DNA from: Armatimonadota bacterium | Lineage (GTDB): Bacteria > Bacteroidota > Ignavibacteria > OLB7 | Assembly: GCA_020850315.1 (NCBI GenBank) | Contig: JADZEY010000017.1 | Location: 1-56,955, forward strand | Direction: 5' to 3' | DNA length: 56,955 nt | Part shown: piece by piece, positions 1 through 56,955 of the stretch | How positions within the stretch are numbered: the first letter of the stretch is position 1 | Layout of the letters: the number at the start of each line of letters is the position of its first letter | The notes under the pieces: generated by a model | The model's database searches: none | Told to the model about the DNA's origin: nothing | The model's input: the letters and a program-made list of their open reading frames with translations, nothing else | Translations under genes and position numbers: made by a program

Positions 1-141
1 AAGTATTATCCAACGAAGGAGGGATTTCGGGAGGCGATACTGAAATTTTTCAAGAACATCAAGAACTACAAAGCAGAGTTAGAGAGTCTTCTAACCCTGA
101 ATTTCCATATTCCCCGAATTTCGCAATCTCAAGGCACGTGA
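1..141 (+). CDS. C-terminal end of an IS630-like transposase (cut by window edge)
   Basis: Frame 1 is open from the first base to a TGA at 139-141 and gives 46 residues. The pattern 'YYPT...FREAILKFF' followed by 'ELESLLTLNFHI' is the usual tail of IS630/Tc1-like DDE transposases (family knowledge). The catalytic DDE core would lie upstream, outside the window. It sits beside AT-rich, otherwise unrecognised genes, which fits a mobile-element border. No terminal inverted repeat could be identified just downstream, so whether the element is intact cannot be judged. Confidence 0.6.
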   Translation, partial: KYYPTKEGFREAILKFFKNIKNYKAELESLLTLNFHIPRISQSQGT

Positions 142-153
142 GTATAAACATCC

Positions 154-831
154 TTATTGCTGCGGAAGTAAAAGTAATGGTTTCGTGTTGAATACTTTAC
201 GCCAATTTTCTTCTATCGTCGCTCCGTCAATTATTTTTTCTCCTTTTGTTGAATCAGTATAGATACGCCATGTCAATGGATCATAATTAAGAAATTTCTT
301 CAAATCATTTAGTGATGGTTTTTGTTTGAAATAAGCAAACGGTTGCTTGTTCCGATATTCCATTCCAGGCTTGAATATTTTAAATGATAACACTGGCAAA
401 GAATCGCCGCTGAATGAATTACTGTAATCTATAATAAAATAAGTAGGTATTGATGTAAAATCTGATAGAATAACTAGTGACCATCTTTCAATATTATTTT
501 TTGTGTACTTAATTGCGTATAACCTACGAGTTACGGTATCATTTTTTGTTGACAATAACGATTGAGATTTAACAATCATCGAATACTGGGTTAAAAGCAT
601 TATTTGCTTCTTAGATTCTTGACAATACTGTATTGTGTGCATAAAATAATCTGCATAGTCTATAGGAACCGACGAGGCTTCTGTAAAACGTTCGCATATA
701 TTCCTAATTATATTATCAGCAAATAGACTGTCATCATTTAGTTGACATAAACTATTTTCATAACTGCTAAAAATAGCAATGACTATTGTCATTATGAGTC
801 TATTGAGCCGTGAGTCGTTATGAGAAAACAT
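154..831 (-). CDS. Hypothetical exported protein, AT-rich
   Basis: An unrecognised protein of about 225 residues. The frame is open to 942, but residues encoded between about 942 and 845 come from a dispersed palindromic repeat (856-880), so that start is unlikely. ATG at 831 or 792 is preferred. The latter is followed by a short hydrophobic stretch, 'MTIVIAIFSS', ending near 'LCQL', compatible with a signal peptide. No catalytic motif is visible. Base composition is clearly more AT-rich than the metabolic genes further right, suggesting recent transfer together with its neighbours. Confidence 0.5.
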   Translation of the reverse strand: MFSHNDSRLNRLIMTIVIAIFSSYENSLCQLNDDSLFADNIIRNICERFTEASSVPIDYADYFMHTIQYCQESKKQIMLLTQYSMIVKSQSLLSTKNDTVTRRLYAIKYTKNNIERWSLVILSDFTSIPTYFIIDYSNSFSGDSLPVLSFKIFKPGMEYRNKQPFAYFKQKPSLNDLKKFLNYDPLTWRIYTDSTKGEKIIDGATIEENWRKVFNTKPLLLLPQQ

Positions 832-855
832 GTTTTTTTCGACAACACCTGCGCT

Positions 856-880
856 GTCATTCCCGCGAAGGCAGGAATCC
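856..880. repeat. Short palindromic intergenic repeat (REP-like)
   Basis: The sequence GTCATTCCCGCGAAGGCAGG and the following AATCC fold as ATTCC-x-GC / GC-x-GGAAT around a GAAG loop. Similar 'cattcccgcgaaggcaggaatcc' units are common dispersed repeats in many bacterial genomes (general knowledge). Here it lies at the 5' side of a hypothetical gene and artificially extends that reading frame. Confidence 0.5.
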
Positions 881-1000
881 ATACGGTCTATCACCGTACC
901 CAGCTTCATAGAATCTCGTGAACCCCTTTTTGAATTTTTCATAACGATTCACAGAATAATACGACAATGACATTCAAAGATTTTTTTATAAATTTCATTA

Positions 1001-2095
1001 TTATTTTAATATATTTTTAATGTATCTTTCTCTTTTCTTTTTTTGCTCTTTAGTAATTGGCCAATCACTAAATCCTCCTATTTCAGTTTCAATGAAAACG
1101 TATAATCTATCGTTATTATTGCGAAATTTTTTATTATAATCGTCTTTATTAAAGAATGTACCCCATCCTTCATAAAACCAGACCCATTTACCTAGAATGT
1201 TAAATCCATTACCACTCATTACCTGTCCTAACTGATACATTACTGAGATGAAATGCTTACTTGACATATACCTACCTGTAATTTGTCCAACAATACCCAC
1301 AGCATCAATTATCGCACCAGCTTGATCGTTTGTACTATTTTCACTGTCTTTAATTGAACAATAATAAACCATAGCGAAGAGTAGTTTCTCTAAATAATCA
1401 ACAACACTTGCAGCAGAAGACATACCAATCATAATTTCTTTGGTTGATGGGTTTACCCATATATCCATATCGAGATATTTAGATTGCCCATCATATCTGT
1501 TTGCGTCGTCTCGATTATCCGGATCTAAACAGCAAATTTTATTCTCTCCAAATGTTTTTGTTATACATTCTATAAGTCCTCTATATTTCGATAAGTCACT
1601 TCGAATAGATGATGAAGGGCGCATAATACCTTTATATGCGTCTTCTATTTTTTTCTGCTGCTCCTCCGAGCAGCAATTCCTTGTATCTGCCCCTGGTCCT
1701 GTCCTTACCATTTTACAGCGGCAGTACTCCAAAAACGGAAGCGGTTCTTCATCTTGCTTGTCTTGTGGATCGTTTTTAGGTGGATCATTCTGAGTAATTC
1801 CACTTCCTCCTGATCCTATTCCAACTGGAAGTGGATCGGGTAGCCACCCTACAAAATCTCCAAGCTCTGGTCTCCAATAACCACTTGGCCCTAATGGCGA
1901 ACTTGTTGATACCCACTCCCAATCAATCACTTCAAAACCACCAAGTGTAGTAATGGCAGGCTTTGGGCCGATTGGGCGCGCTTTCGATTTAAATAATTCA
2001 GGTCCTGACTGTTCCCCTTTTTCATTTCTGCTTCTACTGGATGCCGAAAACAACGGTCCAAAATTTATCCCCAACGATTTCTTGAACGGATCCAT
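1001..2095 (-). CDS. Hypothetical protein with Cys-rich segment, AT-rich
   Basis: A 364-residue protein that I do not recognise. The N-terminal ~110 residues are Pro/Gly/Ser-rich and low in complexity, with a 'SGGSGI' turn. A Cys cluster follows ('YCRCKM', then 'NCCSEEQ' about 14 residues later), with another Cys pair ('KICCLD') further on. The C-terminal half is predicted mostly helical and ends in a Lys/Arg-rich tail ('EQKKKRERYIKN'). A disordered N-terminus followed by a compact C-terminal domain can occur in toxin or effector proteins, but nothing seen here proves that. It is AT-rich like its downstream neighbour. ATG at 2095. Confidence 0.55.
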   Translation of the reverse strand: MDPFKKSLGINFGPLFSASSRSRNEKGEQSGPELFKSKARPIGPKPAITTLGGFEVIDWEWVSTSSPLGPSGYWRPELGDFVGWLPDPLPVGIGSGGSGITQNDPPKNDPQDKQDEEPLPFLEYCRCKMVRTGPGADTRNCCSEEQQKKIEDAYKGIMRPSSSIRSDLSKYRGLIECITKTFGENKICCLDPDNRDDANRYDGQSKYLDMDIWVNPSTKEIMIGMSSAASVVDYLEKLLFAMVYYCSIKDSENSTNDQAGAIIDAVGIVGQITGRYMSSKHFISVMYQLGQVMSGNGFNILGKWVWFYEGWGTFFNKDDYNKKFRNNNDRLYVFIETEIGGFSDWPITKEQKKKRERYIKNILK

Positions 2096-2162
2096 GAGTA
2101 TTGCCCAGATTAGTGGTTTCGATTTCGATTGTTGTTAGATGCTTCCCTTATTCTATTTCCTC

Positions 2163-2196
2163 ACCGAACAGCAGCACTTTGCTGCTGCTGTTCGGT
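2163..2196. terminator. Strong hairpin between two minus-strand genes
   Basis: The arms ACCGAACAGCAGCA and TGCTGCTGTTCGGT are perfectly complementary over 14 bp around a 6-nt loop. It lies 26 nt past the stop of the minus-strand gene ending at 2223, so it most likely ends that transcript. There is no long T tract, so strength as an intrinsic terminator is uncertain. Confidence 0.55.
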
Positions 2197-2222
2197 TGAG
2201 AACATCTCTGCTGTATCACACA

Positions 2223-2804
2223 TCAGACGATGAACAACTCTATCTCAAACGCGCTCCAATCACCCGCAGCAGTAATCGCCCGCAACATCAACGATACATG
2301 CCCTTCTGTTTTGAACACCAACCCTAATTGTTGATTCCCCGTAAATGACCCTGTCCAGCTAATCACCGGGATTGTTCCCTGAGCATCACCCCGTGTTCCC
2401 GCGTTGTCCCGAAAACTCAGTTGCAGGTCGTTGTACGTCACCCCGCCAAATGCTAACGTAATCAAGTTTTCCCATTCTGTTCCCGCTCGCGCAAATATCA
2501 CTTTTTGCAGCGGCGGTGCCAACAACGGGTTCTGGTTCCGTTGCTCGTGGCTGAAATTATAGCGATTTGCATTGTTGATTGCTAACCCGCTGTCGGTTGC
2601 CAGTGCAGCCACCACTGGTTCGCCGCTGTAGGCGATTCCACTGGCTGTCCATGCTACTGGTGGTGTGTTGACACTGGTGCTGTTCAGGAAGGTTCCGGGT
2701 AACCCGCCTAACTGTGCGATGGCGACAAGGTCCAGAATATTTGCGGGCATCTGATGTGCCCAGTCGTACCAAGAATTTACGGGGTCGTTGCAGTTGCAGG
2801 CCAT
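2223..2804 (-). CDS. Hypothetical protein with N-terminal 'ACNCND' motif
   Basis: An unrecognised protein of 193 residues. The frame is open to 2912, but ATG at 2804 is preferred because a GGAG sits at the right distance upstream and the earlier residues look like translated leader. It begins 'MACNCND', and no signal peptide is visible. The second half looks like a beta-rich jelly-roll or lectin-like domain, with repeated 'TITLAFGG', 'LSFRDN' and 'LGLVFKTEGHV' strands. This fold suggestion is inference only. The gene stands alone between a hairpin and a repeat-rich gap. Confidence 0.5.
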   Translation of the reverse strand: MACNCNDPVNSWYDWAHQMPANILDLVAIAQLGGLPGTFLNSTSVNTPPVAWTASGIAYSGEPVVAALATDSGLAINNANRYNFSHEQRNQNPLLAPPLQKVIFARAGTEWENLITLAFGGVTYNDLQLSFRDNAGTRGDAQGTIPVISWTGSFTGNQQLGLVFKTEGHVSLMLRAITAAGDWSAFEIELFIV

Positions 2805-3255
2805 AATTGTTTCTCCGATTATGGATGAGTAGAATGTGAACCCAAACAGATTGCTGTTAGGTGTCCGCTGAAGGAACGGTGCAACAATACGGAGAGGAGG
2901 AAACCAGAACAATGCAGAAAGATTGCTCTTGACTTGGGGAGGGGGGGGGATGTTAAATTACGTGGCTGGTCAATTTGCCTTGCATCAAGGCAAAGCAGCC
3001 TACCCCGAGCCTAACCTCTGCTCATGTTGACTGAGCCTGTCGAAGCACCGAAGTATGAACAGAGTCCCCTCCCCGCTAACCATTTGTCCGAACTGATTCG
3101 CTGCCCCTTCGGCTTGCCGATGCTCCCCCCCCCGCACCCCGCTAACCATTTGTCCGAACTGATTCGCTGCTCCTTCGGCTTGCCGATGCTTCCCCCGCAC
3201 CCCGCTAACCATTTGTCCGAACTGATTCACCGCTCCCGTTGATATTTTTGCAGCC
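2805..3255. other. 451-bp gene-free interval with G tract and repeats
   Basis: No convincing gene was seen. The stretch holds a G9 tract (2941-2949), a 'tgagcctgtcgaagcaccgaagtatga'-type dispersed repeat around 3027-3056, the 63-66 bp tandem repeat at 3071-3230 and a TATTTTTG (-7-like) motif at 3243-3250. Short frames across the tandem repeat on both strands encode only the repeat. Confidence 0.6.
3071..3230. repeat. Tandem repeat, 2.5 copies of a 63-66 bp unit
   Basis: Copies start at 3071, 3137 and 3200, each opening with CCCCGCTAACCATTTGTCCG. The first two continue through a GCTTGCCGATGCT segment and end in a C-run of variable length, which explains the 66 versus 63 bp periods. The third copy is truncated. 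All spaces between copies are multiples of three, so translated frames stay open, but they look like repeat artefacts. Confidence 0.8.
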
Positions 3256-4158
3256 ATGAAGCTGTTCGACTCACTTATTTCCGCTGTTCTTCCTTTTACT
3301 CCCAAGCCATTGATTCGGGTTGTCGCCAACAAGTATATCGCTGGCGAGACGCTGAACGATGCCATGACAACCGTTGCACGTTTGAACCGTGAGGAGACGT
3401 TGGCAACGGTGGATGTGCTGGGAGAGTTCGTCAAAAATCCTGACGTTGCACGGCAGGAGACCAACAACAATATCGCCGTGATCGAGGAGATTGCCCGCCG
3501 GGGGGTGGACTCCAACCTCTCGGTCAAACTCACTTCGTTGGGTCTGGATATTGACAAAGAATTTTGCTGGGAAAACCTGCGTCGTGTTCTGGAAGCCACC
3601 GCACGCACCCGCAACTTTGTCCGGATTGATATGGAGAACAGCCCCTACACCGACAGCACGATTGAGCTTGCACGGCGGGCGCAATCGGAGTTTGCCGGGC
3701 ATGTGGGAATCGTCTTGCAGGCATATCTGCGACGCACCCAGCAGGACATTCGCCAGCTTGCTTCGGAAGGGATGCACTTCCGGCTGTGCAAAGGGATTTA
3801 CATTGAATCGGAAACCATTGCCTTTAAGGGCCGCCAGGAAGTGCAGCAGAATTACTTGGAGTGCTTGAACATCATCCTGGATCATGGATGCTACGTTGGC
3901 ATTGCAACCCACGATGACGTGCTGATTGATGGTGCGCGGCAGATCATCGCCGAACGGAAGCTGGACCGCCAACAGTATGAGTTCCAGATGCTGCTGGGGG
4001 TGCGCGACAGCAAACGCCGCGAGCTTATCGGCCAAGGGCACCGCCTGCGGGTCTATGTCCCCTTTGGCCGCGACTGGTACGGCTACTCCATCCGCCGGCT
4101 GAAAGAAAATCCATCAATCGCCGGCCACGTCTTCAAAGCAATCTTCACGGGAGACTGA
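3256..4158 (+). CDS. Proline dehydrogenase (PRODH domain)
   Basis: A 300-residue monofunctional proline dehydrogenase, the size of Bacillus-type enzymes rather than bifunctional PutA. It should oxidise L-proline to delta-1-pyrroline-5-carboxylate with FAD, passing electrons to the quinone pool. Supporting motifs are 'SVKLTSLGLDID' (strand near residue 90), 'VRIDMENSPYTD', 'LCKGIY', 'GIATHDD' and the C-terminal signature 'RVYVPFGRDWYGYSIRR', which binds the substrate carboxylate through its Arg pair. No P5C dehydrogenase is adjacent. A [2Fe-2S] ferredoxin follows after 90 bp of short repeats. A TATTTTTG motif ends only 5 nt before the ATG, so the transcript could be almost leaderless. Confidence 0.9.
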   Translation: MKLFDSLISAVLPFTPKPLIRVVANKYIAGETLNDAMTTVARLNREETLATVDVLGEFVKNPDVARQETNNNIAVIEEIARRGVDSNLSVKLTSLGLDIDKEFCWENLRRVLEATARTRNFVRIDMENSPYTDSTIELARRAQSEFAGHVGIVLQAYLRRTQQDIRQLASEGMHFRLCKGIYIESETIAFKGRQEVQQNYLECLNIILDHGCYVGIATHDDVLIDGARQIIAERKLDRQQYEFQMLLGVRDSKRRELIGQGHRLRVYVPFGRDWYGYSIRRLKENPSIAGHVFKAIFTGD

Positions 4159-4161
4159 GTG

Positions 4162-4248
4162 GAATGAAGGATGAAGGATGAAGGATGAAAAACACCCTCT
4201 TCACTACTGACTACTGACTAATGACTACTGACTAATGACTACTGACTA
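4162..4248. repeat. Simple tandem repeats between PRODH and ferredoxin
   Basis: The gap holds GAAGGAT repeated three times, then overlapping ACTGACTA/ATGACTA units up to the ferredoxin start codon. The same word families recur near 18420-18720, 21076-21109 and 50975-50997, so this is a genome-wide intergenic repeat type rather than a local accident. Confidence 0.75.
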
Positions 4249-4584
4249 ATGCCTCCTCAACTCTCCCTATTTGAGCTTCCGCCGATTCCCGGGCAACCAG
4301 CTTCCGTTACCTTCCTCCCCTCTGGCAAGTCCATTGCCGTGGCGGTGGGGACGGTGTTGTTGGAGGCGATTCGCCAAGCAAAATTGCCGGTGGCGCAATC
4401 GTGTGGTGGGTTTGGCATCTGTTCCTGGTGCAAGGTTCGGGTGATTGAGGGCCAAGAGAATCTCTCCATCCCCAGCCAGCCGGAGCAGCGGCTGATACAA
4501 CGCCAATCGTTCAAGCCGAACGAACGCGCAAGCTGCCAGGCCGAGATTCTGGGGGATGTGGCGGTGACGACAACCTACTGGTAA
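4249..4584 (+). CDS. [2Fe-2S] ferredoxin
   Basis: A 111-residue ferredoxin of the beta-grasp class. It has C-x5-C-x2-C ('CGGFGICSWC') and a distal fourth Cys in 'RASCQAEI'. The C-x5-C spacing is that of adrenodoxin-like rather than plant-type ferredoxins. The N-terminal ~15 residues ('PPQLSLFELPP') precede the first beta strand 'VTFLPSGKSIAV'. It would carry one electron for a nearby redox enzyme. The proline dehydrogenase just upstream is a possible partner, but that is only proximity. A mobile repeat is inserted directly behind its stop codon, and the stop lies within the apparent 7-bp target duplication. Confidence 0.85.
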   Translation: MPPQLSLFELPPIPGQPASVTFLPSGKSIAVAVGTVLLEAIRQAKLPVAQSCGGFGICSWCKVRVIEGQENLSIPSQPEQRLIQRQSFKPNERASCQAEILGDVAVTTTYW

Positions 4585-4760
4585 CTGACCTTGCGCAAAA
4601 CCATGCTGGATACGGGGGATTTCAATGCTTCGGCATTCCACCGGAAAACGCCCTCCGCTCATGCTGAGCCCGTCGAAGCCTGTCCTGAGCTTTGCCGAAG
4701 GGTATGAGTGGAGCCACCGAACAGGTCATCCTTCGCTATCCAAACTCTGCGTAAAGTGAA
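4585..4760. mobile_element. MITE-like element, 176 bp, 7-bp target duplication
   Basis: The left end CTGACCTTGCGCA and right end TGCGTAAAGTGAA form imperfect inverted termini. CTGGTAA flanks both sides (4578-4584 and 4761-4767), as expected of a target-site duplication. There is no coding capacity. The interior carries GCTCATGCTGAGCCCGTCGA-type dispersed repeats unrelated to the interior of the copies at 21148 and 23545, although the length is identical. Confidence 0.65.
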
Positions 4761-4810
4761 CTGGTAAGCAACCCCAACACACCAAAACGGCAGCCCCAAA
4801 CAGAAGCATC

Positions 4811-5965
4811 ATGCAAGAACCGAACGACGATTTTTCTTCTTATCGCCCGTACCAAAACCGTGGCGCGCTGATCCGTGCAGTCCTTTGGGCATTGATTGCG
4901 CTGCTGGTTGCGGCAATCGTGGCCTGCGCGCCGGAGACCACCAACAAAGCAACGGAGGGAAATCCCCCCCCCACAACGCCAGCAGGCCAGTGGAAGCAAT
5001 CGCGCCCAATGCGGCTGATGCTTGCCGGATCCGAGGCCCGCGACAGCGTTGCAGTTGCCACCGAGTTTATCGTGGATCAGGCATTGCGGCGGGCGTTGGA
5101 GGGGGTTCCGCAGGCGGAATATCTCACGCTGAACTACCGTGATTCGTTGGTGAAGCTGGCGCAAGATTCCGGCAAAAAGCTAAGCGTGGCCCAACTTGCC
5201 CAGCAACTCCATCTGGATGGTGTTGTTTATACCCGGCTTGCGCGGTTCAGCTCGGTGCTGGCGTTGGAGTTCCGCATTGCCGACCCCGGCACCGGGAAGC
5301 CGCTCTACCGCGATTTTGCCTTCAGCATGATCCGCTACCGCGACTCGGCAGGGACCATGCTGATAGGGCCAACGCTGTTCGATGTGCTTCGCAAAAGCAC
5401 AGGGAAATTTTTTGGTCGCCCCGATCTTGACTCACTTCCGGTAGCCAGCACACCACTGGTGGTGACAAGCATCGTGATTGAAAAGGACACTGCGTTGGGG
5501 CGTTTCTCAACCTACCGCCAGGAGCTTGCAACCGAAGGGGTGAAGGCGCTTGGGGAATACACCCGGATGAATTTTCCATCGCTTGTGGCGTTCGATTTTG
5601 CTTCGCGCAACCAGGTCTATCTGATAGGAAACATCCTTGCGGTGGATGACTACAAACCGACCAGTGCCCAAGAACGGGATATCCTTTACAACGTTGGCAT
5701 TGACCACTATCTCACCGGCGCAATCACCTCCGTTGGAAAGGATTCCATTAAGTTCCGGCTGGAGCTTCGGTTCATGAAATCGCGAACGGAAGATTTGGTG
5801 ATTGACCTGAACGAGGTCACCTATCCAACACTGAAATACCAGACCTCAGACCTTATCCACGATTACGTCCAAACCCTTGCCGAGCTTGCCCAGCCGATGC
5901 TTCTGCGCACCGCCGAGAAGATTCACAAGGCATACGAACAATCGCTCACAACAACCAAGCAATAG
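4811..5965 (+). CDS. Putative lipoprotein of unknown function
   Basis: A 384-residue protein. After about 22 cytoplasmic residues there is a hydrophobic segment 'AVLWALIALLVAAIVAC'. Its final 'IVAC' fits a lipobox, so a lipid-anchored periplasmic or outer-membrane location is likely, followed by a Pro/Thr-rich linker. The rest alternates strands and helices and somewhat recalls TolB-N/CsgG-like or FlgO-like lipoprotein domains ('LAQQLHLDGVVYTRLARF', 'YNVGIDHYLTGAITSV'), but I cannot assign a family. It opens a plus-strand gene run, and the next gene starts 2 nt after its stop. Confidence 0.7.
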   Translation: MQEPNDDFSSYRPYQNRGALIRAVLWALIALLVAAIVACAPETTNKATEGNPPPTTPAGQWKQSRPMRLMLAGSEARDSVAVATEFIVDQALRRALEGVPQAEYLTLNYRDSLVKLAQDSGKKLSVAQLAQQLHLDGVVYTRLARFSSVLALEFRIADPGTGKPLYRDFAFSMIRYRDSAGTMLIGPTLFDVLRKSTGKFFGRPDLDSLPVASTPLVVTSIVIEKDTALGRFSTYRQELATEGVKALGEYTRMNFPSLVAFDFASRNQVYLIGNILAVDDYKPTSAQERDILYNVGIDHYLTGAITSVGKDSIKFRLELRFMKSRTEDLVIDLNEVTYPTLKYQTSDLIHDYVQTLAELAQPMLLRTAEKIHKAYEQSLTTTKQ

Positions 5966-5967
5966 CA

Positions 5968-6480
5968 ATGGCTCACGATTGGGATCACGATAGAGAGCTT
6001 CACGGCGAGCATGATGATGACCATGACCACGATGACGACCATGACCACGACGACGGTCATGAACATGATGATGACCATGAACATGATGACGACAGCGATC
6101 ATCATCACCATGACGGGCTTGCAAGCAGCAACGGAACCGCCGCGCCACGCCGGAAGAAGCGGCTTCGCAATCGGCCACGCCTTACCGAGATTGATGCCGC
6201 GCCGTTCGATGAATGCTCAACAATGCACGTTCTGGTCTGCAAGGGTTTTACTGGCCAAATTTTCCGCGTGCAGATTTCCGCGTTCGACACCGTGGAAGAA
6301 TCGCTTCCGCTGCTTGCCGAACAGGTCAGCTACCCGTTCCCTGACTTCGATAAAATCGGCCTGTACAACATGACCCGCGACTTCGAGTATCACTCCCACG
6401 AAACGTTCATCGAAACCGGCACGCAGGAAGGCGACCTGCTGTTTATGGCCGACGGGGCCGCCTGCCACAAAAAAGAATAA
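5968..6480 (+). CDS. His/Asp-rich protein with possible ubiquitin-like C-terminal domain
   Basis: 170 residues in two parts. Residues 1-50 are almost entirely His, Asp and Glu ('HDDDHDHDD'-type repeats, ending 'SDHHHHDG'), an arrangement typical of Ni/Zn/Co storage or chaperone tails. After a basic linker ('RRKKRLRNRPR'), residues ~80-165 look like a single compact domain with a beta-grasp-like order: strand 'MHVLVCKG', strand 'FRVQISAFDT', helix 'VEESLPLLAEQV', strand 'GLYNM', then 'GTQEGDLLFMADG', which is the usual ending of ubiquitin-like folds. Two Cys are present (CKG and CHKKE). It lies 2 nt after the lipoprotein gene. The metal role is inferred from composition only. Confidence 0.65.
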   Translation: MAHDWDHDRELHGEHDDDHDHDDDHDHDDGHEHDDDHEHDDDSDHHHHDGLASSNGTAAPRRKKRLRNRPRLTEIDAAPFDECSTMHVLVCKGFTGQIFRVQISAFDTVEESLPLLAEQVSYPFPDFDKIGLYNMTRDFEYHSHETFIETGTQEGDLLFMADGAACHKKE

Positions 6481-6535
6481 GCCAGCAGCAACGCCCGCAC
6501 CCAACCAATTATCAACTGCCAATTATCAACCAGCC

Positions 6536-6937
6536 ATGCGATACTCAAAACATATTTTCATCTGCACCAACGAGCGCGCCCCGGATCATCCGCGAGGGTC
6601 GTGCAAGAATTGTGGGAGCGAGGGGCTTCGCGCCCAGTTCAAGCAAGCACTGAAGGAGCGCCGCCTTCACGGAACAATGCGCGCCAACTCCGCCGGCTGC
6701 TTGGATGCCTGCGAGTACGGCGCGGCAATGGTCGTCTATCCCGACAACGTTTGGTATGGCGGGGTGACGTTGGGGGATATTGATGAGATCATCGAATCAC
6801 ACCTGATTGGCGGCCAGCCGGTGCAACGCCTCCGCATCCCCAACAAACGCTACACGCCGGAGAGCGAGCTTCCGGCGGAGCTTCAAACCGAACTTCCGCT
6901 GGAGGCCGAGCAGCTACCCAACAACAATCAACCATAA
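6536..6937 (+). CDS. Thioredoxin-like [2Fe-2S] ferredoxin
   Basis: A 133-residue protein of the thioredoxin-fold (2Fe-2S) ferredoxin family. It starts with 'KHIFICTNER', carries 'GSCKNCGSEGLR', then 'NSAGCLDACEYG' and 'MVVYPDNVWYGGVT', the conserved order in stand-alone family members. Four cluster ligands are expected among the Cys of the first strand, CKNC and CLDAC. The C-terminal ~35 residues are a Pro/Glu-rich tail. It sits 8 nt upstream of the pyrophosphatase and 55 nt after the His-rich protein, probably in one operon. The redox partner is unknown. Confidence 0.9.
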   Translation: MRYSKHIFICTNERAPDHPRGSCKNCGSEGLRAQFKQALKERRLHGTMRANSAGCLDACEYGAAMVVYPDNVWYGGVTLGDIDEIIESHLIGGQPVQRLRIPNKRYTPESELPAELQTELPLEAEQLPNNNQP

Positions 6938-6945
6938 CCTCCATA

Positions 6946-7527
6946 ATGATCACACCAATTCCTCTGCTCCAAATTCCATCTGGGGCAAACGTTCCGCAGG
7001 TTGTGAACGGCATCATCGAGATTCCGCGTGGGTCGCGAAGCAAGTATGAGTACGTTCCGGCCTTCAACTGCTTCAAGCTGGACAGGGTGTTGTACTCACC
7101 CATGCACTACCCCACCGCCTACGGCTTTGTGCCAAGCACCCTGTACGTGGATGGCGATCCGTTAGATATTCTGGTGCTGACCGACGAGCCAACGTTCACC
7201 GGCTGCCTGATTGAAGCCCGCCCAATCGGGGTGATGAAGATGACCGACAGCGGAATCCCCGACGACAAGATCATCACCGTGGCCGCACGCGACCAACGCT
7301 ACCAGCACTATGCCTCGCTGGAAAACATGAAACCGCATGAGAAAGTGGAGTTGGAGCATTTCTTCTCCATCTACAAAACCCTTGAGGGGAAAAGCACCAG
7401 CATTGATGGCTGGGGCGATATTGACTACGCCCACCAAGTGATCCAAGAATCCATGGAACGCTACGCGAAGGTGGCCGCCGGCACGCCACGTAGCCAGGTG
7501 CTTGCAACGCCAAAAAATCATCTGTGA
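6946..7527 (+). CDS. ppa: Inorganic pyrophosphatase, family I
   Basis: A 193-residue soluble pyrophosphatase, hydrolysing PPi to two phosphates with Mg2+ in the cytoplasm. The family I signature is present: 'IPRGSRSKYEY', 'YPTAYGFVPSTL' and 'DGDPLDILVL', with its paired metal-binding Asp, then 'DDKIITV' and 'HFFSIYKTLEGK'. Length is near the usual 175-195. ATG at 6946, 8 nt after the ferredoxin stop. It overlaps the GTG of the next frame by 4 nt. Confidence 0.95.
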   Translation: MITPIPLLQIPSGANVPQVVNGIIEIPRGSRSKYEYVPAFNCFKLDRVLYSPMHYPTAYGFVPSTLYVDGDPLDILVLTDEPTFTGCLIEARPIGVMKMTDSGIPDDKIITVAARDQRYQHYASLENMKPHEKVELEHFFSIYKTLEGKSTSIDGWGDIDYAHQVIQESMERYAKVAAGTPRSQVLATPKNHL

Positions 7528-9530
7528 GGAGCGCGAACACCCCCATGTCACACAGGTTTGCATCGCTTGCGGCGCGCTGGCTTGGGCGAACGTCCGCCAT
7601 GCTGGGGATCGCTTGCGGCACGCCAGCAGCGGCGCAACCTGCCGACACCGCAAGCCGCCCCCCTGCCGATACCATCACACAGGTCAGGGACTCCCTTCAA
7701 CTTGAGCTTCTTTCGCTTCGGGTTGGCGCGCCGTTTGGCAGCGTGATTGCTCAGCAAACAACCGGGGGATATCAGTTTTTGGCGAACCGCGAAATTGCCT
7801 GGCGAAGCTATTTCACTCCTACCGATCTTCTTGGCCCCTACCTTCCTGCCTACTTGCTGGGCCAGGGCGCGCCGGGGTTGCGCCGTGGGTTCAGTATTTT
7901 TGGCTCGGCACCCGATGCCCTTTCCACAACGTTCAATGGCCGCCCGCTGCGGGACCTTGAGCGGGACGCAATGGAGTTGGAGTTCTACCCGGCTGAGTTC
8001 ACCGAGCGGACCGAGGTGCTTTCTGGTGCGCGGGCGTTGCTGTACGGAAGCGGCGAGGCATTGATGGCGGTGAACATGGTTGCGCCGGCGTTCGATGTTG
8101 TTGGCAGCTACGCCCGTGTTTGGTACATCCAAGGCCCCAACAACAGCAGCGGAGCCGATCTCACGTTTGCCCGCAATCTTTCCGCCACCACTAACCTCAA
8201 CCTGGGGTTCCGGCGAATGCCAAGCGATGGAGCCTATGTCAACCAAGATGTTTCCGGCTGGAGCGCGCGCGGCACCTTGCGGTGGCAACCATCGGCGGGG
8301 CTGGGGCTGGGGCTGACGGAGTTGTTCAGCAACCACACCCACGGGGCCAATGGTGGATTGACTTCGGAGAGTTCCTTTAACCCGCAAAGCCTGGGGACAG
8401 CAGTTCAGCATGGCCAGCTGCATGACCAGACGCTGCGCCACGATCTTACTCTATCAGCACAGTGGTATCCATTGCTGAAGCTAACTCCATCGGCCAGCGG
8501 CGCGGTGCCGGGGGGCGACACCATCACACGGTTCGATGCAAGCCTCTACTACTCCTTTGCCGAGCGAAGCCTTCTGATTGCCGACACGCTTGCCCCGATT
8601 GATACCGTGGAAGATCAGCCGGCGATGATGCGGCGCGATTTGGTTGGCGGAAGGCTTTCCGCACGGCTGCCGCTGGCGTTCGCGTTGCTGGAAGCCAACG
8701 GCGTGGCGGAATTGCAAGGGAACGGGAAGCTCTATCTGGAAGCTGGCGGAATGCTGAGTTTGAACGCTTCGGACGTTGCCGAGGCGCGGGGCACAGCAAA
8801 AATTCACCGAAGCCGTGGCGGGGATTTTTTCTCGCTGGCGGGGGAAGCAAACCTTCAGTTGGGGGATTCGGCGCGGCTGTTTGGTTCGTACCGCCAAACC
8901 CTGGAATTGAACAGCGATCCCGCGCCGCAGGTCTGGGCCATTCCCGATAGCAACAGCGCGATAAGCCAGTGGTTCACCTCGTCGTTTCTGGAAGCCGGGG
9001 CCGAGCTGCGTGGGGGTGGGTTCTGGTTGCGGGGCGCGGCATACTTGCGGCAAGCAACGCCGCGTGCCGGAAACGCCCATCTGGCCAGCTACACCATTGC
9101 CGCTGCCGATGTTCGTACAATCGTTCCGCTCAGTTTTCTTCGGCTGGACCTCCATCTGCTTGCAACCCTTCCCCCCGATTCCGACAAGCGATTCCCTGCG
9201 TTTCACGGAATCGGCGATTTGTACGGGCAGTTGACGCTGGTGGAGGGGAATTTGAATTTGCGCGTGGGAACAACTTTGGAGTTCCAGACAGCATTGCAGG
9301 GGGTGGAGTATGAGGTGATTAGCGGTGAGTTTATCTACCCACGCGACCCCGCACGGCCAGCCGAGAAACTCTATCCGAACTGGGGAGTGTACGCTCGCGC
9401 CCGGCTTGGCGATGCCTACCTGCGGGCCGAGCTTCGGAACATTCTTGATGCAGAATACTGGTCTGTGTATCGCTACCCAATCTGGGAACGCGCAATCTAT
9501 CTGGGGGTGACGTGGGCGTTTGTGGATTAA
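7524..9530 (+). CDS. TonB-dependent receptor-like outer membrane protein
   Basis: About 660 residues. GTG at 7524 overlaps the ppa stop, and ATG at 7545 is an equally good start. A basic N-terminus and 'LGIACGTPAAAQP' suggest a Sec signal peptide. Residues ~100-190 resemble a plug domain ('RRGFSIFGSAPDALSTTFNG', then 'ERTEVLSGARALLYGSGEA'). The rest alternates short amphipathic strands with Gly/aromatic turns, as in a 20+ strand barrel, ending 'GVTWAFVD'. The TonB box and canonical plug motifs are weak, and the barrel is somewhat short for a TonB receptor, so it may be a divergent or non-transporting relative. The substrate is unknown. Confidence 0.7.
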   Translation: MRSANTPMSHRFASLAARWLGRTSAMLGIACGTPAAAQPADTASRPPADTITQVRDSLQLELLSLRVGAPFGSVIAQQTTGGYQFLANREIAWRSYFTPTDLLGPYLPAYLLGQGAPGLRRGFSIFGSAPDALSTTFNGRPLRDLERDAMELEFYPAEFTERTEVLSGARALLYGSGEALMAVNMVAPAFDVVGSYARVWYIQGPNNSSGADLTFARNLSATTNLNLGFRRMPSDGAYVNQDVSGWSARGTLRWQPSAGLGLGLTELFSNHTHGANGGLTSESSFNPQSLGTAVQHGQLHDQTLRHDLTLSAQWYPLLKLTPSASGAVPGGDTITRFDASLYYSFAERSLLIADTLAPIDTVEDQPAMMRRDLVGGRLSARLPLAFALLEANGVAELQGNGKLYLEAGGMLSLNASDVAEARGTAKIHRSRGGDFFSLAGEANLQLGDSARLFGSYRQTLELNSDPAPQVWAIPDSNSAISQWFTSSFLEAGAELRGGGFWLRGAAYLRQATPRAGNAHLASYTIAAADVRTIVPLSFLRLDLHLLATLPPDSDKRFPAFHGIGDLYGQLTLVEGNLNLRVGTTLEFQTALQGVEYEVISGEFIYPRDPARPAEKLYPNWGVYARARLGDAYLRAELRNILDAEYWSVYRYPIWERAIYLGVTWAFVD

Positions 9531-9616
9531 GCAAGCCCCCCGCTGCACGTTACCCAGCATCGAATCTCTATATTCGCCCCCATCGCAATACTCACAACCT
9601 TTACAACCAAAACTGC

Positions 9617-10267
9617 ATGAAAGGCACACCGCTTACCGACCAGATTGTTGAATACATGATTGACCTGTTTCCAGCCGAAGATGCCCTGCTTCAGGAGCTT
9701 CGTGCGGCGGCCATCAAGGCGGAGATTCCGGCAATCCAGATCAGCCCAGAACAAGCCGCGTTTATGCAAGTATTCCTGCGGGCGATTGGGGCAAAGCGGG
9801 TGATAGAAGTTGGGACGCTTGGGGGATACAGCGCAATCAGCATGGCGTGCGCGCTGCCGGACGGGGGAACCGTCACCACGATTGAACTGGACCCTTTCCG
9901 CGCCGAATTTGCACGCAGTTGGGCCGAACGCGCCGGGCTGGGATCCAAGATTGAGGTTCGCGTTGGGTCGGGGGTGGACGTGCTTGAGCGAGACCTTGCC
10001 GGAAGCGGCCCGTACGACTTCGCGTTTATTGATGCCGACAAACCGAACTACGTCCGCTACCTTGATCTGATTTTGCCGATGATGCGGCGCGGCGGGGTAA
10101 TTGCTGGCGACAACGCGCTGGCGTGGGGCCAAATCGCAAATCCCAACAGCGACGACCCCAGTGTGCGGGGGATGCAAGCCTTCAACCGCGCAATGGCCGC
10201 CCGCCCCGAACTGCAATGCTCCTTAATTCCGATTGGGGATGGGATGTGTGTTGGGGTGGTGTTGTAA
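9617..10267 (+). CDS. O-methyltransferase, COMT/CCoAOMT-like class I
   Basis: 216 residues from ATG 9617. The frame is open from 9512, but the earlier part is intergenic-looking. The SAM-binding motif is 'VIEVGTLGGYSAISMA', motif II is 'VTTIELDPF', and 'YDFAFIDADKPNYVRYLDL' plus 'GGVIAGDNALAWG' carry the metal-binding Asp and Asn of the cation-dependent O-methyltransferase-3 family. The acceptor is likely a catechol-type or other small phenolic compound; it cannot be named from sequence. A TATATTCG motif lies about 40 nt upstream, so it may have its own promoter although it follows the receptor gene closely. Confidence 0.9.
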   Translation: MKGTPLTDQIVEYMIDLFPAEDALLQELRAAAIKAEIPAIQISPEQAAFMQVFLRAIGAKRVIEVGTLGGYSAISMACALPDGGTVTTIELDPFRAEFARSWAERAGLGSKIEVRVGSGVDVLERDLAGSGPYDFAFIDADKPNYVRYLDLILPMMRRGGVIAGDNALAWGQIANPNSDDPSVRGMQAFNRAMAARPELQCSLIPIGDGMCVGVVL

Positions 10268-10293
10268 AAAAAACTGGTACACAAGCAGCCACT

Positions 10294-10334
10294 AAACACA
10301 CTGGGGCAGCCACTTTGGCTGCCCCAGTGTGTTT
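10294..10334. terminator. Bidirectional terminator
   Basis: AAACACACTGGGGCAGCC and its perfect 18-bp complement flank a 5-nt loop, with T runs on both exits. It separates the plus-strand methyltransferase from the minus-strand DUF3037 gene and can serve both. Confidence 0.9.
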
Positions 10335-10401
10335 TTGACGAGGGGAAATCTCCTTGCACCAAATGGCCATGCTTACCTTTTTATGGTATTTCCTTGTTCT
10401 G

Positions 10402-11208
10402 TCAGTGTGCAGATTTTTTAATTTCCTGTACAAATTCTTCTATGTGATCTGCTGGATGAAGTGCAACACCCATTGTAGTGAGGGTTTGATAAATGTGGTC
10501 ACTCCCAATTACGTTCAAATCAGCCAGCACATTCAATTTTATATTCACTGTAGCAAGGTCTCGCCCTTCCATAGCAAGCACACAAGCGCGATTGACATTG
10601 GATCGCTCCGTACTTACAAAAACTACAGGCTTGATAACATTTTCCTGCCCATTGCAAAACCCATAAGGGAATTTCTCTGTTCGCCCTAAGGTAGGCAAAT
10701 TCAATTCCACATTGCGTTGTACTAATCCCCCTATTTGATAATCGGCAATATAGCGTTCAAATTGCTTCTGTAAGAGTTTAAGTCGCCGATTATCATTTGT
10801 GCGAGTGGGAGAAGAGCCAACAAGCCGATTGAATAATTGCTCTAATTCGATATTGGGATCAATAATTTTAATTGGGCGTGGCTCGGTTAATAATAAATGA
10901 TTACCACGCGAAGCAACAAACAGACCGAAATCTTCTTGGTTTGCGATTCGCCCCTTTTCGAAAGCAATCCGTTCTTCAAATCCTTGCTTCAAAACCTTGA
11001 TGCGTGCCAGATTAAGTCCGATTTCCTTTTTTGATTCGAAGAAGCGTCCGATACGGTCATTGGTTGATGAGAGTTGAACCTGGAGATAGTTCTTCTCAGG
11101 GCAGAAAAGCACAATACCGATGTTTATCCCCTCAGTACGTTCAATATCGGGAACATACTGAACAATGGAGTAGTAGCCTTTTGCGGCAGATTGGCTGGTT
11201 GTTTTCAT
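10402..11208 (-). CDS. DUF3037 domain protein, partner of HipA-like kinase
   Basis: 268 residues. The opening 'GYYSIVQYVPDIERTEGINIGIVLFCPEKNYL' pattern is the hallmark of DUF3037 proteins. The central part is basic and helical, and there is no signal peptide. It starts 15 nt after the stop of the HipA-like kinase gene, so the two are very likely co-transcribed. That pairing is known as a recurrent neighbourhood (family knowledge), but its role is not established. The pair is AT-rich compared with flanking metabolic genes, pointing to transfer as a unit. Confidence 0.8.
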   Translation of the reverse strand: MKTTSQSAAKGYYSIVQYVPDIERTEGINIGIVLFCPEKNYLQVQLSSTNDRIGRFFESKKEIGLNLARIKVLKQGFEERIAFEKGRIANQEDFGLFVASRGNHLLLTEPRPIKIIDPNIELEQLFNRLVGSSPTRTNDNRRLKLLQKQFERYIADYQIGGLVQRNVELNLPTLGRTEKFPYGFCNGQENVIKPVVFVSTERSNVNRACVLAMEGRDLATVNIKLNVLADLNVIGSDHIYQTLTTMGVALHPADHIEEFVQEIKKSAH

Positions 11209-11223
11209 GGCAACTTTCCGGTG

Positions 11224-12051
11224 CTACAGATTGAAGTTCAACATTCCATCATGGAGTTCAGCATTAGCGATTATATGGAGGTTTTTCTCCAAGAAATATG
11301 CCCGATCCAGCAGAAATTGGTTAATCGATTGCCGAATCTCGGTGGTAATGCCCCATGCTGTTGGCAATTTTTCAAGAAGGTCATCCCACAGCCTTGCATC
11401 TATTTTTCCAAATTCCTTTGCAATTTCATCAAATTGCTCAATGCTCACATATTTACGAAACTCAGGGAATAATCCATAGAGCTTATGCTCCCGAACGTTT
11501 TCAATATGGCATAGTTTTGTTGATAATGGTTTCCCACAGGAAAAAATGTGTCCATGGTCAATAGCCTTCAGAATAAATTTGCCAGTACTTCCTCCTTCGA
11601 CTGAAAAAAAGATATTATCTGGATTAATACGGGGCTTGCCTTCGGCTGTGTACATCGGGCAAAATCGGTCGCAGTTGCGTACCCAAGTGTCGAACACAAC
11701 AATTCGTGGGATATCCTCAAGGTTCTCAACAGATTCTAGAGTTTTACTTCCCCCCATTGTTCCTCCTTCCTCGGCTCGGCTGATAAATGCCAACCCTGCA
11801 GCAGCAGTCGTTTTATCTCCAAGTGGTATCTCATCAGACTCCTCAAGATTCAGCATGGCAACATCAAATGTTGAGATGTTAAATCGCCGAGCCAGTTGGG
11901 TTCCAAACCAATCGCAAGCAAGAATATGTGGCCCTTCAGGATTATTAGCCACTTTTAAGTACCCTGCACCCGCATCAGTATAAATGTATGCTGGTCGCGA
12001 ACTTGATCGGATAGTACGGACGTAACGCTGAAAACTTCTTGGAGACCACAT
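11224..12051 (-). CDS. HipA-like kinase domain protein (HipA_2 type)
   Basis: 275 residues, much shorter than classical HipA (~430) and without its N-terminal subdomain. Kinase-like features are a probable ATP-Lys in 'GYLKVANNPEGPH', a catalytic-loop equivalent 'VFDTWVRNCDRF' (Asp, Asn and Asp spaced as in HipA and PI3/4-kinase folds) and a metal-binding 'AIDHGHIF'. It probably phosphorylates a protein or small molecule. It lacks an adjacent HipB-type HTH antitoxin and is paired instead with DUF3037. ATG at 12051. The region upstream to 12194 holds no gene. Confidence 0.75.
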   Translation of the reverse strand: MWSPRSFQRYVRTIRSSSRPAYIYTDAGAGYLKVANNPEGPHILACDWFGTQLARRFNISTFDVAMLNLEESDEIPLGDKTTAAAGLAFISRAEEGGTMGGSKTLESVENLEDIPRIVVFDTWVRNCDRFCPMYTAEGKPRINPDNIFFSVEGGSTGKFILKAIDHGHIFSCGKPLSTKLCHIENVREHKLYGLFPEFRKYVSIEQFDEIAKEFGKIDARLWDDLLEKLPTAWGITTEIRQSINQFLLDRAYFLEKNLHIIANAELHDGMLNFNL

Positions 12052-12194
12052 AGTTTAAGACGTTATAGGTTTCTAAAAAATATGACCTACTGCTGCCCGC
12101 AAGCCTTGCTTACTACCACAATGAACCGATAGAGACACAGTAGGGGGAAGGAGAACGCTACGCAACTATTCTCTCCTCCCCCCTCCCTCCAAAG

Positions 12195-15086
12195 CTACGC
12201 CTCCATATACTCCTCAATCGGTGGGCAGGCGCAGATTAGGGTGCGGTCGCCGGCGGCGTTGTTAACGCGGCCAACAGCAGGCCAGGATTTGAATTGCCGC
12301 AACCACGGGGCCGGATACGCCGCACGTTCGCGGGTGTAGGGGCGGGTCCACTCGTCGGCCATCACCACTTGCGCGGTGTGGGGGGCGTTTTTCAGCACGT
12401 TGTCGGTTTTGTCGGCAGCCCCTTCTTCAATCTCACGTATTTCCTGGCGAATGGCGATCATCGCCTGGCAGAAGCGGTCTATCTCATCCAGCGTCTCGCT
12501 CTCGGTTGGCTCCACCATCAATGTGCCGGCCACCGGGAAGCTGACGGTTGGCGCGTGGAAACCGTAATCCATCAGCCGCTTGGCAACATCCTCAACCTCA
12601 ATTCCGCTGGCGGCCTTCAGTTGGCGAAGATCCAAAATGCACTCGTGCGCAACGGTTCCGTTAGTCCCTTTGTAGAGCACGGGATAATGTTCTTCCAAGC
12701 GTTTGGCAATATAGTTGGCGTTCAGGATTGCCACTTTGGTTGCGTGGGTTAGCCCTTTGCCCCCCATCATAAAAATGTACATCCAGCTGATTGGCAGGAT
12801 GCTTGCGCTTCCCCACGGCGCAGCCGATACAGGACCGATTGCTTGGCTTCCCCCAATTTTCACCACTGGATGTCCGGGCAAGAATGGAGCAAGGTGAGCC
12901 GCAACGCCGATTGGCCCCATCCCCGGCCCGCCGCCGCCATGCGGAATGCAGAAGGTTTTGTGAAGATTCAGGTGGCAAACATCCGCGCCGATTGTTGCCG
13001 GGCTGGTTAGCCCAACTTGTGCGTTCATGTTTGCGCCGTCCATATACACTTGCCCGCCATTCCGGTGAATCACTTCGCAGATTTCACGAATCCCTTCCTC
13101 GAACACGCCGTGGGTGCTGGGGTACGTGACCATCAGCGCGGCAAGATTATCCTTGTGTTCTTCGGCTTTTTTCTTCAGGTCTTCCACGTCAATGTTGCCG
13201 TTTGGCGCGGTCCCCACCACCACTACTTTCATCCCCACCATCACCGCGCTTGCGGGGTTGGTTCCGTGTGCCGATTGGGGGATCAGGCAAACGTTCCGGT
13301 GCGATTCGCCACGGGCGCGGTGATACGCCATAATCACCAGCAACCCGGCATACTCCCCTTGTGCCCCAGCGTTCGGTTGCAAGGAGACTTTGGCGAACCC
13401 AGTGATGTTCTCCAACGCTTCCTCCAGCGTGCTGAACAGGATGTGATAGCCTTCGGTCTGCTCGCTTGGTGCAAACGGATGGAGCTTTCCGAACTCCGGC
13501 CACGTCACAGGGAACATCTCGCTGGTGGCGTTCAGCTTCATGGTGCAGGAACCCAGGGGAATCATGGAGTGGGTCAGCGAAAGGTCGCGCGATTCCAGCA
13601 TCCGCATGTAGCGGAGCATCTCATGTTCGGAGTGATGTTTGTTGAACACCGGATGGGTGAGATAGTCGCTGGTGCGGGCGAACTCTGTCGGGTACTCCAC
13701 GGTGGCTTCGCGGGCAAGATCATCCACGCCGAACGTGATTGGAAGGCCGTTGTTGAAGACTGCCAGAAGATCCAGCAAGTCTTTCACTTGGACGGTTTCA
13801 TCAAGGGCGATAGCAATCGAACAGGAGTCCAGTTTCCGCAAATTGATCTGCCGTTCGCGGGCAAGCAGCATAATCTGGTTTGCCTTCCCATCCGGCACGC
13901 TTACCCGGATGGTGTCGAAGTAGGTGCTGTGGTGGATGCTGTATCCCAACCGTCCCAGCCCAGTGGCCAACACGGCCGTTAGTTTATGCACACGGTGGGC
14001 AATCCGGCGGATTCCATGCGGGCCATGATAGACGGCGTACATCCCGGCAATCACCGCCAGCAGCACTTGGGCGGTGCAGATGTTGCTTGTTGCTTTTTCG
14101 CGGCGGATATGCTGCTCGCGGGTTTGCAACGCCATCCGCAGCGCGGGCTTCCCTTGCGAATCCACCGACACGCCGATGATGCGGCCCGGGATAATCCGTT
14201 TGAACTCATCGCGGGTGGCAAAAAATGCTGCGTGTGGCCCGCCGAACCCAAGCGGAACGCCAAACCGCTGTGTGGTTCCGATTGCGATGTCGGCCCCTAA
14301 CTCACCCGGCGAGGTCAGTAATCCAAGAGCCAGAAGATCGGTGGCCATGGTGACGGTTGCGCCGTGGTTGCGCGCGCGGGCAATGAACTCGCGGTAGTCG
14401 TGCACCGCGCCGTCGCCAGCGGGATACTGGACCAACACACCAAACACCGGGGTGCTGAAATCGAACGTGCGGTGATCGCCCACAACCACTTCAATCCCCT
14501 GCATCAACGCGCGCGTGCGGATCACTTCAATCGTCTGCGGGAAACATTCTTGGCTGACAAAAAAGGCGTTGGCTTCGTGGTTTTTGTGGGTGGCATAGCT
14601 AAGGTGCATTGCTTCGGCAGCGGCGGTGGCTTCGTCCAGCAGCGAGGCGTTGGCAATCGGCAACCCGGTAAGGTCAATCACCATCGTCTGGAAGTTCAGC
14701 AATGCCTCCAAACGGCCCTGGGCAATCTCCGCTTGGTAGGGGGTGTACTGGGTGTACCAGCCTGGATTTTCCAGGATATTCCGCTGGATCACCGGCGGGG
14801 TGATGGTGTTGTAGTACCCCATGCCGAGGTAGGAGCGATAGACCTGGTTTTTTTGCGAAATAGCGCGAAGCTCGGCCAACATCTCATACTCACTTTTGCC
14901 ATCCTGGATTGCAAGCGGCTGCGGCAACCGGATGTCGGCGGGGATGGTGGCTTCAATCAGTTCATCAAGTGAACCATACCCCAATGCAGCAAGCATCAGC
15001 GTGGTTTCGTCGTCGTTCGGGCCGATATGGCGGGGGATAAAGTCGTCGGTATAGCGAAGATCAAGATCGTTGACGGTCGTTGACAT
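12195..15086 (-). CDS. gcvP: Glycine dehydrogenase (aminomethyl-transferring), P-protein
   Basis: 963 residues, a full one-chain P-protein of the glycine cleavage system (cytoplasm). It decarboxylates glycine with PLP and passes the aminomethyl group to lipoyl-GcvH. The N-terminal half begins '[13 protein letters not shown]' and has '[13 protein letters not shown]' and '[14 protein letters not shown]'. The PLP-Lys is in '[14 protein letters not shown]' near residue 709, and 'GSCTMKLN' lies mid-chain. No gcvT or gcvH is in the window. Its leader (15087-15230) contains two hairpins and a TAATTTTG motif on the minus strand. It follows mdh in the same direction, separated by a terminator-like hairpin. 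Confidence 0.97.
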
Positions 15087-15137
15087 GAGCCGTAGGTTGG
15101 ACTAAGTTGTTAGTGAAATTTCATGCAGAAAACCGCA

Positions 15138-15145
15138 CAAAATTA
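15138..15145 (-). promoter_or_regulatory. -7-like TAATTTTG motif upstream of gcvP
   Basis: On the minus strand TAATTTTG matches the Bacteroidota -7 consensus TAnnTTTG, 52 nt before the gcvP ATG. No clear -33 TTG was found at 19-21 nt, so support is partial. Confidence 0.4.
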
Positions 15146-15155
15146 CTCACCCCAC

Positions 15156-15214
15156 CGTGAAGGGAGTAGTCACGAGAGGAAACAGAGATCGGTGGAGATG
15201 AGCAGAGCCACCGA
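15156..15214 (-). promoter_or_regulatory. Two hairpins in the gcvP leader or upstream region
   Basis: TCGGTGG (15189-15195) pairs with CCACCGA (15208-15214) around a 12-nt loop, and CGTGA (15156-15160) pairs with TCACG (15170-15174) around a 9-nt loop. I looked for the conserved core of the glycine riboswitch and did not find it. If transcription starts just past the TAATTTTG at 15138-15145, the hairpins lie upstream of the mRNA and would be DNA-level sites instead. Function is undetermined. Confidence 0.3.
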
Positions 15215-15234
15215 ACACGCAACTCTTTAACAGA

Positions 15235-15262
15235 AACGGCCCGCCAGTGGTGGCGGGCCGTT
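15235..15262. terminator. Terminator hairpin downstream of mdh
   Basis: AACGGCCCGCC and GGCGGGCCGTT form an 11-bp perfect stem with a 6-nt loop. It lies 32 nt past the mdh stop on the minus strand. The T-rich tail (CTGATTTTT) is on the plus side, so as a minus-strand terminator it may be imperfect and allow read-through into gcvP. Confidence 0.7.
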
Positions 15263-15293
15263 CTGATTTTTGCGTGCTTCAATCGGGTTTTGC

Positions 15294-16280
15294 TTACTCC
15301 ACTAACCCTTTCACTGCGTCCCGCTCCTCCATCAGTTCTTTCACCGATGCCATAAATTTCCCTTGTGCCCACTCGTTGTGTTCCACCCCTTCCACGGCTT
15401 CCCACGTGCCATCGGCGTTGGTGCGGATTGGGAAGCCGACCATCAGCCCTTCCGGGGTTCCGTACTGGCCAGTGCTGGCAACGGCCACCGAGTGCCAATC
15501 GCCATCGGGGGTTGGGTTGGTGAGCGAGATCACCGTATCAATGGCGGCGTTGGCTGCCGACGCTGCCGAGCTAAGGCCGCGTGCTTCAATAATGGCCGCC
15601 CCTCGCTTCTGCACGGTGCTGATGAACTCACCTTGCAGCCAATCGTGGTCGCTAATTGCCTCGGTTGCTGGCGCGCCACCAATTTTTGCGTTATAGAAAT
15701 CGGGGTATTGTGTCGCGCTATGGTTCCCCCAGATTGCAAGGTTGGTCACCTCGCTTACGGGCCGTCCCGATTTCTGCGCAAGCTGGGTCATGGCGCGGTT
15801 TTGGTCTAGGCGGGTCATGGCAAAGAAGCGATCCTGGGGCATATCGGGCGCGCTTTTCATGGCAATCCAGGCGTTGGTGTTGCAGGGGTTGCCAACCACC
15901 AGAACGCGGGCATCGCTTGCGGCGTTGTTGTTAATGGCGCGCCCTTGTCCGGTGAAGATTCCGCCGTTGATATTCAGCAGGTCGTTCCGCTCCATTCCGG
16001 CTTTGCGGGGGACCGCGCCAACCAGCAGTGCCCAGTTGATATCCTTGAATCCAACGTTCAGATCGCTGGTTTGCACAACATCGCGCAGCAGCGGGAATGC
16101 GCAGTCGTCAAGCTCCATCACCACCCCTTTCAGGGCGTTCATGGCTTGCGGAAGCTCGATCAGGTTCAGCGAAACTTCGGTATCGGGCCCGAACACCGCG
16201 CCAGAGGCGATGCGGAACAACAAGGCGTAGCCAATCTGGCCAGCGGGGCCGGTGACGGCAACTCGGACATGCTTCTTCAT
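15294..16280 (-). CDS. mdh: Malate dehydrogenase (NAD-type, type 2)
   Basis: 328 residues from ATG 16280. The frame is open to 16469, but the upstream part lacks conservation features. The Rossmann motif is '[19 protein letters not shown]', then '[14 protein letters not shown]' (mobile loop with substrate Arg), '[10 protein letters not shown]', 'TRLDQNRA' and the catalytic His in '[13 protein letters not shown]'. This is the pattern of the long-loop MDH group found in many bacteria. The enzyme interconverts malate and oxaloacetate in the TCA cycle, and the oxaloacetate can feed the PckA encoded at 32330. A TATCTTTG motif lies ~54 nt upstream on the minus strand. Confidence 0.95.
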
Positions 16281-16658
16281 GTGTGAATCGTCAAATGTGA
16301 AGTTGATAGAGTTAGGTTGCTTGCAGAAGTATGCAAAGATACCGCCCCCCTTCGCTACGGGTTTTGCCTTTTCTGTTGACGGTGTGTTGCAGGCAATGTT
16401 GGTTGGGGCAGTACGCAGGATGCGGCATCCACCCCGAACAGAGTATCTTCGCACCAGTTGCACATTCATTCAGAAGATAGGGTGACACAATGGCCAAAGC
16501 GATGAGGAATTGCTTGCAGCAGCCGAGGAGATAGAATAAATGAAGCGAACATAGCTGCCCATCACTCTCTCCCCCTTGATCTTCCCACGTGCCACCCATC
16601 AAATCCCGTATCTTCGCAAGGGGAAACCATGCTTGATTTACCAACCGGAGAGAACCCA
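16281..16658. other. 378-bp divergent intergenic region mdh / lytic transglycosylase
   Basis: No gene was recognised. It holds minus-strand TATCTTTG (16334-16341, toward mdh) and plus-strand TATCTTCG (16609-16616, toward the transglycosylase), both -7-like. Another TATCTTCG occurs at about 16443-16450. No repeat or hairpin stood out. Confidence 0.5.
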
Positions 16659-17594
16659 ATGACTATCCATCCTTTGCCCGTGAAACGCCCGCACCTGCTT
16701 GCGCTGTTTGGCGCGGCCTGCGTTGCTGCCATGCTGCTGCTGATCGCCCCTTCCCCGCCGCCGGATCACGCTTCGGCCAGAAGATTCCGGCCCAATATCA
16801 CCTCGTTCGAAATCCCAACCACGCTCAGTTTTTGTGGCGAGCCGGTGCCGATGGATAACCCCGAAGTCCGCAAACGGTTCGAACGTGAGTTCTATCTGAA
16901 CTTGCAATGGGATGGGCAGGTGATGCTCTATCTGAAACGCTCGGGTGAGTACTTCCCGATGTTCGAGAAGATGCTTGCCGAAGCCGGCGCGCCCGATGAC
17001 CTGAAATACCTTTCCGTTGCCGAAAGCGCGCTGCAGATGCCGCAATCCAGCAAGGAAGCCGTGGGGTTGTGGCAGTTCATCCCCGCAACCGGTCGGCAAT
17101 ACGGATTGCAGATTGATGACTACGTTGACGAACGCCGCCACCCAGAAAAATCCACAGCCTCGGCAATCCGCTACTTGAAAGATGGCTACGCACGGTTCAA
17201 CAGCTGGACCCTTTCGGCGGCGGCCTACAACATGGGCGAGGGGGCAACAACCGATGACTTGCAGTTCCAGCAGCGCGGGAACTACTACGACCTGTATGTG
17301 AACGAGGAGACCAGCCGCTATCTGTTCCGCATCATTGCCATTAAGGAGATTATGAGCAACCCCGAGAAGTACGGCTTCTTCCTTGATTCCACCGATCTTT
17401 ACGCCGCACCACGCACAACCGAGGTTGCCGTTGCTTCGGAAATCCCGAACCTTGCTGCGTGGGCAATCCAACAAGGGAGCAGCTACAAGGATGTGAAATT
17501 GCTGAACCCCTGGATTAAAAAACGCACATTGCTGAAACCTGCCGCAGGGCAACCATACGTGATCCGTTTACCGCTTCCAGCAACGGAGAAATAA
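16659..17594 (+). CDS. Membrane-bound or periplasmic lytic transglycosylase (MltD-like SLT domain)
   Basis: 311 residues from ATG 16659, chosen because a GGAG lies just upstream (an in-frame ATG at 16629 lacks this). An N-terminal hydrophobic segment 'LLALFGAACVAAMLLLIAP' acts as signal peptide or anchor. The SLT domain (residues ~95-240) has the catalytic Glu in 'LSVAESAL', then 'SKEAVGLWQFIPATGRQYGL', 'DERRHPEKSTASAIRYLK' and 'LSAAAYNMGEG'. The last ~60 residues resemble a single degenerate LysM-like unit ('LLNPWIKKRTLLKP'). It cleaves peptidoglycan to 1,6-anhydro products. The MlaE-type permease gene starts 16 nt downstream. Confidence 0.9.
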   Translation: MTIHPLPVKRPHLLALFGAACVAAMLLLIAPSPPPDHASARRFRPNITSFEIPTTLSFCGEPVPMDNPEVRKRFEREFYLNLQWDGQVMLYLKRSGEYFPMFEKMLAEAGAPDDLKYLSVAESALQMPQSSKEAVGLWQFIPATGRQYGLQIDDYVDERRHPEKSTASAIRYLKDGYARFNSWTLSAAAYNMGEGATTDDLQFQQRGNYYDLYVNEETSRYLFRIIAIKEIMSNPEKYGFFLDSTDLYAAPRTTEVAVASEIPNLAAWAIQQGSSYKDVKLLNPWIKKRTLLKPAAGQPYVIRLPLPATEK

Positions 17595-17610
17595 GGAGAA
17601 TTCACCACCA

Positions 17611-18393
17611 GTGCTAACACGATTTCTTGCCGCGTTTGGCCGCGGTGTCACGGGGTTCTTTGCCGAGCTTGGGCGGATTGTGCAGTTGCTGCAGAGCGTC
17701 CTTCGGTTTCTGCCGCAAGCCTTCCGCACCCGCCGATTGATTATTGAGCAAATGGCGGCGATTGGGGTAAGCTCACTTCCGCTGGTGTTGTTGGTTGGCT
17801 CGTTCACCGGAGCGATTGCCGCATTGCAGGCCACCAACTTGTTCGCCAAGTTCAACCTTGTTGCGCTGGCGCGCCCGTTCATTGGCGGCTCAATCGCCAC
17901 AGTGGTCTTCACCGAGCTTTCCCCTGTGCTGACTGCGTTGGTGATTGCCGGGCGAATTGGCGGCGCGATTGCTGCCCAGCTTGGAACGATGCGCGTCTCG
18001 GAGCAGATTGACGCTTTGGAGATGATGGCCGTTCACCCACACCGCTACCTTGCCATGCCGCGCGTGGTGGCCGGCATGACCATGATGCCAGTGCTGATTG
18101 TCTTCAGCAACCTTGTGGCTATCGTCGGTGCGTACAGCCTGATGGTGCTGAAGTTCAATTTTTCTTCGTTTGATTTTTTCAGCTCCGTCCAGCAATTTTT
18201 TAGCGCGTATGAGATCATCATCGGCTTGGTGAAATCATTCACTTTCGGCGGCGTAACCGCGTTGATCGGCTGCTATGTTGGCATGAGGACCACTGGCGGA
18301 GCCGAAGGCGTTGGGACCTCCACCGTCCGCTCCTTCACCATTTCATCGGCCATGATTTTGGTGCTGGATGCGTTGTTTGGGTATGTGTTGTAG
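17611..18393 (+). CDS. MlaE-family ABC transporter permease
   Basis: 260 residues from a GTG preceded by AAGGAG. MlaE/YrbE features are an N-terminal amphipathic helix, 'GVSSLPLVLLVGSFTGAIAAL', 'FTELSPVLTALVIAGRIGGAIAAQLGTMRVSEQIDAL' and the conserved 'MAVHPHRYLAMPRV', followed by 3 more membrane segments. In the Mla system this inner-membrane subunit works with an ATPase (MlaF) and an MCE protein (MlaD) to move phospholipids. Neither is next to it; RecQ follows instead. It is therefore either incomplete here or served by genes elsewhere. Confidence 0.92.
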   Translation: MLTRFLAAFGRGVTGFFAELGRIVQLLQSVLRFLPQAFRTRRLIIEQMAAIGVSSLPLVLLVGSFTGAIAALQATNLFAKFNLVALARPFIGGSIATVVFTELSPVLTALVIAGRIGGAIAAQLGTMRVSEQIDALEMMAVHPHRYLAMPRVVAGMTMMPVLIVFSNLVAIVGAYSLMVLKFNFSSFDFFSSVQQFFSAYEIIIGLVKSFTFGGVTALIGCYVGMRTTGGAEGVGTSTVRSFTISSAMILVLDALFGYVL

Positions 18394-18418
18394 GTGGTGC
18401 ATTGCAAGGGAGGGGATT

Positions 18419-18511
18419 GGTCAGTGGTCAGTAGCCAGTGGTCAGTAGTCAGTGGTCAGTGGTCAGTAGCCAGTGGTCATTCATTCACCAATTACCAATT
18501 ACCAATTACCA
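18419..18511. repeat. TGGTCAGT / CAATTAC simple repeats
   Basis: About 60 bp of interleaved GTCAGTG and GTAGCCA units are followed by CAATTAC three times. Complementary words (ACTGACCA, GACTAATG) occur at 18648-18712, so the two sides can pair across the MITE-like element that lies between. The translated frames ('QWSVVSS' type) are artefacts often seen from such repeats. Confidence 0.75.
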
Positions 18512-18512
18512 A

Positions 18513-18725
18513 CTCACCTTACGCAACCCCATTGGCAGCGTGTCCGATATTCTCCGAAAACCCGCGAGATTGCTTCGTCGAAGACTCCTTGTCGAAGACC
18601 CCGACCCTTCGGGGCAATGACGGGAGAATGGGAGTGTGCGTAAGGTGAGTGACTAATGACTAATGACCAATGACCCTCTTTGCAACTGACCACTGACCAC
18701 TGACCTTGACTTTGCGTAAGGTCAG
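18513..18725. mobile_element. MITE-like element, 213 bp, 7-bp target duplication
   Basis: The left terminus CTCACCTTACGCA and right terminus TGCGTAAGGTCAG match in 12 of 13 positions as inverted repeats. TTACCAA flanks both sides (18506-18512 and 18726-18732). It contains an internal second right-end-like copy, TGCGTAAGGTGAG (18637-18649), so it may be a composite of two insertions. The left flank is itself a CAATTAC repeat, which weakens the duplication evidence. No coding capacity. Confidence 0.6.
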
Positions 18726-18830
18726 TTACCAATCACCCTTGTTCTCTCCCCGCGACTGAGCACATTCCCGTGACAGCATTTTGTAGATTGTTCCCAGCAA
18801 TTCATCATCCACTATCCATCCGGCAACGCC

Positions 18831-21044
18831 ATGAACAGCAGCACAGCAACCATGCACCAGACGCTACGCCACTATTTTGGCTACGAGCAATTCCGCCCGC
18901 TTCAGCAGGAGGTGATTGACGATGTGATGGCCGGCACCGACACGTTTGTGCTGATGCCGACCGGCGGCGGGAAATCGCTTTGCTACCAGATTCCGGCACT
19001 ACTTCTCCCCGGCCTTACAGTGGTGGTTAGCCCGCTGATTGCCTTGATGAAAGATCAAGTTGATGGCCTTACCACTGCTGGGGTTCCGGCAACGTTTATC
19101 AACAGCACTCTAGATATTGCCGAGGCCGACCGCCGGAAGGAGCAAGTTCGTTCCGGCCAGATCAAGCTGCTGTACGTTGCGCCAGAGCGGCTTGTGCTTG
19201 GCGATTTTCTCCGGCTGATGAAGAGCGTAACCCTCTCGCTGGTAGCGATTGATGAAGCCCATTGCATCAGCGAGTGGGGGCATGATTTCCGTGTGGAGTA
19301 TCGGCGGCTGGCCCTCCTTCGCGAACAATTCCCAACCGTTCCAATCATCGCGCTGACGGCAACGGCAAACGATCGTGTGCAGCAGGACATCATCCAACAA
19401 CTTCAGCTTCGCGATGCCAAGCTGCACCGTGCCGGCTTCAACCGGCCAAATCTTAGCTATGCAGTTAAGCAAAAGACAACAGGGCTTAGGCCGTTGTTCG
19501 AAATTGTTGAGCGGCATCGGGGGGAATCGGGAATAATCTACTGCGGCAGCCGCAGCCGAACCGAAAAACTGACCGACCACCTGCGCGAACGGGGCTACCG
19601 CGCACTTCCCTACCATGCCGGGCTGGACCGCGAAACCCGCACCCGCAACCAAGAAGCCTTCGACCGTGATGATGTTGAGATTATCTGCGCAACCATTGCA
19701 TTTGGGATGGGGATTGATAAATCGAACGTCCGCTACATCATCCACTACGACCTCCCCAAAAACATCATGGGCTACTACCAGGAAACCGGGCGTGCCGGGC
19801 GCGATGGGTTGCCGTCGGAGTGTGTGTTGTTTTACGGGCAGGGGGATCGCGCAAAGCAGATGCGGTTTATCGAGGAGAAGCCAGACCCGAACGACCGCGC
19901 CGTTGCAATCGAACAGCTGAACCAGATGGTGGGCTATGCCGAAGCCACGCAATGCCGCCGCGCCTTGTTGCTGCATCACTTCTCCGACGACTACACCGCC
20001 ACCAACTGCGGCAACTGCGATAACTGCCTTTCCACCAACCCGCTTGAAACGGTGGATGTCACCCGCCAAGCCCAGATGCTAATGTCGTGCGTGATTCGGG
20101 TTCAAGAACGGTTTGGCACATCGCATGTGGTGGATGTGCTGCGTGGATCCAACGCGGCAAAAATTCTGAACTATCGCCACAACCTTCTTCCCACCTACGG
20201 CATCGGTGAGGCCACTTCAAAATCGGAATGGATGTGGCTTGCACGGGCAATGGTGACGGCCGGATACCTTAGCCAGGATGCCACGAGCTTCAATGTGCTG
20301 CGAACCACTGAACTGGGTCGCCAAGTGCTGCGTGATCGCCAGACGATCACGCTGCAACGCCAACGCCAAGAATCACCCCGCAAGCAGGAACGCGAGCGGA
20401 GCATCAACCGGACAATGGGCGATTTGCCGGAAAACAATGTTGAGCTATTCCAACGCCTGCGCGGGCTGCGCAAGCGGATTGCCGACGACGAACACGTCCC
20501 CGCCTACATCGTTTTTGGCGACAACACGTTGATTGGAATGGCCACCCGTTTGCCACGGACATTGGAGGAGATGCGGATGGTCTCCGGCGTGGGTGAGATG
20601 AAAACCAAGCGATACGGCGCGGCGTTTCTGCAAGCGATAGCCGAGTTTCTTGGGGAACAGCCAAGCATCCAAACAGTGGAGCGGCAGATTCCCGATTTTG
20701 TGCCACCGGAGCTTTCCGAATCGGCCATAGCCACGTGGTACGCGTACCGCAAAGGGATGCAGATGGAAGCATTGGCTGCCGCACGGCAAATTTCCCAATC
20801 AACGCTGCTTGGACATCTGGAATCGTTGGTGGCGCACGGGAAGATTGACAGCATTGAGGAGATTGTTCCGCCGGAGAAAATTGAGCCGATACGGGCTGCG
20901 TTCCGCCGCAACGGGCTTGCCGCGCTTCGGCCAGTGATGGATGATCTTCCCGCGGGTTTTGCCACGTGGGACGAGCTACGGATTGTCCGTGCCGATCACT
21001 ACCGGCGGAAACACAGCACCTCACGCGAAGCAGCCAAGGTCTAG
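18831..21044 (+). CDS. recQ: ATP-dependent DNA helicase RecQ
   Basis: 737 residues, a 3'-5' helicase of recombination and repair. Walker A is 'PTGGGKSLCYQIPAL' (~45), the DExH box is 'IDEAHCISEWGHDFR' (~140), motif IV is 'GIIYCGSRSRTEKL', motif V is 'CATIAFGMGIDKSNVR' and motif VI is 'YQETGRAGRDGLPS'. The zinc-binding Cys are in 'TQCRRALLLHHF' and 'NCGNCDNCL'. An RQC winged helix and an HRDC domain ('LFQRLRGLRKRIADDEHVP' to ~605) follow, then a C-terminal HTH_40-like extension ('ESAIATWYAYRKGMQMEALA'). The long form is common in FCB-group bacteria. It is separated from the upstream gene by repeats, so probably has its own promoter. Confidence 0.97.
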   Translation: MNSSTATMHQTLRHYFGYEQFRPLQQEVIDDVMAGTDTFVLMPTGGGKSLCYQIPALLLPGLTVVVSPLIALMKDQVDGLTTAGVPATFINSTLDIAEADRRKEQVRSGQIKLLYVAPERLVLGDFLRLMKSVTLSLVAIDEAHCISEWGHDFRVEYRRLALLREQFPTVPIIALTATANDRVQQDIIQQLQLRDAKLHRAGFNRPNLSYAVKQKTTGLRPLFEIVERHRGESGIIYCGSRSRTEKLTDHLRERGYRALPYHAGLDRETRTRNQEAFDRDDVEIICATIAFGMGIDKSNVRYIIHYDLPKNIMGYYQETGRAGRDGLPSECVLFYGQGDRAKQMRFIEEKPDPNDRAVAIEQLNQMVGYAEATQCRRALLLHHFSDDYTATNCGNCDNCLSTNPLETVDVTRQAQMLMSCVIRVQERFGTSHVVDVLRGSNAAKILNYRHNLLPTYGIGEATSKSEWMWLARAMVTAGYLSQDATSFNVLRTTELGRQVLRDRQTITLQRQRQESPRKQERERSINRTMGDLPENNVELFQRLRGLRKRIADDEHVPAYIVFGDNTLIGMATRLPRTLEEMRMVSGVGEMKTKRYGAAFLQAIAEFLGEQPSIQTVERQIPDFVPPELSESAIATWYAYRKGMQMEALAAARQISQSTLLGHLESLVAHGKIDSIEEIVPPEKIEPIRAAFRRNGLAALRPVMDDLPAGFATWDELRIVRADHYRRKHSTSREAAKV

Positions 21045-21075
21045 CCAGCCTCCAAACAATACGCCAGCAATTTCC

Positions 21076-21109
21076 CCTTCACTGCTCACTGAAGAGTGAA
21101 CAGTGAAGG
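21076..21109. repeat. Palindromic CCTTCACTG hairpin after recQ
   Basis: CCTTCACTG-c-TCACT and AGTGA-a-CAGTGAAGG pair around a GAAG loop with one mismatch. There is no T tract, so it may be a repeat or a factor-dependent 3' end of recQ mRNA rather than an intrinsic terminator. Confidence 0.5.
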
Positions 21110-21147
21110 ATGAAGAACCAGAACTTACCCCTTCTCCATGTTCTTCA

Positions 21148-21323
21148 CTGACCTTACGCACCTGCCCTCGTTCGCTGCCAGCCCTCACCCCGGCCCTCTC
21201 CCAAACAGGTGATGCTACTGCTTCCACTCCATTGGTCGGGTGGGAGAGGGAGCCAAAGCTGAAGAGAAGAAGAGCATCGAAGCACGCCACCGAGCCGGCA
21301 AGTCTTCATCTGCGTACGGTCAG
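21148..21323. mobile_element. MITE-like element copy A, 176 bp
   Basis: The termini are CTGACCTTACGCA and TGCGTACGGTCAG (12 of 13 inverted match), and TTCTTCA is duplicated on both sides (21141-21147 and 21324-21330). The interior is nearly identical to the reverse complement of the copy at 23545-23720, with only a few substitutions by eye. No coding capacity. Confidence 0.75.
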
Positions 21324-21349
21324 TTCTTCATTCCCCCATTCGACACTCC

Positions 21350-21619
21350 TTAGTCACGCCGCAAAACCCCCAGCAGCCGAAGCAGCGCAATGAACAGAAC
21401 AGCCCCACCAATGCCGATAAAGAACCCCGGCCAGGAGAAGCCTTCCATCACTTTGTAGTTGAATAACTCCGCCGCCAGCCACGCCCCAAGTGCCGAGCCG
21501 ATTACCCCAACGATGATGTTGGTCAGGCAGCCCAGTTGGTTGTTGGCTTTGGTGATGATGCTGGCAAGCCAGCCGATGATTGCCCCGACGATGATGGTTC
21601 CAAAAAATCCAGTTGGCAT
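21350..21619 (-). CDS. GlsB/YeaQ/YmgE-family small membrane protein
   Basis: 89 residues with three hydrophobic segments and the family pattern 'GAIIGWLASIITKANNQLGCLTNIIVGVIGSALGAWLA', then a C-terminal segment 'GIGGAVLFIALLRLLGVLRR'. Known members are small inner-membrane proteins annotated as stress-response or transglycosylase-associated, with no proven biochemical role. It stands alone on the minus strand next to a mobile repeat. Confidence 0.9.
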   Translation of the reverse strand: MPTGFFGTIIVGAIIGWLASIITKANNQLGCLTNIIVGVIGSALGAWLAAELFNYKVMEGFSWPGFFIGIGGAVLFIALLRLLGVLRRD

Positions 21620-21785
21620 GGTTGATGCGGTTGATGTGCTCTATTGATTGCGTGCCTTTGTGGTCACTTTGCGGTTGCTTGCTTGGCGGACAGCAGCGGC
21701 GGCGCGCGCCGGCCCGCTATTGATCGCTTCAAAAACTAACGAAAGATTCTGAGAGATTGGCTTCTGGAACACCGCAGTTGTGACG

Positions 21786-21793
21786 TAGCTTTG
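21786..21793 (+). promoter_or_regulatory. -7-like TAGCTTTG upstream of glycosyltransferase
   Basis: TAGCTTTG matches TAnnTTTG and ends 25 nt before the ATG at 21819. A -33 TTG at the expected distance was not found. Confidence 0.35.
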
Positions 21794-21818
21794 CGCCCTC
21801 TTTTGTAGAACTCCCCTG

Positions 21819-22925
21819 ATGAACATCCTGGTACTGAACTGGCAAGATTGGACTAACCCCCTAAGTGGTGGGGCCGAGGTTCATCTGTACGAAACCTTCC
21901 GCCGCGTTGCGGCGATGGGCCACAGCGTGACCCTGTTCTGCTGTGCCTATCCGAACGCGAAGCCGGAGGAAGTGATTGATGGAATCCGCATCATCCGCCG
22001 TGGCGGGCGGAACACCTTCAATTTTGTTGTCCCGTTCTACTACCTGTTCAAGCTCCGCAAACTTCAGTTTGATGTTGTTGTGGATGATCTGAACAAAATC
22101 CCCTTCTACACCCCGCTCTACGTTCGTCGCCCGTTGGTGGGGATCAGCCATCATTTTTTTGGGAAATCCATTTTTGCCGAAGCAGGGACAATCTTCGGAA
22201 GCTATGTCTATCTGGCCGAGAAGATGGTGGACTTTGTGTACCGGAACACCCCATTCCTTGTGGTCTCGCAGTCAACGCTGGATGAGTTTGTGGAGCGTGG
22301 GTTCCGCCGCCAGAATTTCCATCTGGCAATGAACGCGCTGGATCACCAGCGGCTGCGGCCAACGGGCGTTGCAAAATCCTTGCACCCAACCATCGGCTAC
22401 TTCGGGCGGCTGAAAAAATACAAGTGTGTGGATCATGTGGTGAAAGCTTTTGCGAACGTTCGCCAGCAGATACCCAACGCCGAGCTTGTGATTATTGGCC
22501 GTGGCGATTTCCAGCCCGAGCTTGAACAACTTGCCCACCAGCTTGGCGTTGCCGATGCAACACGATTCACGGGGTTTGTGACCGAGGAAGAAAAATTGCG
22601 ACTGCTGCAAGAGCTGTGGGTGGTGGTGAACCCTTCGCAAAAAGAGGGCTGGGGAATCGTGAACGTGGAAGCCAACGCCTGCGGAACCCCCGCCATTGCC
22701 GCCAACACGCCCGGCTTGCGCGACTCAGTACAAGATGAAGTGACCGGATTGCTCTACCCTTGGGCCGATATTGATGCAATGGCCGAACGGGTTATACGAG
22801 TGCTGACCAATGCCGAGCTACGCGACAAGCTGCGAACCAACGCGCTGGAATTTGCGCAATCGCTGACTTGGGAGAAGACGGCGGAAACAACAGTGGAGGT
22901 GTTGAACGCAAGTTCGGCGAAGTAA
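21819..22925 (+). CDS. Glycosyltransferase, family GT4
   Basis: 368 residues with a GT-B fold. The N-terminal half has 'NPLSGGAEVHLYETFRRVAAMGH' (acceptor and glycine-rich loop). The C-terminal domain has 'IGYFGRLKKYKCVDHVVKAF' and the donor-site 'PSQKEGWGIVNVEANACGTPAIAANTPGLRDSV', with the E-x7-E motif near residues 273-281. It retains the configuration of nucleotide-sugar donors and is likely used in cell-surface polysaccharide assembly. No membrane segment is evident. The stop codon at 22923-22925 is immediately followed by a partial copy of the mobile repeat. Confidence 0.92.
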   Translation: MNILVLNWQDWTNPLSGGAEVHLYETFRRVAAMGHSVTLFCCAYPNAKPEEVIDGIRIIRRGGRNTFNFVVPFYYLFKLRKLQFDVVVDDLNKIPFYTPLYVRRPLVGISHHFFGKSIFAEAGTIFGSYVYLAEKMVDFVYRNTPFLVVSQSTLDEFVERGFRRQNFHLAMNALDHQRLRPTGVAKSLHPTIGYFGRLKKYKCVDHVVKAFANVRQQIPNAELVIIGRGDFQPELEQLAHQLGVADATRFTGFVTEEEKLRLLQELWVVVNPSQKEGWGIVNVEANACGTPAIAANTPGLRDSVQDEVTGLLYPWADIDAMAERVIRVLTNAELRDKLRTNALEFAQSLTWEKTAETTVEVLNASSAK

Positions 22926-23384
<459 letters not shown>

Positions 23385-23544
23385 TTAACAGAAAGAATGT
23401 CAACGGGTATTGACTTTCGCATTGCCAATATGTTACCTTGCAATTGCTTTCAACCATGCTGGCTACAATTCATCTTTTGCTCTCTTCTTTTCTTTAGAAG
23501 AAGTGACAGGGCAAAAGCTCTCTACAATATTGAATACTTAATTG

Positions 23545-23720
23545 CTCACCTTACGCAGATGAAGACTTGCCGGCTCGGTGGCTTGCTTCGATGCTCTTCT
23601 TCTCTTCGGCTTTGGCTCCCTCTCCCACCCGACCAATGAAGTCGAAGCAGTAGCATCACCTGTTTGGGAGAGGGTCGGGGTGAGGGCTGGCAGCGAACGA
23701 GGGCAGGTGCGTAAGGTCAG
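23545..23720. mobile_element. MITE-like element copy B, 176 bp, inverted relative to copy A
   Basis: The termini are CTCACCTTACGCA and TGCGTAAGGTCAG. The flanks TTAATTG (23538-23544) and TTAATTA (23721-23727) match in 6 of 7 positions. It is nearly identical to copy A in the opposite orientation, so the pair brackets the GlsB-like gene, the glycosyltransferase and the thiolase fragment. Confidence 0.75.
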
Positions 23721-23801
23721 TTAATTATAGCAGAACTCCCTATAAAAAACACTGTAAGCATCTAAAACTCAAATAGACACATCCTTTTCGGAAAAAAATC
23801 A

Positions 23802-24518
23802 ATGAAAAAGCCAATCCGCTACATCCTGAATGCTATTTCTATATTTTTAGGAGTGATGATTTGTTTTGGACATGGCATCTCTCCAGAATCTGGCAATATA
23901 GTGAGGGTGCAAGGAGCATACCATAGCTCTAAAAACAATGAACCTGACCTTGTGAAAGAAAGCAAATTCAATTTTATTGCCGAAATCGGCCCTGCTATTA
24001 TTACTACCTCTTCTGGGATTCAAAAATCCATAACGATTGAACCTCGACCAATCCCACATAAAAGGAATTCAGATTTTTTTTATTGGTATAGCAATTCATT
24101 CCAACTTGATATTGATGACACCTTAACAATGGAATTGAATATCTCAGGAGATTATTATGCCAAAAATCTAAAGTCTCCAAATACCCTCAATGGAAGTACG
24201 CTGTCCGTTGTTGCCAGTTTAGTTGATGACTCTGAAGGTCAAGAAGATTCTCCTTTGTCTTTCGCTCTTTTCCCTCCATCGCTTTCAACTCTGTATCCAT
24301 TAGGAAAATTTCATCTTGACTTCAAAAACCAAGATTCCATAATATTTAATGAACGAAAGAACATTCTTATATACGTTAAGAGCAACAGTAATTTCTTAGG
24401 CAAGAAAGTTAAAATAAAATTAAGAATACTTGCAACAGGGATGAGTACTGCTAATTTGACAATTAACGACGCAGCTTTTAATAGCGGGATAATAGAAAAA
24501 GCAAACTCTATTGAATGA
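23802..24518 (+). CDS. Hypothetical exported protein, AT-rich
   Basis: 238 residues that I do not recognise. The N-terminus 'KKPIRYILNAISIFLGVMICFGHG' is a good Sec signal peptide. The mature part is rich in Ser/Asn/Ile and predicted beta strands ('FQLDIDDTLTMELNISGDYY', 'KKVKIKLRILATGM'), suggesting a secreted beta-sandwich or surface protein. AT-rich codon use differs sharply from thiolase and carA beside it, a sign of transfer. It is flanked by mobile repeat copy B and a strong bidirectional terminator. Confidence 0.6.
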   Translation: MKKPIRYILNAISIFLGVMICFGHGISPESGNIVRVQGAYHSSKNNEPDLVKESKFNFIAEIGPAIITTSSGIQKSITIEPRPIPHKRNSDFFYWYSNSFQLDIDDTLTMELNISGDYYAKNLKSPNTLNGSTLSVVASLVDDSEGQEDSPLSFALFPPSLSTLYPLGKFHLDFKNQDSIIFNERKNILIYVKSNSNFLGKKVKIKLRILATGMSTANLTINDAAFNSGIIEKANSIE

Positions 24519-24532
24519 GGTACATGCCAAAC

Positions 24533-24568
24533 AAAGAAGCCAGCACACAACAATGTGCTGGCTTCTTT
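24533..24568. terminator. Bidirectional terminator
   Basis: AAAGAAGCCAGCACA and TGTGCTGGCTTCTTT form a perfect 15-bp stem with a 6-nt loop. It sits between the convergent AT-rich gene and the thiolase gene and fits both directions. Confidence 0.85.
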
Positions 24569-24592
24569 GCTTCGTGATCATTTTTTTAGCGA

Positions 24593-25765
24593 TTACACCA
24601 TCTCCACAATCACCGCTGTTGCTTCGCCGCCGCCGATGCAGATTCCGGCAAGGCCACGCTTCAATCCGCGGCTTTGCAGCGCGTACAGCAGCGTCGTAAG
24701 AATGCGCGCTCCCGAAGCTCCAATCGGGTGGCCAAGCGCTACCGCGCCGCCGTTCACATTCAGTTTTTCGTGCGGCAATCCAAGCTCGTTCTTTGCTGCC
24801 AGCGCGGTGACGGCAAACGCTTCGTTGATTTCAAACAGATCAATATCATCCACCGTCAACCCTCCTTTTTCCAGCACACGACGGATTGCTGTCACCGGCG
24901 CAGTGTTGAACTCCATCGGGGCTTGCGCGTGCTGCGCTTGCGCAACAATCCGGGCGATTGGTTTCAGGCCGTTGGCGGCGGCGTACCCCTCATCGGCAAG
25001 CACCAACGCTGCCGCCCCATCGTTGATGGTGCTGGCGTTGGCAGCGGTCACGCTTCCATCCTTTGTGAACACTGGCTTCAGCGTTGGGATTTTATCGAAG
25101 TTCGTTTTGAACGCATCCTCATCGGTATCCACCACCGTCTCCCCTTTGCGATCCTTGATAACCACCGGCACAATTTCTTCTTTGAACCGCCCCTCTGTCA
25201 CCGATGCCTGCGCACGGCGGTAGCTTTCAATAGCAAAGGCATCTTGGTCGTTGCGGTTGATGCTGCAAGCCGCCGCGCAAGCATCGGCGGCAACGCCCAT
25301 TGCCACGTTGTCGTAGGCATCGGTAAGGCCATCGTATTGCATTGAGTCAAGGATTTTTCCATCGCCGAATTTGTAGCCGTAGCGTCCGTTTGGCAGAAGG
25401 TATGGAGCCATGGACATGGATTCCTGCCCACCGGCAACAACCAGTTGTGCATCGCCAGCACGGATCACCTGATCGGCAAGCATCACCGCTTTCATTCCGC
25501 TTCCGCAGACCTTGCCGATGGTGAGCGTTGGGACGGAGTTTGGGATGCCGGCGCCCAGCGCGGCTTGGCGTGCTGGCGACTGTCCAACGCCAGCAGTCAG
25601 GACGTTGCCGATGATGACTTCTTCGATGTTCTCTGGGGAAACCCCAGCGCGCTCCAGTGCGGCCTTGATTGCGGTTGCCCCAAGCTGCGGAGCCGCGACC
25701 GAGCTAAGCGACCCGCCGAACGACCCAATCGGGGTCCGTGCCGCTGAAAGAATTACGGTTGGCAT
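24593..25765 (-). CDS. Acetyl-CoA C-acetyltransferase (thiolase)
   Basis: 390 residues, the usual thiolase II length. The active-site Cys is in 'IGKVCGSGMKAV' (C87), then 'ESMSMAPYLL', the catalytic His in 'GHPIGASGARIL' (~346) and the second Cys in 'GICIGGGEAT' (~376). It condenses two acetyl-CoA to acetoacetyl-CoA or works in the reverse, degradative direction. It lies 36 nt downstream of carA on the same strand, so may be co-transcribed, although no functional link is obvious. A recent partial duplicate lies 1.5 kb away (23061-23378). Confidence 0.95.
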   Translation of the reverse strand: MPTVILSAARTPIGSFGGSLSSVAAPQLGATAIKAALERAGVSPENIEEVIIGNVLTAGVGQSPARQAALGAGIPNSVPTLTIGKVCGSGMKAVMLADQVIRAGDAQLVVAGGQESMSMAPYLLPNGRYGYKFGDGKILDSMQYDGLTDAYDNVAMGVAADACAAACSINRNDQDAFAIESYRRAQASVTEGRFKEEIVPVVIKDRKGETVVDTDEDAFKTNFDKIPTLKPVFTKDGSVTAANASTINDGAAALVLADEGYAAANGLKPIARIVAQAQHAQAPMEFNTAPVTAIRRVLEKGGLTVDDIDLFEINEAFAVTALAAKNELGLPHEKLNVNGGAVALGHPIGASGARILTTLLYALQSRGLKRGLAGICIGGGEATAVIVEMV

Positions 25766-25801
25766 GGTGTAGTAGAATTATCTGTGGATAGTTGTTAGTG
25801 C

Positions 25802-26977
25802 TTATGCTTCCATTATTTCGCTCGGTTGCATCTTCTCCCGCTCCCGTTGCATCATCGCCACGAAGTCGCCGAACAGATAGTCGGCATCGTGGGGGCCGGG
25901 GCCGGCTTCGGGGTGATACTGAACGCAGAACAGCGGTAGCTCCTTGTGCCGGAATCCCTCCGATGTTCGGTCGTTTAAGTTCACGTGCGTAAGCTCGATT
26001 GGAAGATGCTGCAACGAGTCCAGATCAACCGCAAAACCGTGGTTCTGGCTGGTGATCTCGTTCAACCCAGTCTGTAGGTTCTGCACCGGGTGGTTGGCCC
26101 CGCGATGCCCAAACTTCAGCTTAAACGTCTTGCCGCCAAGTGCCAGCGCCAGCAGTTGATGGCCCAAGCAGATGCCAAAGATCGGCTTCTTGCCGATCAA
26201 TTCTTTGATGGTTTCAATCGTGTATTTCACAGCATCAGGGTCGCCGGGACCGTTCGATAGGAAGATGCCGTCGGGGTTCAGGGCCATGATGTCGGCGGCG
26301 GTAGCGTTGGATGGGACCACCGTCAGGCGGCATCCAAACGCCGCAAGCCGCTCCAAAATGTTATGCTTCACCCCGTAGTCAACCACCACAACATGGAACC
26401 GGGCATCATCCAAATCGGCGGAAGCACCGGGAAGCCGGTATCCGCTTTCATCCAGCGAAGCCCAGACGTAGGGGGCATCGCAGGTGACGTTTTTGGTGAG
26501 GTCTAGCCCGGCCATGCTGGGAATTGCGCGGGCGCGCTCCAGCAGGCTGGCTTCATCAAGGTCGGTTGCGGAAATAATCCCCCGCATCGCCCCTTCCTCG
26601 CGAAGGATTCGGACAAGTCGGCGGGTGTCAATCCCTTCAATACCGATAACACCGTTTTGGTCTAGATATTGATCAAGATCGCCGTGGCTGCGCCAGTTGG
26701 ACCGCAGCCGTGCGGCCTCGCGGGTGACAAACCCGGCAGCTTGCACCGCACGCGATTCAACATCGTAGCCGTTCACCCCAACGTTCCCCTGATGGGGGTA
26801 GGTCATCGTCACAATTTGGCCGTTGTAGCTGGGGTCAGTCAGAATTTCCTGGTAGCCGGTGATGGAGGTATTGAACACCACTTCGCCGGTTGCTTCGCGG
26901 TCGGTCGCGCCAAAGGCTCGTCCGGTGAAGACAGCTCCATTTTCTAACACAAGTTTTGCTTTTGGTCGGGAGAGCAT
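25802..26977 (-). CDS. carA: Carbamoyl-phosphate synthase small subunit
   Basis: 391 residues. The N-terminal small-subunit domain has 'VLENGAVFTGRAFGA' and 'TSITGYQEILTDPSYNGQIVTMTYPHQGN'. The class I glutamine amidotransferase domain has 'FLSNGPGDPDAV', the nucleophile Cys in 'FGICLGHQLLALALGG' (~268) and the His-Glu pair in 'QYHPEAGPGPHD'. It releases ammonia from glutamine for carbamoyl phosphate made by CarB, for arginine and pyrimidine synthesis. carB is not in the window. A minus-strand TAGCTTTG (27021-27028) lies about 44 nt upstream. Confidence 0.97.
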   Translation of the reverse strand: MLSRPKAKLVLENGAVFTGRAFGATDREATGEVVFNTSITGYQEILTDPSYNGQIVTMTYPHQGNVGVNGYDVESRAVQAAGFVTREAARLRSNWRSHGDLDQYLDQNGVIGIEGIDTRRLVRILREEGAMRGIISATDLDEASLLERARAIPSMAGLDLTKNVTCDAPYVWASLDESGYRLPGASADLDDARFHVVVVDYGVKHNILERLAAFGCRLTVVPSNATAADIMALNPDGIFLSNGPGDPDAVKYTIETIKELIGKKPIFGICLGHQLLALALGGKTFKLKFGHRGANHPVQNLQTGLNEITSQNHGFAVDLDSLQHLPIELTHVNLNDRTSEGFRHKELPLFCVQYHPEAGPGPHDADYLFGDFVAMMQREREKMQPSEIMEA

Positions 26978-27006
26978 CGGCAGTTGAGCAATTTGGAGGT
27001 TGGTAC

Positions 27007-27159
27007 TTGGACAAATTGAGCAAAGCTACAAAAGCCGTAACGCTGGGGGAACGCCGGAAACGTGACAGCCGGAAACGGTATGAAAGCAAGCGGAAAAACA
27101 GAAAGATCGTGGGTTCGGTAGCCTACGGTTGGGGCCACCGCCGCCCGGGTCACCATTAA
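27007..27159 (+). CDS. Possible small basic protein, TTG start
   Basis: A 50-codon frame from TTG 27007 to TAA 27157-27159. A perfect GGAGG (26996-27000) sits 6 nt before the TTG, which is why I list it. The product is very basic ('GERRKRDSRKRYESKRKNRK') and ends 'KIVGSVAYGWGHRRPGHH'. That tail loosely recalls the small ribosome-associated bTHX proteins (basic, then K-I-x-x-G-x-x-G-x-x-R-x-P), but the match is weak and the protein longer. It overlaps the presumed carA promoter region in the divergent gap before dnaN. It could also be chance. Confidence 0.35.
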   Translation: MDKLSKATKAVTLGERRKRDSRKRYESKRKNRKIVGSVAYGWGHRRPGHH

Positions 27160-27307
27160 GAAGCCGCCCGAAGCAAGTTCTGTGCGTTCATATTCCCCGA
27201 ACTTAGCGTTTGGTTGTGAGAGAAAACTCCAATTTCAGCAAGAAACCAACGATTTTTTCTACGATTATCCGACATCATGTAACAGCTTCCGCCAATCAAA
27301 AAATAGC

Positions 27308-27338
27308 TTTGCCGCCCCCCCTCCGTTTCGTACTTTTG
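27308..27338 (+). promoter_or_regulatory. Bacteroidota-type promoter for dnaN
   Basis: TTTG at 27308-27311 and TACTTTTG at 27331-27338, with 19 nt between, match the -33/-7 consensus TTTG-N19-21-TAnnTTTG. The -7 ends 47 nt before the dnaN ATG. This is the only site in the window where both halves are seen at the right spacing. Confidence 0.5.
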
Positions 27339-27385
27339 AACACTTTCTGAACACCATTTTCCAACTTCCAACCGCAAACCGAACT

Positions 27386-28504
27386 ATGAAGTTTACCGTC
27401 CCCGTCAAAGACCTTGCGCAAGCTCTGGGCCGCATCTCCAGCGCAATCCCACAGCGTTCGCCAATGCCAGTGTTAGAGAATGTCCTGCTTCAGCTTGAAG
27501 GCTCCATGCTGTCGCTAACCGCTACCGATATGGACATCACCATGACCACCACCCTTGAGGTTCGTGGCGAACGGAACGGCGCACTGCTGCTTCCGGCACG
27601 CCGCCTTGTGGATACCGTGAAAGCATTGGAAATGGGTGAGGTGACGCTGGATGCCGACCTGAACAGCAAACGAACATTGCTGAACACCAGCAGCGGCGAG
27701 TACCGCCTAAGTGGAATGGATGCTGCCGAGTTTCCGCAGCTTGCTGCATTCAATCCAACCATCACCATCACCTTGCCATCGGCCAAGTTCGGCGGCATGG
27801 TGGATCGCACCAGTTTTGCTTGCTCCACCGACGAATTCCGCCCAGCAATGACCGGGGTGCTGTTCCAGTTCCGCCCGAACGAGATCCGCTCGGTTGCCAC
27901 CGATGGTTTCCGCCTGGTGCGGGTGATTGACCACGAAATGCAGCCGCAAGTGAGTGATAACGTGGATGTGATTGTTCCCCCAAAGGCATTGCAACTGGTC
28001 CACAAAGCCTTCGGTGCCGAGCAGATGACCCTTGAAGCCAACTCCACCCACGTCCGGTTCACCGACGGGGCCACCACCATCACCGCCCGGTTGATTGACG
28101 AAACCTACCCGAACTACGAAAGCGTGATCCCGCAAGCCAACGACAAACGGATGGTGATCCGCCGCGACGACATTTTAGGATCGGTGAAACGGGTCAGCCT
28201 CTACAGCAACTCGCAAACCCGCCAAGTTCGGCTGAAGTTGGGGGGGAACGCCCTTCGGATCCAAGCCGAGGACGTTGACACCGGCGGGGAAGCGTTCGAG
28301 AACGTGCCATGCGATTACAGCGAAACAGAAATGGAGATCGGGTTCAACTCCCAATTCATGCGCGAGGCACTGGACCGGATCGAGGCCGACGAGGTAGCGT
28401 TCGACTTCTCAACGCCGCTTCGCCCGTCGCTGATTTCCCCCTACGGCAAATCGAACGGTCAGGAAGTGCTGATGCTGCTGATGCCGGTGCGGCTGAACTC
28501 CTGA
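27386..28504 (+). CDS. dnaN: DNA polymerase III beta sliding clamp
   Basis: 372 residues from ATG 27386. The open frame runs back to 27182, but conserved sequence starts at 'MKFTVPVKDLAQALG'. Three clamp subdomains are recognisable: 'PVLENVLLQLEGSMLSLTATDMDI', 'RTSFACSTDEFRPAMTGVLFQF...SVATDGFRLV', and the C-terminal part ending 'EVLMLLMPVRLNS', the peptide-binding-groove tail. The ring tethers polymerase III and binds repair proteins. It is first of the dnaN-recF-dciA-gyrB cluster; recF starts 21 nt downstream. dnaA is not within the window. Confidence 0.97.
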   Translation: MKFTVPVKDLAQALGRISSAIPQRSPMPVLENVLLQLEGSMLSLTATDMDITMTTTLEVRGERNGALLLPARRLVDTVKALEMGEVTLDADLNSKRTLLNTSSGEYRLSGMDAAEFPQLAAFNPTITITLPSAKFGGMVDRTSFACSTDEFRPAMTGVLFQFRPNEIRSVATDGFRLVRVIDHEMQPQVSDNVDVIVPPKALQLVHKAFGAEQMTLEANSTHVRFTDGATTITARLIDETYPNYESVIPQANDKRMVIRRDDILGSVKRVSLYSNSQTRQVRLKLGGNALRIQAEDVDTGGEAFENVPCDYSETEMEIGFNSQFMREALDRIEADEVAFDFSTPLRPSLISPYGKSNGQEVLMLLMPVRLNS

Positions 28505-28525
28505 TTTTTTTGGCTGATTGACCCA

Positions 28526-29716
28526 ATGCGTATCCGTCGCCTCACATTCCAAAATATCCGCAACCACACGGCAACCCAACTGTTGGCCGCCGATGGGGTG
28601 AACATCATCACTGGCATGAACGGTCAGGGGAAGACCTCGATCCTTGAGGCGATTTCGGTCTGCACCCTGACCCGTTCGTTTGTTGGAACCCAAGATGCCA
28701 GCTTGATTCGGCGGGGGGAGAAGTTCTTTGAATCATCGGTGGAAGGGGTAAGCGATTACGGCGTAACCCGCCGGTTCGATGTCCGCTACGATCCCAACAT
28801 CGGCAAAACCATCAGGCTGGATGGCTCGCCAGCGGGGAACGCCGCCCAGGTGATTGGCGCGGCTCCAACGGTGGTGCTTTCTCCCGATATGAAGGCGATT
28901 AGCGGCGGCGGGCCGGGGGAGCGGCGGCGGTTCATTGATATGGTCATCTCGCAGGCAAAGCGGCGGTATCTGGAAGACCTGATGCAGTACCGCCGCATCC
29001 TGAAGCAGCGGAACGCAGTGCTTGCAACCGGGCTGAAGCAACGCCGACCTGTTGACCGGAACCTGATTGAAACCTACGACGAAGGGCTGATTGAACGCGC
29101 TGCCCATTTGATGATGGAGCGGACGCAATTCATCGAAGAATTTGCGCCGCTGCTGGCACAAACCGCACGTGACGTTGCCGACGGGGCCGACCACGTTGCC
29201 ATCCGCTACCAGCCCGATTGCGTCCGCGAACCGCGCACTTCCGTTGCCGACTACCGCGACGCGCTGTGGCTACGAAGCAAGCAAGTGTTTGCCGAAGAAC
29301 AGCGGCGCGGCGCAACCCTGTTCGGTGCCCATCGGGACGATATTCGGATGGAGATCAACGGCGGGGATGTTCGGGTGGCCGCAAGCCAGGGGCAGCACAA
29401 AACATTGCTGATTGGGTTGAAGGTGGCCGAATTCCACTACCTTGCCCGCCAGTGCGCCGAAACCCCAATCATTCTGTTAGATGACATCTTTGGCGAGCTT
29501 GATGCCTACCGTGCCGAGCGGGTCTATGACCTTACGCGGAACCTTGCCCAGGTATTTTTAACCGTGGTGTCGTTCGACATGCTCCCCTTCCTGCGCGGCA
29601 GAAATTTAGGAGAATCGGAAGCGAATATTGAAGTGGTGAAGGGGGGGATTGTGGAACAGAAGATTCCGACCTCAGGTTCAGGTCAGATAGACAATGAGGC
29701 GAAAGTATATCTGTAA
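28526..29716 (+). CDS. recF: DNA replication and repair protein RecF
   Basis: 396 residues, an SMC-like ATPase. Walker A is 'GMNGQGKTSILEAI' (~30), the signature motif is 'QGQHKTLLIGLKVAEF' and Walker B is 'PIILLDDIFGELDAYRAERVYDL'. The opening 'IRRLTFQNIRNH' and 'FVGTQDASLIRRGEK' are typical of the family. It loads RecA at gaps with RecO and RecR. The length is slightly above the usual 360-375 because of a C-terminal tail rich in Gly, Ser and Glu. It overlaps no neighbour; the start of the next gene is 26 nt on. Confidence 0.95.
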   Translation: MRIRRLTFQNIRNHTATQLLAADGVNIITGMNGQGKTSILEAISVCTLTRSFVGTQDASLIRRGEKFFESSVEGVSDYGVTRRFDVRYDPNIGKTIRLDGSPAGNAAQVIGAAPTVVLSPDMKAISGGGPGERRRFIDMVISQAKRRYLEDLMQYRRILKQRNAVLATGLKQRRPVDRNLIETYDEGLIERAAHLMMERTQFIEEFAPLLAQTARDVADGADHVAIRYQPDCVREPRTSVADYRDALWLRSKQVFAEEQRRGATLFGAHRDDIRMEINGGDVRVAASQGQHKTLLIGLKVAEFHYLARQCAETPIILLDDIFGELDAYRAERVYDLTRNLAQVFLTVVSFDMLPFLRGRNLGESEANIEVVKGGIVEQKIPTSGSGQIDNEAKVYL

Positions 29717-29742
29717 ATCCAAATCAGTTGAACGTACCCTCC

Positions 29743-32083
<2,341 letters not shown>

Positions 32084-32113
32084 CCGTTCGGCGGCTGTTC
32101 CAAAAAATCTTTT

Positions 32114-32147
32114 GGGGATGCCCGTAAAGAATTCGGGTATCCCCTTT
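32114..32147 (+). terminator. Intrinsic terminator after gyrB
   Basis: GGGGATGCCCG and CGGGTATCCCC form an 11-bp stem (one G-U) with a 9-nt loop, followed by TTT-CC-TTTT. It begins 30 nt after the gyrB stop. Confidence 0.85.
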
Positions 32148-32329
32148 CCTTTTACATCTTTTCTCTTACATTTGGTTTGCCGTCTGGGTGCGAACTTTGC
32201 ACCTGTATTGCATCTTTCGGCAATGCCCAACGGTGAAGCCAATCCACGCATTGTGGCATTGGTGTCGGTTCCGCTTTCTGCTACTTCAAACGCAGTTCAA
32301 CATATCCTACTTATCCTGGAGAAATCTTC

Positions 32330-33943
32330 ATGAGCAATGACGCAATCAGGCAACAATTAGAAGCGTTCGGGATCACGAACGTGGGGGAGATTATCTACAA
32401 CGGCACAACGGCACGATTGGTAGAGGAGTCGGTAGTTCGTGGTGATGGACACCTTACCCGCGGCGGCGCACTTGCTGTGCTTACGGGCCAACATACTGGG
32501 CGTTCGGTGCAGGACAAGTTTGTTGTCCGTGAATCATCAAGCGAGAGCCACATTTGGTGGGGAACCGTCAACCGCGAGTTCCCGCAGGAGAAATTCAACG
32601 GGCTGCTGGAAAAAGCCAAAGCATTCCTTGCTGGCAAGGATGTGTTTGTGGCCGATTGCTACGTCGGTGCCGATCCCCGCTATCGCCTGAACGTCCGCGT
32701 GATCAACACCAACGCCTACCAGAATCTTTTCTCCCAAACACTCTTTATCCCGCTTCGCAAAGCAGCTGATAGCACTGCCGAGTTCGCCCCTGATTTTACC
32801 ATTGTCCATGTCCCTTCCATGGAGGCCGATCCGGCAGCTGACGGAACCCGCTCCGGAACCTTTGTCCTGCTTGATTTCGGCCAAAAGCTGATCCTGATTG
32901 GTGGAACTTCCTATGCTGGCGAGATCAAAAAGTCCATCTTCACCGTGATGAATTATCTGCTTCCGCTGCAGGGCATTATGCCGATGCACTGCTCGGCCAA
33001 TGTTGGAAAAGATGGGGATGTTGCCGTGTTGTTCGGGCTGTCGGGAACCGGAAAAACCACGCTTTCTGCCGACCCGAACCGGCTGCTGATTGGCGACGAC
33101 GAACACGGCTGGTCCGACGACGGCGTGTTCAATTTTGAAGGCGGCTGCTACGCGAAGGTTATCAAACTCAATGCTGAAGCCGAGCCACAGATCTACGCCA
33201 CAACGCAGATGTTTGGGACGGTTTTAGAGAATGTGGTGGTGGATCCCGAAACCGGCGAAGTTGACCTTGACCAAGCCAAGTACACCGAGAACACACGCGC
33301 TGCATATCCCCTAGATTTCATCCCAGGGATTGCTCCCGGATCGGTTGGTGGCCACCCCAAAAACATCATTATGCTTACCGCCGATGCCTTTGGTGTGCTG
33401 CCGCCAATTTCTAAACTCACCACCCCGCAGGCAATGTACCAGTTCATCAGCGGCTACACTGCTAAAGTTGCCGGAACCGAGAAAGGGGTCACCGAACCAC
33501 AACCAACGTTCAGTGCTTGCTTTGGCGCGCCGTTTATGGCCCATCACCCATCGGTGTATGCTGGGTTGTTGGGGAAAAAAGTTGAGGAACACGGAGTGAA
33601 CTGCTGGTTGGTGAACACCGGCTGGACTGGCGGACCACACGGCGTTGGAAGCCGGATGAAAATTGCCTACACTCGCGCAATGATTAACGCGATCCTTGCT
33701 GGCCAGCTTGAGAATGTTGAGTACCGTGAAGACCCGATCTTTGGCCTGATGGTGCCGTCCAGCGTCCCGAACGTCCCGCCGGAGGTGCTGAACCCACGCA
33801 ACACCTGGGCCGATCCGAACGCCTACGACGACCAAGCCTACAAATTGGCAGGGTTGTTTATCGAGAACTTCAAGAAGTACGAGGAAGGAACCGCCGAGGA
33901 AATCCGCGCCGCCGCACCACGTGTGCGCGAAATGGCGGAGTAA
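32330..33943 (+). CDS. pckA: Phosphoenolpyruvate carboxykinase (ATP)
   Basis: 537 residues. The ATP-type enzyme is shown by 'GLSGTGKTTLSADPNR' (kinase-1a loop, ~237), the metal site 'LIGDDEHGWSDDGVFNFEGGCYAK', the oxaloacetate site 'RYRLNVRVI' and 'TGWTGGPHGVGSRMKIAYTRAMI'. It converts oxaloacetate plus ATP to PEP and CO2 (gluconeogenesis) or runs in reverse in CO2-fixing metabolism. It stands alone between two terminators. Confidence 0.97.
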   Translation: MSNDAIRQQLEAFGITNVGEIIYNGTTARLVEESVVRGDGHLTRGGALAVLTGQHTGRSVQDKFVVRESSSESHIWWGTVNREFPQEKFNGLLEKAKAFLAGKDVFVADCYVGADPRYRLNVRVINTNAYQNLFSQTLFIPLRKAADSTAEFAPDFTIVHVPSMEADPAADGTRSGTFVLLDFGQKLILIGGTSYAGEIKKSIFTVMNYLLPLQGIMPMHCSANVGKDGDVAVLFGLSGTGKTTLSADPNRLLIGDDEHGWSDDGVFNFEGGCYAKVIKLNAEAEPQIYATTQMFGTVLENVVVDPETGEVDLDQAKYTENTRAAYPLDFIPGIAPGSVGGHPKNIIMLTADAFGVLPPISKLTTPQAMYQFISGYTAKVAGTEKGVTEPQPTFSACFGAPFMAHHPSVYAGLLGKKVEEHGVNCWLVNTGWTGGPHGVGSRMKIAYTRAMINAILAGQLENVEYREDPIFGLMVPSSVPNVPPEVLNPRNTWADPNAYDDQAYKLAGLFIENFKKYEEGTAEEIRAAAPRVREMAE

Positions 33944-33974
33944 CCGTAACGGAAGCGATAGATACGAGAACAAT

Positions 33975-34010
33975 CAAGGGGAATCGCTAAAGCGGTTCCC
34001 CTTGTATTTT
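33975..34010 (+). terminator. Intrinsic terminator after pckA
   Basis: CAAGGGGAA pairs with TTCCCCTTG, with an inner CGC/GCG stem and a TAAA loop, followed by TATTTTT. It starts 32 nt past the pckA stop. Confidence 0.9.
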
Positions 34011-34062
34011 TGTGGAGCCTCTTCCCCCCCACCTTGAAGATGCTGCATCTATCGGCATTGCT

Positions 34063-34074
34063 CCCCCCCCCCCC
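34063..34074. repeat. C12 homopolymer upstream of kinase gene
   Basis: Twelve consecutive C lie 60-71 nt before the kinase ATG, the longest homopolymer noticed in the window. Such tracts are prone to slipped-strand length change. Here it is non-coding, so any effect would be on transcription or leader structure. Confidence 0.7.
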
Positions 34075-34133
34075 TCTCCGGCAAGCAGCGTTGTTGCACG
34101 ACTCAGAACTACTTGACCCACAAACAACTGACC

Positions 34134-35843
34134 ATGACGAACGAATCTCTGCGCCGTGTTGGCGGCTACGAACTGCTGGAACTAATCGGTTCGGGCGGGA
34201 TGAGCCAAGTCTATCGGACACGCCGTGTTGACGATGGGCTGATTGTGGCCCTAAAAGCAATCCGAATGGAGGATGTGGATACCGACTACGAGCGCCGATT
34301 ACGCCGCGAACCGGAAGTTCAGCAGGGAGCCGGACACCAGAACATTGTGGGGATGCTGGATTGGTTTCGCGAGCATGATACGTTCTACGTGGTGATGGAG
34401 TATGTGGCAGGGCGTTCGTTGGCGCAGGTGATCTACAAGGAATCGGGGCCGCTGCCGTTCCAGAAAGCCAGCGAGTATATCCGCCAGGCGTTGGCTGGGT
34501 TGGCGCACCTCCATTCGCTTGGGATTATTCATCGGGATATTAAGCCTTCCAATCTACTGGTTGGATGGGACGGCATACTTCGGCTTGCCGATTTTGGCAT
34601 CGCAAAATTTGTGTGGCAACAAGGGGAAACCCGCACCCAGAAAGGGCTTGGAACCCCAGAATATATGTCCCCCGAACAAGCACGCGGCGCACACATTGAC
34701 CACCGAACCGACCTCTATTCGCTTGGCATCACCCTGTTTGAACTGCTGACCGCACGCAAACCCTTTGCACGCAGCCAGGAAACACCCATTGGATATGCCG
34801 AGGTTATCCAGGGTGTGCTAACCGCACAGCTTCCCGACCCACGCGCATTCCAGCCAACACTGCCAGCATCCGTTGCGCGGTTGCTGCACCGTGCCACTGC
34901 AAAAAATCCCGACGAACGATTCCAGACAGCAGGGGAATTTTTAAGCGCGCTGGAGATGGTGGACACCGCCAGCGAAACGCCCTTTATCGAACCGCCATTC
35001 CACGATCCCGCAGCAACAGTGGTTGCCCCAACAGTGGTTGCCCCAACAGTGGTTGCCCCAACGGTGGCGGCCCCAACGGTAGCGGCTGGCGTGGGGGGAA
35101 CTTCGCCGCAATTGCCGCCACAACCGCAACCGCAATCTCAATCTCAGCCTCAGCAACCTACTCCATCCGAAAAACGCAAGCCAAGCAACGCCCCGCTTTG
35201 GATTATCCTTGCCGCCATTGTGTTGGGGGTTGGGGGATATTTTGGGATGCAGTGGTATCAGCAGCAACAAGGGCTGCCCGGGGATGCCGGCGTGGGGCTT
35301 AGCGCAACCGGGGCGTTCGAGCTGTCGCGGAAAATCGCGCTGGATTACCAGATGTTTTCCCGCAGCAACAACTCCAGCGCGCTTGCTTCGCTGTATGCCG
35401 AGCGCGACGTGGAGTATTTCCGGCTGAAGCGAACAACCCGAACAGCCATCGAGCGGGACATGGACGATTTCTACCAGCGCATCACCGAAACCCCGGTGTT
35501 CGAGCTTGACGTGAAGAACGCGCAAGCCACCAACGATTCCACCATCACCACCGAGTGGTGGATCACCTACGAACGGCTTCGCGAAGACAAAACGATTCTG
35601 CGGGGACAAACCAGCAACCTGCTTACCATCCAACGGCGTGGCGGCGAATGGCTGATCGTTCGGCAATCACAAAAATGGATCAAGCGGGATGACGTTGCCC
35701 CACCGATTGATACGCCAGTTGTGAAAGACATCATCCCCCCTCCCCCACCCGACACAGCTTCTGTGCAACCGCCGCCATCGCCCCAAGTGGATTCCGCTGG
35801 CGGCACGCCCCCTTCTTCGCCAGAATCACAGCGCAGACGCTAA
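34134..35843 (+). CDS. Membrane Ser/Thr protein kinase with NTF2-like exterior domain
   Basis: 569 residues from ATG 34134. Cytoplasmic kinase (1-280): Gly loop 'IGSGGMSQVY' (19-27), invariant K41, 'IIHRDIKPSN' (HRD 133-135), 'LADFGIAKF' (DFG 153-155) and 'GTPEYMSPEQA'. A disordered linker follows, with 'VVAPT' repeated four times and a Pro/Gln stretch. A single membrane helix 'PLWIILAAIVLGVGGYFG' (354-371) comes next. The outer part (~390-515) resembles an NTF2/SnoaL-like fold ('ALASLYAERDVEYFRL', 'TTEWWITYERLR', 'RRGGEWLIVRQSQKW') and ends in a Pro-rich tail. No PASTA repeats are present. It leads the PP2C-FHA-FHA-PBP gene run; the phosphatase gene follows after 10 nt. Confidence 0.93.
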   Translation: MTNESLRRVGGYELLELIGSGGMSQVYRTRRVDDGLIVALKAIRMEDVDTDYERRLRREPEVQQGAGHQNIVGMLDWFREHDTFYVVMEYVAGRSLAQVIYKESGPLPFQKASEYIRQALAGLAHLHSLGIIHRDIKPSNLLVGWDGILRLADFGIAKFVWQQGETRTQKGLGTPEYMSPEQARGAHIDHRTDLYSLGITLFELLTARKPFARSQETPIGYAEVIQGVLTAQLPDPRAFQPTLPASVARLLHRATAKNPDERFQTAGEFLSALEMVDTASETPFIEPPFHDPAATVVAPTVVAPTVVAPTVAAPTVAAGVGGTSPQLPPQPQPQSQSQPQQPTPSEKRKPSNAPLWIILAAIVLGVGGYFGMQWYQQQQGLPGDAGVGLSATGAFELSRKIALDYQMFSRSNNSSALASLYAERDVEYFRLKRTTRTAIERDMDDFYQRITETPVFELDVKNAQATNDSTITTEWWITYERLREDKTILRGQTSNLLTIQRRGGEWLIVRQSQKWIKRDDVAPPIDTPVVKDIIPPPPPDTASVQPPPSPQVDSAGGTPPSSPESQRRR

Positions 35844-35853
35844 GCAGCACAGA

Positions 35854-36945
35854 ATGGACTCACACTTGCTTAAAACAGATAGCCGTGGCCGCAAGCCCCC
35901 CAACATCCGCATTGCAACCCGCACGGATGTTGGGCTGCGCCGCGTCCACAACGAAGACAGCTTGGCAACGCTTCCCCTGGGCAATGCTTGCGTGCTGGTT
36001 GTGTGCGATGGAATGGGGGGACACCACGGCGGAGCCGAAGCCAGCGCGCTGGCGGTAGAGGTGTTTCTGCAGACGCTTCAGCAATCGAAGCAAGGGGTTG
36101 CCCAAACGATGCCGGAAGGGGTGCAGGCCGCAAACCAGCAGGTGTTCCAAGCCGCCCGCAATCGTGGCGTGCGGATGATGGGAACCACCCTTGTTGCAGC
36201 CGTGATCCAGCGGGATGAAGAAGGTGATAAAGAAAATGACGGGCATCAACTCCATCTGGCAAACGTTGGCGACAGCCGCGCCTATCTGTTCCGCAATGGC
36301 CAGTTGCAGCAGCTTACCAACGACCATTCCCACGTTGCCGAACTGATTGCTTCCGGGGCCCTGACAAAGGAGCAAGCCGCGCAATTCCCCGGGCGGAACG
36401 TTATCACCCGCGCGCTTGGATCGGAGCCGACCGTCACCCCCGATCTCTTCCAATTCCCGCTGCATCCCGGCGACACGGTTCTGCTGGCCACCGATGGGCT
36501 TCATTCAGAAATTGAGGATGAGCGGATTGCTGAAATTTTGCGCGGCAACACGCAGCTCAACTCCGCCTGCGACGCGCTTGTGGTGGCAGCGTTGGCAGCC
36601 GGTGGGGGGGATAATATCACCGTGATTCTTGCACAGCTTCAGGCCAGCACCGAACCCACGGCCATGGACTCCCCCGCAACGGTTGAGGGTATCCCGGAAA
36701 TTTCCCCGCCCCAGCTATCTTCCCCACCAGCAATCCAACGGGCGGCATGGCTCTGGGCGTTCGGCATTGCGCTGATGGCTGCGCTGGCAATGGTGTTTGT
36801 TTGGCGAGGGGTGGCCCCAATTCCCCCACCAAGCCAGGAAGGAACCACCCCAGCAACCAGTAACCAGCTGCCGGATACTTCGCAATTCTTCCCCCCCGCT
36901 GATTTGCAGCCAACACCCGGCGAAGGATTGTTCGAGGGACGATGA
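35854..36945 (+). CDS. PP2C-family protein phosphatase, membrane anchored
   Basis: 363 residues. Metal-binding and catalytic motifs of bacterial PPM phosphatases are present: 'RVHNEDSLATLP', 'VVCDGMGGHHGGAEAS', 'MMGTTLVAAVI', 'ANVGDSRAYLFRNGQLQQLTNDHS', 'TRALGSEP', 'LLATDGLHSE' and 'GGGDNITVILAQL'. A C-terminal membrane helix 'WLWAFGIALMAALAMVFVW' (~295-313) is followed by a short Pro-rich exterior. This is the layout of actinobacterial PstP and it should reverse the action of the neighbouring kinase. It starts 10 nt after the kinase stop. Confidence 0.95.
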   Translation: MDSHLLKTDSRGRKPPNIRIATRTDVGLRRVHNEDSLATLPLGNACVLVVCDGMGGHHGGAEASALAVEVFLQTLQQSKQGVAQTMPEGVQAANQQVFQAARNRGVRMMGTTLVAAVIQRDEEGDKENDGHQLHLANVGDSRAYLFRNGQLQQLTNDHSHVAELIASGALTKEQAAQFPGRNVITRALGSEPTVTPDLFQFPLHPGDTVLLATDGLHSEIEDERIAEILRGNTQLNSACDALVVAALAAGGGDNITVILAQLQASTEPTAMDSPATVEGIPEISPPQLSSPPAIQRAAWLWAFGIALMAALAMVFVWRGVAPIPPPSQEGTTPATSNQLPDTSQFFPPADLQPTPGEGLFEGR

Positions 36946-37063
36946 CTTCCCCGCTTCTTGCGTCGAAGATCCCTTGCAATGGCCAAGAGCTTTGGCCAAG
37001 AGTTTTCATCGGAAAAATGCTTAACGTGAGCAACCAAGCCAATCCAATTTCAATCAACATCCA

Positions 37064-37939
37064 ATGCCAGCATCACGTTTTCGCGCCTTGATTGATACGC
37101 TGTTCCCAAGCAGTGATGGCACCATTGAACGTAGCCAGTTTGTGCAGGAATCGCTCCGCTCGCTTCGGATGGTGCGCGACGAACGGGCGTTGCTGATGGG
37201 GTCAACCAAGCGAATCCCTTCCCGCTACGAACTCCGCATCAGTGCCGAGCAGTTCGACCAACTGAAGGGGATGCACGCAATCCGCGATCTGGAGATATTC
37301 CTGACCGACCAACTGATGAAAGAATCATCAGCCGGGGGGATGCGAACTTTTGGCGACCACCTTCTGCGGGTAGTGATTGCTTGCGACGACGCACTGACCA
37401 GTGGCGAGATATACACCGCCGTGCTCTCCCCAGAAATCAAGCAATCCCCGTTGCAGCGGCCCTTTGCGCCGCACCTTGCGGCACATCAGCCCACTGGCCG
37501 TGCAATCGAAGAAGATGCCACCCGCGTGATTGGGGAATATGGGAACCAGAGTGAGTCCCACCATGAAAACCAGAGTGAGTTGCTCCCCGCACCAGCACAG
37601 CCACCATTGCCAATCGCGTGGCGGATTGTTGTTGAGCAGGACGGGAGGGCGATTGCCAACGCCCAGCTGGCGCAAGGGTTCTGGATTGTTGGGCGGCGCG
37701 GAACCCCACGCCCCTTGCTCCCCCACAATCACCGCTCGCTTGAGTTAGACCTTCGCGAAACCGTCTCGCGCCACCAGCTGCGGTTGGAGGTTCATGAAGA
37801 TTGGGTAGTGGTGGAGCAGATTGGGAAAGGGAAAGCGTTCATTGGCCAGGACGACCCCCTACGCCCTGGGTTTCCCCGGACAATGCTTCCGGGAACCGAG
37901 CTTCAACTGGAAGGCTACACTATCCGATTGCTTCGATGA
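37064..37939 (+). CDS. FHA-domain protein with FhaA-like N-terminal domain
   Basis: 291 residues. Residues ~1-130 resemble DUF3662/FhaA_N ('RSLRMVRDERALLMGSTKRIPSRYELRISAEQFDQLK', then 'FGDHLLRVVIACDDAL'). Residues ~185-291 form an FHA domain: 'GFWIVGRRG' strand, 'VSRHQLRLEVHEDWVVVEQ' with the Ser-Arg-His phosphothreonine-binding cluster, and a final strand 'LEGYTIRLLR'. It should read phospho-Thr on partners of the kinase. The stop overlaps the next start (ATGA). The Glu/His-rich linker carries a duplicated 'NQSE' unit. Confidence 0.85.
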   Translation: MPASRFRALIDTLFPSSDGTIERSQFVQESLRSLRMVRDERALLMGSTKRIPSRYELRISAEQFDQLKGMHAIRDLEIFLTDQLMKESSAGGMRTFGDHLLRVVIACDDALTSGEIYTAVLSPEIKQSPLQRPFAPHLAAHQPTGRAIEEDATRVIGEYGNQSESHHENQSELLPAPAQPPLPIAWRIVVEQDGRAIANAQLAQGFWIVGRRGTPRPLLPHNHRSLELDLRETVSRHQLRLEVHEDWVVVEQIGKGKAFIGQDDPLRPGFPRTMLPGTELQLEGYTIRLLR

Positions 37940-38586
37940 TGGAACTCACCACGCTGATAGGAAGCACGCAGCTTATGGCACAAGCAAAACTGCGTGCTGC
38001 GGCAACCTTGCACGAAGGGCGGATGATTGCCCCGAACGTCCTAACAATCGCCCTGCAGCGAACTCAGTTTGCCGCCGAATGGGAGGGTGAACCGGCTCAG
38101 CAGATAGAGCGTTTTCGGCTGGCAATCGCTGGCGCGATGGATGAATTTATCCAAGCAAACCGCTGGCGTGTTGGCGGGTTCGGCCGGGTGGTCATCAACC
38201 TTCTGTTGGCCGACCTTGATGCCCCCTGCCGGGTGAAAACACTCACATGGCGCAAACTCTACTCCTGCATCATCCACGATGACGCTGGCCAGCAGAGCGT
38301 TTCGGTTCGGCAGCCGGAGATTGTGGTTGGCAGGGAGCATAGCAATCCCCCTGCAGAGTTCATTCCGCTACGGGACGGTGCGCGCCAACTTTCGCGGAAG
38401 CATCTGCGGCTGCGGTACTGCGATCTTCAACTGCATAGCCAGTTGATTGGGCACAATCCCACCACAATAAACGGGGCCGAAATGGGAACCGAGTGGACCC
38501 CGTTGAACGATGGAGATCAGCTTATTTGCGGCAACTGCAAAATCCAGATTGCCGAGCTATCAGGATCATTTTTCCCAGAACCATGA
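37936..38586 (+). CDS. Second FHA-domain protein
   Basis: 216 residues from ATG 37936, overlapping the previous stop by 4 nt; a second ATG follows directly. The N-terminal part (~1-120) looks like a shortened DUF3662-type domain ('EGRMIAPNVLTIALQRTQFAAEW', 'GGFGRVVINLLLADL'). The C-terminal FHA domain has 'EIVVGREHSNPP', 'RQLSRKHLRLRYCD', 'TTINGAEM' and 'LNDGDQLICGNCKIQI'. Similar domain order to the preceding gene suggests an old duplication. It overlaps the PBP gene by 4 nt (ATGA), so expression is probably coupled. Confidence 0.82.
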   Translation: MMELTTLIGSTQLMAQAKLRAAATLHEGRMIAPNVLTIALQRTQFAAEWEGEPAQQIERFRLAIAGAMDEFIQANRWRVGGFGRVVINLLLADLDAPCRVKTLTWRKLYSCIIHDDAGQQSVSVRQPEIVVGREHSNPPAEFIPLRDGARQLSRKHLRLRYCDLQLHSQLIGHNPTTINGAEMGTEWTPLNDGDQLICGNCKIQIAELSGSFFPEP

Positions 38587-40115
38587 ACCCGCTTCACATC
38601 ATTCTTCTTTCACTGTGGGGGCTGATTGTTGCTGCCGCGCTGCTGCAACGGGGCGGGGCGTTGGAGGGCTTGCGTGCGATTGAAAGGAAAGGGGCGTTAG
38701 CCCTATCGGTTGGCCTCTGTACGCTGCTTGCTGGGGGGCTGTTGTGGCGAGTGTTGTTCACCATCACCCCCGCAACCGAGCAGTTAATTATGCGGGGCGA
38801 ATCCCCAGCCGACTCTGTTGCGGCGGGGTTTGATACCAAAGCAAGATTTCGCGGGCTTGCGCAGCCGTTGGGGCGAATCGTTGACCGGAATGGAGAGCCG
38901 CTTGCGGAGTACGCGTTGCGTGGTGGGCATCTGCGCCGCAGCTATCCGGCGGGCCCGGCAACGGCGCATCTTGTTGGATATTGGACCGGCCCCGTGCGCG
39001 ACGGCGTTGGCATCGAAAAAGGGCTGACGTTGCTGAACGATTCCCTGCGCGATGACCTTCCCCACGATGCCCGGCTGGCGATTGACCTGCGATTGCAACG
39101 TGCAGCACTAACCGCACTGAACGGCAAAACAGGGGCAGTGGTGGTGATGAATGCCAGCAACGGCGAAGTGCTGGCCGCCGCAAATTATCCCACCTACGAC
39201 CCCAACCGCGTTGGCAACGACACTGCATGGAAACGCTGGGCCCGCGACAAAACAACCCGCCCCCTCACCTCGCGGGCAATCAAAGATAATTTCTCCCCGG
39301 GGTCTTCCATCAAGCCATTCATTGCGCTGGCAGCGCATGAGCTTGGAACGCCCTTGCCGGAAGAGAGCGGTTTCACCTGTGTGGGTGAATACGTGCCCGG
39401 GCGCGGCATAACGCCGATCAGCGACCACGGCTCGGCACACGGACGAATTGCCATGCCAGCAGCCATGCGCTACTCCTGCAACACCTACTTCGCCCACCTT
39501 GCCTACCGTTTAGTTGGCTTCCAACCGCTTGCCGAATACTTCGATTCGTTAGGGTTCAACCAGCGGGTGGGGTGGAACACTGGGTTGTTCTTGAACAACT
39601 ACTCCACGCTGCTGCCGGCCCAAAGCTGGGTTCGCGCACGCGACGTAATCGCCCGCACCCGTGTTGGAATTGGCCAAGCGTCGGTGAAAACCAACCCGAT
39701 CCACATGGCCGTACTGATGTCGGGAATTGCAAACGGCGGAACGTTCATCCGGCCCACGCTGGAAATAGGCCGCCAACCCGACACGCTCCGTTGGAGTGTT
39801 GACCGACGCAGCGTGGCGTGGCTTCGGGAGCTTCTGCGCCAACCGTTGCTGCAAGGGGGAACCGCCGCAGGCATCTTCAATGGATTGGAAGAAAAAGGGA
39901 TCACCATCTACGGCAAAACCGGCACTGCCGACCGCGAACCGGATGGGCGCGAACCCTCGTGGTGGATTTCGTTTGGCGAGAAAGCTGGCAAGGCGTATGC
40001 GGTGGTGGTAGCAATCCAACATCGCGATGGACAGTATGCCGGCCAGCTCAATGCTCCTATCGCCCGCTCAGTCTATCAAGCGTTGGAGCGGCTTGGGTAT
40101 TTTGGGGAAGAATGA
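38583..40115 (+). CDS. Penicillin-binding protein, transpeptidase of PbpA type
   Basis: 510 residues from ATG 38583, overlapping the FHA stop. There are two N-terminal membrane helices ('IILLSLWGLIVAAALL' and 'LALSVGLCTLLAGGLLW'). A short pedestal follows, with 'GRIVDRNGEPLAEY' and 'RRSYPAGPATAHLVGY...GIE', the pattern of class B PbpA-type enzymes. The transpeptidase has 'FSPGSSIKPF' (Ser241-x-x-Lys244), 'YSCN' (Ser298-x-Asn300) and 'YGKTGTAD'. It cross-links peptidoglycan in the periplasm. Position behind two FHA proteins and a kinase/phosphatase pair suggests control of cell-wall synthesis by phosphorylation, as known for the actinobacterial locus. No rodA is adjacent. Confidence 0.93.
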   Translation: MNPLHIILLSLWGLIVAAALLQRGGALEGLRAIERKGALALSVGLCTLLAGGLLWRVLFTITPATEQLIMRGESPADSVAAGFDTKARFRGLAQPLGRIVDRNGEPLAEYALRGGHLRRSYPAGPATAHLVGYWTGPVRDGVGIEKGLTLLNDSLRDDLPHDARLAIDLRLQRAALTALNGKTGAVVVMNASNGEVLAAANYPTYDPNRVGNDTAWKRWARDKTTRPLTSRAIKDNFSPGSSIKPFIALAAHELGTPLPEESGFTCVGEYVPGRGITPISDHGSAHGRIAMPAAMRYSCNTYFAHLAYRLVGFQPLAEYFDSLGFNQRVGWNTGLFLNNYSTLLPAQSWVRARDVIARTRVGIGQASVKTNPIHMAVLMSGIANGGTFIRPTLEIGRQPDTLRWSVDRRSVAWLRELLRQPLLQGGTAAGIFNGLEEKGITIYGKTGTADREPDGREPSWWISFGEKAGKAYAVVVAIQHRDGQYAGQLNAPIARSVYQALERLGYFGEE

Positions 40116-40142
40116 CGTGAGTATGGTTCTGGCTGCTATGCT

Positions 40143-42518
40143 TTATTCAACTGACCTCATTGGACCCAAATACAAATGCTCCGGCGGGGGAACTCCAAGC
40201 TCGCGCTGGAAGGCATCGCGGCATTGCTGAAAAAGCATTTGGCGTTCGCGCTGGTGGTGCGGCTGTTGGTAGATTCCCAGCAGCAAGCCCCATGCGGGTT
40301 CAAAGATAGAATCCATCTGCAGAGCTTGCCGAAGGTGCGCGGCGGCGCGTTCCTGCTGGCCTGCGTTGTTGCGCAGCGATGCAAGCTGCATCAGCGCATG
40401 AAGCACTTCATCTTTCAGTGTTGAGCGTTCAAAACTTGTCCAATCTTCGGCAGTATCTTCTGGCAAGAAATCCCCTTGATAGATATCTGCGGCTTGCTCC
40501 AACAACTCCATTTTTTTGGCTGGTGGTTGGTTCGCTGCCGCAGCAATCAACTGCCGAAACTCAATAAAATCAATCTGGGCGTTGGCCCCAAGGTCAAGCC
40601 GATACGTCCCATCGGTGATGGAGATGAAACGGCTGGCCATTCCAGGCTTCAGCCCCGGCTCAAGTGCCTTCCGAACGCACGATGTAGCGTTCCAGAGCGA
40701 CGGGAGTAGATTGCGCCCGTGGGCGTTTGTCCAGATCGCATCAATCAACTCCTCGGCGGGAACTGCCCGCCGGTGGCGCAGCAGCAGATACTTGAACACA
40801 TCGCGCGCCTTCTTCCTTCCCCACTCCTCCTGTGTGATGGCGTGCGTACCCACCGTCACCACGAACCGCCCCAGCGTTTGCACAACAATGGACGGGGTAT
40901 CGCCCCCCACCGCGCCCACTTCTGCCGATTGCATCCCTTGCCCCTTCCCTTTTGCACCCTTTGCAGAGGTTCTGGAATTGGAGGTTTTTGCAGTAGAAGT
41001 TTTGGAGCTGGAAGCAATCGCAGGCGTGGCGATTGTGGACGATTGGATTGGAGTTGCGTTTGCGCGAGCAAGCCACTCATGGCTTGATTTCAACAAGCGT
41101 TCCACCGTTTGGGCAAGCGTGTCGTTCCCCGCCGGCGCGGAATCGAAGACGGTTTGCAGATCGAAGTCCAGCAGCACGCCGCTGTTGGCCGCAAGCCGTT
41201 GTTCGGCTTGTAGTTTTTCCCGCACTCGGTCATATTCTTTCTGGTACGGCTCGGCTTCATCCGGCAAGCCAACCGCACGCAACGCGATTGCAAGATCGCG
41301 GTTGGCCAGCTCGGCCAGCTGATCCCCCTCATTGTTTTGCACCTGCTGGACCCAACGGACTGCGTCGCGCAGTGCGGGGATCGCTTCGGCGTAGCGTTCG
41401 GCCTTGCACAGGATAAGGCCGCGAAGTTGATGACAGGAAGCAACCCGAATCGCCGATGCAAGCACCAAGGCCAGCCGTGCAGCCGCATCTACCGCCTCCA
41501 AAGCGGCATCATACTCCCCCAACTGCGCAAGCACCGGCGCAAGCGTCAGGAAAGCATTGCACTGGGGGAGCGGGGCACCAAAACGGTGGGCGGCAGCGCG
41601 AGCGCGTTGGCAGTAGTGAAGCGCAAGCGAATGTTCCCCCATGCGGGCATGAACCACAGCCAGTGAGGTGAGCGCAAACGATTGATCGTTATCCAACCCA
41701 CGGGCAACGGCGTAGGCCAAGTAATCGTTCAGATACTCAATGGCTTTCAGGTGCGCGCCGGCCTCGGCATGAACCTCGCCAATCACCTTCACGGCACGGT
41801 AGTACCACAGTTCTTCCTCCTCCTTGCGGGCAATGCTGGCGGACTCAATCAACCGCTCCAATGCCGACTGCAACCGCCCGGCGTTGGCATCATACTGGCC
41901 AACATCGAACAGCAGCCGCAGCAGTGCGAAGCGATTGTTCTGTTGTCGGGAAACGTGTATCCCCAAGGCCAACGTCTGGTCGCGCTGGCGGAACTCGCCC
42001 AAGCGATTTTGCACAAGGCTGATGCTGCGAAGAAGTTCAGGAAGGTATGGGGCCGAAGGGATAGTAGTGGAAACATGAAGGCCGAACTGGAACTGGTCAA
42101 GTGCGCGGCGAAGATCGGAAAGCTCGAAGTACATCACCCCACTGGCAAGAAGCGTGCGGGCCATTGCCGCAACGTTGCCTTGCTCCTCGAACGTTTCAAG
42201 CGCGTCGGCGTACAGCGCGGTGGCGCGTGCAGCGGCCCGTTCGCGCCGCCACAGGACCGCCGCCAGCAACAATCGCCCGCTGGCGATAGCCTGAAGGGCT
42301 GACTCACGATTTGATTCCTGCTCGGCATCGGCCACAAGGTCGGCGGCAAGGTTTGCCACTTCATCGCTGCGGCTTTCAATCACGTAGGAAGGAAGTGCAA
42401 CAGCCCCCTTTGCCCGCTCCAACAATGGAGCGGTGCGCCGAAGGCTGTTGAGCAGTTGGTCGTAGCGGTCTGGCACGGGAAGTTGGGAAGCGGTTGTGAC
42501 TTGCGCTCTTTTTTGCAA
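40143..42518 (-). CDS. TPR protein with C-terminal winged-helix plus BTAD regulator module
   Basis: 791 residues. Residues ~90-440 are TPR-like helical repeats ('ATALYADALETFEEQGNVA', 'LEALRS'-type packing, 'HSLALHYCQRARAAAH'). A Ser/Thr/Ala/Lys-rich linker (~490-530) follows. From ~541 an OmpR/SARP-type winged helix runs 'TLGRFVVTVG...EEWGRKKARDVFKYLLLRHRRAVPAEELIDAIW', then a bacterial transcriptional activation domain ('GDFLPEDTAEDWTSFERSTLKDEVLHALMQLA', ending 'YLGPMRSVE'). The order is reversed compared with actinobacterial SARPs, where the DNA-binding part is N-terminal. It lies 20 nt behind the phosphate transporter gene. Confidence 0.85.
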   Translation of the reverse strand: MQKRAQVTTASQLPVPDRYDQLLNSLRRTAPLLERAKGAVALPSYVIESRSDEVANLAADLVADAEQESNRESALQAIASGRLLLAAVLWRRERAAARATALYADALETFEEQGNVAAMARTLLASGVMYFELSDLRRALDQFQFGLHVSTTIPSAPYLPELLRSISLVQNRLGEFRQRDQTLALGIHVSRQQNNRFALLRLLFDVGQYDANAGRLQSALERLIESASIARKEEEELWYYRAVKVIGEVHAEAGAHLKAIEYLNDYLAYAVARGLDNDQSFALTSLAVVHARMGEHSLALHYCQRARAAAHRFGAPLPQCNAFLTLAPVLAQLGEYDAALEAVDAAARLALVLASAIRVASCHQLRGLILCKAERYAEAIPALRDAVRWVQQVQNNEGDQLAELANRDLAIALRAVGLPDEAEPYQKEYDRVREKLQAEQRLAANSGVLLDFDLQTVFDSAPAGNDTLAQTVERLLKSSHEWLARANATPIQSSTIATPAIASSSKTSTAKTSNSRTSAKGAKGKGQGMQSAEVGAVGGDTPSIVVQTLGRFVVTVGTHAITQEEWGRKKARDVFKYLLLRHRRAVPAEELIDAIWTNAHGRNLLPSLWNATSCVRKALEPGLKPGMASRFISITDGTYRLDLGANAQIDFIEFRQLIAAAANQPPAKKMELLEQAADIYQGDFLPEDTAEDWTSFERSTLKDEVLHALMQLASLRNNAGQQERAAAHLRQALQMDSIFEPAWGLLLGIYQQPHHQRERQMLFQQCRDAFQRELGVPPPEHLYLGPMRSVE

Positions 42519-42538
42519 TGGCAGTGCTGGTAGGCCAT

Positions 42539-44017
42539 CTACACAAACAACCGGAACACCAAGTACAACCCACCAGCAAGCAGCATCGAGGCGGGAAGCG
42601 TTAGAAGCCAGGCAAGGGCGATTTTGCGGACGGTGGCGGTTTGCAGTCCCGAACTGTTGGCAACCATTGTTCCGGCAACACCGCTGGCAAGCACGTGCGT
42701 GGTGCTAACCGGAAGCCCCGCCACTGCCGAAATTCCAATTGTGCTCATGGCCACTAACTCTGCCGAAGCTCCTTGCGCGTAGCTCAGGTGCCCCATTCCA
42801 ATTTTCTCCCCCACCGTCACCACAATCCGCTTCCAACCGATCATGGTGCCAAACCCAAGCGCAAGCGCCACGGCCACCATCACCCACGACGGCGCGTAAT
42901 CGGTGATAGCGCGGATTTCGCTTCGGTAGGTTCTCACTGCGGCTTTGGCTTCGGGAGCCAGCATCAGGCTTCCATTTTTTTCCGCCACCAGAATTGCGTT
43001 ATCAACACGCAGCACGCTTTTGCGAACCTCCCACCGTTGCTCCTGCGGGACATCTTTCGGCGTAGATTTTCCTTCAAGCATCTGGCGGATCAATGCCAAA
43101 TCGTTCTGGACAGCTTGGGTGGTGGAGATTGGTGAAGCGGCCGAGGTGGCCCCTTGCGGCGGGAACCCAGCGTGCTGCATGGTTGCGCCCATCGCTGGCT
43201 CGCGGATTGCCCCATTGGCAAAGGTTGCTTCCAATTTCCGCACAGCGTCCAACGTTCGCGCGGTTTCGTCGTGGGTCATGGCAGTGTTCAGCGCGTACTG
43301 CGCCGGAAGAATGCCGATCAGCACCAGCATAATCAGCCCCACCCCTTTCTGCCCGTCGTTCGAGCCGTGCGCAAAACTGACACCAGTGCAAGTAAGGACC
43401 AGAAGGGAGCGAATCCAGAGTGGCGGCGGGGTATCTTCGGAAGGTTTGTCGTACAGGTAGGGTTTGCGGATGGTTCGTTTGGATATCCAAAGAAGCATTC
43501 CAGCAAGGGTGAAACCGATCAGCGGGGAAACCAGCAACGCAAGCCCAACACCTTCGGCTTTGCTCCAGTTTACTCCATCGCCGAAGACGTGGCCCGGAAG
43601 GAGTGAGTTAGCGATTCCAACCCCAAGAATCGCGCCGATCAACGTGTGGGAGCTTGAGGCGGGAAGCCCTTTGTACCAGGTTGCCAAATTCCAGAGCACC
43701 GCCGAGACCAACAACGCAAGCACAGCAGCAAGCCCGCCGCCGGTCCCTTTGGAAATCAGCAGATCCACCGGAAGCAGGTGGACAATGGCAAGCGCGACAG
43801 CAATCCCCCCAAGAAACACCCCAAAAAAATTGCAGATCCCCGACCAGATCACCGCCGCCCACGGGCGAAGCGACCGAGTGTAGATAACCGTAGCAACTGC
43901 GTTCGCAGTATCGTGGAAGCCGTTAACAACCTCAAAGCCGAGGGCGATGAGCAAGCAGAGGATCAGCAGGAAGGTCTGGCCACCACTGGTCAGCCCGTTG
44001 AACAGTTCGAAGTCCAT
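42539..44017 (-). CDS. Inorganic phosphate transporter, PiT family
   Basis: 492 residues; the start at 44017 is preferred over 44047 because the shorter form begins cleanly before the first membrane helix. Duplicated PiT signatures are 'NGFHDTANAVATVIYTRSLRP' near the N-terminus and 'GSNDGQKGVGLIMLVLIG' plus 'SFAHG' in the second half, with about 10 membrane segments. A soluble loop of about 120 residues ('VRKLEATFANGAIREP' to 'YRSEIRAITDY') interrupts it. It imports phosphate with H+ or Na+. No phoU or DUF47 partner is adjacent; the BTAD regulator gene follows. Confidence 0.93.
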   Translation of the reverse strand: MDFELFNGLTSGGQTFLLILCLLIALGFEVVNGFHDTANAVATVIYTRSLRPWAAVIWSGICNFFGVFLGGIAVALAIVHLLPVDLLISKGTGGGLAAVLALLVSAVLWNLATWYKGLPASSSHTLIGAILGVGIANSLLPGHVFGDGVNWSKAEGVGLALLVSPLIGFTLAGMLLWISKRTIRKPYLYDKPSEDTPPPLWIRSLLVLTCTGVSFAHGSNDGQKGVGLIMLVLIGILPAQYALNTAMTHDETARTLDAVRKLEATFANGAIREPAMGATMQHAGFPPQGATSAASPISTTQAVQNDLALIRQMLEGKSTPKDVPQEQRWEVRKSVLRVDNAILVAEKNGSLMLAPEAKAAVRTYRSEIRAITDYAPSWVMVAVALALGFGTMIGWKRIVVTVGEKIGMGHLSYAQGASAELVAMSTIGISAVAGLPVSTTHVLASGVAGTMVANSSGLQTATVRKIALAWLLTLPASMLLAGGLYLVFRLFV

Positions 44018-44357
44018 GCAGAGGTTTGCACAAATGAAGCCCACCATGCCACAAGCAGGGCGAAGCAGTGCGCGAATTTAACACTGCGACGGGATTGGCA
44101 GCACACGTGAACCAAGCCAGCGACGGCTTCTTTGGTCATCCTTGCAGAATGTTGCTAACCGCTGAACAGCAAGGGAACACAGAGTTTGAAATCAGCGAAA
44201 ATTTGGATAAAAGTGACGATTATCGCGCAGGTCACGCTATGGTTTTGGGCCAACAATGGCAATGCGAATGTGGCTGGGATTGCCCAATAGCACAGCAGGT
44301 TCCGCCAAAGCGGAACCTGCTGGTGGTAAATCGCTACATTTTGCGATAGCCCGTTGT
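44018..44357. other. 340-bp gene-free interval
   Basis: Apart from the hairpin at 44293-44322 and a minus-strand TAAATTCG (-7-like, toward the phosphate transporter, about 44073-44080), nothing was recognised here. Confidence 0.5.
44293..44322 (-). terminator. Hairpin after the DUF4397 gene
   Basis: CAGCAGGTTCCGC and GCGGAACCTGCTG are perfect complements (13 bp) around CAAA. It lies 36 nt past the minus-strand stop. A T run is absent, so it may need a factor. Confidence 0.65.
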
Positions 44358-46670
44358 TTAGCGTGCAACCAGTACGTTATCGCTGGCAAGCACTTGGCCG
44401 TTGGCCGCGGCAATGATGACGCGGTAAAAACCGTTTGCCAGCCCCTCGGTTCCGATTGTGGCTTGTTGATTCCCGGCAGACGCTGCGCGGTCAATCCGCC
44501 CAACTTCCTGGCCCAGCGCATCGAACAGCCGGATGCTTACTTCCGATTCCTTCAGCAAGCCGTAGCTGACGGTGGCGATGCTGGCGGCTGGGTTCGGAGC
44601 AATCGTCATCCCTGTCACCATCGAGCGATCTTCATACACCGATTGCACCGGAAGACTGGTCATCTCGGCAAGCGGCTTCTGTTCCGCCTCGTTGTTATCC
44701 ACCACCACGTTCAGCTTAAAATCACCGGTGGCTGGGCTTCCGTTGGCCACAATGGTTGCCAGCCGGTCGCCTTCCACCGAGCCACGAGCGCGGTAGAACA
44801 CGTTCCCCCCTTTCTTCAGCTCAATGGTGAGTTGCCCGATTGGCAGCGGCAGATATTCGGTGGAAGCCTTGAACTGGACGTTGGTGATTTCCGAAGAAAC
44901 CCCAGCTGCATCGGTGATTTTCACATCCATTGCTCCGGCATCTTCCGCCCCGTGAAGCAACCGCACCAACCCTTTCCCAGCTTGCGTGCTAAGGCTGAAA
45001 GCGCGGGTTAGCACCACCGGCTGCGTTAGCCCAATGGCGAAGATGGAATAGGCAGTATCGGCGTTCAAGGCTGCATCCGATTCGATTCCTACCCCACCAA
45101 TTCCGGTTCCGGCAACGCGAACTTTCACGTTGTGGACACCGGGGGAGAAGGAGCGGAGCGATGTAGCATTGCGCGGCGACAGGTTGGTTTCGGCGGCTGG
45201 GGTAACGTTGTCAACAAAGATGTCCACCGCCGGAACCACTGGCGCAGCGTGAACAATCCGCACCTTTGCCTCCCCCTTCGGGACGTAGGTGAAGGTGGAC
45301 ATTGGGGTTTGCGCGGCATCGGCAGTTTCATCAACGATGGTGAAACTCAGCTCCCCTTCGGTATCCTTCCGCCCGTTCAGCACCAGTGTCAAAATTTTGC
45401 CTGCCGGGATCACTCCCGACGTGCTGATGTAGGTTGCGCCGCCGCTGGAAGCAATGTCAATCCGTGTTGCGCCGGCGGGAAGCTCTATTGTTGGAAGCAA
45501 CGTGCCGTAATTGATGGCATCGCGGTTGATTTTGCTGTTGTTGGCATCGGTGATTTTTATATCCACAATCCCGGCCCCCACCCCAGCATGAAGAATCCGC
45601 ACCAACGATTTCCCTGCCGGAACATTCACCGTTTTGCCACGGGTTAGCGTCACAACGCTGGTGCTGGTGGCCATTGAACCAATTGGAACCAACGTGTAAA
45701 TCGTGTCGGCACTCAGCTTCATCGCCATGCTTTTGAAGACCGTATCGTTTGGCTTCAGCGATGGCGCAATCATCTTGATAGTGTGGTTTCCGTCGCCGGT
45801 GGTTAGCAGTCCGGTGGCGTTGCGGTAGGTAAGCCCGGTGCTCAGTGCCGGGAATACATTATCCACGTAAAAGTCCAATGCAGGGGAATCGGGAACAAGG
45901 TTGGCAACACGGAAGTTGGCTTGCTTGTTCTCCAACAATGGTGTCATCTGGGCCAATGGCAGTTGGCTGTTGTCGTTGGTTTCATCAACCACACGCAGCT
46001 TGAACTCACCCGGCACCGCCAGCCGCCCCGATGGGACAATGGTGATGATCTGGTTTGCCGCAAGGTTGTAGGTAGCCCGGTAGAACACCGCCCCGCCGGT
46101 CTGCGACACCTCCACCGTGCAGACACCGTTAGCATACGTTTGGTAGCCGGTGAATCGTTGATAATCAAGCTGCTGGGTGGTGTTTTTGTTCCCTTTGGAG
46201 TCGGTGATGCTGATATCCAATTTGCCAGCGTCGGAGGACCCGTTAATGAAGCGCACAACGCCCAGTGTGTTCGATCCAGCAATCACTTTGTGGCGGCCCA
46301 GAATCACCTGCGAGATCGTCAGCGGCACGCTGGTTCCGAACAGATAGACGGTGTAGGAGCTATCCTTCACGATCGGGTAGGAGCGGGTGAAGATGGTGGT
46401 GGCTTGTCCGGCGCGGGTCATCTTCACTTCGCGGAATCCTTGCCCGGCTGGTTCGGTGATATCGGTGACGGCGTATTTGGAGCCATCGCCAAAGTTCATG
46501 TTGCTTTCCAGCGGTGTGGTCTCTTTGTTCCAGTAGCAATCCATTGTTGGGCCACCGGGAAGCAGATGCACAACACGGACTTTTGAGGGCTGCGACACAG
46601 CGATTGCTGGCATCAACGCCAGCAGCAATGCCAAGCATCCCCATCGCATAAACGGGGTACAGAATCTCAT
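44358..46670 (-). CDS. Secreted DUF4397 repeat protein with T9SS-type sorting domain
   Basis: 770 residues. Signal peptide 'CLALLLALMPAIAVSQP'. Six related ~110-residue units follow, each opening with a 'VRxxH/N' strand and a 'xDxxxxD' strand. Two types alternate, giving three tandem pairs: 'RVVHLLPGGP' (~30), 'VRFINGSSDAGKLDISITD' (~140), 'FRVANLVPDSPALDFYVDN' (~255), 'VRILHAGVGAGIVDIKITD' (~360), 'VRIVHAAPVVPAVDIFVDN' (~475) and 'VRLLHGAEDAGAMDVKITD' (~585). The last ~80 residues ('MTIAPNPAASIATVSYGL', ending 'GFYRVIIAAANGQVLASDNVLVAR') are a Por-secretion (type A) sorting domain. It is therefore exported through type IX secretion and attached or released at the surface. Confidence 0.92.
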   Translation of the reverse strand: MRFCTPFMRWGCLALLLALMPAIAVSQPSKVRVVHLLPGGPTMDCYWNKETTPLESNMNFGDGSKYAVTDITEPAGQGFREVKMTRAGQATTIFTRSYPIVKDSSYTVYLFGTSVPLTISQVILGRHKVIAGSNTLGVVRFINGSSDAGKLDISITDSKGNKNTTQQLDYQRFTGYQTYANGVCTVEVSQTGGAVFYRATYNLAANQIITIVPSGRLAVPGEFKLRVVDETNDNSQLPLAQMTPLLENKQANFRVANLVPDSPALDFYVDNVFPALSTGLTYRNATGLLTTGDGNHTIKMIAPSLKPNDTVFKSMAMKLSADTIYTLVPIGSMATSTSVVTLTRGKTVNVPAGKSLVRILHAGVGAGIVDIKITDANNSKINRDAINYGTLLPTIELPAGATRIDIASSGGATYISTSGVIPAGKILTLVLNGRKDTEGELSFTIVDETADAAQTPMSTFTYVPKGEAKVRIVHAAPVVPAVDIFVDNVTPAAETNLSPRNATSLRSFSPGVHNVKVRVAGTGIGGVGIESDAALNADTAYSIFAIGLTQPVVLTRAFSLSTQAGKGLVRLLHGAEDAGAMDVKITDAAGVSSEITNVQFKASTEYLPLPIGQLTIELKKGGNVFYRARGSVEGDRLATIVANGSPATGDFKLNVVVDNNEAEQKPLAEMTSLPVQSVYEDRSMVTGMTIAPNPAASIATVSYGLLKESEVSIRLFDALGQEVGRIDRAASAGNQQATIGTEGLANGFYRVIIAAANGQVLASDNVLVAR

Positions 46671-46708
46671 GATAAACTCTCCTGATTAAGGGTTATTGAA
46701 CTGACGTA

Positions 46709-46722
46709 TTGCGTGAACGCAA
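46709..46722. promoter_or_regulatory. Palindrome TTGCGTGAACGCAA upstream of DUF4397 gene
   Basis: A perfect 6-bp inverted repeat with a 2-nt centre, about 40 nt before the minus-strand ATG at 46670. It has the size of a dimeric regulator operator. No regulator is identified. Confidence 0.3.
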
Positions 46723-46776
46723 CCAGTAGGTGCAGACCGATTTGCAAGTGTTATGACACCCCAACCGAACGGAACG

Positions 46777-47697
46777 TTACCGCAGCATGGAACTGCTGAA
46801 ACGTAGCCCAAGCTGGGTAACGGTTGAACGTTGTGGGAAGTAGCGGGTAAGGTCGTCGGCAAAACGCTCGATGGCAATGTACGGGTGCAATGCTCCAACT
46901 CTCCCCTTCAATCCAATGCCAGCCTCGGCACGGAAGCTGAACGATTCGGCAACACTTCCACCGGGAAACGACCACGCCCCCCAACCGAGAATATATCCCT
47001 GGGCAGCCGTGCCAACCAAGTACGATATCCGTCCCCCTGCAGAAACATTCGCGGCAGCATCGGCAAGGCTACGGCCACGGCTGTTTGCCGGAAAACGGTA
47101 CTCCGATGAAGCCGGATACCAATCGGCGCGGGCATAGGTGGAAATAGAAAGCTGATCTATTGGCCGGAACGTTGGCCCGATGACCGAAACGTAGGGGCCA
47201 CTTAGAATAATCACCCGTTTGGCAATGGCGGTGATGTCAGGGTCGTCGGAATCCAGGGGGTCGGAGTTATCAACATCATGCTTGCATTGATGAATGCCCC
47301 CAAGCTGCATGGTGAATTGGCCAAGTTTTTTGGAAAACACCAACGCTTCCTCCCACCGCACTTGCCGGGGGTTGAAGCCGATGTCGTTCTTGGCGTTGCC
47401 AATCATCTCGTTCCCCAACAGGAGCGAAAGGATCGCATCACCTTCCCAGCGATAGAGTTCGATCACCCCGCCAGCTTTTGTGTTCCAAGCAACTTCGCCA
47501 TCGGTGGAACCAAACCCGCGATTGACCTCCAACATCACCCCGTGCCCCTGCAGAAACCCAGTTGCTTGTGCTGAATCAACGAATGGGTCTAGCAGAACAT
47601 CACGAGTAACCTGAATCTGGGCGGTGGCAACAGCAACGCCGCACAGATGTGCGGCGGCTGCAAGAAAAGCGGCAAGAACCATGGAATAGCGTTTCAC
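46777..47697 (-). CDS. Putative outer-membrane beta-barrel protein
   Basis: 306 residues from GTG 47697, chosen because a GGAGG lies 6 nt upstream; a TTG at 47703 and an ATG at 47682 are also in frame. Signal peptide 'MVLAAFLAAAAHLCGVAVATAQ'. The mature part has alternating polar/aromatic strands typical of small barrels ('GGVIELYRWEGDAILSLLLG', 'GLKGRVGALHPYIAIERF') and ends 'TQLGLRFSSSMLR'. No named family was recognised. It lies between two other minus-strand genes; the DUF4397 gene starts 106 nt downstream. Confidence 0.65.
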   Translation of the reverse strand: MKRYSMVLAAFLAAAAHLCGVAVATAQIQVTRDVLLDPFVDSAQATGFLQGHGVMLEVNRGFGSTDGEVAWNTKAGGVIELYRWEGDAILSLLLGNEMIGNAKNDIGFNPRQVRWEEALVFSKKLGQFTMQLGGIHQCKHDVDNSDPLDSDDPDITAIAKRVIILSGPYVSVIGPTFRPIDQLSISTYARADWYPASSEYRFPANSRGRSLADAAANVSAGGRISYLVGTAAQGYILGWGAWSFPGGSVAESFSFRAEAGIGLKGRVGALHPYIAIERFADDLTRYFPQRSTVTQLGLRFSSSMLR

Positions 47698-47779
47698 TCT
47701 CAACCTCCGATTGTTCCAACGATTGTTCCAAACTGGACACCGGAAGGGCTGAGAAATAACGCAACAGCAGGCGGGCGGC

Positions 47780-49813
47780 TTAGTTCGGACCTCCCCCCCC
47801 CTTCACCGATTCCAGCACCAGCTCGGCAACGTCTTTCACCACCACGCCGCCGTCGGGAAGTTTCGATTTCACGCCGTCGCTCATCATCGTCATGCAGAAC
47901 GGGCAGGCGGTGGCAACCACTTCGGCCCCGGTGTTCAGCGCTTCCTCGGTCCGCTCGATGTTGATCCGCTTCCCCTCGGTTTCCTCCATGAACATCTGCG
48001 CGCCGCCAGCCCCGCAGCAGAACCCACGGCTGCGGTTCCGCTCCATCTCCACAATCTCCACGCCGGGAATGCTTTTCAGCATCTCGCGCGGGGCTTCGTA
48101 GTTGTTGTTGTAGCGGCCAATGTAGCAGCTGTCGTGGTAGGTAACTTTGGCCTGCATCGGGGTCATGGCATTGATCTTCCCTTGCTTCACCATCTGGTCA
48201 ATGAACGTGGTGTGATGCAGCACTTCGTACTTGCCGCCAAACTCCGGATACTCGTTGGCAATCGTGTTGAAGCAGTGCGGGCAGCTTGTGACGATCTTCT
48301 GAACGTTGGCGTTGTTCAGCGTCTCCACGTTCATCTGGATCAGCATCTGCGCCAGATACTCGTTTCCGGCGCGGCGGGCTGGGTCGCCGGTGCATTTTTC
48401 TTCGGTTCCCAGAATCCGGTAGTTCACCCCGGCGATGTCCATCAGTTCGGAGAAGGAGCGGGTGACTTTTTTGTAGCGGTCGTCGTAGGCCCCGGCGCAA
48501 CCAACCCAGAATAGAACCTCACCCTCGTTGTCTTCTTCCACGGTTTTCACTTCGGTCCCTTCGCGCCAGTCGGCACGCTCGCTTGCGCTGAATGCCCACG
48601 GCGTAAAGTTGTTCTCCATGTTCTGGAATGCCGACTGAAGTTGGGGGGGGAAATTGGCATCCATCATCACCATCGAGCGGCGCATATCCACAATCGCCGG
48701 GACGTGTTCGATCATCACCGGGCATTCCTGGATGCAGGCCATGCAGGTGGTGCATTGCCACAGACCTTCCACCGAGACGTAATCGCCGATCAGTTTTTTT
48801 CCGTCATCACCCACCGCTGGCGTTTCCCCGCCTGGCCCGGCTGCAACGCCGTTTTGCGCGGCCATCATCTCCACAAAACTTGGGGCGCGGTCCATCGTCC
48901 GGTGGTGCACTTGCAGGATCACCTCGCGTGGGTCCAGCACCTTGCCTGTGGTGTTTGCTGGGCAAACCGAAGTACACCGTCCACAGTGGGTGCAGGTCAT
49001 CCCGTCCAGCAACTGCTTCCAGGTGAAATCCTCCACATCCACCACGCCAAATTTCTCGATCCCCTCCTCCTCAAAATTGATTTTCTTCAGCGTGTTCACC
49101 GTTTGCAAGCTGCCGAAATAGACGTTGGGGATTGAGGTCATCACGTGCAGATGCTTGGAGTAGGGGAGGTAGTTCATGAAGCCGAGGATGGTGAGAATAT
49201 GGAGCCACCAAGTGACCTCGAACACCACGGTTGCCGTGGCTGGATTACTGAACAGCGGGTGAAGCAGCATTCCAATCGGGCGCACCGCCCAGCCGTGTTC
49301 TTCCCCCGCGCCCAAGCGTGCGGCGTTCATCACCAGAAGCGAGGCCACGATGGTCCCAATCAGCGCAAGGATCAGCATGGCATCTTTTTTCTCGGATTCA
49401 TCCCCCTGCAACCGTTTCACTTTCACCACCGAGCGCCGCCACCAAGCCCAGACCACCCCCACCAGCACCGAAAGGCAGAACACATCCTGCGAGATGGTGA
49501 TGGCCGAGTAGATTGGCCCCAGCCACGCGATGTTCCCGCCGGGGATCAGCCCTTCAATCACCGACTCGATCACCGCCGCCAGCAGCACCAGAAATCCCCA
49601 AAAAATCATGGCGTGAATTGCGCCGGCCACCGGCTCGCGCATCAGTTTCGATTGCCCAATGGCCACCACCAGAACGTTCTTGACCCGTTCCCACACATGG
49701 TCGAAACGGTTCTCCGGCTTCCCGATTTGCAGGTAGCCGATTAACCGGCGAATGTTCCAGAGAATGCCAGCGAAAGCGGCGATAAAAACAACAGCGAAGA
49801 TGATGTGCTTCAT
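47780..49813 (-). CDS. HdrD-like membrane Fe-S oxidoreductase
   Basis: 677 residues. The N-terminal ~230 residues have 5-6 membrane segments like the gamma subunit of nitrate reductase, with His residues suitable for haem ('AIHAMIFWGF', 'WWLHILTILGF'). Two [4Fe-4S] motifs follow, 'CTHCGRCTSVCP' (~274) and 'CTTCMACIQECP' (~356). Two CCG domains come next: 'WVGCAGAYDDRY...CTGDPARRAG...CPHCFN' and 'HDSCYIGRYN...FCCGAGGAQMF...CPFCMTMM'. This is the architecture of quinone-linked oxidoreductases of the HdrD/GlpC-like superfamily. The electron partner is unknown. The extreme C-terminus is coded across a C9 tract (47793-47801). Confidence 0.9.
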   Translation of the reverse strand: MKHIIFAVVFIAAFAGILWNIRRLIGYLQIGKPENRFDHVWERVKNVLVVAIGQSKLMREPVAGAIHAMIFWGFLVLLAAVIESVIEGLIPGGNIAWLGPIYSAITISQDVFCLSVLVGVVWAWWRRSVVKVKRLQGDESEKKDAMLILALIGTIVASLLVMNAARLGAGEEHGWAVRPIGMLLHPLFSNPATATVVFEVTWWLHILTILGFMNYLPYSKHLHVMTSIPNVYFGSLQTVNTLKKINFEEEGIEKFGVVDVEDFTWKQLLDGMTCTHCGRCTSVCPANTTGKVLDPREVILQVHHRTMDRAPSFVEMMAAQNGVAAGPGGETPAVGDDGKKLIGDYVSVEGLWQCTTCMACIQECPVMIEHVPAIVDMRRSMVMMDANFPPQLQSAFQNMENNFTPWAFSASERADWREGTEVKTVEEDNEGEVLFWVGCAGAYDDRYKKVTRSFSELMDIAGVNYRILGTEEKCTGDPARRAGNEYLAQMLIQMNVETLNNANVQKIVTSCPHCFNTIANEYPEFGGKYEVLHHTTFIDQMVKQGKINAMTPMQAKVTYHDSCYIGRYNNNYEAPREMLKSIPGVEIVEMERNRSRGFCCGAGGAQMFMEETEGKRINIERTEEALNTGAEVVATACPFCMTMMSDGVKSKLPDGGVVVKDVAELVLESVKGGGGPN

Positions 49814-49946
49814 GGTTGGTTGGTCGGTTGGTCGGTTGCTTGGCTGTGCGAATATCCACCAGCCAAGCAGAAGCGAAGTAAGGCACTGGCATCACAGCCA
49901 ACAGCGGTTCCCAGAACGTGCTGGCTTTGCCAAACGCGGCCCGAAG

Positions 49947-50957
49947 TTACGGTTCGGAAGCCGAAGGTGAAAGCGTGGGGATGGAGATAGTGGTAAGAAT
50001 CATTGCAGGGGTGATGCTGGTCATGCACTGGTGAGTCCCAATTAGGCAGCGTTCCGGGCCATGGATGTCGCACGGGCGGCACGGAAGCGGGCCGGCCTCC
50101 ACCGCAGAACTCCCCTCCCCTTTCGGCGCAAAACCGAACTCCGGAACCGTTGGCCCAAAGATAGCCGTGACCGGGGTTCCAAGTGCTTCGGCAAGGTGGA
50201 CCGGGGCGCTGTCGTTGGTCACCACGTGGGCCGCCATAGCAATCAGCATCGCCAGTTGGCGCAGCGTGAGTTTGCCGGCAAGGTTGTGGGCATCGGGCAA
50301 TCCGGCTTCGGCGGCAATTTGGGCGCAAAGCTCCCGCTCACCGTCGCTTCCAATCAGCTTCACCGCCGCGCCGCGTTCGGTAAGTTGGCGAGCAACGGCA
50401 GCGTATCCGGCAGCACCCCATCGTTTTGTTGGCCACACCGATCCGGGGGCAATCAGGACAAGCGGGCAGCCATGGGCGGCATACGGAAGCACGGGAAAAA
50501 AATCATGGGGCGAAGTGTGCAGATAGGGCCTGCGGGCTGTGGTGAAGATTCCGGCGCGTTCCAGCAGTGCGGCGTTGCGGTCGGTTTCGTGCTGGGCAAT
50601 CTGGTACTCCACGCTGTCGGTCAGAAGCAACGGCAACTCACTTTGGCGGAATCCGATGCGGCGGGGAATCCCCGCACGCCACGCCAGCAGCCCCGAACGC
50701 GCCGAGCGGTGGGGGATCAGTGCAACGTCGTAGTTCACGTTTCTGATGCTTTCCAGCACTTCGGCAAACCCTCCCTTCCGCTGTTTCTGGAATGGATGCA
50801 GCCAATGGAGTGCGGGATGATTCTCAAACAACTCAGAATATGCAGCCCGCACAACCATACCAACATGAATTTCTGGGCGGGTAGCAATGCCCCGCAGCAA
50901 CCCCGTTGCCAGCACAGCATCGCCCAAAAAACCGGTTTGGATAATCAGAATGTTCAT
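49947..50957 (-). CDS. Glycosyltransferase family 9 (heptosyltransferase-like)
   Basis: 336 residues from ATG 50957; the frame is open to 51041 but the first 28 codons are leader repeats. GT9 features are the opening 'NILIIQTGFLGDAVLATGLLRGI', 'DVALIPHRSARSGLLAWRAGIPRRIGF', 'LVLIAPGSVWPTKRWGAAGYAAVA' (WaaF-like PGSxWPTKRW) and 'HVVTNDSAPVHLAEALGTPVTAIFGPTVPEFGFAP'. It adds heptose or a similar sugar to the LPS inner core from the cytoplasmic side. The C-terminus carries Cys residues ('GPLPCRPCDIHGPERCLIGTHQC'), a common tail in WaaF-type enzymes. Confidence 0.93.
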   Translation of the reverse strand: MNILIIQTGFLGDAVLATGLLRGIATRPEIHVGMVVRAAYSELFENHPALHWLHPFQKQRKGGFAEVLESIRNVNYDVALIPHRSARSGLLAWRAGIPRRIGFRQSELPLLLTDSVEYQIAQHETDRNAALLERAGIFTTARRPYLHTSPHDFFPVLPYAAHGCPLVLIAPGSVWPTKRWGAAGYAAVARQLTERGAAVKLIGSDGERELCAQIAAEAGLPDAHNLAGKLTLRQLAMLIAMAAHVVTNDSAPVHLAEALGTPVTAIFGPTVPEFGFAPKGEGSSAVEAGPLPCRPCDIHGPERCLIGTHQCMTSITPAMILTTISIPTLSPSASEP

Positions 50958-50974
50958 GGTGTGTGTTGGAAAAT

Positions 50975-50997
50975 ATGAAGGAGGAAGGAGGAAGGAT
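50975..50997. repeat. GAAGGAG/GAAGGAT short tandem repeat
   Basis: Three purine-rich heptamers resemble the GAAGGAT repeats at 4162-4190. They lie in the divergent gap (50958-51228) between the GT9 gene and the large repeat protein. Confidence 0.6.
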
Positions 50998-51086
50998 GAT
51001 AAAGGGCGTTCTCCGAGCCTCACCTGTCCTTTGTTTGCCAAGCAAATTACTTGCCGCCGACCACCATTCGCATAACGATTTCAATG

Positions 51087-51094
51087 TATATTTG
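51087..51094 (+). promoter_or_regulatory. -7-like TATATTTG upstream of the large repeat protein
   Basis: TATATTTG matches TAnnTTTG, 134 nt before the ATG at 51229. No -33 partner at the right spacing was found, so only a candidate. Confidence 0.3.
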
Positions 51095-51228
51095 CCGATT
51101 CTAAGTTGTCAGGGGATGGTGCCTTTACGCTGCTCCTTCTTCTTAACCCTGGCAAATCTACTGGCATTTTGCCTTCCCAACGCTTATTCAACAGCAACCA
51201 ATACAGCTTACCAACACCAACGCTCCGG

Positions 51229-54200
51229 ATGAAGACATTGCGAACGACTTTGCTGACGGCTTCGCTTCTGCTGATTGCAGCAACGGCCACACTGATTGCA
51301 CAACCCACGCCAACGCCACACCCAACCGTAAACACCATCGGCAATATGGGAATCGGGACCATGCGTCCTGATTCGTTCAAACTGGAGGTTGCTGGCGGAA
51401 TTGGCCCCAGCACAAGCAACTCCTTCTCGCTTGGTTCCTCAACCCGCCGCTGGGAGGACCTGTTCCTGGGACCCAGCAGCCTTCACATTGGCGAGAACGG
51501 CAGGGAAGGGATTATCGGCTACGATCCCATCACCCAATCCTTCCTTTTTGACCCAGACGGGGATGGCACGTACGAGGCAATCATGGATGCCAACGGCTAC
51601 ATCGCTGTTGGAACCAGCAGCACGCTGAACCCCGTGACCATCGAAGGGGATGCCGACCAGCTTGTGCTGCAACGCAAAACCACCAGCCCAACCCGCGTCA
51701 GCCAAAAATTCAACCTGCTGGGGGACTACTGGCAGATTGGAACCGATAACACCAACAGCGCAGGCCAATTCTTCTTTGATGCCAACGGAACCCGCCGCAT
51801 TGTTTTCAACAAGAACGGGAACGTTGGCATCGGGACCGCCGACCCCAGCGCGTTTATGCTGGAGGTGAACGGGAACGTTGGGCCAAACGTGGATAACACC
51901 TTCGATCTTGGCTCGCAAACCCGCCGCTGGCGCGACCTGTTTGTTGGACCAAACAGCCTCCATCTGGGGGTGTCTGGGAACGAAGCGATGCTCGGCTACG
52001 ACATTGTGAACAACCTACTCACCTTCAACCCCAGCGGCGACGGCACACCGGAAGCTGTGATGAACGACGCAGGAAGCACCGGCTTGGGAACCACAACTCC
52101 ACAAAGCAAACTTGATGTTGAAGGGGGCGCGGCAATCGGCGCAACATATTCCGGCACAACCGCAGCCCCGGCAAACGGATTGCTGGTTGAAGGAAGCACC
52201 GGCTTGGGGACCACAACCCCACAAAGCAAACTTGATGTTGAAGGGGGCGCGGCAATCGGCGCAACCTACGCAGGCACAACCGCCGCCCCGGCCAACGGCC
52301 TGTTGGTGGAAGGAAGCACAGGGTTGGGAACCACAACCCCGCAAAGCAAACTTGATGTTGAAGGCGGTGCAGCAATCGGCGCAACCTACGCAGGCACAAC
52401 CGCCGCCCCGGCCAACGGCCTGTTGGTGGAAGGAAGCACAGGGTTGGGAACCACAACCCCCCAAAGCAAATTGGATGTTGAAGGCGGCGCAGCAATCGGC
52501 GCAACCTACTCCGGCACTACCGCTGCACCTGCCAACGGATTGCTGGTTGAAGGAAACACCGGCTTGGGGACCACAACTCCACAAAGCAAACTTGATGTTG
52601 AAGGCGGCGCAGCAATCGGCGCAACCTACTCCGGCACAACCGCTGCTCCGGCCAACGGATTGCTGGTTGAAGGAAGCACCGGCTTGGGGACCACAACTCC
52701 ACAAAGCAAACTTGATGTTGAAGGCGGAGCCGCAATCGGCGCAACATATTCCGGCACAACCGCTGCACCTGCCAACGGGTTGCTGGTTGAAGGAAGCATG
52801 GGCATTGGAACAACATCACCCAGCGATTTCAAGCTGCAAGTTGCTGGGAATGTTGGGCCGGATGCCGACTACATGTACGACCTGGGCTCCACCGCAAAAC
52901 GCTGGCGCGGACTCTATCTGGATTCAACAGGGCTGAGCATGGGAACCGGAACCAACCAGGGGTTTATCAGCTACAGCACTACAACCAACTCCTTCCGATT
53001 TAACCCCAGCGGTGACGGAACCCCAGAAGCGGTGATGGACATCAACGGCAACTTCTCCGTTGGAACCACCACCACCGACAATCCAGCAACAATCGTTGGC
53101 GACCCCGACCAGCTTGTGTTGCAGCCGAAAGCCGGGGCACCAAACAGCCAGCGCATTGCACGGATGAAGCTGGATGGCCCAGCCAACGACTTCCAACTTG
53201 GAATGCCCGACACCAGCGGGACGCTGATCTTTAACGGCAACGGCGGCGTGCAGAAAATGGCATTGGATCAATCGGGGAACTTGTCGGTGGCGGGGAACAT
53301 CACTCCATCGGCAGCAAACAGAACGATTGGAACCACCAGCACACGCTGGGAAGACCTGTTCGTTGGCCCAACCAGCGTCCATATCGGCAACGCTGCCAGC
53401 GATGAAACCGTGCTGAGTTATGCCAACAGCAGCAGCACCAAACGGATGCAGATAGATGCCGACGGCGACGGCGACAACGAGGCAACGATTACCGGAACGG
53501 GCCGCATGGGAATCGGCACCGATCTTCCCCAAAGCAGTCTTGATGTTGAAGGGGGCGCGGCAATCGGCGCAACCTACTCCGGCACAACCGCCGCACCAAC
53601 CAACGGGCTGTTGGTGGAAGGGAACGTTGGCGTTGGAACAACCTCAACCAGCGATTTCAAACTTCAGGTGGAAGGAACCGTTGGCCCGAACACCGATAAC
53701 TCCTACTCGCTCGGCTCGGCATCCAAGCGGTGGACGAAGGTCTTCACCAGCAGCGGGCTGGATATTAACGGACCGCTGACGGTGGCCGGAAACGCGGGGA
53801 CCGCCGGGCAATATCTTGTCTCGCAAGGTGCCGCCACCGCCCCGACATGGAAGAACATCACCGACACAGCCTGGGGCGTTGCCGGCAACAGCATCACCGA
53901 CGACACCACCCGCTACCTGGGAACCAACAACGCCCAAGACCTTGCCTTCGCTACCGAAGGAATAATCCGCGCTCGCTTCTTGCGCTCGACAAATGTGGCG
54001 CTTGGGGACGAAGGCGCGTTTGTGCCGGAGGAAGATGATGCCATTACTCTTGGCTCCCCAGAACGGCGGTGGAAGTCGCTGTACGTGACCGGTGGAAGCA
54101 TTCATATCGGGAAGTTCGCATCAGAAACTAAAGCCAACCTAAAAGGCGGACCAAGCACGCAAGCGAGCGCGGATGGGGCAACCATCAGCTACGATGATGC

Positions 54201-56595
54201 CAGCGACGTGTTGGTGATTGATAAACCGATCAACAGCGGCGGAACCACACAGCCCGATCTGAACAACGTCTTCTCGCTTGGCTCCACCACCAACCGTTGG
54301 AAAGATCTGTTCCTGGGACCCAGCACCCTCTTCATCGGGACCAGTGCTTCCGACGAAGCGAAGATCAGCTACAACACGGCTGCCAACGAGCTTCGAATTG
54401 ACATGGATAACGCCGGCGGACCGGAGTTCACGTTGACCCAAGCCGGAGGAATCGGCATCACGGGCAAAGCAACATCGGCGGCAACCATTGGCGGCGACCC
54501 TGCCGGAACGCTTACCACCAAAGGCTATGTTGACGGGACCGTCAGTGCTATCACACTAAGCGGTGATGTCACCGGCGCGACCGGCACAACAACCATTGCA
54601 ACCACTGCCGGAACGAACATCGTGGCGGCAATCAATGCCAGCAGCAGCACCATCAACGATTCCCGATTGGCAGCAAGCATCTCACGCGATAGCGAGTCGC
54701 CGGCGGCTGGCGATGTCAGCGGATCGCTGGCGGCTGGCTACAGCGTCAACTCGGTGCAATCGGGCGCGGCGGCCTCCATCATTACTGCCATCAACGCTTC
54801 TGCTGGAAGCATTGATGCTGCCCGCATCGGAAACGGCTTGACGAACACGCAAGTCAACGACGACCTCACGATCAGCGGTGGGACGATCGAGAACTCTCCA
54901 ATCGGAGCAACCACTGCGAGCACCGGACGGTTCACTACCATCACCGGAACCACGCTTCCACCGACCAGCACTTCCACCGATCTCGTCACTTCCAACAGCG
55001 GCGTGCTGGAAACACGAACCATTACTTCGCTGACAGGAGCCATCGGTGTGTCCGCCGATTCCACAGTGGTTGGCAATGGAACAACCGTATCACCGCTTGG
55101 CCTTGATCTTTCAGAGACGAACACCTGGACCGGTGACCAGACCTTCCCGACAACTGCGGCGCAGGGTGATGCGTTGGTTGCTTCAGTGAACGCAGCATCC
55201 ACAACCATCAACGCTACCCAGATCGGGAATGGGTTGACCAACACGCAAGTCAACGACGACCTCACAATCAGTGGCGGGACTATCGAGAACTCTCCAATCG
55301 GAGCAACCACCGCGAGCACCGGACGGTTCACTACCATCACCGGAACCACGCTTCCAACGGCCAGCACTTCCACCGATCTCGTCACTTCCAACAGTGGCGC
55401 ATTGGAGACACGAACAATCGCTTCGCTGACTGGCGTGATCGGCGTTTCGGTTGATTCGACAATCGTTGGAGATGGAACCACCGGAACCGCGCTTGGTGTT
55501 GATCTTTCAGAGACGAACACCTGGACCGGCGACCAGACCTTCCCGACAACTGCGGCGCAGGGTGCCGCGTTGGTTGCTTCGGTGAACGCAGCATCCACAA
55601 CCATCAACGCCACGCAGATTGGGAATGGGTTGACGAACACGCAAGTCAACGACGACCTCACAATCAACGGCGGGACGATCGAGAACTCTCCAATCGGAGC
55701 AACTACCGCGAGCACCGGACGGTTCACTACCATCACCGGAACCACGCTTCCCAGCGGAAGCACCGCCACCGCCATTGTCACTTCCAACAGCGGCGCGCTG
55801 GAAACACGAACCATTACTTCGCTGACAGGAACCATCGGCGTTTCGGTTGATTCGACAATCGTTGGAGATGGAACCACCGGATCACCGCTTGGTGTTGATC
55901 TTTCAGAGACGAACACCTGGACCGGCGACCAGACCTTCCCGACAACTGCGGCGCAGGGTGATGCGTTGATTGCCTCGGTGAACAACGGGACAACCACCAT
56001 CGGCGACGCTCAGTTAGCGGCAAGCATTGCTCGCGACAACGAATCCCCGGCGGCTGGCGATGTCACTGGTTCGCTGACGGGAGGCTACAGCGTCAACTCG
56101 GTGCAATCCGGGGCTGGGGCATCCATCGTCACCGCAATCAACGCCTCGTCCGGAAGCATTGATGCTGCACGAATCGGCAACGGGTTGACCGATGTCCAAG
56201 TAGCCAACACGCTGACGTTGACCGCCGGCTCGATTGATGGAGTTGCCATTGGTGCGACCACCGCATCCACTGGCAAATTCACCACGCTGACGGCAACATC
56301 GGAGACAGTGTTGAGCCACGACAACAGTTTGGTTGGCGATGCAAATGGAACTATTCCGAACGGCACTTCGGTTGCAGTAATTACCAACGGAACCGCCAAC
56401 AGCGACCCCGCAGCGATTACCATCACACTGCCAAGCGCGGTGGTGGGCCAAGTGCTTTGGATTTACAACGCTGATGCCAACGCAACCGCAACCCTTTCCC
56501 CTGCCCCAATGGCTGGTGGAACAACGGTTGCCGCTGGTGGCCGCTTGATGCTGATCTACGTGAACAATGGGACCGCTGGCTGGGTGGCGTGGTAA
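51229..56595 (+). CDS. Giant secreted repeat protein (tail-fibre/adhesin-like)
   Basis: 1788 residues from ATG 51229; the frame is open from 51106 but the signal peptide 'LRTTLLTASLLLIAATATLIAQP' starts here. Region 1 has seven 'GSxxxRWxDLFxG' type modules, most preceded by 'GIGTxxPxxFKLEVxG'. Six 40-residue units 'GLGTTTPQSKLDVEGGAAIG'+'ATYSGTTAAPANGLLVEG' are coded at 52081-52800, with one more at ~53517-53630. Region 2 (54841-56028) has three 132-residue units beginning 'TNTQVNDDLTISGGTIENSP'. The end is 'GRLMLIYVNNGTAGWVAW'. Related modules occur in surface and phage-tail-like fibre proteins of the group. The usual S74 chaperone peptidase and the T9SS sorting domain were not seen. It is followed by a terminator. 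Confidence 0.85.
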   Translation: MKTLRTTLLTASLLLIAATATLIAQPTPTPHPTVNTIGNMGIGTMRPDSFKLEVAGGIGPSTSNSFSLGSSTRRWEDLFLGPSSLHIGENGREGIIGYDPITQSFLFDPDGDGTYEAIMDANGYIAVGTSSTLNPVTIEGDADQLVLQRKTTSPTRVSQKFNLLGDYWQIGTDNTNSAGQFFFDANGTRRIVFNKNGNVGIGTADPSAFMLEVNGNVGPNVDNTFDLGSQTRRWRDLFVGPNSLHLGVSGNEAMLGYDIVNNLLTFNPSGDGTPEAVMNDAGSTGLGTTTPQSKLDVEGGAAIGATYSGTTAAPANGLLVEGSTGLGTTTPQSKLDVEGGAAIGATYAGTTAAPANGLLVEGSTGLGTTTPQSKLDVEGGAAIGATYAGTTAAPANGLLVEGSTGLGTTTPQSKLDVEGGAAIGATYSGTTAAPANGLLVEGNTGLGTTTPQSKLDVEGGAAIGATYSGTTAAPANGLLVEGSTGLGTTTPQSKLDVEGGAAIGATYSGTTAAPANGLLVEGSMGIGTTSPSDFKLQVAGNVGPDADYMYDLGSTAKRWRGLYLDSTGLSMGTGTNQGFISYSTTTNSFRFNPSGDGTPEAVMDINGNFSVGTTTTDNPATIVGDPDQLVLQPKAGAPNSQRIARMKLDGPANDFQLGMPDTSGTLIFNGNGGVQKMALDQSGNLSVAGNITPSAANRTIGTTSTRWEDLFVGPTSVHIGNAASDETVLSYANSSSTKRMQIDADGDGDNEATITGTGRMGIGTDLPQSSLDVEGGAAIGATYSGTTAAPTNGLLVEGNVGVGTTSTSDFKLQVEGTVGPNTDNSYSLGSASKRWTKVFTSSGLDINGPLTVAGNAGTAGQYLVSQGAATAPTWKNITDTAWGVAGNSITDDTTRYLGTNNAQDLAFATEGIIRARFLRSTNVALGDEGAFVPEEDDAITLGSPERRWKSLYVTGGSIHIGKFASETKANLKGGPSTQASADGATISYDDASDVLVIDKPINSGGTTQPDLNNVFSLGSTTNRWKDLFLGPSTLFIGTSASDEAKISYNTAANELRIDMDNAGGPEFTLTQAGGIGITGKATSAATIGGDPAGTLTTKGYVDGTVSAITLSGDVTGATGTTTIATTAGTNIVAAINASSSTINDSRLAASISRDSESPAAGDVSGSLAAGYSVNSVQSGAAASIITAINASAGSIDAARIGNGLTNTQVNDDLTISGGTIENSPIGATTASTGRFTTITGTTLPPTSTSTDLVTSNSGVLETRTITSLTGAIGVSADSTVVGNGTTVSPLGLDLSETNTWTGDQTFPTTAAQGDALVASVNAASTTINATQIGNGLTNTQVNDDLTISGGTIENSPIGATTASTGRFTTITGTTLPTASTSTDLVTSNSGALETRTIASLTGVIGVSVDSTIVGDGTTGTALGVDLSETNTWTGDQTFPTTAAQGAALVASVNAASTTINATQIGNGLTNTQVNDDLTINGGTIENSPIGATTASTGRFTTITGTTLPSGSTATAIVTSNSGALETRTITSLTGTIGVSVDSTIVGDGTTGSPLGVDLSETNTWTGDQTFPTTAAQGDALIASVNNGTTTIGDAQLAASIARDNESPAAGDVTGSLTGGYSVNSVQSGAGASIVTAINASSGSIDAARIGNGLTDVQVANTLTLTAGSIDGVAIGATTASTGKFTTLTATSETVLSHDNSLVGDANGTIPNGTSVAVITNGTANSDPAAITITLPSAVVGQVLWIYNADANATATLSPAPMAGGTTVAAGGRLMLIYVNNGTAGWVAW
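52081..52800. repeat. Six in-frame 120-bp tandem repeats
   Basis: Units start at 52081, 52201, 52321, 52441, 52561 and 52681, each coding 40 residues. Two neighbouring units (from about 52200 and 52320) share long identical stretches, so copy number can change by recombination without breaking the frame. Similarity is high by eye, with differences mostly at third codon positions. Confidence 0.95.
54841..56028. repeat. Three in-frame 396-bp tandem repeats
   Basis: Units start at 54841, 55237 and 55633 (exactly 396 bp, 132 codons each). They are flanked on both sides by a related 'ESPAAGDVxGSL...GYSVNSVQSGA' module (about 54690-54840 and 56041-56190), as if a unit had been amplified between two half-modules. 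Confidence 0.92.
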
Positions 56596-56609
56596 CCTTG
56601 AATCCTACA

Positions 56610-56639
56610 GACTGAGGGAAAAAACATCTTCCCTCAGTC
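56610..56639 (+). terminator. Terminator after the large repeat protein
   Basis: GACTGAGGGAA and TTCCCTCAGTC form a perfect 11-bp stem with an 8-nt loop, 15 nt after the stop. The downstream run is only moderately T-rich (CGGTTCTTTCC). Confidence 0.75.
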
Positions 56640-56694
56640 CGGTTCTTTCCAGCATAGCATCACCGTCCTGATAATACTGGCAGGGATGCGCCCA

Positions 56695-56955
56695 AAGCCC
56701 TCCACCGCTTCGCGGGGGAGGGTTGGGTGGGGGTACAAGGCAGAGAGGAGGAAGAAAAAGAGCAGACAAAACAAGAATGCAAAGCATTCCCCCCAAAAGC
56801 CCTCCACCGCTTCGCGGGGGAGGGTTGGGTGGGGGTACAAGGCAGAGGGGAAGAAAAAGAGCAGACAAAACAAGAATGCAAAGCATTCCCCCCAAAAGCC
56901 CTCCACCGCTTCGCGGGGGAGGGTTGGGTGGGGGTACAAGGCAGAGGGGAAGAAA
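56695..56955. repeat. ~100-bp tandem repeats, cut by window end
   Basis: Three copies start near 56695, 56797 and 56896 (periods 102 and 99 bp). Each has a hairpin CCCTCC-a-CCGC-TTC-GCGG-g-GGAGGG followed by GGGTTGGGTGGGGG, then a purine-rich AGAAAAAGAGCAGAC spacer. The overlapping G tracts (GGGGGAGGGTTGGGTGGGGG) could form a G-quadruplex. Frames across it ('PHPTLPREAVEGF') are artefacts. The array continues beyond the window. Confidence 0.9.

Follow-up and report, generated by a model that had tools for sequence, protein, structure and literature searches.

A kinase, phosphatase, FhaA-type and PBP gene run proposed to encode a phospho-controlled third SEDS-PBP synthase

The window analyzed here, a stretch of 56,955 nucleotides, carries a run of five genes that, together with a SEDS gene relocated elsewhere in the same genome, probably encodes a dedicated third SEDS-PBP peptidoglycan synthase under Ser/Thr phospho-control. 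Several lines of evidence lead us to this proposal: the six genes are contiguous in one relative and all of them are present in each of the five family genomes; four of the genes were found only in this family among the Bacteroidota genomes sampled, the SEDS protein and the PBP form clades of their own, and MreB is also present; and FhaA folds, a conserved linker motif and fusions in another class point in the same direction.

The gene run, its kinase and its phosphatase

All five genes lie on the forward strand, in the position given in a preliminary description of the sequence, in the order membrane Ser/Thr kinase (34134-35843, 569 aa), PP2C phosphatase (35854-36945, 363 aa), FHA1 (37064-37939, 291 aa), FHA2 (37936-38586, 216 aa) and class B PBP (38583-40115, 510 aa), with gaps of 10, 118, -4 and -4 bp. 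The identities assigned in that description (membrane Ser/Thr kinase, PP2C, two FHA proteins and a transpeptidase PBP) are borne out by Pfam and NCBIfam searches, as are by inspection the ATGA overlaps reported at the last two joints (37936-37939 and 38583-38586, forward strand), both of which are kept in a same-genus relative. A terminator-like hairpin of 13 pairs, also conserved in that relative, occupies the interval between pckA and the kinase on the forward strand (33975-34004), upstream of the kinase, and the gene 3' of the PBP is convergent, making it plausible that the five genes form one transcription unit and would be transcribed together. Across the region 5 terminator-like sites were found, as against 8.9 expected in shuffles, and that at 33975-34004 has the longest stem. 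The recurrence of the gene set in four further genomes, along with dN/dS values of 0.12-0.28 between the two closest genomes that indicate purifying selection on all genes, places the set beyond chance.

The kinase has a Pkinase domain at residues 12-264 (Pfam E 8e-58) and a single transmembrane segment near 354-372 from hydropathy; HRD, DFG and an activation-loop Thr are present in the family alignment. It shares with the Stk1/PknB PASTA kinases this domain, the single-segment layout and an adjoining Stp1-type PP2C, but differs in scoring below the NCBIfam cut-off for that type (267 bits against NF033483, cut-off 450) and in its extracytoplasmic part, where a Pfam search found no PASTA family and where residues 410-510 give a weak NTF2-like match (SnoaL/TIGR02246). 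Its score is 163 bits against 4eqm, a listed PASTA-type kinase, and 160 bits or less against M. tuberculosis PknB. The phosphatase matches Stp1_PP2C_phos (NF033484) with 238 bits, above the cut-off of 230, and has a C-terminal transmembrane segment near 298-316 by hydropathy.

Two FhaA-type proteins and a conserved linker motif

The AF2 model of FHA1 consists of an FhaA_N fold, a disordered linker and an FHA fold. The preliminary description had noted an FhaA DUF3662-type domain in this run; by sequence the domain stays under the Pfam cut-off, while by predicted structure the 2lc0 fold is found in both FHA proteins. Specifically, FHA1 matches Pfam FhaA_N (DUF3662) with E 0.012 and 16.5 bits, the gathering cut-off being 25 and the best family member reaching E 0.003, and FHA2 with E 0.17 and 12.8 bits against the same cut-off of 25. 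Foldseek, in contrast, pairs the FHA1 model with the FhaA N-terminal domain 2lc0 at E 3.5e-4 (1.9 A over 95 columns, probability 1.00) and with the FHA domain 2lc1 at E 7.9e-6, and the FHA2 model with the same two structures at E 2.9e-4 (2.6 A over 100 columns, probability 1.00) and E 1.5e-5. Absence of DUF3662 from an HMM search, named in advance as an outcome that would refute the likeness to the actinobacterial locus, was overturned by this fold comparison. Identity to M. tuberculosis FhaA in the structural alignments is 16-26%; before use, the query sequences of the M. tuberculosis FhaA N domain and of PbpA were compared residue by residue with entries of the PDB.

Could the N-terminal domains be an unrelated alpha/beta domain that resembles FhaA_N by chance? 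The Pfam scores under the gathering cut-off and the modest confidence of the models (mean pLDDT 71) would be in keeping with this explanation, yet we consider it improbable. FhaA_N is the sole Pfam match of FHA1 and matches three of the five family members, 2lc0 was retrieved independently for both proteins, block pLDDT is 75-92 through most of the FHA1 N domain, the FHA2 profile scores 27.1 against 2lc0 where the null maximum is 18.1, and both N domains precede an FHA domain. On the predicted structures, then, FHA1 and FHA2 are both FhaA-type and the run has no FhaB; FHA2, previously listed as a second FHA protein, has an FhaA_N-like N domain, and hydropathy gave no transmembrane segment in it. 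Counting against the third-synthase reading are the sub-threshold FhaA_N scores by sequence and the hhalign comparison of the FHA1 N domain profile with 2lc0, whose score was equalled by one of 60 shuffles. PDB sequence searches with FHA1, single or as a profile, returned no useful match, a search for FhaA_N across the window's own genome at E 1e-3 gave no match, and no profile comparison among FHA1, FHA2 and the FhaA_N domains of the other class discussed below was significant.

The two FHA domains differ in their phospho-Thr pockets. FHA2 matches Pfam FHA with E 0.0013 (best family member 6.5e-7) and, in a profile search of the PDB, 3po8/2lc1; its canonical phospho-Thr residues GR, SRxH and NxTxxN are kept in all five orthologues. 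Of these, FHA1 retains just GR and SR, with IGK in place of the usual Asn residues of the FHA loop, and its own pocket looks degenerate, a feature that also counts against the third-synthase reading. M. tuberculosis FhaA (Rv0020c; 2lc0, 2lc1, 3po8, 3oun) has the same succession of FhaA_N fold, flexible linker and FHA domain, but its linker is of ~300 residues as opposed to ~60 here, and in place of the one protein there are two paralogues, one with the degenerate pocket.

It is in this short linker (pLDDT below 50) that a single motif stands out, the D-A-T-R-V-I around T153 (37520-37522, forward strand), which is conserved as D-x-T-x-V-[ILM], with an aliphatic residue at Thr+3, in all five FHA1 orthologues, the linker being otherwise unalignable. 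The motif was picked after viewing the alignment and has the support of only five orthologues, two of them close, which likewise counts against the third-synthase reading; it was set against shuffle counts. For FHA2 it may serve as a phospho-Thr bait, T153 being the residue that would be phosphorylated and bound.

The PBP, a third SEDS protein and their distribution

The last gene of the run is a PBP2-like class B PBP (Pfam Transpeptidase E 1.3e-42) with two N-terminal hydrophobic segments by hydropathy, a short N domain and motifs SSIK, SCN and KTG (S241-K244, S298-N300 and K445-G447) that are invariant in the family. PbpA type, the earlier label, is only a tentative assignment: the match to PBP_dimer_2, the PbpA dimer domain, is weak (E 0.008), and in NCBIfam and the PDB alike the protein matches PBP2/MrdA best. 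The gene rodA had been described as missing; there is indeed no SEDS gene within the window, but the genome has a large third one on a different contig (G000 contig C111, L046:6310-8067), with an FTSW_RODA_SPOVE match (PF01098, E 2.2e-36) and an invariant D300 in RDFGQF. In the tree this SEDS protein and the short PBP form clades apart from FtsW/RodA and FtsI/PBP2, on very long, separate branches (1.39 and 1.38 changes per column, respectively), and the same genome also has FtsW, FtsI, RodA, PBP2 and MreB.

All six genes are present in the five family genomes, which break the run in different ways. The named relatives have been assembled from metagenomes and bear the label Chlorobiota or Bacteroidetes, in agreement with the Bacteroidota-group host guessed previously. 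In G002 the six genes are contiguous and the SEDS frame overlaps the end of the PBP; in the window genome and in G001 the SEDS gene is located elsewhere, and its lack of linkage in the window's own genome counts against the third-synthase reading. In G004 two genes are inserted before the PBP and the SEDS gene is further along the same contig, and in G003 there are three separate loci, kinase-PP2C-FHA1, FHA2-PBP and SEDS. This last arrangement is what would be expected were kinase, PP2C and FHA proteins a general signalling system with incidental adjacency to the PBP. We regard such an explanation as very unlikely, however, since even in the split arrangement of G003 FHA2 and the PBP are still together, since all parts are retained together and restricted together to the family, and since SEDS-PBP fusions, one of them also fused to PP2C, are found beside FhaA_N-FHA genes elsewhere. 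The restriction emerges from searches of about 300-400 sampled Bacteroidota genomes, in which FHA1 (2 of 395), FHA2 (2 of 296) and the third SEDS (2 of 296) were found only in the family, and the score of the short PBP drops from 714 to 153 bits outside it.

Proposed control, origin and related loci

In the mechanism that we propose for the phospho-controlled synthase, which would be separate from the FtsW-FtsI and RodA-PBP2/MreB systems, the outer domain of the membrane kinase would sense an envelope signal and the kinase would phosphorylate intracellular threonines, among them T153 in the flexible FHA1 linker and, probably, T-x-V sites in its own juxtamembrane region. With its intact pocket, FHA2 would bind phospho-Thr; the FHA1-FHA2 scaffold so formed at the membrane would position the SEDS-PBP pair or activate it, and the PP2C phosphatase would reset the switch. 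Taken by itself, the T153/FHA2 step has a somewhat less than even chance of being correct. Mycobacterial FhaA has been reported to control the localisation of the elongasome machinery, and earlier data on FhaA/kinase control of mycobacterial wall synthesis have been called difficult to reconcile (PMC11898655). The present family, a separate lineage, offers a simpler test case: its two FhaA-type proteins are compact, the short linker has just one conserved candidate phospho-site, and a third SEDS-PBP pair exists alongside ordinary Rod and division systems.

The same parts could serve another purpose with another sign of control, namely a phospho-controlled SEDS-PBP synthase that serves not general elongation but one special process, be it stress, damage to the envelope, a change of morphology or the septum, with the FHA proteins inhibiting or sequestering in the way proposed for FhaA and MviN. 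We take this to be a real possibility, if well short of an even one. With RodA, PBP2, MreB, FtsW and FtsI present, basic elongation need not be the task of the third pair, the sensor of the kinase is unlike that of PASTA kinases, and M. tuberculosis FhaA has been proposed as an inhibitor of lipid II flipping; the sequence, however, does not fix the sign of control, and purifying selection acts on all genes.

The actinobacterial locus has the order pstP-rodA-pbpA-pknA-pknB-fhaA-fhaB. The likeness to it that had been pointed out is borne out at the level of function and, in the case of FhaA, of domain structure: a membrane Ser/Thr kinase, a membrane PP2C, an FhaA-type protein and a class B PBP lie in one run in both. 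That locus, however, includes its SEDS gene, which here is in the run only in relatives and has moved off in this genus; it has two kinases and FhaB where the present run has one kinase without PASTA repeats and two FhaA-type proteins; its PBP is PbpA, which the window PBP with its two N-terminal hydrophobic segments is not clearly; and here a separate RodA-PBP2-MreB system coexists. Recent horizontal transfer of an actinobacterial pknB-pstP-fhaA-pbpA cluster, one of two origins initially suggested, might account for the shared functional set and for the M. tuberculosis FhaA domains being among the best solved matches of both FHA proteins. The chance of this is slim, given the missing PASTA repeats, FhaB and second kinase, the long separate PBP and SEDS branches, a kinase that scores at least as well against 4eqm as against PknB, GC3 values of the run genes near that of neighbouring pckA, and a six-gene set that spans the whole family. 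This test of transfer is an indirect one, with actinobacterial, clostridial and Chloroflexi FhaA/RodA sequences outside the comparison. Fully independent origin, the other suggestion, finds no support either, given the FhaA two-domain architecture of both FHA proteins, and the best fit is an FhaA-type module that is old and has diverged. The family also shows that FhaA_N extends beyond Actinobacteria and that its distant members escape sequence profiles. Nor is the published locus purely actinobacterial, since pknB and fhaA are reported to be linked in some of the Firmicutes as well (PMC6554272).

In four loci from another Bacteroidota class (L073, L075, L076 and L077) FhaA_N-FHA genes adjoin natural SEDS-PBP fusions, so that wall-synthase, phosphatase and FhaA functions are physically linked. 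As in the window run, an FhaA_N-FHA reader stands beside SEDS and transpeptidase; unlike there, SEDS and PBP are one polypeptide, and in L077 (one genome) PP2C is fused as well, giving PP2C-SEDS-PBP in a single 1384-aa frame, which suggests that phosphatase and synthase can act as one machine. The literature searched, partly judged by title, yielded no paper on natural SEDS-PBP fusions, and none was found there on FHA/PBP loci in Chlorobi/Bacteroidetes. Tentatively, and with more doubt than confidence, one might see in FhaA-type reader, PP2C, SEDS and PBP an old cross-phylum unit in which phosphatase and reader are built-in synthase subunits, the PP2C-SEDS-PBP fusion being its one-chain form and the window run its split form, with FHA1 linker phospho-Thr read by FHA2 as the switch of this family. 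The third SEDS groups with the fused SEDS (98/96) at a place where long branches meet, and we rely neither on this grouping nor on the tree position of PbpA, where long branches meet likewise. A kinase and a PP2C are nearby in two of the four loci, and the kinase of L076 carries WD40 repeats.

Organization of the five-gene run

The window is contig C17 of a 4.24 Mb genome in 138 contigs, and on one strand it carries genes for a Ser/Thr kinase (34134-35843; Pkinase), a Stp1-type PP2C phosphatase (35854-36945), FHA1 (37064-37939), FHA2 (37936-38586; FHA) and a short class B PBP (38583-40115; transpeptidase). Gene coordinates and Pfam/NCBIfam matches bear out the kinase, phosphatase, FHA, FHA, PBP run of the preliminary description, as well as its ATGA overlaps, the ATG of which is the start codon of FHA2 and of the PBP. 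The unit is bounded upstream by a conserved terminator-like hairpin 3' of pckA and downstream by a convergent BTAD/TPR regulator gene. Catalytic motifs of the gene set are intact. Comparison of the window with a same-genus relative gives a dN/dS of 0.12-0.28 for its five genes; the SEDS gene outside the window has 0.09.

A C12 homopolymer (34063-34074) ∼60 bases 5' of the kinase start, the window's longest single-base run, is absent from the same-genus relative and possibly reflects slippage or assembly noise. Class B PBPs mostly have one N-terminal hydrophobic segment; the short PBP has two (38583-38750), separated by a positively charged loop, and these are kept in relatives. Elsewhere, a 150-aa thiolase-like frame (22932-23384) appears to be a copy of a nearby full thiolase gene (24593-25765) from which an internal part has been deleted.

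FhaA-type domains and a candidate phospho-switch

The sole Pfam match of FHA1 is FhaA_N, the DUF3662 domain of FhaA (E 0.012; best in the family 0.003), with three of five family members matching, all under the cut-off; FHA2 gives FhaA_N as a weak third match, also under the cut-off (E 0.17). In AF2 models built on family alignments the two proteins share one N-terminal topology, and the top Foldseek PDB match for both is 2lc1, the FHA domain of M. tuberculosis FhaA. Against 2lc0, the FhaA N-terminal domain, Foldseek gives E 3.5e-4 and 1.9 Å over 95 columns for FHA1 and E 2.9e-4 and 2.6 Å over 100 columns for FHA2. In profile comparison with 2lc0 the FHA2 N domain outscored each of 60 shuffles, and the FHA2 profile also matches the FhaA FHA domain 3po8 by sequence. 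The DUF3662 domain proposed for FHA1 is thus upheld by predicted structure but falls below the Pfam cut-off. We take both proteins to be FhaA-type; FhaB is absent from the gene set.

FHA2 keeps GR, SRxH and NxTxxN in all five family genomes, and FHA1 keeps GR and SR, with IGK replacing Asn residues. The FHA1 linker (residues 123-183), predicted by AF2 to be disordered, is unalignable save for D-x-T-x-V-[ILM], found in 5/5 orthologues; this pattern, picked after inspection, occurs in 0.07-0.8% of shuffles per linker. One relative (G003) has a second T-x-V copy in its linker, and T-x-V sites, by the pattern used, occur in the kinase juxtamembrane stretch in 4/5. An aliphatic residue at pThr+3 is favored by FHA domains. 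Given this preference, the conserved motif, the intact FHA2 residues and the precedent of GarA/OdhI, where a phospho-Thr in a flexible segment acts as a switch (PMC2784874), we propose that T153 of FHA1 (37520-37522), once phosphorylated, would serve as bait bound by FHA2.

Family distribution and resemblance to the actinobacterial locus

FHA1 is present in four further genomes of the family, metagenome assemblies labeled Chlorobiota or Bacteroidetes (JAEUSP010000046, JAFDZV010000048, JAGWAZ010000050, JAQBOZ010000005). The six genes are contiguous in G002, where a 598-aa SEDS gene overlaps the PBP end; in G004 a methyltransferase gene and a VanW gene lie between FHA2 and the PBP, with the SEDS gene further along the contig; and in G003 the set is in three pieces, kinase-PP2C-FHA1, FHA2-PBP and SEDS. 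The VanW-like insertion in G004 is at L010:6912-7856. Since in the window genus the SEDS gene is found on a separate contig (L046:6310-8067, L047) and in G002 it is PBP-linked, rodA, earlier described as missing, is present but has moved.

Every genome of the family carries MreB together with three SEDS genes and three main class B PBPs. In trees the third SEDS and the short PBP form their own clades, separate from FtsW/RodA and FtsI/PBP2, respectively. FHA1 was found in 2/395 sampled Bacteroidota genomes, and FHA2 and the third SEDS each in 2/296, in every case within the family; in the Bacteroidota sample the short PBP scores 714 bits in the family vs 153 for the best outsider. That FHA1, FHA2, the short PBP and the third SEDS are kept together although linkage is not required argues for one shared function.

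In Actinobacteria pstP, rodA, pbpA and a PASTA kinase are linked, and pknB-fhaA linkage extends to a subset of Firmicutes (PMC6554272). The resemblance noted earlier holds in that the window's gene set works similarly, but its one kinase has no PASTA, FhaB and a second kinase are absent, and the SEDS gene is unlinked; assignment of the PBP as PbpA is unproven. Recent transfer of the set, one origin that such a resemblance might suggest, is unlikely; the set may have been inherited vertically or acquired by an old transfer.

FhaA_N-FHA genes beside SEDS-PBP fusions

PF12401 scores above cut-off in 3/395 Bacteroidota genomes, with weaker matches in others. In another class of the phylum, SEDS-PBP fusions of ∼1220 aa adjoin FhaA_N-FHA genes at three loci (L073:5335-9000, L075:5808-9473 and L076:11558-15229); such fusions occur in 5/80 genomes of this class. 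At L077:10262-14416 (G218) a single 1384-aa open frame joining PP2C, SEDS and class B PBP transpeptidase also adjoins an FhaA_N-FHA gene, and kinase genes lie near the fusions at L076 and L077. This adjacency supports a functional link between an FhaA-type reader and SEDS-PBP independently of the window's gene order.

In a tree whose branches are long, the fused SEDS clusters with the third SEDS of the window's family. In G084 (L076, with matches L080 and L085) PP2C occupies its own frame directly upstream of the fusion. At L077 genes for a LysM/SLT lytic transglycosylase (6949-9153) and a HEPN_Swt1-FHA protein (14479-15753) flank the FhaA_N-FHA and PP2C-SEDS-PBP genes.
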